A DNA stretch of 34,985 nucleotides. It comes from Burkholderiaceae bacterium. Its GTDB lineage: Bacteria; Pseudomonadota; Gammaproteobacteria; Burkholderiales; Burkholderiaceae_F. The stretch lies in contig JANWXE010000022.1 of NCBI GenBank assembly GCA_025055385.1, positions 1 to 34,985 on the forward strand, read 5' to 3'. The position numbers and the translations under genes were made by a program. Of the stretch, positions 1 to 34,985 are shown piece by piece (position 1 is the stretch's first letter; the number at the start of each line of letters is the position of its first letter). Below the pieces are notes generated by a model, which worked only from the letters and a program-made list of their open reading frames with translations, was not told the origin of the DNA and made no database searches.

Positions 1-2160
1 GGGGCGACGCTGCCCGGGGGCGTGACGATCAAGGCCACGGCCGTGCGGGGCGTCGATTCACACGGCATGCTGTGCTCGGCGCGCGAGCTCGGATTGGCGG
101 ACGATCACGCTGGCCTGCTGCTGCTGCCTGCCGACGCCCCGGTCGGGACTGACCTGCGCCGTTACCTGGAGCTCGACGACCGCCGTTTTACGATCAAGCT
201 GACGCCGAACCGGGGTGACTGTCTGAGCGTGCTCGGCGTGGCGCGCGAAGTGGCGGCGATCACTGGGGCGCCGCTGCGCATGCCCTCCTTTGCCGCGGTG
301 GAGCCAACGCTGCAGGAGCGGCTGCCGGTGCAGGTGCTGGCGCCGGACCTGTGCGGGCGCTTCTGCGGGCGGATCATTCGGGGGCTGAACGCGGCCGCCG
401 AGACGCCCGCATGGATGAAGCGTCGGCTGGAACGCAGCGGCCAGCGGCCGATCTCGGCGCTGGTCGATATCTCGAACTACGTGATGCTGGAGCTGGGCCG
501 GCCGTCGCACGTGTTCGATCTGGCCAAAATCGAAGGCGGGCTCGAGGTCCGTTGGGGCCGGCGCGGTGAGTCGCTTGTCTTGCTGAACGGGCAACGCGTC
601 GAGGTAGACGAAACCGTGGGCGTGATTGCCGATGCGCGCGGTGTGGAAGCGCTTGCCGGCATGATGGGTGGTAAGGCGACCGCAGTCACGCTGCAGACGC
701 GCGACGTCTACCTGGAGGCCGCATTTTGGTGGCCGGCGGCAATTCAAGGAAGGGCGCGCCGCTTTAACTTCTCCACGGAAGCTGCCTACCGCTTTGAGCG
801 GGGCGTTGACTATGCCACCACCGTCGAGCACCTCGAGTATCTGACGCGGTTGATCGTGGATATCTGCGGCACGGCGCAGACGCGCATCGGACCGGTGCAG
901 GATCACGTGACCAGTCTGCCGCAACGGCGGCCGGTGCGAATGCGCATCGATCGCTGCCGCAAGGTGCTCGGCGCCGACATTCCAGCGCATGAGATGGCGG
1001 CCCTGTTCGAGCGGCTCGGGTTGCCGGCGCAACGTCAGGACGATGTGTTTGTGGTCACGCCGCCGAGCTATCGCTTCGACCTCGAAATCGAGGAGGATTT
1101 AATCGAAGAAGTTGCGCGGTTGTGGGGATATGAGCGCATACCAGCTGCGGCGCCAGTGACTCGCGCGACGATGCGGGGTGGCGCGGAGACGCGCCGCACG
1201 CCGCATGCGTTGCGGCACGCGATGGTTCAGCTCGGCTATCAGGAGCTTATAAATTTTTCGTTCGTCGAGCCGGCGTGGGAAGCCGATTTCTCGGGCAACG
1301 TCGACCCCATCCGCGTTCTGAACCCAATTGCGAGCCAGATGAGCGTGATGCGCTCATCGCTACTCGGGGGCTTGGTGGCGGCGCTGCGCTTCAATTTAAA
1401 CCGCCAGGCAAATCGTGTACGCATCTTTGAGCTTGGCCGCGTCTTTGCGCGCGATGCGTCGCAAGCGGAGGCACCGCTGCAGGTGGCCGGCATTGCGCAA
1501 CCGCTGCGCCTGGCAGCGCTCGCGTATGGGCCGGTGGACGACGAGCAGTGGGGCGTACGCCCGCGGGCAGTCGATTTCTATGACATTAAGGGAGATCTAG
1601 AGCGCCTGTTGCCCGGTGGCTGTGCGCGCTTTGAGCCGGCGACTCATCCGGCCTTTCATCCTGGTCGGTGCGCGCGGATCCACGTTAATAGGCGGGTCAT
1701 CGGGGTGATCGGCGAGCTGCACCCACGCTGGCAACAGAAATATGAACTGCCGCAGCCAGCTTTTTTGTTCGAGGTCGAGGTCGAGCCGTTGTGCGAGCTT
1801 GCGCTGCCGCGCTTCGCGCCGGTGCCCAAGACGCCAACGATTTGCCGCGATCTCGCGTTCTGGATCGATGCCGCCGTGCCAGTGCAGCAAGTATTGGATG
1901 CGGTGGAGGATCTGCGGCGCGTCGATGCGCGCCTCGCCTGTCTGCGCGACATCCGTCTGTTTGACGTTTACCGAGGCATAAACTCAACCACGGAAAGGAA
2001 AGGAGCGGCCCAAAGTTGCGGCGGCCAAGAAAAGAGCCTTGCCTTCCGCTGTGTCTTGCAAGATACTGAAAAGACTTTAAGCGACACGGAGGCGGAGGCG
2101 GCAATCGCCGCCCTTGTCGCTGCGATCGAGGCGCGGTTTGCGGCGCGGCTTCGCCAATAG
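1..2160 (+). CDS. pheT: Phenylalanyl-tRNA synthetase beta subunit (5' end missing)
   Basis: This is the beta chain of the cytoplasmic (alphabeta)2 enzyme that charges tRNA-Phe. The reading frame is open from base 1, so the gene starts outside the window; 719 codons are visible. By comparison with the E. coli protein as I recall it, roughly the first 95 residues (most of the N-terminal tRNA-binding OB domain) are missing. The first visible residues (GATLPGG, then RGVDSHGMLCSARELG) fit the end of that domain. The B3/B4 editing domain, the B5 domain, the catalytic-like core with GRARRFNFSTEAAYRFERGVD-type residues, and a C-terminal FDX-ACB domain follow in order. In the FDX-ACB domain the loop between VYRG and KSLAFR is about 18 residues, against about 7 in E. 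coli. The neighbour ihfA starts 4 bases after the stop, the conserved pheT-ihfA arrangement. Confidence 0.97.
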   Translation, partial: GATLPGGVTIKATAVRGVDSHGMLCSARELGLADDHAGLLLLPADAPVGTDLRRYLELDDRRFTIKLTPNRGDCLSVLGVAREVAAITGAPLRMPSFAAVEPTLQERLPVQVLAPDLCGRFCGRIIRGLNAAAETPAWMKRRLERSGQRPISALVDISNYVMLELGRPSHVFDLAKIEGGLEVRWGRRGESLVLLNGQRVEVDETVGVIADARGVEALAGMMGGKATAVTLQTRDVYLEAAFWWPAAIQGRARRFNFSTEAAYRFERGVDYATTVEHLEYLTRLIVDICGTAQTRIGPVQDHVTSLPQRRPVRMRIDRCRKVLGADIPAHEMAALFERLGLPAQRQDDVFVVTPPSYRFDLEIEEDLIEEVARLWGYERIPAAAPVTRATMRGGAETRRTPHALRHAMVQLGYQELINFSFVEPAWEADFSGNVDPIRVLNPIASQMSVMRSSLLGGLVAALRFNLNRQANRVRIFELGRVFARDASQAEAPLQVAGIAQPLRLAALAYGPVDDEQWGVRPRAVDFYDIKGDLERLLPGGCARFEPATHPAFHPGRCARIHVNRRVIGVIGELHPRWQQKYELPQPAFLFEVEVEPLCELALPRFAPVPKTPTICRDLAFWIDAAVPVQQVLDAVEDLRRVDARLACLRDIRLFDVYRGINSTTERKGAAQSCGGQEKSLAFRCVLQDTEKTLSDTEAEAAIAALVAAIEARFAARLRQ

Positions 2161-2163
2161 GCA

Positions 2164-2547
2164 ATGACCCAACAAGAAATGACCGCATTTAAGTTTCCCG
2201 ATCTGCCGACTGCGGGAGCAAGTAGCCCGCGGTCCGGGGGTAAGACGGCCAAAACGGTAACGAAGGCAGAGCTTGCTGAGGCGCTATTTGAGCGGCTCGG
2301 TCTAAACAAGCGCGAAGCGCGAGAAATGGTCGACAGCTTTTTTGATGAGATTCGCCAAGCCTTGGAGCGGGGCGAGACGGTTAAGCTGTCCGGTTTTGGT
2401 AACTTCCTGCTGCGCGACAAGCGACAGCGGCCTGGCCGCAATCCAAAAACTGGCGAGGAGATCGCGATTACCGCGCGCCGCGTAGTGACTTTCCACGCCA
2501 GCCAGAAACTCAAGACTGCTGTCACGCAGCCGCTCGAGCCGCGTTGA
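2164..2547 (+). CDS. ihfA: Integration host factor subunit alpha
   Basis: IhfA forms a heterodimer with IhfB that bends DNA sharply at specific sites and shapes promoters, replication origins and recombination sites. The 127-residue product carries the full HU/IHF fold from about residue 32: [20 protein letters not shown], then [20 protein letters not shown] and the DNA-intercalating loop RNPKTGEEI with its proline, then [14 protein letters not shown]. Typical IhfA is about 100 residues. Here a polar extension of about 30 residues precedes the fold, and I recall similar extensions in Burkholderiales IhfA. ATG at 2164 gives the full length; ATG at 2179 is an alternative that shortens it by five residues. 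It lies 4 bases downstream of pheT and is probably in the same transcript. Placement in the pheT operon and the LNKREA segment favour alpha over beta. Confidence 0.95.
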
Positions 2548-2602
2548 ACGTGGTGGCCGACGCAATTGCAGCATCCGCGGCAACGGTCAGCGAAGTCCTC
2601 CC

Positions 2603-2962
2603 ATGCAGAGCCGGTCCGATGGTTCGGATAAGCTGCCGCCGATCCCACCTAAGCGCTATTTCACGATCGGCGAGGTCAGCGAGCTGTGCGGTGTGAAGCC
2701 GCACGTTTTGCGCTATTGGGAGCAGGAGTTCACGCAGCTGCGCCCGATCAAGCGCAACGGCAACCGCCGTTATTACCAGCATCACGAAGTGCTCTTGGTG
2801 CGGCGAATCCGTGAGCTGCTTTACGAGCAACGATTCACGATCAGCGGGGCGCGCAGCCGCTTAGAGGCCGCCGAACGCGAGCAGCGCGAGGGCAAGACGG
2901 TGGATCTGGCGGCACTGCGCGCGGAGTTGCAACAGATTCGGGCGCTGCTTGCGTCGGACTAA
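2603..2962 (+). CDS. MerR-family transcriptional regulator
   Basis: This is a 119-residue DNA-binding protein. Residues about 18-85 form a MerR winged helix-turn-helix: RYFTIGEVSELCGVKPHVLRYWEQEF, then RRYYQHHEVLLVRRIRELL. The C-terminal part (about 86-119) is a short, charged, probably coiled-coil dimerisation helix. There is no room for a large effector-binding domain and no cysteine pair of the metal-sensing type, so the signal, if any, is unknown. Such a short MerR gene is a regular neighbour downstream of pheT-ihfA in beta- and gammaproteobacteria, and its targets are not established. ATG at 2603 is the only start that gives the complete HTH, and I see no strong ribosome-binding site before it. 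The 55 bases after ihfA carry no clear terminator, so co-transcription is likely. Confidence 0.92.
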   Translation: MQSRSDGSDKLPPIPPKRYFTIGEVSELCGVKPHVLRYWEQEFTQLRPIKRNGNRRYYQHHEVLLVRRIRELLYEQRFTISGARSRLEAAEREQREGKTVDLAALRAELQQIRALLASD

Positions 2963-2978
2963 GGCCGGCAGCGCTGTG

Positions 2979-2984
2979 TACAAT
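2979..2984 (+). promoter_or_regulatory. Candidate -10 box for tRNA-Pro
   Basis: TACAAT lies 10 bases before the mature tRNA 5' end, the right distance for a short-leader tRNA transcript. No good -35 hexamer is seen at 16-18 bases upstream, because that sequence is the GC-rich end of the merR gene. Read-through from the pheT operon is the alternative. Confidence 0.45.
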
Positions 2985-2992
2985 TACTCAGG

Positions 2993-3071
<79 letters not shown>

Positions 3072-3121
3072 ACAATCACGTCGAGGCCGATGACCAGACC
3101 GCGCCATTGGCCTCCGCACGC

Positions 3122-3868
3122 ATGCGGATCCTCGTTTCAAACGACGACGGCTATTTGGCCCCTGGCCTCGCCGCCCTGGTGGAGGCCATGCGGCCCTTCG
3201 GTGAAGTATTTGTCATTGCGCCTGAGCAAAACCACAGCGGCGCAAGCAACTCGTTGACGTTAAACCGGCCGTTGACCGTTAACCGCGGCGCCAATGGATT
3301 CTTATTTGTTAACGGCACGCCGACTGACTGTGTGCACATCGCGCTCACTGGCCTTCTGCAACAGCGTCCCGATCTGGTGGTGTCCGGCATCAACGACGGC
3401 CAAAACATGGGCGAGGACACGATCTATTCGGGCACAGTGGCTGCGGCGATGGAAGGCTTCTTGCTTGGTATTCCCTCCATCGCGTTCTCCCTCGTCGAAA
3501 AAGGCTATCGGCACTTAGATGCGGCTGCCGCGGTGGCTGCCGAAATTGTCGGCCGCTTGGCGCGGTCGCCGCTGCCAGAGCCATGCCTGCTGAACGTCAA
3601 CATTCCCAACTTGCCCCGGAGCCAGCTGCGCGGCATCGTCGGCACGCGGCTTGGCAAGCGGCATGCTTCGGAGCCCGTCATCCGCGCGCAGAGCCCGCGC
3701 GGGGAGACAATCTATTGGATCGGACCGTCGGGGCCGGCGAAAGACGCTGGCGAAGGCACTGATTTTTACGCCACCGCTCAGGGGTACGTATCGATTACCC
3801 CGCTACAGGTCGATTTGACGCATACGGGCCAGTTGCCGACCGTGATGCGTTGGCTGCAGTCATCATGA
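3122..3868 (+). CDS. surE: 5'/3'-nucleotidase SurE
   Basis: SurE is a metal-dependent nucleotidase acting on nucleoside monophosphates, linked to stationary-phase survival. The 248-residue product begins [10 protein letters not shown], with the metal-binding Asp8-Asp9 pair. [14 protein letters not shown] supplies the next ligand region, and [25 protein letters not shown] is the family signature around Asn92. The length is normal (about 250). The frame stays open upstream into the tRNA-Pro gene, but ATG at 3122 gives the canonical N-terminus, and the upstream codons encode tRNA. There is no obvious Shine-Dalgarno sequence. The stop codon overlaps the pcm start (ATGA), and surE-pcm-nlpD is a conserved gene set. 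The 50 bases between the tRNA and surE hold no terminator, so surE may be transcribed from the tRNA promoter. Confidence 0.96.
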
Positions 3869-4533
3869 AGCCAGCAAGCGGCGACGGCGGATTGGTGTCA
3901 GAACGCGTGCGGCAGCACATGGTGGCGCGTCTTCGTGCTGCGGGCATTCGCGACGTTCGTGTGCTGGCGGCGATGGCGGCGGTGCCGCGACATTTATTTG
4001 TGGAGCCGGCCCTCGCCAGCCGCGCCTACGAGGACACCGCGCTGCCCATCGGATATGGCCAGACTATCTCCCAACCGTGGGTTGTTGCGCGTAGTGTCGA
4101 GCTGGCGCTCGCGGGTCGCCCAGATGCGCGTGCGTTAAAGGTTCTGGAGGTCGGCACCGGGTGCGGTTACGCGGCGGCTGTCATGGCGCACGTGTTTGGC
4201 AGCGTCTATTCGCTGGAGCGGCTTCGTGCGCTGCACGAGCGCGCACGCGCGAACTTGCGACCGCTGCGGCTGACGAATCTTCAGCTCGTATTCGGTGACG
4301 GCACACGGGGGCTGCCTGAAGCGGGGCCGTTTGACGCAATTGTGGCGGCGGCCGCCGCACCTGATCTGCCGCAGGCCTGGCTGGCGCAACTTGCCCCCGG
4401 GGGCTGCATTGTGGCGCCGCTCGGCGACGAGGTGCAGCGGCTGTCCGTGGCCACACGGGACGAGCAAGGCCGCGTGCGGCGCCGTCAGCTCGAACGTGTC
4501 CATTTCGTGCCGCTGCGCTCGGGGGTCCAATGA
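3865..4533 (+). CDS. pcm: Protein-L-isoaspartate O-methyltransferase
   Basis: This cytosolic enzyme uses S-adenosylmethionine to methylate L-isoaspartyl residues in damaged proteins and so starts their repair. The 222-residue product is of normal length. The substrate-side motif is [16 protein letters not shown]. The SAM-binding motif I is [16 protein letters not shown], followed by an acidic post-I position in VYSLERL. Motif II is around [12 protein letters not shown], and motif III is [12 protein letters not shown]. The start chosen is ATG at 3865, which overlaps the surE stop as ATGA; a TTG at 3850 would add five residues with nothing to support it. The gene also overlaps the nlpD start by 4 bases, so the three are probably translationally coupled. 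Confidence 0.96.
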
Positions 4534-5426
4534 AGCAGACCAGCAAACGCTTGGTAAGGAAGCTAATCGCGCTGATGGGATTGGCGATTTCGCTTGGCGC
4601 CTGCACGCTGCGCAGTGTGCGGGAGGCGCCGATCGTGGATAAGTCGCGCCCGCCCGCGTCTGCCGCTAGCGGCCCAACGGTGAAGCCCTCCGGCACAGCC
4701 GGGACGGCCGCGCCAGCAGGAGTAGAACGCAGCGCAAGTGATGGCACGTATGTTGTGCAACGCGGTGACACGCTCTACAGCATCGCGTTAGCGTTCGGGC
4801 AAGACTACCGGGACTTGGCGCGCTGGAACCAGCTAGACGACCCGTCGCGTATCACTGTGGGTCAAAGGCTGCGCGTCGTGCCGCCGTCTGCGGAGGCCGC
4901 GGGGGTCGTAGTCGGTGTCGTGAAAGTCGCGCCGACGGCACCGGCCGAAGAAAGGCCGCTTGATCCGGTGCCGGCGGCAGGTGCCGCCACGTCGGCAGGA
5001 CCTGCCGCAGAAACATCAGCAAAGCCCGCGCTGCCTCCGGCGGGACCAGCGGTGGCCGAGCCCGTGTTACTGTGGCAATGGCCCGCAGCAGGAAAGGTGA
5101 TCGAGTCATTCGGCGATGGCCGGAAGGGCATCGGCATTGCCGGCAACGAAGGAGATCCGGTGGTTGCCGCCAGCGATGGCGAAGTGGTTTATGCGGGCAA
5201 CGGCTTGCGGGGTTACGGCAACCTGGTCATCCTTAAGCACAGTGACGACTTCATTTCTGCCTACGCGCATAACCGCGCAATCCTCGTCAAGCAGGGGCAA
5301 ACCGTAAAGCGTGGGCAGAAGATCGCCGAGCTCGGTAAAACGGACACCACGGTTCCCAAGCTGCATTTCGAGATCCGCCAGCGCGGTAAGCCGGTGGATC
5401 CGTTGCGATATCTGCCGCCGCGATGA
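4530..5426 (+). CDS. nlpD: Murein hydrolase activator NlpD (LysM and M23 lipoprotein)
   Basis: NlpD is an outer-membrane lipoprotein that activates an amidase for septal peptidoglycan splitting. The 298-residue product has a signal peptide ending in the lipobox LGAC (lipidated Cys25). A LysM peptidoglycan-binding domain covers about 74-118 ([13 protein letters not shown] to GQRLRVV). An Ala/Pro-rich linker covers about 120-180, and a C-terminal M23/LytM domain covers about 185-298. The LytM domain is degenerate: the usual first zinc-binding His-x3-Asp region reads [11 protein letters not shown], and only LHFEIR remains near the last motif. That is normal for NlpD, which activates rather than cuts. 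It overlaps pcm by 4 bases. In many relatives the next gene is rpoS; here it is instead the exonuclease gene, again with an ATGA overlap. Confidence 0.95.
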
Positions 5427-6202
5427 CCCCGGTGTTGTGCTTTGATTTGGAGACGGTCCCGGACGTTGCAGCATTGCGGCGCCTGCGTCCGGAGTGGGCA
5501 GCGCTAAACGATAGCGAGGTGGCGGCTTGCGCGCGGGCCGAGCGGCAGGAGAAGTCGGGATCTGAGATTTTGCCCTTGCATTTGCAGCGCATCGTGGCGA
5601 TTGGCTGCGCGTTCCGCGACGATAACGGCCTGCGCGTGCGTTGTCTCGGCAGCGAGCAGGACAGCGAAGGCAAACTGATCGCTGATTTTTTTCGTTTAAT
5701 TGAACGTTACACGCCGCAGCTGGTTAGTTGGAATGGTGGCGGCTTTGATTTACCAGTGCTGCACTATCGCGCTCTGCTACACGGCGTCGCGGCGGCGCGC
5801 TACTGGGAGCTTGGCGAAGATGACCGTGATTTTCGCTTTAACAACTACGTCAACCGCTATCACACGCGCCATCTAGATCTGATGGACCTGCTGGCGCTGT
5901 ATCAACCGCGCGCCGCAGCGCCGCTGGATGATATTGCGCGGCTGTGCGGTTTCCCTGGCAAACTGGGCATGGACGGCGCACGCGTGTGGGAGGCCTACCA
6001 AGCCGGTAATTTGGCGGCGATCCGCAACTATTGCGAAACCGACGTCGTTAACACATACCTTGTGTATTGTCGCTTCCAGCGCATGCGTGGGCTGCTTGAC
6101 GAACACGCTTACGCTGAGGAGATGGCGCATGTGCGATCGATACTCGCGCAGCTTGACGGCGCGCACTGGCGCGAATTTTTAAAGGCGTGGCCGGCGGCGT
6201 GA
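5423..6202 (+). CDS. Predicted 3'-5' exonuclease, DNA polymerase B-like family
   Basis: The 259-residue product belongs to the predicted PolB-like 3'-5' exonuclease family (Pfam DNA_pol_B_exo2 type), a DEDD-superfamily nuclease without a polymerase part. Visible motifs are FDLET (Asp8, Glu10; Exo I), [15 protein letters not shown] (Exo II Asp), and CETDVVNTY near residue 210 (Exo III Asp). The substrate is not established for this family, so the biochemical role is inferred only from the fold and metal ligands. ATG at 5423 overlaps the nlpD stop (ATGA) and the stop overlaps the rlmD start, so it is embedded in one operon. In related genomes this gene is commonly found near rpoS and rlmD. Confidence 0.88.
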
Positions 6203-7554
6203 GCGAAGAAGTAATCGAGGTCGAAATCGAGTCGCTCGATCTTGAGGGCCGTGGCGTGGCGCGGCGCGACGGCAAGGTGCTATTCGTTGCCGGTGCACTG
6301 CCAGGGGAGCGCGTGCGAGCGGTGTTGCAGCGGCGCAAAACAAGTTACGACAGTGCGCGACTCCTACAGGTGTTGCGCGCCAGCTCGCAACGCGTGCCGC
6401 CGCGTTGCCCGCATTTTGGGCTACATACCGGAGCTTGCGGCGGCTGTTCGATGCAGCACGTGGAGGCGCGCGCGCAGCTTGCCATTAAGCAGCGCGCCTT
6501 GGAAGACGCGCTTTGGCACTTAGCACGCCTGAGGCCGGCGCGCCTATTGCGGGCGATTGCCGGCCCTGCGTGGCACTACCGGCAGCGCGCGCGCCTGTCG
6601 GTGCGCGATGTGCCCAAAAAAGGCGGCGTGCTGGTCGGTTTCCATGAACGCGCAAGCAGTTACGTTGCCGATATGCGCGTCTGTCATGTGCTGCCGCGCG
6701 CCATCGGCGACTTACTACCGGCGCTTCGTACTCTGATTGCCGGCTTGTCGATTCGAGCGAGGCTGCCACAGATTGAACTAGCCGCTTCTCAGGAGGGGGC
6801 AGCGATGCGCTACGCGCTCGTACTGCGCGTCCTGCAGCCACCGACGCCAGAAGACGTGCAGCGGCTACTGGCTTTCGAGCATCACCACGGTGTCGAATTC
6901 TGGCTTCAGCCCGGTGGGCCGCAGACGGCGACCCCGTTGGCGCCGGGTCGGCGCAGAACGCTTGCGCTGACGCTGCGCGAGCCCGCCGTGACGCTTGCTT
7001 TCGCGCCGACCGATTTCACGCAGGTCAACCATGCGGTCAACGAGGTGCTGGTGCGACGCGCACTGCAACTGCTCGCGCCGCAGGCGCAGGAAACGGTCAT
7101 CGACTTTTTCTGCGGACTGGGTAACTTCACATTACCGGTGGCGCAGCACGCGGCGGTGGTCATCGGCATCGAAGGCAACGCCGCTTTGGTGGAGCGTGCG
7201 CGGCAGGCGGCTGCCGCGAATGGCCTGGCGCAGCGCGTGCGCTTTCTGGTGCGCGATCTTTTTCAATGGACGGTCGCCGATTGGGACGAGCTCTCCGTGG
7301 ACGTCGATGCCGTGCTGCTTGATCCGCCACGCGAAGGCGCACTCGCCGTTGCCCGTTCGCTCGTGCCACCGCGCAAGCGGCCGCAGCGCATTGTGTACAT
7401 CTCTTGCAATCCCGCAACGCTGGCGCGCGACTGTGCCGTCCTGTGCCACGAGGGTGGGTGGGTACTGCAGGCAGCGGGGATCGTCGATATGTTTCCGCAC
7501 ACCGCGCATGTCGAGTCGGTCGCATTGCTGACCCGTGGTCAGACCGCTGCGTGA
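6199..7554 (+). CDS. rlmD: 23S rRNA (uracil-1939-C5)-methyltransferase RlmD
   Basis: RlmD (RumA) uses SAM to make m5U1939 in 23S rRNA. The 451-residue product has an N-terminal TRAM RNA-binding domain (about 1-60) and a [4Fe-4S] cluster motif at Cys70, Cys80 and Cys83, with the fourth Cys near MRVCHVLP. The C-terminal methyltransferase fold has the SAM motif [11 protein letters not shown], then LLDPPREGA, and the catalytic cysteine in [12 protein letters not shown]. The cluster spacing C-x9-C-x2-C is four residues longer than in E. coli, and I recall the same form in other betaproteobacteria. I chose GTG at 6199, which overlaps the exonuclease stop as GTGA; GTG at 6187 would add four residues. 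Confidence 0.94.
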
Positions 7555-7655
7555 TAACATGGCAGGCTTATCCAAACCCTTCAATTGACTGGCTTTTTGG
7601 CGTGCGCGGCAAGGTGGTGTCGCCGCGGTACGCGCCGATACGGACGGAAAACGCA

Positions 7656-8081
7656 ATGGCGATTGAACGGACACTTTCCATTATTAAGCCGGATGCGGTG
7701 GCGAAAAACGTGATCGGGCAGATTTACACACGCTTCGAACAAGCAGGGCTGAAGATCGTGGCTGCGCGCATGCTGCAGCTGTCGCGCGCTCAGGCAGAGG
7801 CCTTTTATGCTGTGCACCGGCAGCGGGCATTCTTCCAGGCCTTGGTTGATTTCATGGTTTCTGGTCCGGTGATGGTGCAGGTCCTGGAGGGCGAGAACGC
7901 GATCGCGCGTAATCGAGAATTGATGGGTGCGACCGATCCAAAGAAAGCGGCGCCAGGGACAATCCGCGCTGATTTTGCCGACAGCATTGACGCCAACGCG
8001 GTCCATGGTTCGGACAGCCCTGAGACGGCGCGCGCCGAGATCGCTTTTTTCTTCCCCACGATGGACATCTACTCGCGCTAA
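7656..8081 (+). CDS. ndk: Nucleoside diphosphate kinase
   Basis: Ndk transfers the gamma phosphate of ATP to nucleoside diphosphates through a phosphohistidine, balancing NTP pools. The product is 141 residues, the normal length. It starts [18 protein letters not shown]. The active-site histidine is His117 in [10 protein letters not shown], and the nucleotide-binding residues [11 protein letters not shown] precede it. The frame is open upstream into rlmD, but ATG at 7656 gives the canonical N-terminus and has GGAAAA a few bases before it. The 101-base gap after rlmD includes TAACAT at 7555-7560 as a possible -10 box, without a convincing -35, so a separate ndk promoter is possible but unproven. 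Confidence 0.98.
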
Positions 8082-8085
8082 CGCG

Positions 8086-9183
8086 ATGAGCCGTGTCAAC
8101 TTGCTCGGGCTGGATCTGTCGGCGCTGACCGAGTTCGTCGCCACGTTAGACGAAAAGCCCTTTCGCGCTCGCCAGCTTGCGCGTTGGATTCATCAGCACG
8201 GTGCCAGCAGTTTCGACGCGATGACGGACCTTGCCAAATCGCTGCGCGGCAAGCTGGCACAGCGAGCCGAGATCGTTGCGCCCGTTGTGCTGCGCGACAC
8301 GATAGCACCGGACGGGACTCGCAAGTGGCTACTGGATGTTGGCGCGGGTGACGCGGTGGAGACGGTGTTCATACCCGAGCAAGGCCGCGGCACGTTATGC
8401 GTGTCGACGCAGGCGGGCTGCGCGATGGGCTGCGTGTTCTGTGCCACCGGCGCGCAGGGGTTTAGTCGCAACCTGACCACCGCCGAGATCATCGGGCAAT
8501 TGTGGTTGGCCGAGCACCTGCTGCGGCAGCCTAGCGGCGATCGGGCAATCTCGAACGTGGTGCTGATGGGCATGGGCGAGCCGCTACAGAACTTGGATGC
8601 CGTCGTGCCGGCGCTGCGGCTTATGGTGGATGATCACGGCTATGGGCTATCCCGGCGGCGGGTCACCGTCTCAACGAGCGGATTGGTACGTCAAATGGAC
8701 AAGCTGGCGGCGCTGTGCCCGGTTGCGCTGGCTGTGTCGCTGCATGCGCCGAATGACGCCTTGCGCGACCAGCTCGTGCCGCTAAACCGCAAGCATCCAT
8801 TGCGCGACCTGATGGCTGCATGCCGCCGTTACCTGCGCGTGGCGCCGCGTGATTTCATTACCTTCGAGTACGTGATGCTAGATGGTATCAACGATCGTGA
8901 CGAGCACGCTCGCGAGCTGATCGCATTGGTGGCAGACGTTCCGTGCAAGTTCAACCTAATCCCGTTTAATCCGTTTCCGGGGTCGACGCTGCGGCGCTCC
9001 AGTCCGCAGCGCATTCGTGCTTTTGCCCAGATATTGGCTGAGGCGGGCATCGTGACCACGGTGCGTCGCACGCGGGGCGAGGAAATCGACGCAGCCTGCG
9101 GCCAGCTGGCTGGTGCGGTGCAGGACCGCACGCGCCGTCGTCTGCGCGCCGATCGCTTGCCGCCGCTTGTGGCAGCTGCGTGA
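8086..9183 (+). CDS. rlmN: Dual-specificity 23S rRNA/tRNA adenine-C2 methyltransferase RlmN
   Basis: RlmN is a radical-SAM enzyme that makes 2-methyladenosine at A2503 of 23S rRNA and at A37 of some tRNAs. The product is 365 residues. The cluster cysteines are in [10 protein letters not shown] (Cys112, Cys116, Cys119). The methyl-carrying cysteine corresponds to Cys338 in DAACGQLAG, and the partner cysteine is Cys105 in TLCVSTQ. The SAM-binding [10 protein letters not shown] follows. The open frame extends upstream inside ndk, but ATG at 8086 gives [12 protein letters not shown], the expected start, 4 bases after the ndk stop. The ndk-rlmN-pilW order is conserved. All catalytic residues are present, so it should be active. 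Confidence 0.97.
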
Positions 9184-9992
9184 TGCTGACGATGCGGCGG
9201 CTGTGGCTGTGCGGCATCCTCTGCGCAGGCGCGTGCTGGGTTTCTGCGTGCACGACGACAGTGATCGATGGCAAGCCGGCGGCGTCGACCCGCGCAGCAG
9301 GTGTGGCGGCAGAGGGGGAAGCGCGCAAGCGGGCAGCCATTCGGCTGCAACTGGCTGCCACCTACTACCAGACGGGGCAGTTCACCATCGCGCTGGAAGA
9401 AGTCCAGCGCGCGCTTCAGCTGGACCCAACCTCAGCGGACGCCCATGGCCTGCTAGGCCTTATCAATATGGATTTGGGTCGGTACGGCGAGGCGGAAGCC
9501 AATTTCCAGCGTGCCTTGCAGTTAGATGGGGATAGTGCCGAGATTCAAAACAACTACGGCTGGTTTCTGTGCCAGAGTGGGCGCGAGCGCGAGGCGATCG
9601 CCTATTTCCGCCGCGCGGCGGCAAGCCGCCTGTATGCCACGCCGGCGATGCCGCTTCGCAATGCGGGCATCTGTTCGATGCGCATAGGCGACATGAAGGC
9701 AGCCGAGGAGTTCCTGCGCCGCTCGTTCGAACTCGATGCGGCCAATCCGATCACCAAATATCACCTAGCACGCCTTTATTTGAGCACGCGCGAGTTGGAG
9801 CGGGCGCGCTTTTACTATGGCCTGTTGCCGAGCGGCGCGGAGGCAACGCCGGAGGTGTTGTGGTTGGGGGTGCGTCTGGCACGGGCCGAAGGAAATGTAG
9901 CCCTAGAGCGTGAACTCGCCGGCGAGTTACGGCGGCGCTTTCCTGACTCGCGCGAGGCGGGCGCGCTGCGCCGTGAAGCGTATGACGAGTGA
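9183..9992 (+). CDS. pilW: Type IV pilus biogenesis lipoprotein PilW/PilF (TPR protein)
   Basis: PilF/PilW is an outer-membrane lipoprotein that helps the PilQ secretin assemble or be stabilised. The 269-residue product has a signal peptide with lipobox VSAC (lipidated Cys23). At least five tetratricopeptide repeats follow: the regions starting AIRLQLAATYYQTGQF, ADAHGLLGLINMDLGRY, AEIQNNYGWFLCQSGRE, PLRNAGICSMRIGD and TKYHLARLYLSTRE are easy to align. Candidate starts are GTG 9180, ATG 9183 and ATG 9192. ATG 9183 overlaps the rlmN stop as TGATG and gives a good signal peptide. Its presence between rlmN and rodZ is standard. No other pilus gene lies in this window, so a pilus function is inferred from family alone. 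Confidence 0.9.
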   Translation: MLTMRRLWLCGILCAGACWVSACTTTVIDGKPAASTRAAGVAAEGEARKRAAIRLQLAATYYQTGQFTIALEEVQRALQLDPTSADAHGLLGLINMDLGRYGEAEANFQRALQLDGDSAEIQNNYGWFLCQSGREREAIAYFRRAAASRLYATPAMPLRNAGICSMRIGDMKAAEEFLRRSFELDAANPITKYHLARLYLSTRELERARFYYGLLPSGAEATPEVLWLGVRLARAEGNVALERELAGELRRRFPDSREAGALRREAYDE

Positions 9993-10776
9993 GCTGCAGA
10001 ATCAGCAGACCGACTCAGAGCCGGCTGGCTTTGGCCGCCGCCTGGCGGCCGCGCGCGAGCAACTGGGTCTCAGCGTGGCCGACATAGCCGCGCGGCTTCG
10101 TTTGCAGCCCAAACAAGTCGCGGCGATCGAAGCAGAAAAGATCACGTCGCTGCCGGCGGCGTACCTACGCGGCTTCGTGCGCAACTACGCGCGCGAGGTT
10201 CGGCTAGACCCTGCCCCGCTGATTGCGGACCTCAACAGCCGCTTGCAGCCCACCGCGGCGAGCCCAACCATGGGATCCGCCGCTGGCTGGCCGAGCAAGC
10301 GAGCCGAGCAAACGCTGCGACGAGTCGCGCTGGCGGCGGGTGTCGGAATTCTGATCGTGTTTCTCGTGATCGGTCTTTTGTCCAACCGGGGCAAGCCACA
10401 GCAGGCTCCGTCAGCCGCTACCGAGGCCGGCGCAGCCACCGCCATGGCGTCAGCACCTACACCCGCCGCAGGCATGACCGATTCGCCGTCAGCGGCAACG
10501 ACCGCGGTCGAGCCGACGCCTGAGGTTGGCACCGACAACCAAAGGCTGTTGCTTCGCTTTCGCGAGCCGTCTTGGGTTGAAGTGACGGCAGCGGACGGCC
10601 GCGTATTGTTGTCGCAATTGAACAATGCCGGCACGGAGCGCATGATCGAGGCCAAGCCACCTCTGAAACTTGTTATCGGCAATGCGAGCGGGGTGGAAGT
10701 CGAATTTCGCGGCAAGCGCCTCGATTTGAAGCCGCTGACAAGTAGCGAGAACGTGGCGCGCCTGACGCTGAACTGA
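9982..10776 (+). CDS. rodZ: RodZ-like cytoskeletal/helix-turn-helix membrane protein
   Basis: RodZ links the MreB cytoskeleton to the inner membrane and supports rod shape. The 264-residue product has a cytoplasmic Xre-type helix-turn-helix domain at about 17-88 ([15 protein letters not shown], then [12 protein letters not shown], then [11 protein letters not shown]). One membrane segment lies at about 114-134 ([19 protein letters not shown]). A periplasmic Ala/Pro/Thr-rich linker and a C-terminal beta domain (DUF4115) complete it, the last starting near [21 protein letters not shown] at 9982 overlaps the end of pilW by 11 bases; the open frame further upstream is inside pilW. The position before ispG matches E. 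coli and its relatives. A MreB partner is not in this window. Confidence 0.9.
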
Positions 10777-10780
10777 CGCC

Positions 10781-12061
10781 ATGACGCACGGCCTGCTAGG
10801 CGAGGAAGTGGTGCCGACGGTGGCTGCTGCTGCGCCGCGCCGCCGCAGCCGGCGCGTCGAGGTGCGCTGGGGTGCAACGTGCGTCGCGATCGGAGGCGGC
10901 GCGCCGGTGGTCGTGCAGTCGATGACCAATACCGACACAGCAGATGCGGTAGCCACTGCCATTCAAGTCAAAGAGCTGGCGCAGGCCGGCTCGGAGATCG
11001 TGCGCATCACCGTCAATACACCCGAGGCAGCGCGCGAAGTGGCGGCCATCCGGGAGCAGCTCGACCGCATGGGGGTGTCGGTGCCGCTGGTCGGTGATTT
11101 CCATTACAACGGCCACCGGCTGCTGACCGAGTATCCAGACTGCGCGCAAGCACTGTCGAAGTATCGAATCAATCCCGGCAACGTTGGGCGCGGCGCGAAA
11201 CGCGACGACAACTTCGCGCAGATGATCGAGGTGGCCTGCCGCTGGCAGAAGCCCGTGCGTATTGGGGTCAACTGGGGTTCGCTCGATCAGGAGCTGCTGG
11301 CGCAGATGATGGATGAAAACGCCCGCCGCAGCGCGCCGTGGGACGCCAATGCGGTGCTGCGCGAGGCGCTCGTGCAGTCGGCGCTGCAGAGTGCCCGCCG
11401 CGCTGAGGAGCTAGGGCTGCCCGGCGATTACATCGTGCTGTCGGCCAAGGTCAGTGGCGTGCAGGACCTGATCGCGGTGTATCGGGAACTGGCGCGACGC
11501 TGCGATTACCCACTGCATCTGGGCCTGACCGAGGCTGGTATGGGAACTAAGGGCGTGGTCGCCTCAACGGCCGCGCTCGCAGTACTGCTGCAGGAGGGCA
11601 TTGGCGACACGATCCGCGTCTCGCTTACTCCCGAGCCGAATGAGCCGCGCACCAAAGAGGTGTTGGTGGCGCAGCAGATCCTGCAGGCGCTGGGGTTGCG
11701 CGCCTTCACGCCGCAGGTTATCGCCTGCCCAGGCTGTGGCCGCACCAGCAGCAGTTTCTTCCAGGAGTTGGCGGCTCAGATTCAGCAGTATTTGCAAGCG
11801 CAGATGCCGGTGTGGCGCCAGCAATACCCGGGTGTGGAGAATCTGCATGTGGCGGTGATGGGCTGTGTGGTCAACGGACCGGGAGAGAGCCGGCATGCCA
11901 ACATCGGCATAAGCTTGCCCGGCACCGGTGAGCAGCCCGTGGCGCCGGTGTACATCGACGGCGAACGCACCGTCACGCTGAAAGGCGAAGGGATCGCAAC
12001 TCAGTTCCAGGCGATCGTTGAGGATTACGTGCGCCGAAAATACGGGCGCGCGCAGGCGTGA
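10781..12061 (+). CDS. ispG: 4-hydroxy-3-methylbut-2-enyl diphosphate synthase IspG
   Basis: IspG (GcpE) is the [4Fe-4S] enzyme that reductively opens the MEcPP ring to make HMBPP in the non-mevalonate isoprenoid pathway. The 426-residue product has a TIM-barrel part ([13 protein letters not shown], then VGDFHYNG, then YRINPGNVG). The cluster domain binds iron through Cys316 and Cys319 (ACPGCGRTS) and Cys362 ([10 protein letters not shown]). It is longer than the E. coli enzyme (about 372) because of extra sequence between the barrel and the cluster domain, a form I recall for betaproteobacteria. ATG at 10781 lies 4 bases after rodZ. The leader of about 25 residues before the barrel is basic and poorly conserved, so a slightly later start is possible. 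Confidence 0.96.
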
Positions 12062-12068
12062 GTAGGCC

Positions 12069-13376
12069 ATGAGTAAGCCGAGGCTAGCCGCCGTGCGCGG
12101 CATGAACGATTTGCTGCCTTCCGAGGCGCCGCTGTGGGAATGGTTTGAGGCGCGCGTGCTGGACTGGCTGCGCAGCTATGGCTACCAGCAGATCCGCACC
12201 CCGATACTTGAGCACACTGAGGTGTTCGTACGCGGCATCGGTGAGGTCACCGACATCGTCGAGAAAGAGATGTACTCGTTCGAGGATCGGCTCAACGGTG
12301 AGCAGTTAACGCTTCGTCCCGAGTTCACCGCGGGCGTCATCCGTGCCGTCCTCGAGCACAACCTCACTTATGACGGGCCGCGTCGTCTCTGGAGTATCGG
12401 GCCCGTGTTTCGACACGAGCGTCCGCAGCGGGGACGTTATCGCCAGTTCCATCAGGTCAATGTCGAGGCGCTAGGGTTTGCTGGGCCAGATATCGATGCC
12501 GAGCACATTGTGATGCTGGCGCGCTTATGGAAGATCGTTGGGCTGACGCGCATCCGGCTGGAGCTGAACTGCCTCGGCCAGGCCGAGGAGCGCGCGCGCT
12601 ATCGCACCGATTTGATCGCGTACTTTGAGCGTCATCTGCAGCGACTCGATGCCGACGCCCGGCGCCGGCTGTATACGAACCCTCTGCGAATCTTGGATAG
12701 CAAGAACGCGGAGCTTGCCGATGTGGTGGCGGGGGCACCTCGCATTACCGACTACCTTAGTGCCGAGTCGCGTGGCTTCTTCGAGCGATTGCAGTCGCTG
12801 CTCACAGCGGCCGGTGTAGCCTTTACGGTCAACCCGCGGCTTGTCCGGGGGCTCGATTACTACAACCTGACCGTGTATGAGTGGATCACCGACGCTTTAG
12901 GGAGCCAAGGTACCGTGTGCGGCGGTGGCCGCTACGATCCCCTCGCCGAGCGAATGGGGGGGCGGTCCACGCCCGGCTGTGGCTTTGCGATTGGCATGGA
13001 GCGCGTCATCGAACTGTTACGAGCTTGCGGCCAGGGTCAGACCGCGCCAGCGCTCGACGTATATGTCGTGCATCAAGGAGGGGCGACCGCGCAGGCAGCT
13101 TTTCTGCTCGCTGAGCGGCTGCGCGACGCAGGCCTGGATGTCGCCTACCACGCCGGCGAGGCGAGTCTGAAATCACAAATGAAAAAGGCTGACGCGAGCG
13201 GGGCGGAATTCGCTGTGATCATTGGCGAGCGCGAGCTGGCTGCCGGCGAGGCGGCCATCAAGGCATTGCGTGCGCAAAACGCTCAGGCGCCTTTTGCACG
13301 GCAAAGCACGGTGCCGCAGGAAAAGCTGGCTGAGGCGTTGATCGATGCGCTAACAGACGGCAGTCCGGAAGATTGA
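12069..13376 (+). CDS. hisS: Histidyl-tRNA synthetase
   Basis: This class II synthetase charges tRNA-His. The 435-residue product has all catalytic motifs: motif 1 around [12 protein letters not shown], motif 2 in [20 protein letters not shown], the histidine-specific [15 protein letters not shown] and VCGGGRYD, and motif 3 [13 protein letters not shown]. The anticodon-binding domain follows from about residue 340. The length is normal. ATG at 12069 is 7 bases after the ispG stop. The final codons run up to the yfgM start with a short gap. The window also encodes the paralogue HisZ at 20474; HisS is the one with the HisA/HisB motifs intact and the anticodon domain present. Confidence 0.97.
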
Positions 13377-13384
13377 GCGTCATC

Positions 13385-14020
13385 ATGGCTTACGACTTGC
13401 AGGAACAAGAGCAGATCGCAGCGCTGAAAGCGTGGTGGGAAAAATACGGCACCTTTGTGCTGACGATTGTCACGCTGCTGCTGGTGGCAGCGGCGGCCTA
13501 TAACGGCTGGCGCTGGTACGAGCAGCGCCAGGCGCATGCTGCCGGGCTACTGTACGAACAGATGTTGCGCGCGCAGGCCGAGAAGGATACGGCTAAAGCT
13601 CGTGAGGTAGCCGGCACCTTGCTTGAGAAACACGGCCGCACGCTATATGCGGCATTGGCAGCTTTGCAGGCGGCGCGACTCTACCATGATGCCGGTGATT
13701 GGAAGGCCGCGGCTGCACAGCTGCGCTGGGTGATCGACAAGTCCGGCCGGCCGGAATTGGTTGCCACTGCGCGGGTGCGCTTAGCTGGAGTGCTGCTTGA
13801 TGCACAGCAATATGAAGAGGCCCTGGCGGCCCTTGCTGGTGAGGTGCCGCCGTCGCACGCGGTGCAGTTCGCTGACCGACGCGGGGACATTTTGGTTGCG
13901 CAGGGCAAAGTGGAGCAGGCGCGCGCCGCCTACGAGCAAGCGCTGCGAGAGGCGCGCGAAGATCACCCATTGCGCTTACTCATCCAATTTAAGCTGGACG
14001 CGTTGCCTGCGGCCTCATAA
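13385..14020 (+). CDS. yfgM: Ancillary SecYEG translocon subunit YfgM
   Basis: YfgM is an inner-membrane protein that associates with SecYEG and the periplasmic chaperone PpiD. The 211-residue product starts MAYDLQEQEQIAALKAWWEK, typical of the family. It has one membrane segment at about 22-41 (TFVLTIVTLLLVAAAAY) and a periplasmic tetratricopeptide-like region after it (LYAALAALQAARLYHDAGDW, then ARVRLAGVLLDAQQYEEAL, then RGDILVAQGKVEQARAAYEQAL). ATG at 13385 is preferred over TTG at 13373, which would overlap hisS. It lies between hisS and bamB, the usual place in proteobacteria, and bamB follows after 13 bases. Confidence 0.93.
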   Translation: MAYDLQEQEQIAALKAWWEKYGTFVLTIVTLLLVAAAAYNGWRWYEQRQAHAAGLLYEQMLRAQAEKDTAKAREVAGTLLEKHGRTLYAALAALQAARLYHDAGDWKAAAAQLRWVIDKSGRPELVATARVRLAGVLLDAQQYEEALAALAGEVPPSHAVQFADRRGDILVAQGKVEQARAAYEQALREAREDHPLRLLIQFKLDALPAAS

Positions 14021-14033
14021 AAGAGAAGATGCG

Positions 14034-15173
14034 ATGACGATCGCTTCGGCGCGAACCGCGGCGCTGCTCGCGCTGCCTCTGACGCTTGCGGCTTGCTCGG
14101 CGCGGGATCCGGCGTTCAGCAAGCCAGCTGAGCTAGTCGAAATCAAAACGCCGCATCCGACACGCATCCTCTGGCAGGTGCATATTGGCCGTGCACGTGG
14201 GGCGGTACTACAACCGGCGGTGGTGGAAAACGCTGTCTACGCGGCTGCCGCTGATGGCACCGTTGCTCGCATTGCGCCCGATACCGGCCAGCAGGTTTGG
14301 CGCATTCAACTTGACCTGAACGTCTCTGCTGGAGTGGGCAGCGATGGCTTGCGGGTCGTAGTAGCATCTCCGCGCGGTGAGGTCTTGGCACTGGCGCCCG
14401 ATGGAAAAGAATTGTGGCGGGCGCGCGTCTCTAGCGACGTCACCGCGCCGCCGCTGGTTGGACGCGGCCTCGTGATCGTGCGATCCACCGATCACCGTGT
14501 TGCTGCCTTTGAAGCCGAATCCGGCAAGCGGCGCTGGATTTATCAGCGCCAGACACCACCGCTTGCGCTGCGGGCGCCCACCGAAATGACATTTGCCGGT
14601 GACACGGTGTTGGTGGGCTTCCCCGGTGGCAAGTTAGTGGCGCTCGCGTTGGCCAATGGGGCACCGCGGTGGGAGCTGACCGTCTCAGAGCCCAAGGGGA
14701 CCACCGAAGTGGAGCGCCTGGCCGATGTCGTGGGGCAGCCCGCGGTCGAAGGCGGCGAGGTTTGCGCCGCGTCTTTCCAGGGCCGGCTGGTGTGCGCCGA
14801 TGTGGGCAGCGGCAACCTGCGTTGGGCGCGGGAGTTGTCTGCTGTCAATGGGCCGACGATGACCGGCACGCGGGTCTACGCTGTCGATGCGCGATCACAC
14901 GTCTACGCGTATTGGCGCGAGGGGGGCGCTCATGCTTGGCGTAACGAGCAATTGCAGAACCGTGCGCTAGGCGCTCCGCTTGCGCTGCCGCAGGCTGTGG
15001 CCGTTGGCGACTTCGAAGGCTACGTGCACTTCCTGCGCGAGGAAGATGGCGGGCTACTGGCGCGCGTTCGGGTGGACGGTGGCGCGATCGTGGCGCGCCC
15101 GCAGCGCTTCGCCGATGGACTGATCGTCCAAACCGAGGGTGGAGAGGTCGCCTTGCTGAGGATGGATCGCTAA
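14034..15173 (+). CDS. bamB: Outer membrane assembly lipoprotein BamB
   Basis: BamB is the beta-propeller lipoprotein of the BAM complex that folds outer-membrane proteins. The 379-residue product has a signal peptide with lipobox LAAC (lipidated Cys21). Repeats of a PQQ-like eight-bladed propeller follow: VYAAAADGTVARIAPDTGQQVWR, ALAPDGKELWRARV, AFEAESGKRRWIY, ALALANGAPRWEL and CADVGSGNLRWAREL each show the Asp/Gly-rich blade pattern. ATG at 14034 has AAGAGAAG shortly before it. An open frame upstream runs inside yfgM and is not part of this gene. BamB sits directly before der, as in E. coli. Confidence 0.95.
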   Translation: MTIASARTAALLALPLTLAACSARDPAFSKPAELVEIKTPHPTRILWQVHIGRARGAVLQPAVVENAVYAAAADGTVARIAPDTGQQVWRIQLDLNVSAGVGSDGLRVVVASPRGEVLALAPDGKELWRARVSSDVTAPPLVGRGLVIVRSTDHRVAAFEAESGKRRWIYQRQTPPLALRAPTEMTFAGDTVLVGFPGGKLVALALANGAPRWELTVSEPKGTTEVERLADVVGQPAVEGGEVCAASFQGRLVCADVGSGNLRWARELSAVNGPTMTGTRVYAVDARSHVYAYWREGGAHAWRNEQLQNRALGAPLALPQAVAVGDFEGYVHFLREEDGGLLARVRVDGGAIVARPQRFADGLIVQTEGGEVALLRMDR

Positions 15174-15194
15174 AGGGCAAAGCGGCGCGCACCC

Positions 15195-16523
15195 ATGAAG
15201 CCGGTGGTTGCACTGGTCGGTCGACCTAACGTCGGCAAGTCCACTCTATTCAATCGGCTGACGCGCAGCCGCGCTGCGCTGGTGGCGGACTTCCCCGGCT
15301 TGACGCGTGACCGTCATTACGGCAGCGGCCGCATCGGGCCGGTGCCATATTTAGTGATCGATACCGGCGGCTTCGAGCCGGCGGCCGACACCGGGATCGT
15401 GCGAGCGGTCGCTGAGCAAGCGGAGCAGGCGATTGCCGAAAGCGACGTGATTATTTTCGTGCTCGACGCTCGCACCGGACTGACAGCGCAGGATCGGCGG
15501 ATCGCGGATCGGCTGCGCAAGAGCGGTCGGCGGGTCGTGCTGGCTGCTAACAAGGCCGAGGGCTTGCCGCCACATGCTTGCGCGGAATTCTACGAGCTGG
15601 GGTTGGGCCAGCCGCATCCGATCTCTGCCGCGCATGGCGACGGCGTGGCGGCGTTGATGGAGGCCGTTCTGAGCGACTTTCCCAGCGCTGAGGAGGAGCC
15701 GCAAGCGGGCACCAGCGACCGAATCCGCGTGGCCATCGTCGGGCGGCCGAATGTAGGTAAATCCACGTTAGTCAATGCGTTACTTGGCGAGCCGCGGCAG
15801 ATCACCTACGACGAACCTGGCACGACGCGGGATGCGATCGAAATCGATTTCGAATACGAAAACACGCGCTATACGCTAATTGACACAGCGGGCTTGCGTC
15901 GGCGCGGCAAGGTGCTGGAAACAATCGAAAAATTCTCGGTAATTAAGACACTGCAGGCAATCGAACGCTGCCACGTGGCGTTGCTGCTGCTCGACGGCGC
16001 GGATCAGATCACTGAGCAGGACGCGCATATTGCCGGGTTTATTCTGGAAACCGGCCGGGCGCTGGTTATAGCTGTCAACAAATGGGATGGTCTGGAGGCC
16101 GCACAGCGGGAACGCATAAAGCGCGAGTTGCCGCGCCGGCTGCACTTTCTCGACTGGGCGGCGCGCCACTTTATCTCGGCGCGCGAGGGGACCGGACTTG
16201 CCGGCATGATGCGCTCTGTGCAGGTAGCTTACCGCGCCGCTTTTGCCAAACTGTCGACCCCCCGCCTAACACGGGCACTGGCCGCGGCGGTCCAGCGACA
16301 GCCGCCGCCTCGCAGTGGGCGCACCCGTCCTAAGCTGCGTTACGCCCATCAGGGAGGCCAGAACCCGCCGGTGATCGTGATTCATGGCAATGCCCTGCAC
16401 AGCGTGCCCGATGCGTACCGGCGTTATCTGGAGGGATGGTTCCGGCAAGCGTTTGACCTCCAGGGAACCCCCTTGCGCATTGAATTCCGTACTGGGGTCA
16501 ATCCGTATGCCGGGCGGCATTGA
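15195..16523 (+). CDS. der: Ribosome biogenesis GTPase Der (EngA)
   Basis: Der is a 50S-assembly GTPase with two G domains in tandem. In the 442-residue product the first domain has GRPNVGKS at about 9-16, DTGG and ANKAEG. The second has GRPNVGKS at about 183-190, DTAG and NKWD. The C-terminal KH-like domain covers about 350-442 and includes [14 protein letters not shown] and LKYAHQGG-like residues (here [12 protein letters not shown]). The length is normal for betaproteobacteria. ATG at 15195 gives [14 protein letters not shown]. It follows bamB by 21 bases. The 144 bases after it lead into hfq. Confidence 0.97.
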
Positions 16524-16627
16524 TGGGGAGTCCGCTAGATGGGCGGTGGCGGCAGAGGAGGTTTTTCGATACATTGAATTTCGCGCGTGCGGTCGCATCT
16601 AAGGGTGCGGGAGGTGCGCCCTGACAG

Positions 16628-16642
16628 CGCCGCTTGGCGGCG
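16628..16642 (+). promoter_or_regulatory. GC-rich hairpin in the hfq leader
   Basis: CGCCGC, loop TTG, then GCGGCG forms a six-pair all-GC hairpin ending about 26 bases before the hfq ATG. It has no T-run after it, so it is not an intrinsic terminator. The rest of the 144-base der-hfq gap shows no convincing sigma-70 promoter. In E. coli Hfq represses its own mRNA by binding the 5' leader; whether this hairpin takes part in anything similar is only a guess. Confidence 0.3.
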
Positions 16643-16667
16643 TCGCGCAGAATCGATCGGAGCGACC

Positions 16668-16901
16668 ATGAGCAACAAAGGGCAATTGCTACAAGACCCG
16701 TTTTTAAACGCTCTGCGGAAAGAGCACATTCCGGTATCTATCTACTTAGTCAACGGCATTAAGTTGCAGGGCCATATTGAGTCGTTCGACCAATACGTGG
16801 TGCTTCTGCGCAACACCGTGACCCAAATGGTGTACAAGCACGCGATTTCCACCGTAGTGCCGGCGCGGTCGGTGAACCTCAATTTGGAGCAATCGAGCTG
16901 A
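16668..16901 (+). CDS. hfq: RNA chaperone Hfq
   Basis: Hfq is the hexameric Sm-like chaperone that pairs small RNAs with mRNAs. The product is 77 residues. It begins [19 protein letters not shown], with Gln8 and Phe12-like proximal-face positions, followed by the Sm1 motif ([23 protein letters not shown]) and the Sm2 motif with [10 protein letters not shown]. The C-terminal tail is short (about ten residues after PARSVN), as usual in betaproteobacteria and unlike the long E. coli tail. ATG at 16668 has a GGAG about 10 bases before it. The upstream open frame in the leader is not supported. It lies between der and hflX, a conserved arrangement. Confidence 0.98.
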
Positions 16902-16909
16902 ACGCGTTT

Positions 16910-18067
16910 ATGGATGGCCAGCGCGCTGACGCACCGGCGCGCGCGGTGATCGTTGGGGTCGCGCTATCGGACGTCGATGCCACGGCGGCGTCGGACTCGC
17001 TAGACGAGCTGGCTCAATTGACCACGTCAGCGGGAGCTGGCTTGGTGGGCCGCACGCTGGTGCGGCGTGCGCGGCCGGACCCCGCATACTTTATCGGCCG
17101 CGGCAAAGTTGATGAAATCCGCCAGCTCGTTGCCGAAAACGGAGCTGATGCGGTGGTCTTTGACGTGCCTTTGTCGCCGGGGCAGCAACGCAACTTAGAG
17201 CGCGCGCTTGGGATCGCGGTGCTGGACCGCACGGCGCTGATCTTGAACATCTTCGCGCAGCGGGCGCAGAGCCGCGAAGGCAAGTTGCAGGTGGAGTTGG
17301 CGCGTCTTGAGCATCTGTCGACGCGATTGGTGCGGGGGTGGACCCATCTGGAGCGACAGCGTGGTGGTCTTGGCAAAACCGGCGGGCCGGGTGAAAAACA
17401 AATCGAACTGGACCGCCGCCAAATCGCTCAGCGCGTCAAACTTTTGCGCGAACGATTAAAGACGCTGCAGCGGCAGCGGCGAACCCAGCGGCGTGCGCGG
17501 CTGCGGTGCGACGTCTTTACGGTGTCGCTTGTTGGCTATACGAATGCCGGTAAATCGACGTTATTCAATGCGCTGACGCGCGCCCAGGTGCTCGCAGCCG
17601 ACCAGTTGTTTGCGACCCTCGATACGACGGTGCGACGTTGCTACCTCGATGGCGCAGGTGAGGTAGTGCTTTCCGATACCGTTGGCTTTATCCGCGGTTT
17701 GCCGCACCAGCTTGTGGCTGCTTTCAAATCGACGCTGGAGGAATCGGTCCAGGCCGATCTACTGCTACACGTCGTGGATGCAGCAGCGCCGGCGCGCCAA
17801 GCGCACATCGAGGTCGTGCAGCGCGTCCTGACTGAGATCGGTGCCGATCACGTGCCGCAACTGCTTGTCTTTAACAAGATCGACCGGCTGCCGCGCGCTC
17901 CGGCCGTCGAACGCGACCCCTATGGTACGATCCATGCAGTTTTCGTAAGCGCTGCGACCGGTCTCGGTCTGCAGGAACTGCGCGCAGCGATCGTCGAGCG
18001 ACTGATGACGGCGCGCTCCACCGATGCGGTCGCTGAAGCGGTAATCCGAACCGAGCTGGCTGTCTGA
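16910..18067 (+). CDS. hflX: GTPase HflX
   Basis: HflX is a ribosome-associated GTPase that splits or rescues stalled 70S ribosomes. The 385-residue product has the N-terminal HflX domain (about 15-120, with YFIGRGKVDEI and DVPLSPGQQRNLE). A glycine-rich helical linker follows (HLERQRGGLGKTGGPGEKQIELDRRQI). The G domain begins near 203, with GYTNAGKS at 209-216, DTVGFIRGLPHQLV as the G3 region and FNKIDR as G4. All GTPase motifs are intact. The start ATG at 16910 lies 8 bases after the hfq stop, so co-transcription with hfq is very likely. Confidence 0.96.
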   Translation: MDGQRADAPARAVIVGVALSDVDATAASDSLDELAQLTTSAGAGLVGRTLVRRARPDPAYFIGRGKVDEIRQLVAENGADAVVFDVPLSPGQQRNLERALGIAVLDRTALILNIFAQRAQSREGKLQVELARLEHLSTRLVRGWTHLERQRGGLGKTGGPGEKQIELDRRQIAQRVKLLRERLKTLQRQRRTQRRARLRCDVFTVSLVGYTNAGKSTLFNALTRAQVLAADQLFATLDTTVRRCYLDGAGEVVLSDTVGFIRGLPHQLVAAFKSTLEESVQADLLLHVVDAAAPARQAHIEVVQRVLTEIGADHVPQLLVFNKIDRLPRAPAVERDPYGTIHAVFVSAATGLGLQELRAAIVERLMTARSTDAVAEAVIRTELAV

Positions 18068-18118
18068 ACCGGCGAGCAGCGCATCGCCTGGCGGTCTGAC
18101 CATCAACACTTGAGCGCG

Positions 18119-19369
18119 ATGTCCCTGAATGATCCGCAATGGGGCCGCGGCGGTGCCTCCGGCACCGGTCGCGATGGTGAATCGCGCGGGCCGCAGCGTC
18201 CCGGCGGGCGCGACGGTCCGCCTGATCTCGACGAACTCTGGCGAGATTTCAATCGCCGGCTTAATGCCTTGTTTGGCCGCGGCGGCAACGGGCGCAGTGC
18301 CGGTGGCGGTATGCGGCCCGATGCAAAAGGCGCAGGATTTGGCGTGTTAGCGGTCTTAGTGGCAGCCGTGCTGATTTGGCTTGGCAGCGGCTTCTACATC
18401 GTGCAGGAGGGACAAACCGCGGTGGTGACAACGTTTGGTAAATACAGCGAATCGACCCCGCCGGGCTTTCGCTGGCGCCTGCCGTGGCCAATTCAGTCAC
18501 ACGAGATCGTTGACGTGCTGTCGGTGCGGACTGTCGAAATCGGCGCACGCGGGCGCGCCGATCGCCTGAAAGAGGCGTTGATGCTGACCGATGATGAGAA
18601 CATTGTCGACGTGCACTTTACCGTCCAATACCGGATCCGCGAGGATGCTACCGGCGCACGCGACTTTGTGTTTAATCACCGCTTCTCAGGCAACAATGCC
18701 AGTGAAACGGTCGTGCAGGTGGCTGAGTCAGCGATGCGAGAGGAAATTGGCCGCCGTCTGATGGATGCCGTGTTATTCGAAGCGCGGCAGCAAATCGCCG
18801 ACGCCACGCGCAAGCGCATGCAGGAGATGCTAGACCGGTACGGTACCGGCATTGTGGTGCAAGAGGTGGCGATTCAGAACGCGCAACCCCCAGAACAAGT
18901 GCAGGCCGCGTTTGATGACGCGGTAAAGGCCGGCCAAGATCGAGAACGACTAATCAACGAGGGGCAAGCGTACGCCAATGATGTGGTACCGAAGGCGCGT
19001 GGTACGGCGGCGCGCCTCATCCAGGAGGCCGAAGGGTACCGTACGCGGGTCATCGAGACGGCGCAAGGCGATGCTGCGCGCTTCAAGCAGCTCTTGGTCG
19101 AGTACAACCGCGCCCCCGCGGTCACGCGAGAGCGTCTGTATTTGGAGACGATGCAGCAGATTCTGGCCAATACAACAAAAGTATTGATCGATACGCGTGC
19201 CAACAGCAATTTGCTTTATCTACCGCTGGACAAGCTATTGCAACAGGCGCAGGCGGAGAGTGTGCCCGCGACGCCGCGCGTAGCACCTGCGCCGACGCAA
19301 AACGACGCGGCGCCAACAGACGTGCGGGGCCGCGATACGACGCGTAGCCGGGAACGCGACTCGCGCTAA
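18119..19369 (+). CDS. hflK: FtsH protease modulator HflK
   Basis: HflK and HflC form a large SPFH-domain cage around the membrane protease FtsH and modulate its activity. The 416-residue product has a polar Gly/Arg-rich cytoplasmic N-terminus. One membrane segment lies at about 73-93 (FGVLAVLVAAVLIWLGSGFYIV). The SPFH/band 7 domain starts at VQEGQTAVVTTFGKY, with GFRWRLPWPIQSHEIV and a long helical region after about 250 (QERERLINEGQAYANDVVP-type residues). The tail is Ala/Pro/Thr-rich. I chose ATG at 18119; TTG at 18110 would add three residues. It lies 51 bases after hflX and 9 bases before hflC. Confidence 0.96.
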   Translation: MSLNDPQWGRGGASGTGRDGESRGPQRPGGRDGPPDLDELWRDFNRRLNALFGRGGNGRSAGGGMRPDAKGAGFGVLAVLVAAVLIWLGSGFYIVQEGQTAVVTTFGKYSESTPPGFRWRLPWPIQSHEIVDVLSVRTVEIGARGRADRLKEALMLTDDENIVDVHFTVQYRIREDATGARDFVFNHRFSGNNASETVVQVAESAMREEIGRRLMDAVLFEARQQIADATRKRMQEMLDRYGTGIVVQEVAIQNAQPPEQVQAAFDDAVKAGQDRERLINEGQAYANDVVPKARGTAARLIQEAEGYRTRVIETAQGDAARFKQLLVEYNRAPAVTRERLYLETMQQILANTTKVLIDTRANSNLLYLPLDKLLQQAQAESVPATPRVAPAPTQNDAAPTDVRGRDTTRSRERDSR

Positions 19370-19378
19370 GGGGGGACG

Positions 19379-20269
19379 ATGAACCTAAACCGCGTCGCTG
19401 GCACACTGATCGCGCTGGTGGTGGCCGCTGTGATTTTTCGCGCCTGTGCGTTTATTGTTGATCAGCGGCAGTATGGGCTGGTATTCGCGTTCGGCCAGCT
19501 GCGCGAGGTCATTACGGAGCCTGGTCTGCACTTTAAGTTGCCACCACCGTTCCAAAACGTCGTGTACTTGGACAAACGGATCTTGACGATCGATACACCG
19601 CAGCAGGACCGTGTGCAGACTTCGGAAAAGAAAAACCTGCTGATTGACTCGTTCGTCAAATGGCGCATTGCTGATCCGCGCCGCTATTGGGTCAGCTTTA
19701 CGGGCAGTGAGCGTGCCGCGCAGGAGCGCATCTCGTCGCTCGTGCGCGACGCGCTCAACCAGGCGGTCAACCGCCGCACCGTCAACGACATTACCTCGCG
19801 CGAGCGTGACCGCGCGATGGAAGAAATTCGCGTCGCGGTGCAAGAGCGGGTGAGGGACGTCGGCGTAGAGATTGTCGACGTGCGGCTGAAGCGGGTCGAC
19901 TTTGTGCCAGAGATCAACACGGACGTCTTCCGCCGGATGGCCTCCGAGCGACAGCGGGTGGCGACCGAGCAACGCTCAATCGGCGCTGCCGAGGGCGAGA
20001 AGATTCGCGCGGATGCCGACCGCCAGCGAGAAGTGCTGCTGGCGGAGGCCTACCGAGAGGCCCAGCGCATCAAGGGCGAGGGGGACGCGAAGGCGGCGGC
20101 GATCTACGCCGCGGCGTTTAGCCAGAACCCGGAATTTTTCAGTTTCTACCGCAGTCTGGAGGCATACCGAGCGGCCTTCCGCAACCGCAGCGATGTGCTG
20201 GTGATCGACCCGTCCTCGGAGTTTTTTAAGTACCTGCGCGCCCCATCGGCGCAACGTGCCTCGCGCTGA
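19379..20269 (+). CDS. hflC: FtsH protease modulator HflC
   Basis: This is the partner of HflK in the FtsH-associated complex on the periplasmic side of the inner membrane. The 296-residue product has an N-terminal membrane anchor at about 5-25 (ALVVAAVIFRACAFIV). The SPFH domain follows (VDQRQYGLVFAFGQLREV, then PGLHFKLPPPFQNVVYLDKR). The later helical part contains ERQRVATEQRSIGAAEGEKI and ADRQREVLLAEAYREAQ. The length is normal. A GGGGG stretch just before ATG 19379 can serve as ribosome-binding site. The last base of its TGA stop codon is the first base of the next ATG. Confidence 0.96.
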   Translation: MNLNRVAGTLIALVVAAVIFRACAFIVDQRQYGLVFAFGQLREVITEPGLHFKLPPPFQNVVYLDKRILTIDTPQQDRVQTSEKKNLLIDSFVKWRIADPRRYWVSFTGSERAAQERISSLVRDALNQAVNRRTVNDITSRERDRAMEEIRVAVQERVRDVGVEIVDVRLKRVDFVPEINTDVFRRMASERQRVATEQRSIGAAEGEKIRADADRQREVLLAEAYREAQRIKGEGDAKAAAIYAAAFSQNPEFFSFYRSLEAYRAAFRNRSDVLVIDPSSEFFKYLRAPSAQRASR

Positions 20270-20457
20270 TGAACGGCACGACCTTCGGTTTAGCGATCGC
20301 GCTGATGTTGATCTTGGAAGGGCTGCTGCCGCTGGCGGCACCGGCGCGCTGGCGTGAGATCTTTCAACGTGTTTCGGCGCTGACCGACGGTCAGATTCGT
20401 TTTTTCGGGTTGGCCGCCGTCGGCAGTGGGTTGGCACTGCTGCTGGTGCTGCTGTAG
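20269..20457 (+). CDS. Small DUF2065 inner-membrane protein
   Basis: This 62-residue protein has two hydrophobic segments, about 5-24 (TFGLAIALMLILEGLLPLAA) and about 44-62 (IRFFGLAAVGSGLALLLVLL). They are joined by a short polar loop containing RWREIFQRVSALTDGQ. It matches the DUF2065 family (YjeT in E. coli), which is regularly encoded right after hflC. Function is unknown. The linkage to hflKC suggests a membrane role near FtsH, but this is context only. The ATG at 20269 shares one base with the hflC stop (TGATG). Confidence 0.9.
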   Translation: MNGTTFGLAIALMLILEGLLPLAAPARWREIFQRVSALTDGQIRFFGLAAVGSGLALLLVLL

Positions 20458-20473
20458 GCACGACAGCGCACCC

Positions 20474-21610
20474 ATGGCGAGCTGGCTGCTTCCGGAAGGG
20501 ATCTCCGACGTGCTGCCTGAGGAGGCGCGGCGCGTCGAGGGCCTACGGCGCGCACTGCTCGATTTATACGCCAGCTATGGCTACGAGTTCGTGATCCCGC
20601 CGCTGATCGAGTATCTGGACTCGCTGCTCACCGGCACCGGGCGTGACCTGGACCTGCGCACGTTTAAGTTCGTCGATCAACTGTCGGGCCGCCAATTGGG
20701 TCTGCGCGCCGATATCACGCCGCAGACCGCTCGCATCGATGCTCATATTTTGAACCGCAGCGGTGTCGTGCGGCTCTGCTATGCCGGCAGCGTGCTGCAT
20801 ACACGACCAGCACACCCGCTGGCCACACGGCAGCCGATTCAGGTTGGCGCGGAGCTCTACGGGCATGCAGGGCTCGCGGCAGATGCGGAGATACAGCAAC
20901 TGGCGGTGGCCTCGCTGCGACGGGCTGGCGTGCAACGCGTCGTGCTGGACCTCGGGCATACGGCCATCGTGCGGGCGCTGCTGGCGGACGTGCCGCCTCC
21001 GATCGCTGAGCAAATCATCGACGCCTTGGCAGCAAAAGACGCGCCGGCGCTGCGCGCAGCAGCGCGCGTTGCGCCGCCCGCGACGGCGGCTGCCGTCGAG
21101 GCGTTGACCCATCTGCATGGTGACGTTCGTGTCATCGATGAGGCGCGGCGGCTGCTGCCGTCGCAGCCGATAATCGTCCGTGCATTGGACGATCTCGCCC
21201 GGCTGGCAGAGATCAGTGATGCGGATGAGGTCGGTATTGATTTGGCTGACTTGCACGGTTACCGCTACTACACCGGCGTGAACTTCGCTGCCTATGAGCC
21301 GCGTGTGGCCGGCGCGTTGCTGCGGGGGGGCCGCTACGACGACATTGGGCGCGCTTTCGGACGGGCGCGTCCGGCCACCGGTTTTTCGGTCGACTTACGC
21401 GACCTCGTGCGCCTGCACGAGGGGGACCCTGCGCCGCTTCCGATTGTGGCGCCGGCCGATGATGATCCGGCGCTGGCGCAGGCAGTCGCGGCGCTACGTG
21501 CTAACGGTGCGGTGGTGGTACGACAGTTGGCTCCGGACGAACCGCTGCCAGCGTTAGCGCGTCGGCTCTGCCGCATCGACGGTCGCTGGCAGGTGGTCGA
21601 TCAGGATTAA
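20474..21610 (+). CDS. hisZ: ATP phosphoribosyltransferase regulatory subunit HisZ
   Basis: HisZ is a HisS paralogue without synthetase activity that joins the short form of HisG to make a functional ATP phosphoribosyltransferase, the first step of histidine synthesis. The 378-residue product has the class II core (WLLPEGISDVLPEEA, then LRADITPQTARIDAH, then GRYDDIGRAFGRARPATGFSVDL) but no anticodon-binding domain. The histidine-specific region reads LHGYRYYTGVNFAAY. ATG at 20474 is preferred because upstream codons lie in the DUF2065 gene. HisZ before purA is the common betaproteobacterial order. Its presence implies a short HisG elsewhere in the genome. Confidence 0.95.
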   Translation: MASWLLPEGISDVLPEEARRVEGLRRALLDLYASYGYEFVIPPLIEYLDSLLTGTGRDLDLRTFKFVDQLSGRQLGLRADITPQTARIDAHILNRSGVVRLCYAGSVLHTRPAHPLATRQPIQVGAELYGHAGLAADAEIQQLAVASLRRAGVQRVVLDLGHTAIVRALLADVPPPIAEQIIDALAAKDAPALRAAARVAPPATAAAVEALTHLHGDVRVIDEARRLLPSQPIIVRALDDLARLAEISDADEVGIDLADLHGYRYYTGVNFAAYEPRVAGALLRGGRYDDIGRAFGRARPATGFSVDLRDLVRLHEGDPAPLPIVAPADDDPALAQAVAALRANGAVVVRQLAPDEPLPALARRLCRIDGRWQVVDQD

Positions 21611-23460
<1,850 letters not shown>

Positions 23461-23477
23461 AAGCGGTAGCTTTAGCG

Positions 23478-23508
23478 CGAAAGAAAACGGCCTGCGATAG
23501 CAGGCCGT
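23478..23508 (-). terminator. Rho-independent terminator of tRNA-Leu
   Basis: On the minus strand a perfect nine-pair stem (ACGGCCTGC with GCAGGCCGT, four-base loop) at 23487-23508 is followed by TTTTCTTTC. It lies 6 bases past the tRNA-Leu 3' end. On the plus strand the same hairpin has no T-run after it, so it should act mainly on the tRNA transcript. Confidence 0.85.
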
Positions 23509-23514
23509 CTGAAT

Positions 23515-23599
<85 letters not shown>

Positions 23600-23612
23600 A
23601 GACATGGGTGGC

Positions 23613-23640
23613 ATTTTAAATTGCGTGCCCGTGCTGTCAA
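23613..23640 (-). promoter_or_regulatory. Sigma-70 promoter of tRNA-Leu
   Basis: On the minus strand TTGACA (23635-23640), a 16-base spacer and TAAAAT (23613-23618) form a near-consensus promoter. The mature tRNA 5' end (23599) is 14 bases past the -10 box, leaving a short leader to be trimmed by RNase P. The whole element lies in the 54 bases between tRNA-Leu and the divergent rnr start. Confidence 0.87.
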
Positions 23641-23653
23641 ACGCACGCCGCCC

Positions 23654-26029
23654 ATGAGCGACAGCGATCGCCTCGAGTGCACCGCACTGCTGCAGGCGCT
23701 GGCCAATGCGCGCGCACCGCTGGCGCCCGCTGAGCTGTTTGCGCAGCTGGGGGCACCGGAGCATCTGCGCGAGCGCTTCGAGGCAGCGCTGGCACAGCTC
23801 GAGCGTGAGGGACGGGTGATTCGTAACCGAGCAGGGCTGCTGCTGTTGGCCGCGCGCGCCAACCTGTTGTCCGGACAGGTGCAGGGGCACCGCGAGGGCT
23901 ACGGCTTTTTGGTGCGCGACGACGGAGGACCCGATTTGGTGCTGCCCGAGCATGAAATGAGCAAGGTACTGCACGGTGATCGGGTGGTGGCGCGTATCAC
24001 GGGCACCGACCGGCGCGGACGGCTCGAGGGCGAGATCGTCGAGGTCATCGAACGGCGCACACACCGGCTCGTAGGCCGGTTATTAAATGAGCGCGGCGTG
24101 ATGGTCGTGGCGCCGGAGGACCAGCGAATCACACATGACATCCTGATTCCGCCGGGGGCGACTCTAAACGCTGAGCCCGGCCAGGTGGTGGTGGTCGAGA
24201 TTGTCCAGCAGCCGCAGCGACACGTGCAGCCGGTAGGACGAGTGGTCGAGGTACTCGGTGCGATCGACGACCCTGGCATGGAAATCGAAATTGCGGTGCG
24301 TAAGTTTTCCGTGCCCTACCAGTTTTCTGCTGAGGCGCTTGCGGCCGCGGAGGCGCTGCCTGATCAGGTACGACCGCGTGATCGCAAAGGGCGGGTAGAC
24401 CTGCGGGACGTGCCGCTGGTGACCATCGACGGCGAAGATGCTCGCGACTTCGATGACGCCGTTTATTGCGAGCCGCTGGGTCGCGGACGCCGAAAATGGC
24501 GGCTCGTGGTAGCGATTGCCGATGTCAGCCATTATGTGCAGCCGGGCGATGCGCTCGATGTCGAAGCGCAGCTGCGCTCAACCTCGGTGTACTTCCCGCG
24601 CCGCGTCATCCCTATGCTGCCTGAGAAGCTGTCCACGGGCCTGTGCTCGTTGAATCCGCAAGTGGACCGGCTGGTGCTCGTCGCCGATATGGTGGTGGAC
24701 GCCAAAGGGCGCATTACCGCCTACCAGTTTTATCCCGCCGTGATGCGCTCGGCTGCACGCCTCACGTACGACGAAGTCTGGGAGGCGCTGTCACAGCCCG
24801 ACAGCAGCGCAGCGCGGCGGCTAGCATGCCTGCGCGAGCCACTGGAAAACCTGTACGCTGTCTTTGAGGTACTGGCGCGCGCGCGCGATGCCCGCGGGGC
24901 GATCGACATGGAAACCGTCGAGACACAGATCGTCTGTGACGCCAACGGACGGGTCGAGAAGATTTTACCCCGTGTGCGCAACGACGCCCACCGCATGATC
25001 GAAGAGTGCATGTTGGCGGCCAATGTCTGCGCTGCTGACTTTGTGCGGCAACACAAGCATCCGGCCCTGTATCGAGTGCACGAGGGCCCGACGCCGGAGC
25101 GGCTGGCCAACTTGCGCGCGCTGTTGAAATCGCTTGGTCTGCAGCTGGGGGGTGGTGAGTCGCCCAGGCCTGCCGACTACGCGGCGCTACTGGCGCGTAT
25201 TCGTATGCGGCCAGACCGGCATTTGTTACAGACGGCTCTGCTGCGTTCGATGCAGCAGGCGGTCTACAGCCCGCACAACGTTGGTCACTTTGGCTTAGCT
25301 TACGAAGCGTATACCCATTTTACGTCGCCGATCCGCAGGTATCCGGACCTGCTGATGCACCGTGTGATTAAGGCGATCCTGGCAGGCCGTCGCTATGAAC
25401 CGACACTGGCAAAAATCGACCTACCATTCGTGCCGGTGCGGGTGCCGGCACCGGCGCAAGCATCGGCTGACGATGGTTCCATCACGATTTGGGAAAAGCT
25501 TGGTTTAATCTGCTCGGCCAACGAACGGCGCGCCGATGAGGCGACGCGCGACGTAGAGGCTTGGCTGAAAAGCTACTACATGCGCGAGCGGGTCGGGGAG
25601 ACCTATAGCGGCACTGTCAGTGCGGTGGTGCCTTTCGGCGTCTTTGTTATGTTGGATGAACTGTTCGTCGAAGGGCTGGTGCATGTCTCGGAGCTTGGTT
25701 CCGAGTATTTTCACTACAACGAAGCGCTGCACGAGTTGCGCGGCGAGCGCACTGGCCTACGGTACCGTCTAGGAGACCGCCTGACCGTGCAGGTGTCGCG
25801 CGTCGATCTGGAGGCGCGCCGCATTGAGTTCCGCCTCGTCCGGCCGGAGGTAGTCCGGCCACTAGTGACGGGGACGCGGCCTTCGCGCAAAGGCGAAAGC
25901 GTGGAAGAGCGTCGCGCCCGGCAAGCCACCAGAGCTGCGCGCGAGCGCCAGCGGCGCAAGCAGGTCAGTGGCAAAGTGGGCGTAGGCCGAGCGCGACGCG
26001 GCCGCTCGCGGCGTCGGGGTGTGCGATGA
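23654..26029 (+). CDS. rnr: Ribonuclease R
   Basis: RNase R is a processive 3'-5' exoribonuclease that degrades structured RNA and takes part in RNA quality control. The 791-residue product has an N-terminal helix-turn-helix part (about 1-70) and cold-shock RNA-binding domains (SGQVQGHREGYGFLVRDDG). The RNB catalytic domain has the metal-binding IDGEDARDFDDAV and later SPHNVGHFGLAYEAYTHFTSPIRRYPDL. An S1 domain follows at about 655-735 (YSGTVSAVVPFGVFVML). The basic tail is rich in Arg and Lys, typical of RNase R and absent in RNase II. ATG at 23654 is chosen; the frame is open slightly further upstream without another good start. The stop overlaps rlmB (ATGA). Confidence 0.97.
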   Translation: MSDSDRLECTALLQALANARAPLAPAELFAQLGAPEHLRERFEAALAQLEREGRVIRNRAGLLLLAARANLLSGQVQGHREGYGFLVRDDGGPDLVLPEHEMSKVLHGDRVVARITGTDRRGRLEGEIVEVIERRTHRLVGRLLNERGVMVVAPEDQRITHDILIPPGATLNAEPGQVVVVEIVQQPQRHVQPVGRVVEVLGAIDDPGMEIEIAVRKFSVPYQFSAEALAAAEALPDQVRPRDRKGRVDLRDVPLVTIDGEDARDFDDAVYCEPLGRGRRKWRLVVAIADVSHYVQPGDALDVEAQLRSTSVYFPRRVIPMLPEKLSTGLCSLNPQVDRLVLVADMVVDAKGRITAYQFYPAVMRSAARLTYDEVWEALSQPDSSAARRLACLREPLENLYAVFEVLARARDARGAIDMETVETQIVCDANGRVEKILPRVRNDAHRMIEECMLAANVCAADFVRQHKHPALYRVHEGPTPERLANLRALLKSLGLQLGGGESPRPADYAALLARIRMRPDRHLLQTALLRSMQQAVYSPHNVGHFGLAYEAYTHFTSPIRRYPDLLMHRVIKAILAGRRYEPTLAKIDLPFVPVRVPAPAQASADDGSITIWEKLGLICSANERRADEATRDVEAWLKSYYMRERVGETYSGTVSAVVPFGVFVMLDELFVEGLVHVSELGSEYFHYNEALHELRGERTGLRYRLGDRLTVQVSRVDLEARRIEFRLVRPEVVRPLVTGTRPSRKGESVEERRARQATRAARERQRRKQVSGKVGVGRARRGRSRRRGVR

Positions 26030-26757
26030 AAGGCCGACCCATTGCCGGATTTCACGCTGTCAACGCCCGGCTGAAGCACGCGCCCGATTCGATTGTTGCG
26101 CTGTACGTGGACGCTAGCCGCCGCGACGCACGCATGCGCGATTTGTTGGCGCGCGCAGAGCAAGTCGGTGTACGAGCGATTCAAGTGCCTGTGCAGCGGC
26201 TGCGTGGGTTAGCCGGCGACGTTGTGCATCAGGGCGTGGTGGCATTGTGCAGCGCCGAGCAACCGGCAGTGACGCTTCCGGACGTGCTGAGTAAGGTCAG
26301 CGCCACCACGCTACTGTTATTGCTTGATGGCGTTACCGATCCGCGCAATTTGGGCGCGTGCTTGCGCACGGCCGATGCGGCCGGCGCGACAGCTGTCGTG
26401 GTGCCGCGTGACCGCGCCGCGGCCCTCAGCGTTGCGGCCCAGAAAACCGCTGCCGGGGCGACTGTGCCGTTGGTGGTCGTCACGAATCTGGCACGCGCGA
26501 TGCAAGATATCAGGGAAGCGGGGGTATGGATCGTTGGGGCGGATGCGCAAGCGCCGCGCACAATTTTCGATATCGATCAACGTGGTGCGATCGCATGGGC
26601 GCTTGGCGCGGAAGGCAGCGGGTTGCGCCGCCTGACGCGCGAACGTTGCGACTGGCTGGCTCGCATTCCAATGGTTGGCCGCGTCGAGAGCCTGAATGTG
26701 TCCGTCGCTGCTGGGATCTGCCTTTTTGAGACCGTGCGCCAGCGGGGGGCAGCTTGA
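26026..26757 (+). CDS. rlmB: 23S rRNA (guanosine-2'-O)-methyltransferase RlmB
   Basis: RlmB makes Gm2251 in 23S rRNA. It is a SPOUT-family enzyme with the SAM-binding trefoil knot. The 243-residue product has an N-terminal L30e-like substrate domain (about 1-75, GFHAVNARLKHAPDSI and DVVHQGVVA). The SpoU domain contains motif 1 (DGVTDPRNLGACLRTADAAG), motif 2 (GAEGSGLRRLTRERCD) and motif 3 (IPMVGRVESLNVSVAAGICLFE). Motif 3 has GRVES where E. coli has GAVES as I recall, a conservative region with one charged change. ATG at 26026 overlaps the rnr stop, and the rnr-rlmB pair is conserved in E. coli as well. Confidence 0.96.
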   Translation: MKGRPIAGFHAVNARLKHAPDSIVALYVDASRRDARMRDLLARAEQVGVRAIQVPVQRLRGLAGDVVHQGVVALCSAEQPAVTLPDVLSKVSATTLLLLLDGVTDPRNLGACLRTADAAGATAVVVPRDRAAALSVAAQKTAAGATVPLVVVTNLARAMQDIREAGVWIVGADAQAPRTIFDIDQRGAIAWALGAEGSGLRRLTRERCDWLARIPMVGRVESLNVSVAAGICLFETVRQRGAA

Positions 26758-26790
26758 ACCGGATCGTCGGCGGGATGAAGATCTGACCGC

Positions 26791-27531
26791 ATGGATATGC
26801 AAGCGATTACCCTGGCGCGAGCTGTTCTTGCTGCTGCCCGTCGCCCGGTCGTGCTGACGGGTGCGGGCATGTCTGCGGAAAGCGGCGTGCCAACCTTTCG
26901 GGACGCGCTCACCGGTCTGTGGTCGAATTTCGATCCCGAGCGCCTGGCCTCACCGGAAGGGTTTGCCGCCGATCCGCCGCTGGTCTGGGGCTGGTACAGC
27001 GAGCGGCGTCGAGGCGTCCTGCGCGCGCAGCCAAATGCGGGCCACTTAGCGCTGGCGCGTGCGGCCGCGTATTTCGAGCAATTTCCGATCGTTACGCAAA
27101 ACGTGGATGGTTTGCACGCGCGGGCGGGCAGCCTGGACGTGCTGGAATTGCACGGCAATATCTTGCGGACGAAATGCTTCGGGGAGTGTGGGTTTCGCTG
27201 TGATGATCCAAAAGACTTACCCGCTGGCGAGCCGCCCGCCTGTCCGCGCTGCGGCCAGTGGTTGCGCCCAGATGTCGTCTGGTTTGGGGAATTGCTCGAT
27301 GCGGTGCTGTTGGAGCGCGCCGAGCAGCTGGCGCAGTGCTGCGATGTGATGCTCGTGGTTGGCACTTCGGGAGTTGTGTACCCCGCAGCGGCGCTGCCGG
27401 GGCGGGCACGACGCGCTGGCGCTCAAGTTATCATTGTCAATCCGCATCCAAGTGAGCTGGATGATCAGGCGCACCTGTTGATCCGCGACACCGCGGCGCG
27501 CGCATTGCCGATGTTGTTCGAACCAGCTTGA
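26791..27531 (+). CDS. cobB: Sirtuin-family NAD-dependent protein deacylase
   Basis: Sirtuins remove acyl groups from lysine with NAD as co-substrate. The 246-residue product has GAGMSAESGVPTFRD (24-38), TQNVDGLH with the catalytic-site Asn and Asp (102-109), ELHG with the catalytic His121, a zinc site from Cys129, Cys133 or Cys137, Cys151 and Cys154, VVWFGE, and the NAD-binding VVGTSGVVYPAAALP. Tyr69 and Arg72 form the Y-x2-R pair known from SIRT5-type (class III) sirtuins that accept succinyl- and malonyl-lysine, so desuccinylase activity is plausible. ATG at 26791 is used; the next ATG, two codons on, is an equal choice. It starts 33 bases after rlmB and ends 109 bases before rpsF. Confidence 0.93.
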   Translation: MDMQAITLARAVLAAARRPVVLTGAGMSAESGVPTFRDALTGLWSNFDPERLASPEGFAADPPLVWGWYSERRRGVLRAQPNAGHLALARAAAYFEQFPIVTQNVDGLHARAGSLDVLELHGNILRTKCFGECGFRCDDPKDLPAGEPPACPRCGQWLRPDVVWFGELLDAVLLERAEQLAQCCDVMLVVGTSGVVYPAAALPGRARRAGAQVIIVNPHPSELDDQAHLLIRDTAARALPMLFEPA

Positions 27532-27557
27532 GTGGGCGTGCTGCAGTGCGGTAACAT
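27528..27557 (+). promoter_or_regulatory. Candidate promoter of the rpsF operon
   Basis: TTGAGT (27528-27533), 18 bases, then TAACAT (27552-27557) is a reasonable sigma-70 promoter. It overlaps the stop codon of the sirtuin gene and would start transcription near 27564, just before the structured leader and 77 bases before the rpsF start. Confidence 0.45.
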
Positions 27558-27567
27558 ATTAGTTTTC

Positions 27568-27602
27568 CGTCCTTGCCGCACCGGTCCGCAGATGCGGGGA
27601 CG
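27568..27602 (+). promoter_or_regulatory. Candidate S6:S18 autoregulatory leader
   Basis: The RNA can fold into an outer stem CGTCC/GGACG (27568-27572 with 27598-27602) and an inner hairpin CCGCA/TGCGG (27586-27590 with 27593-27597) stacked directly on it. A 13-base bulge on the 5' side contains ACCG at 27580-27583. A stem with a CCG-bearing bulge is how I recall the leader motif bound by the S6:S18 complex in many bacteria, which feeds back on the rpsF operon. The position, about 40 bases before rpsF, fits. No covariance check was possible. Confidence 0.5.
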
Positions 27603-27640
27603 CAACCGGGCGGCTTTACAGCCACAAGGAAGGAGCAGCG

Positions 27641-28009
27641 ATGCGTCACTATGAAATCTGCTTCATCGTGCATCCGGATCAAAGTGAACAGGTCCCGGCG
27701 ATGATCGAACGTTACAAAAACATCGTGACCAGCCAGGGCGGCCGGGTGCATCGGGTGGAGGATTGGGGGCGGCGGCAGCTTGCCTACCCGATTCAAAAGC
27801 TCGTCAAAGCGCACTACGTGCTGATGAACATCGAGTGTGGCAAGGCCACGCTACAAGAACTGGAGCACGCATTCCGTTATAACGATGCGGTCCTGCGTCA
27901 TTTGACCATCGGCATGAAGAAAGCCGAGACCGGACCGTCGCCGATGATGAAACTCGTCGAGCGCGAGGAAGCGAAAAAGGCGGCCGCTGAACAGAGCGCG
28001 TCCGCATAA
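27641..28009 (+). CDS. rpsF: 30S ribosomal protein S6
   Basis: S6 binds the platform of the 30S subunit together with S18. The 122-residue product starts [25 protein letters not shown] and continues with [21 protein letters not shown] and [15 protein letters not shown], all family hallmarks. The tail after about residue 100 is charged and Lys/Glu/Ala-rich, normal for S6. A strong ribosome-binding site, AAGGAAGGAG, precedes ATG 27641. It is the first gene of the operon rpsF-priB-rpsR-rplI-dnaB. Confidence 0.98.
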
Positions 28010-28021
28010 ACACTCGGCTTT

Positions 28022-28312
28022 GTGAACCGGCTAGCGCTGCGGGCGCGGTTGGTGCGGCACCTGTTGGCGCGTCTGACGCCGTCGGGGCTGCGCGTGCAAG
28101 ACTTCGGCTTCCATTTTCACGGCACGGTCGTGGAGGCGATGAGCGAGCGGATGCTCGATTTCGAGTTCGAGGCACGCGCAGTCGGTGCGGTGGCGGAGCG
28201 TTTGGCGGCAGTCCCACTGGGCGCGACCTTGCGCATGAGCGCGTTTCTTGCGCCAAGCAGTCGTGGCGCACGGCGCTTGCGTATCCATATCACCGATTTC
28301 GAAGTTGAATAG
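28022..28312 (+). CDS. priB: Primosomal replication protein N (PriB)
   Basis: PriB is a small OB-fold dimer that binds single-stranded DNA and helps the PriA primosome restart stalled replication forks. The 96-residue product has the OB strands (LRARLVRHLLARLTPSGLRVQDFGFHFHG, then MLDFEFEARAVG, then GATLRMSAFLAPSSRGARRLRIHITDFE). The position between rpsF and rpsR is diagnostic. The start is GTG at 28022, 12 bases after the rpsF stop; no ATG gives a complete domain. A GTG start may keep PriB below the ribosomal proteins made from the same mRNA. Confidence 0.93.
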   Translation: MNRLALRARLVRHLLARLTPSGLRVQDFGFHFHGTVVEAMSERMLDFEFEARAVGAVAERLAAVPLGATLRMSAFLAPSSRGARRLRIHITDFEVE

Positions 28313-28321
28313 GAGTTGACG

Positions 28322-28588
28322 ATGGCTACAGGCAAAAGCAAATCGAAAAGCAAAAGCCGCCGCGCAGACACCTTATTTAAGCGCAAGAAGTTCTGCCGTT
28401 TTACCGCTGAGGGCGTAGAGCAAATCGACTACAAGGACATCGAGACACTGCGTGACTTCATTACCGAAACAGCGAAGATCATGCCGGCACGGCTGACGGG
28501 CACCAAAGCGCGCTACCAGCGCCAGCTTGACACCGCGATCAAGCGCGCGCGCTTCTTGGCCTTATTGCCGTATACCGACAACCATTAA
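28322..28588 (+). CDS. rpsR: 30S ribosomal protein S18
   Basis: S18 pairs with S6 on the 30S platform. The 88-residue product has a basic Lys/Ser/Arg-rich N-terminus followed by the conserved core ([21 protein letters not shown], then [27 protein letters not shown], then [14 protein letters not shown]). ATG at 28322 has AGGAG at 28311-28315 ahead of it. A TTG at 28316 is too close to that site. One cysteine is present, in KKFCRF, so this is not the four-cysteine zinc form. Confidence 0.98.
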
Positions 28589-28609
28589 GGGGCCGGGGAG
28601 ACGTCTATG

Positions 28610-29062
28610 ATGCAAGTCATCTTGCTCGAAAAAGTGGCAAACCTCGGCACCTTGGGGGAAGTCGTTAAGGTCAAGAACGGCTATGCCCGCAACTATCTGA
28701 TTCCACAGGGGAAAGCGAAGCGGGCCACAGAGGCGGCGATTCGAGAGTTCGAGGCGCGACGTGCTGAACTGGAGCGCGCACAAGCAGAGAAGCTGGCGGC
28801 TGCTCAGGCGGTGGGCGAGAAGCTCAATGGCATTACGGTGCAGATTACGGCCAAAGCGGGCGTAGACGGACGGTTGTTCGGCTCCGTTACGAATTACGAC
28901 ATCGCCGAGGCGCTGACCCAACAAGGATTCCAGGTTACAAAAAGCATGATTCGCTTGCCGCAGGGGCCGCTGAAGAGCGTCGGCGATCACAAGGTGGCGG
29001 TTGCCCTGCATGCAGACGTGGTCTGCGAGATTACGGTCTCGGTACTGGGCGAAACGTCGTAG
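28610..29062 (+). CDS. rplI: 50S ribosomal protein L9
   Basis: L9 is a two-domain protein on the 50S subunit that affects reading-frame maintenance. The 150-residue product has the N-terminal rRNA-binding domain ([36 protein letters not shown]), a long connecting helix rich in Ala, Glu and Arg, and a C-terminal domain ([21 protein letters not shown]). Two ATG codons are adjacent; the second, at 28610, gives the usual MQVILL start. GGGGAG lies about 10 bases upstream. The spacing to rpsR is 21 bases. Confidence 0.98.
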
Positions 29063-29097
29063 GCTCGCCCGCGCGGCTTGGCGCGGCGTAGAGAGGA

Positions 29098-30486
29098 ATG
29101 CGCGCGCAGCGCATGGAGGCAGCGCAGTTGCAGGCGGTGCGCACGCCGCCGCACTCAATCGAGGCCGAGCAGGCTGTCCTTGGAGGGCTGCTGCTTGACA
29201 ACACGGCTTGGGATCGGGTCGCTGACCTGATTACGGCCGGTGACTTCTATCGGCACGACCATCGGCTCATTTACCAGGCAATCGGAAGGCTGCGCGAGGC
29301 GGACAAGCCGGCCGATGTAGTGACCGTATTTGAGTCGCTGCAGTCTGCAGGCCGCGCTGACGATGTCGGCGGGCTAGCGTATCTGACAGCACTGGCGACG
29401 AACACGCCATCAGCTGCGAATATTCGCCGGTACGCCGAGATCGTGCGTGACCGGGCTATTCTGCGGCGGCTGGTCACAATCGGAGATGAAATCGCTACTG
29501 CGGCTTTGAATCCTCAGGGGCGTGACACGCGGGCGATTCTGGACGAGGCCGAGAGCAAGATATTTCAGATCGCCGAGGCAGGTGCGCGTGGCCGGCAAGG
29601 CTTTGTCGACATGGATCGTCTGCTCACACAAGTGGTGGAGCGCATCCAGGAGCTGTTTGAGCGGGCGCATCCGTCGGATGTGACCGGTGTGCCAACGGGG
29701 TTCGTCGATCTAGACAGCAAGACCGCGGGGCTGCAGCCAGGCGATCTGATCGTAATCGCTGGGCGGCCAAGCATGGGTAAAACGGCGTTTGCGCTGAACA
29801 TCGGTGAGCACGTGGCGATCGACAACGGGCTGCCGGTGGCGGTGTTCTCAATGGAAATGAGCGCCTCCCAGCTCGCGCTGCGCCTGTTGAGCTCAGTGGG
29901 ACGAATCGATCAGCAGCGGCTGCGCACCGGCCGCTTGCAAGAAGACGATTGGCCGAAATTGACAGCCGCGATGCAGAAGTTGCACGAAGCGCAGCTGTAC
30001 ATCGATGAGACGCCCGCGTTGAATGCGATGGACCTGCGTGCGCGGGCCCGACGGCTACATCGCACCTGCGGCAAGCTGGGACTGATCATCGTCGATTACT
30101 TGCAGCTGATGTCAGCGGTCAGCGTTGGCGAAAATCGCGCCACGGAGATTTCGGAGATTTCGCGCTCCCTAAAGGCTTTAGCTAAGGAGCTCAACGTACC
30201 GGTGGTCGCTCTATCCCAGCTGAACCGTACGGTGGAGCAACGTGCCGATAAGAGGCCAGTAATGTCGGACCTGCGCGAATCTGGCGCGATTGAACAAGAT
30301 GCTGACCTGATCCTCTTTATCTACCGCGACGAAGTGTACAACCCGGATACACCGGATAAAGGGATCGCAGAGATCATCATCGGCAAACAACGCAACGGGC
30401 CAATTGGACGCGTGAGCCTGCGCTTCGGTGGTGAATACACCCGGTTCGATAATTTGGCCATAGGGCATGAGCGCGCACCTTTCTGA
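29098..30486 (+). CDS. dnaB: Replicative DNA helicase DnaB
   Basis: DnaB is the hexameric 5'-3' helicase of the replication fork. The 462-residue product has the N-terminal DnaG-interacting domain (PHSIEAEQAVLGGLLLDN). A linker follows, then the RecA-like ATPase domain with Walker A GRPSMGKT at about 222-229, Walker B LGLIIVDYLQLM, the SQLNRTVEQR element with arginine residues, and DLRESGAIEQDADLI. There is no intein. ATG at 29098 follows GAGAGG; an ATG six codons inside is an alternative. The first roughly 14 residues are not conserved. It shares the operon of rpsF, and its 3' end overlaps the DUF47 gene by 20 bases. Confidence 0.97.
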   Translation: MRAQRMEAAQLQAVRTPPHSIEAEQAVLGGLLLDNTAWDRVADLITAGDFYRHDHRLIYQAIGRLREADKPADVVTVFESLQSAGRADDVGGLAYLTALATNTPSAANIRRYAEIVRDRAILRRLVTIGDEIATAALNPQGRDTRAILDEAESKIFQIAEAGARGRQGFVDMDRLLTQVVERIQELFERAHPSDVTGVPTGFVDLDSKTAGLQPGDLIVIAGRPSMGKTAFALNIGEHVAIDNGLPVAVFSMEMSASQLALRLLSSVGRIDQQRLRTGRLQEDDWPKLTAAMQKLHEAQLYIDETPALNAMDLRARARRLHRTCGKLGLIIVDYLQLMSAVSVGENRATEISEISRSLKALAKELNVPVVALSQLNRTVEQRADKRPVMSDLRESGAIEQDADLILFIYRDEVYNPDTPDKGIAEIIIGKQRNGPIGRVSLRFGGEYTRFDNLAIGHERAPF

Positions 30487-31171
30487 ATGCAATGTCGCGA
30501 GTCCGCTGCCAGAAGGCCGCGAGCGGCGTACGCTGGGGCGCAAGCTGCGCTGGCATTTATGGCCGCGCGACGCGCGTTTCTTCATTTTGTTCGAGCGGCA
30601 GGCTGCATTGTGCGTGCAGAGCCTGGCGGCCCTTGCGGCGTTGCTAGCCGATGTGCGCGATCCGGACGGCCGCGTGCGGGACATTGAGGCGATCGAAAAA
30701 CGCGGCGATGCGGTGGTCGAAGATGTGCGGTTGCTGCTGACGCGCACGCGATTCCCTCCTTTTGCGCGCACGGTTGTGCATGAGCTGATCAACCGCCTGG
30801 ACGACGTACTGGATGTTGCCGAAGATGCGGCGCAGTCGTTGCACTTGTATCACGTCACCGCGGTGACTTCAGAGACGGTGCGGCTGGCCCAGCTAGCGCT
30901 CGCTAGCACCGAACGCCTGCAAGAAGCGATCGCGCAGCTGCGAGCGTTGCGTAGCCCGCGAGCGATCCTCGCGTTGGCGCGCGAGGTGGACGCATTAGAG
31001 GCGCAGGCCGACCACGTAATGCGGGCTGCCATGGCGCGCCTTTTTCGCGACGAAACCGACACCCGGCAGCTGGTCAAGTTGAAGGCCATCTATGAGCTTC
31101 TAGAGTCGGTGACCGACCGCTGCAAAGACGTCGGCAAGGTGCTGGAAGCAATCGTGCTCAGACACGGCTGA
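30467..31171 (+). CDS. DUF47 family PhoU-like protein
   Basis: The 234-residue product is a helical PhoU-like protein of the DUF47 (TIGR00153) type. It shows FFILFERQAALCVQSLAALAALL, DIEAIEKRGDAVVEDVRLLL, FPPFARTVVHELINRLDDVLD and IYELLESVTDRCKDVGKVLEAIVL, the usual pattern of acidic residues on long helices that bind metal or contact a transporter. Such proteins usually sit directly before a PiT-type low-affinity phosphate transporter and regulate it. Here no transporter follows. ATG at 30467 overlaps the end of dnaB by 20 bases in another frame. The DUF47 assignment is firm; a phosphate role is inferred from the family. Confidence 0.9.
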   Translation: MSAHLSECNVASPLPEGRERRTLGRKLRWHLWPRDARFFILFERQAALCVQSLAALAALLADVRDPDGRVRDIEAIEKRGDAVVEDVRLLLTRTRFPPFARTVVHELINRLDDVLDVAEDAAQSLHLYHVTAVTSETVRLAQLALASTERLQEAIAQLRALRSPRAILALAREVDALEAQADHVMRAAMARLFRDETDTRQLVKLKAIYELLESVTDRCKDVGKVLEAIVLRHG

Positions 31172-31642
31172 GCGATCGACGCGCTGGGTAGCCCATCGCC
31201 ATCGCCCTGGTCGCCGTCGGCATCGCCGGCGGGTGTGGCCAGCGCTGTCTGGCATCGTCTTTGGCTGCGGCAGCATCGTGATGGGCGCCGCATTCGGCAG
31301 GTTCCGCGAGGTCGGCGTCGGCACGTTCACCGTGCTCGGCCTGCGCGCGCTCGCCGGTATGGTAGTCAACTGCGTTACCTCGATCATCACGCGCGAGCGG
31401 ACGGCTGCCAGCTGCGCGGGCCTGTTTGGTGCCGCCCTCGGAACCGTAGCAGGCGTCTACACCGGCCTAGTCGAGCTGCTGTTTGTGCCCCTGGAGGACG
31501 CGGCCCTTGGAGAATGCATCGCACGCCGCGATGCGCTGCGCACCGGCAAGGCAGGGCTTGCCACTTGGCGGGGGCGGGCGGCCGGCGCGGCGATCAACCT
31601 CGCGTGATGACCGGCGCGTTCGTCGCGGCGTTGTTACTTTAG
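31172..31642 (+). pseudogene. Frameshifted DUF456-like membrane protein remnant
   Basis: Three frames together spell a DUF456-like protein. One frame reads PIAIALVAVGIAGG up to about 31230. After a one-base shift the next reads VWPALSGIVFG, FREVGVGTFTVLG, GLFGAALGTVAGVYTGL, then RRDALRTGKAGLATWRG and AAINLA, ending in TGA at 31605. After another one-base shift MTGAFVAALLL ends at TAG 31640-31642. Each shift is repaired by adding one base, at GGG near 31231 and at GCGTG near 31604. The expected start region reads ATCGACGCGCTG from 31175, so the start codon also seems lost, with further disturbance near 31190. Several glycine and proline positions I expect in the family are changed. This also accounts for most of the gap after DUF47. 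A functional 124-codon ORF from GTG 31233 is less likely because it lacks the first helix and any ribosome-binding site. Confidence 0.68.
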
Positions 31643-31694
31643 GCAAGGCACGTGTCGGTGGCTGGGCGGTGTTGAAATGCCGCCATCGGATGCT
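31643..31694. other. Short convergent spacer without a clear terminator
   Basis: This spacer lies between the plus-strand remnant and the end of phoH on the minus strand. GGCGG and CCGCC around 31667-31684 can pair weakly but no T-run follows on either strand. I see no other structure here. Confidence 0.4.
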
Positions 31695-33287
31695 TCAGAG
31701 AACCTCCGCGGCGTGATCGGCCAGCCGCGACCGCTCGCCGCGTTGTAGCGTCACGTGGCCCGAGTGCGGCCAGCCTTTGAATCGGTCCACCACGTAAGTC
31801 AAGCCGGAACTTCCTTCGGTCAGGTAGGGCGTATCGATCTGCGCAATGTTGCCAAGACAGACGACCTTGGTGCCTGGGCCAGCGCGTGTGATCAGCGTCT
31901 TCATCTGCTTAGGCGTGAGATTCTGCGCTTCGTCAATAATCAGGTACTTGTTGATGAAGGTGCGCCCGCGCATAAAACTCATCGACTTAATGCGAATACG
32001 CGCACGGATCAGATCGTTGGTGGCGGCGCGGCCCCATTCACCCGCAGCATCGTCAGTCTTGTTCAGTACCTCGAGATTGTCCTCGAGAGCTCCCATCCAA
32101 GGGGCCATCTTTTCTTCTTCGGTGCCAGGCAGGAAGCCAATGTCCTCACCAAGTGGAACCGTGGCACGGGTGACGATAATCTCGGTGTAGCGCTTGCTCT
32201 CTAGCGTCTGTGCCAGCCCGGCGGCAAGCGCCAGCAGCGTCTTGCCGGTGCCGGCTTGGCCAATCAACGTGACAAAATCGCATTCTGGGTCCATCAGCAA
32301 GTTCAGCGCGAAACTCTGTTCTCGATTGCGCGCAGTGATGCCCCAAACCGCATTCTTCGCGTGCTGGTAGTCGCGCAGTACACGCAGGACGGCGGATTTA
32401 CCCCGCACCTCTTTAACCTGAGCGTAAAAAGGGCTACCGTTTTCGAGGTAAACAAACTGGTTGACAAGCAGCTCGGCTGCCAGGGGCCCGTGAATGCGGT
32501 AGTAGGTATAGCCAGCCTGCTGCCAGGATTCCATGCCCTTGCCGTGTTTGTCCCAAAAGTTGGCTGGCAACTCTCGCATGCCGGTGTAGAGGATGTCGGT
32601 GTCCTCAAGCACCTTATCGTTGTAATAATCCTCCGCCGGCAGCCCGAGGGCGCGTGCTTTCACACGCATGTTGATGTCTTTGGACACCAGCACAACATCG
32701 CGCTGCGGATGCATCTCCTTGAGTGCCCGCACCACGCCAAGAATCTGGTTGTCGGCCTTGCCAGCAGGCAGGCTATCCGGCAGTGTCACTTTGAGCGCCT
32801 GCGTCTGAAAGAACAGCCGGCCGGCCGCCTCCGTGTTGCCGAGCGCGGACAGCGGGATGCCCTCCTCAATCGGGTTCTTGCAGGCCGCCACGAGTGCGTC
32901 AAGGGAGCGGCTGACTTGGCGCGCGTTGCGGGCGACCTCGGACATTCCTTTCTTGTGGTTGTCTAGTTCCTCCAGCGTCATCATGGGCAGGAAGACATCA
33001 TGCTCTTCAAAGCGAAAGAGGCATGTTGGATCGTGCATCAGCACATTGGTGTCTAGCACGAACAGCCGGCGTGGGCCGGCGGGGGCCCGCGCCTTGCGGC
33101 CGTTGCGTGGCTTGTTTTCCACAAGGGCGAGGTGAGCGGCGGCTGCCGTGGCCGGTGTGGGTCGCGCCTGCGAACGCGGTGTGGGCGAAGCCGGCAGCCG
33201 GATCGGTTCGGCGCGGGCGGTCGGAAGAGGAGCCAAAATGGTACCGGGCTTGGTTGGCGGTTTCGGCAGCGGCATAGGGTCCTGCAA
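31695..33287 (-). CDS. PIN-PhoH fusion ATPase/ribonuclease (PhoH family)
   Basis: The 530-residue product joins a PIN nuclease domain to a PhoH ATPase domain. Residues 1-70 are Pro/Ala-rich and poorly conserved. The PIN domain covers about 74-205: LFVLDTNVLMHDP with Asp79, EELDNHKKG, and VLVSKDINMRVKARALGL. The PhoH domain follows with Walker A GQAGTGKT at 343-350, the ATP-binding TRATVPLGEDIGFLPGT and Walker B YLIIDEAQNLTPKQMK. PIN-PhoH proteins (PhoH2/YlaK type) are thought to be ATP-dependent RNA helicase-nucleases; the natural RNA target is not established. ATG at 33287 is used, 8 bases after the bcp stop. The mature core is clear, but the exact start within the low-complexity N-terminus is less sure. 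Confidence 0.93.
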   Translation of the reverse strand: MQDPMPLPKPPTKPGTILAPLPTARAEPIRLPASPTPRSQARPTPATAAAAHLALVENKPRNGRKARAPAGPRRLFVLDTNVLMHDPTCLFRFEEHDVFLPMMTLEELDNHKKGMSEVARNARQVSRSLDALVAACKNPIEEGIPLSALGNTEAAGRLFFQTQALKVTLPDSLPAGKADNQILGVVRALKEMHPQRDVVLVSKDINMRVKARALGLPAEDYYNDKVLEDTDILYTGMRELPANFWDKHGKGMESWQQAGYTYYRIHGPLAAELLVNQFVYLENGSPFYAQVKEVRGKSAVLRVLRDYQHAKNAVWGITARNREQSFALNLLMDPECDFVTLIGQAGTGKTLLALAAGLAQTLESKRYTEIIVTRATVPLGEDIGFLPGTEEEKMAPWMGALEDNLEVLNKTDDAAGEWGRAATNDLIRARIRIKSMSFMRGRTFINKYLIIDEAQNLTPKQMKTLITRAGPGTKVVCLGNIAQIDTPYLTEGSSGLTYVVDRFKGWPHSGHVTLQRGERSRLADHAAEVL

Positions 33288-33295
33288 GGGTTCGG

Positions 33296-33757
33296 TCAGA
33301 GCGTGGTGACGAAGGCAAGCACCTCGCTGACGTGGTTGGGCACCTTAACGCCACGCCATTCACGCGCCAGCTTGCCGTCGGCACTGATCACGAAGGTGCT
33401 GCGCTCGATGCCGCGTACTTGTTTGCCGTACATGTTCTTCATCTTGATGACGCCGAACAGCTCGCACAGCTTCTCTTGTGGATCGGAGATCAGCTCGAAC
33501 GGGAATTCGTACTTGGCCTTAAAATTAGCGTGGGACTTGAGGCTGTCGCGCGAGACGCCGACGATCTCCGCGCCCGCCTTGCGGAACTGCGGCCACGCCT
33601 TGGCGAAGTCGATGCCTTCTGTCGTGCAGCCGGGCGTGTTGTCTTTCGGATAAAAATACAGCACAAGCTTTTTGCCCCTGTGATCGGATAAGCGAAATGC
33701 CCCGCCGGTCGACTCGGCAGTGAAATCGGGCACCGGCTTGCCCACTTGGACTGTCAT
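33296..33757 (-). CDS. bcp: Thiol peroxidase of the Bcp/PrxQ family
   Basis: This cytosolic peroxiredoxin reduces hydrogen peroxide and organic peroxides. The 153-residue product has the thioredoxin fold with YFYPKDNTPGCTTEG, in which Cys44 is the peroxidatic cysteine, and the conserved Arg in GIERSTFVI. No cysteine is present five residues after Cys44, nor in the helix position SHANFKAK where other PrxQ proteins carry a resolving cysteine. The only other cysteine is Cys98 in EKLCELFG. It may work as a one-cysteine enzyme or use Cys98. The frame is open seven codons upstream (to 33778, overlapping the next gene), but ATG 33757 gives the usual MTVQVGKPVPDF. It is in an operon with Mth938 and phoH. 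Confidence 0.94.
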   Translation of the reverse strand: MTVQVGKPVPDFTAESTGGAFRLSDHRGKKLVLYFYPKDNTPGCTTEGIDFAKAWPQFRKAGAEIVGVSRDSLKSHANFKAKYEFPFELISDPQEKLCELFGVIKMKNMYGKQVRGIERSTFVISADGKLAREWRGVKVPNHVSEVLAFVTTL

Positions 33758-33767
33758 CGTGGTTTCT

Positions 33768-34142
33768 CTACGGTTCAATCAGCAGAATCGCGAGGACACG
33801 CCGGCCTTCGGCCATCAGGATGTTGTAGGTGCGGCAGGCAGCTGGCGTGTCCATCATTTCGACACCGATACGCGCCTGCGTCAGCGGGGTGAGCAGGCGT
33901 GGATGCAGAAAGCGCTGTTGGCGTCCCGTTCCAAGTAGCACGACATCGGGTGTGTAGGCGCGGATAGCGTCGAAATCCTCGACCCGCAGCGATTCGAAAT
34001 CGCTCGCCGGCCACGGCCTGACGGGCTCGTTTGGAATGAGAACAATGGCGTGCTGGTAGCGGATGCGGTTGACCTCGACGTAGCCGGAGCCGTAGGCGGT
34101 AACCGTATTACGGTCAGTGGGCGGATCAGCGTGTAGTTTCAA
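33768..34142 (-). CDS. Mth938-like (DUF498) domain protein
   Basis: The 124-residue product matches the Mth938/NDUFAF3-like family: NTVTAYGSGYVEVNRIRY near the N-terminus, VVLLGTGRQQRFL in the middle and ARIGVEMMDTPAACRTYNILMAEGRRV near the end. Human NDUFAF3 is a complex I assembly factor; the bacterial role is not established. The start is TTG at 34142. An in-frame TAG lies at codon -8 upstream with no ATG between, and GGAG lies 5 bases before the TTG. The N-terminus MKLHAD is also typical. It is the first gene of the minus-strand group with bcp and phoH and is divergent from alaC. Confidence 0.88.
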   Translation of the reverse strand: MKLHADPPTDRNTVTAYGSGYVEVNRIRYQHAIVLIPNEPVRPWPASDFESLRVEDFDAIRAYTPDVVLLGTGRQQRFLHPRLLTPLTQARIGVEMMDTPAACRTYNILMAEGRRVLAILLIEP

Positions 34143-34266
34143 GTCAACTCCGGCAACGCAGCGCTATGTTGCAACGCAGCGGCGGCTGGCGCTTCAGGTA
34201 AATTATGCCAAGCGGTACGCCGGCTGAAGGCATCCCCAGGCGACACCGGTCGGTACAGGAGAACGC
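34143..34266. promoter_or_regulatory. Divergent intergenic region with an 11-base direct repeat
   Basis: These 124 bases separate the Mth938 gene (minus) from alaC (plus) and must hold both promoters. GCAACGCAGCG occurs at 34153-34163 and again at 34171-34181, 18 bases apart. TAAATT at 34199-34204 could be a -10 box for alaC but has no good -35 partner. CAGGAGAAC at 34256-34264 is the alaC ribosome-binding region. Confidence 0.35.
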
Positions 34267-34985
34267 ATGCAATCCGAATTGCCGCGCGAATTCCCGCGCA
34301 TCAAACGGCTGCCGCCGTACGTGTTCAACATCACGGCGGAGCTGAAAATGGCCGCGCGCCGTCGCGGCGAAGACATCATCGACATGAGCATGGGCAATCC
34401 GGACGGGCCCACGCCGAAGCATATCGTTGACAAGCTCGTCGAGGCGGCGCAGCGCGAAAACACGCACGGCTACTCGGTCTCCAAGGGTATACCGCGGCTG
34501 CGGCGCGCGATCGCCGGCTGGTACCAGCGCCGTTACGGGGTGGCGTTCGACCCGGATAGCGAGGCGATCGTCACGATCGGCTCCAAGGAGGGACTCGCCC
34601 ATTTGATGCTGGCGATCCTGGACCGCGGCGACACCGTCCTGGTGCCGAATCCGAGCTATCCGATCCATATCTATGGTGCGGTGATTGCCGGCGCCGACGT
34701 GCGCTCGGTGCGCATGACGCGCGACGTGGATTTCTTTGCCGAACTGGAGCGCGCGATCCGGGAGTCGATTCCGAAGCCCAAGCTGGTCATTCTTGGGTTT
34801 CCGAGCAACCCCACCGCGCAGTGCGTGGAGCTCGATTTCTTCGAACGCGTGGTGGCGCTGGCACGGCAGTACGGCATCTACGTCGTGCACGACCTGGCGT
34901 ATGCGGACATCGTCTTCGACGGCTACCAGGCGCCGTCCATCATGCAGGTGCCGGGTGCGCGCGAGGTGGCGGTGGAATTCTTCAC
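34267..34985 (+). CDS. alaC: PLP-dependent aminotransferase, AlaC type (3' end missing)
   Basis: This is a fold type I aminotransferase, most like alanine:pyruvate aminotransferase AlaC. The first 239 codons are visible and run off the window. They start [20 protein letters not shown], with [10 protein letters not shown] near 43, [14 protein letters not shown], the PLP-phosphate region [35 protein letters not shown] carrying the substrate/PLP Asn, and HDLAYADI with the Asp that binds the pyridine nitrogen. The PLP lysine would come shortly after the window edge. GGAGA at 34258-34262 lies just before ATG 34267. In relatives this gene is followed by homoserine dehydrogenase and threonine synthase genes; that cannot be seen here. 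Confidence 0.93.

Follow-up and report, generated by a model that had tools for sequence, protein, structure and literature searches.

In our study, the segment 31172-31642 of the window (the whole stretch of DNA analysed here, 34,985 nucleotides of contig JANWXE010000022.1 from a Burkholderiaceae bacterium, assembly GCA_025055385.1) was identified, with high confidence, as an in-place pseudogene of a DUF456 membrane-protein gene that has undergone real decay. The remnant begins right behind the stop codon of a DUF47 gene and closes at the TAG of 31640-31642; instead of one frame that begins with a start codon and runs for about 159-160 codons, it is distributed over three frames, with an ATC at the start position and in-frame stops. 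The designation of DUF456 as a membrane protein follows Bacillus subtilis YqgC, as described in PMC10888875. The features of the locus are listed in Table 1.

Table 1. Features of the DUF456 remnant and its neighbouring genes (positions of the window).
Feature	Position	Strand	Basis or remark
DUF456 remnant, overall	31172-31642		About 470 bases, between the DUF47 stop and the convergent phoH-type gene
dnaB, replicative helicase, intact	29098..30486	+	Pfam DnaB and DnaB_C
DUF47 / PhoU-like gene, intact	30467..31171	+	Pfam PhoU_div, 86.1 bits; stop at 31169-31171
ATC where relatives have an ATG/GTG start codon	31175..31177	+	Probable, from position; relatives' junctions compared
Stop codon TAG, in frame with the first DUF456 piece	31189..31191	+	Sequence and reading frames
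N-terminal DUF456 remnant, first frame, IAIALVAVGIAG	31195..31230	+	Profile columns 8-19
First clear frame break, at GGG	31231..31233	+	One base fewer than the relatives' spacing
Main DUF456 body, 124 codons, second frame	31233..31604	+	PF04306 match; profile columns 21-144
TGA and second frame break	31605..31607	+	10 bases fewer than in relatives up to the next conserved block
C-terminal DUF456 remnant, third frame, up to the old stop	31607..31642	+	Profile alignment
phoH-like gene, intact and convergent, carrying a PIN domain	31695..33287	-	Pfam PhoH, 159 bits; PIN_4, 124.8 bits

DUF456 homology across three reading frames

The initial annotation of this DNA had joined three reading frames into one DUF456-type protein, and our searches bear this out. 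The core, 31233-31604, matches the Pfam family DUF456 (PF04306) with 48.1-48.7 bits, over a cut-off of 29.4, and covers positions 2-125 of the 139 in the profile; the remaining over-cut-off DUF456 matches of the bacterial family reach 93.5-132.7 bits, compared with about 48 bits for the remnant. The end pieces were placed on a profile built from the 10 intact relatives by an alignment that tolerates frameshifts, with 1000 shuffles of each flank's own bases as the control. The 5' flank (31172-31232) scores 36.7 and the 3' flank (31605-31680) scores 36.9, whereas the best shuffles reach 23.4 and 26.2, respectively, so that 0 of 1000 attain the observed score in either case. Judged from the sequence, the homology across the three joined frames is far beyond chance. 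The C-terminal piece (31607-31639) reads MTGAFVAALLL. No Pfam family was matched by the 20-residue single-frame translation of 31175-31234. The core shares 43.5-50.0% identity with the 10 intact relatives; a search of the contigs with this core retrieved one distant relative only (L025, 39%), and a search of relatives with the decayed core found a match in 23 of 41 genomes.

Two other candidates were considered and rejected. A second intact DUF456 copy was sought in the 2.2 Mb of the organism's own assembly, where none exceeded the cut-off; the genome is 81.88% complete and such an absence is not proven by this search. The other DUF456 match in this genome (L002, G000 C151:7685-7981) scores 24.8 bits, under the cut-off, and lies in a 380-codon frame that we take to resemble an AI-2E-type transporter. 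An RNA element in place of a gene was also considered, and no Rfam match was obtained in 30900-31900 at E values up to 1.

Lesions at the start and at both frame breaks

The start codon of DUF456 is located 2-16 bases past the DUF47 stop in 7 of the 10 intact relatives; the exceptions are L040, where start and stop overlap, and L036 and L037, with a gap of about 70 bases. The window's ATC sits three bases past its own DUF47 stop, and this position after the stop suggests that 31175-31177 is the old start, the profile alignment itself beginning only at column 8. The loss of a start codon near 31175, as initially annotated, is thus upheld on the basis of position. The stretch from 31175 to 31194 comprises 20 bases, compared with 21 in relatives, and a third frame shift is therefore likely in this 5' part, although weakly anchored. 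At 31231-31233 the spacing is one base short, as had been claimed for the vicinity of 31231.

The 3' lesion differs from its first description. A one-base loss had been placed near 31604, but the distance between the conserved A (31602-31604) and the conserved F (31619-31621) is 14 bases, compared with 24 in all 10 intact relatives, and the shortfall is ten bases. Likewise, both lesions had been assigned to runs of G; this is correct for 31231-31233, which is a GGG, and incorrect for the 3' lesion (GCGTGATGA), which does not lie at a G run. It is important to consider whether the gene could be intact in the organism, with the breaks introduced by errors in assembling a metagenome-type genome or in calling its consensus, an explanation that we regard as very improbable. 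The genome is distributed in 200 contigs with the incompleteness given above, and one break does fall at GGG, where a one-base assembly error is possible for that lesion alone; however, a shortfall of ten bases, not one, speaks against a consensus error, and neither this shortfall nor an ATC at the start position corresponds to a homopolymer slip.

Relaxed constraint in the core

Because the core needs no frame correction, it provides a fair test of decay. Among the 45 positions that are invariant in the 10 intact relatives, 16 (36%) are changed in the window's DUF456 core: L22W, P26S, V28I, G34S, L37M, A38G, L58R, D66N, A69T, A74R, G78A, G101E, G109D, A124T, L135R, and K142N. Some of these changes, such as V28I and L37M, are mild. 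In the leave-one-out control, each DUF456 relative presents changes in 0-6 of 45-51 invariant positions. The window's neighbouring genes were evaluated in the same manner: DUF47 is changed in 4 of 66 invariant positions (relatives, 0-6 of 66-72) and dnaB in 6 of 242 (nine relatives, 1-24 of 243-266, with L037 left out of this comparison as its contig cuts dnaB). The initial annotation had viewed the altered family positions, together with the disturbed start, as signs of real decay, a view with which the 16 of 45 changed positions in DUF456, set against the 4 of 66 in DUF47, are in agreement.

The remaining measures of sequence change were obtained for the same genes. The ratio of the window's terminal branch to the relatives' mean (FastTree) is 5.5 for DUF456, 1.95 for DUF47, and 1.43 for dnaB; L036 is absent from alignment A1, yet present in the invariant-position and branch counts. 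DUF47 and dnaB are also somewhat fast, and therefore part of the DUF456 excess is lineage-wide. Charged residues at columns that are uncharged in relatives number 8 in the window's copy and 0-1 in each relative, and the columns gaining them are presumably membrane segments. The change at codon positions 1 and 2 relative to position 3 amounts in DUF456 to 0.65 between the window and its relatives and to 0.42 among the relatives; in DUF47 the corresponding values are 0.57 and 0.61. Positions 1 and 2 of DUF456 have thus shifted in the direction of position 3, a shift that is not seen in DUF47. The accelerated protein change is largely limited to the DUF456 gene, with DUF47 and dnaB near normal.

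These results bear on both alternatives to decay. The 16 changed invariant positions and the 8 private charged residues belong to an uncorrected core, which stands against sequencing or assembly error as the origin of the breaks. The other alternative, to which we give even less credence, is that the 124-codon frame starting at the GTG of 31233 is still translated into a shortened, fast-evolving DUF456 protein whose role is new or reduced: it would have 124 open codons with a GTG start and a score over the DUF456 cut-off in its favour, but it would lack the relatives' N-terminal 20 and C-terminal 15 columns, it carries charged residues where their columns are uncharged, and its third-position bias is weaker than theirs.

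Conservation of the locus among relatives

Our DUF47 search found a match in 15 of 61 genomes, the organism's own genome being counted. These yielded 14 loci at the dnaB position (L027-L040); L041 and L042, whose DUF47 copies are away from dnaB, were left out of this set. An intact DUF456 gene is found downstream of DUF47 in 10 of the 14 loci (L027-L032, L034, L036, L037, and L040), while the contig of L033 ends within DUF47 and is not scorable for DUF456. These 10 copies, all from the same bacterial family, coincide with the window in place, orientation, upstream order (dnaB - DUF47), and protein family; they differ from it in that each has a start codon and a single frame of 159-160 codons and in that they share 60.5-84.7% mutual identity over the columns of the core, none of which applies to the window's copy. 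The phoH gene comes next in 5 of the 10 intact-DUF456 loci, and in the other five no match to it was found in the available 163 to about 1000 bases beyond. Altogether, phoH is present in 7 of the 14 loci, with 80-92% identity over the available parts.

The other three loci of the set (L035, L038, and L039), all belonging to genus g4, presented no DUF456 match after dnaB - DUF47. In L035 and L038, phoH lies within about 150 and about 45 bases of DUF47, respectively, while no phoH match occurs within the available 1.5 kb of L039. L035 and L038 thus maintain the dnaB - DUF47 - phoH order, as at the window's locus, but tblastn identified no DUF456 remnant in them, whereas the window represents a still recognisable stage. 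The absence of DUF456 in genus g4 looks like a loss separate from that in the window.

Within the bacterial family, DUF456 exceeds the cut-off in 47 of 61 genomes, counting the remnant of the organism's own genome. No DUF456 match was obtained in any of the seven g4 genomes of this set, two of which are listed as 100% complete, or in its two g8 genomes. The same was observed in G001, G017, G044, and G070; among these, completeness is 61% in G001, 84% in G044, and 75% in G070, and in G017 DUF47 is located at a contig end. Sub-threshold DUF456 matches occur in G018, G045, G054, and G073, with G054 having a sub-threshold match only. Just one other genome represents the genus of the window; 61% complete, it yielded a weak phoH match and none for DUF456 or DUF47. 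Since DUF456 is unmatched in other genomes of this family (g4 and g8), the gene looks dispensable in it.

Integrity of the rest of the window

The DUF456 gene had been described as the only clearly broken gene of the window, and the scanned ORFs agree with this description: of the 30 other ORFs, 23 score over an NCBIfam cut-off without a visible break, which is a further point against assembly error. In these matches, pheT starts at the contig edge and hflC is matched in two stretches. For dnaB, DUF47, and phoH, each Pfam domain is matched by one uninterrupted stretch. The remaining 7 of the 30 ORFs, with matches that were weak or absent, are uninformative, and the region 33296-34985 was partly scanned (two ORFs). 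The hisZ gene, for the regulatory subunit of ATP phosphoribosyltransferase, and hisS also occur together in the window (20426-21610 and 12069-13376), each over its NCBIfam cut-off.

As a separate observation, a terminator-like hairpin is located at 31238-31253, within the remnant. The scan of 30400-32000 gave three terminator-like sites, compared with a shuffle mean of 1.0, and the hairpin inside the remnant may be a product of chance. No promoter-like sites were found in the same interval.

Ancestral function and the manganese connection

Our literature search on DUF456 / COG2839 found a single functional study (PMC10888875); a second candidate, PMC5379978, concerns DUF4564, which is a different domain, and was discarded. 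According to the former, the combined loss of yqgC (DUF456, COG2839) and sodA in B. subtilis renders the cells sensitive to manganese and reduces expression of two efflux genes, mneP and mneS, and either yqgC or sodA alone is enough (PMC10888875). In the same study, YqgC is a 160-residue membrane protein that bears the same family label, DUF456, and its likeness to the window's gene is one of label; it is intact, forms an operon with sodA, and is tied to the expression of manganese efflux genes (PMC10888875). Unlike the intact YqgC beside sodA, the window's copy adjoins DUF47 and is broken.

A Sod gene is present in the organism's own genome and, by an inference that extends across phyla, the loss of DUF456 may therefore be silent. 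In a set of 23 hand-picked genomes, Sod_Fe_C (PF02777) was identified in 19 and was missing in four: G001 and G008, which are without DUF456, and G050 and G053, which have it. No MntP (PF02659) match exceeded the cut-off in any of the 23 genomes, with or without DUF456, G044 having a sub-threshold match. Neither the MntP nor the Sod_Fe_C pattern separates the groups with and without DUF456 among these 23 genomes. G008, of genus g8 and listed as 95% complete, has no match to either DUF456 or Sod_Fe_C, and therefore Sod is not required for the absence of DUF456.

Proposed course of the decay

Our preferred reading is that a once-normal DUF456 gene, of the 159-160 codons maintained in the relatives, stood directly after DUF47 and then lost its start codon and acquired frame-changing deletions, at least two and probably three of them, one of about ten bases. 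Selection on the DUF456 protein would have lapsed, and such a lapse would account for the changes at invariant glycine, proline, and leucine positions as well as for the charged residues at columns that are uncharged in the relatives. As far as can be predicted from the reading frames, no functional product would now be made, and DUF456 may have become dispensable because its partners cover its job. Given that the core remains an open frame and scores above the DUF456 cut-off, the loss would not be very old. This remnant most likely originated through ordinary gene loss in a bacterium, not through a sequencing error.

The window presents a single in-place gene loss, with relatives that retain an intact copy on one side and relatives without a detectable copy on the other, and this case suggests that DUF456 is dispensable in the bacterial family. 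If the role in manganese described for B. subtilis holds more widely, the organism would constitute a natural knock-out of this gene in a background that keeps Sod.
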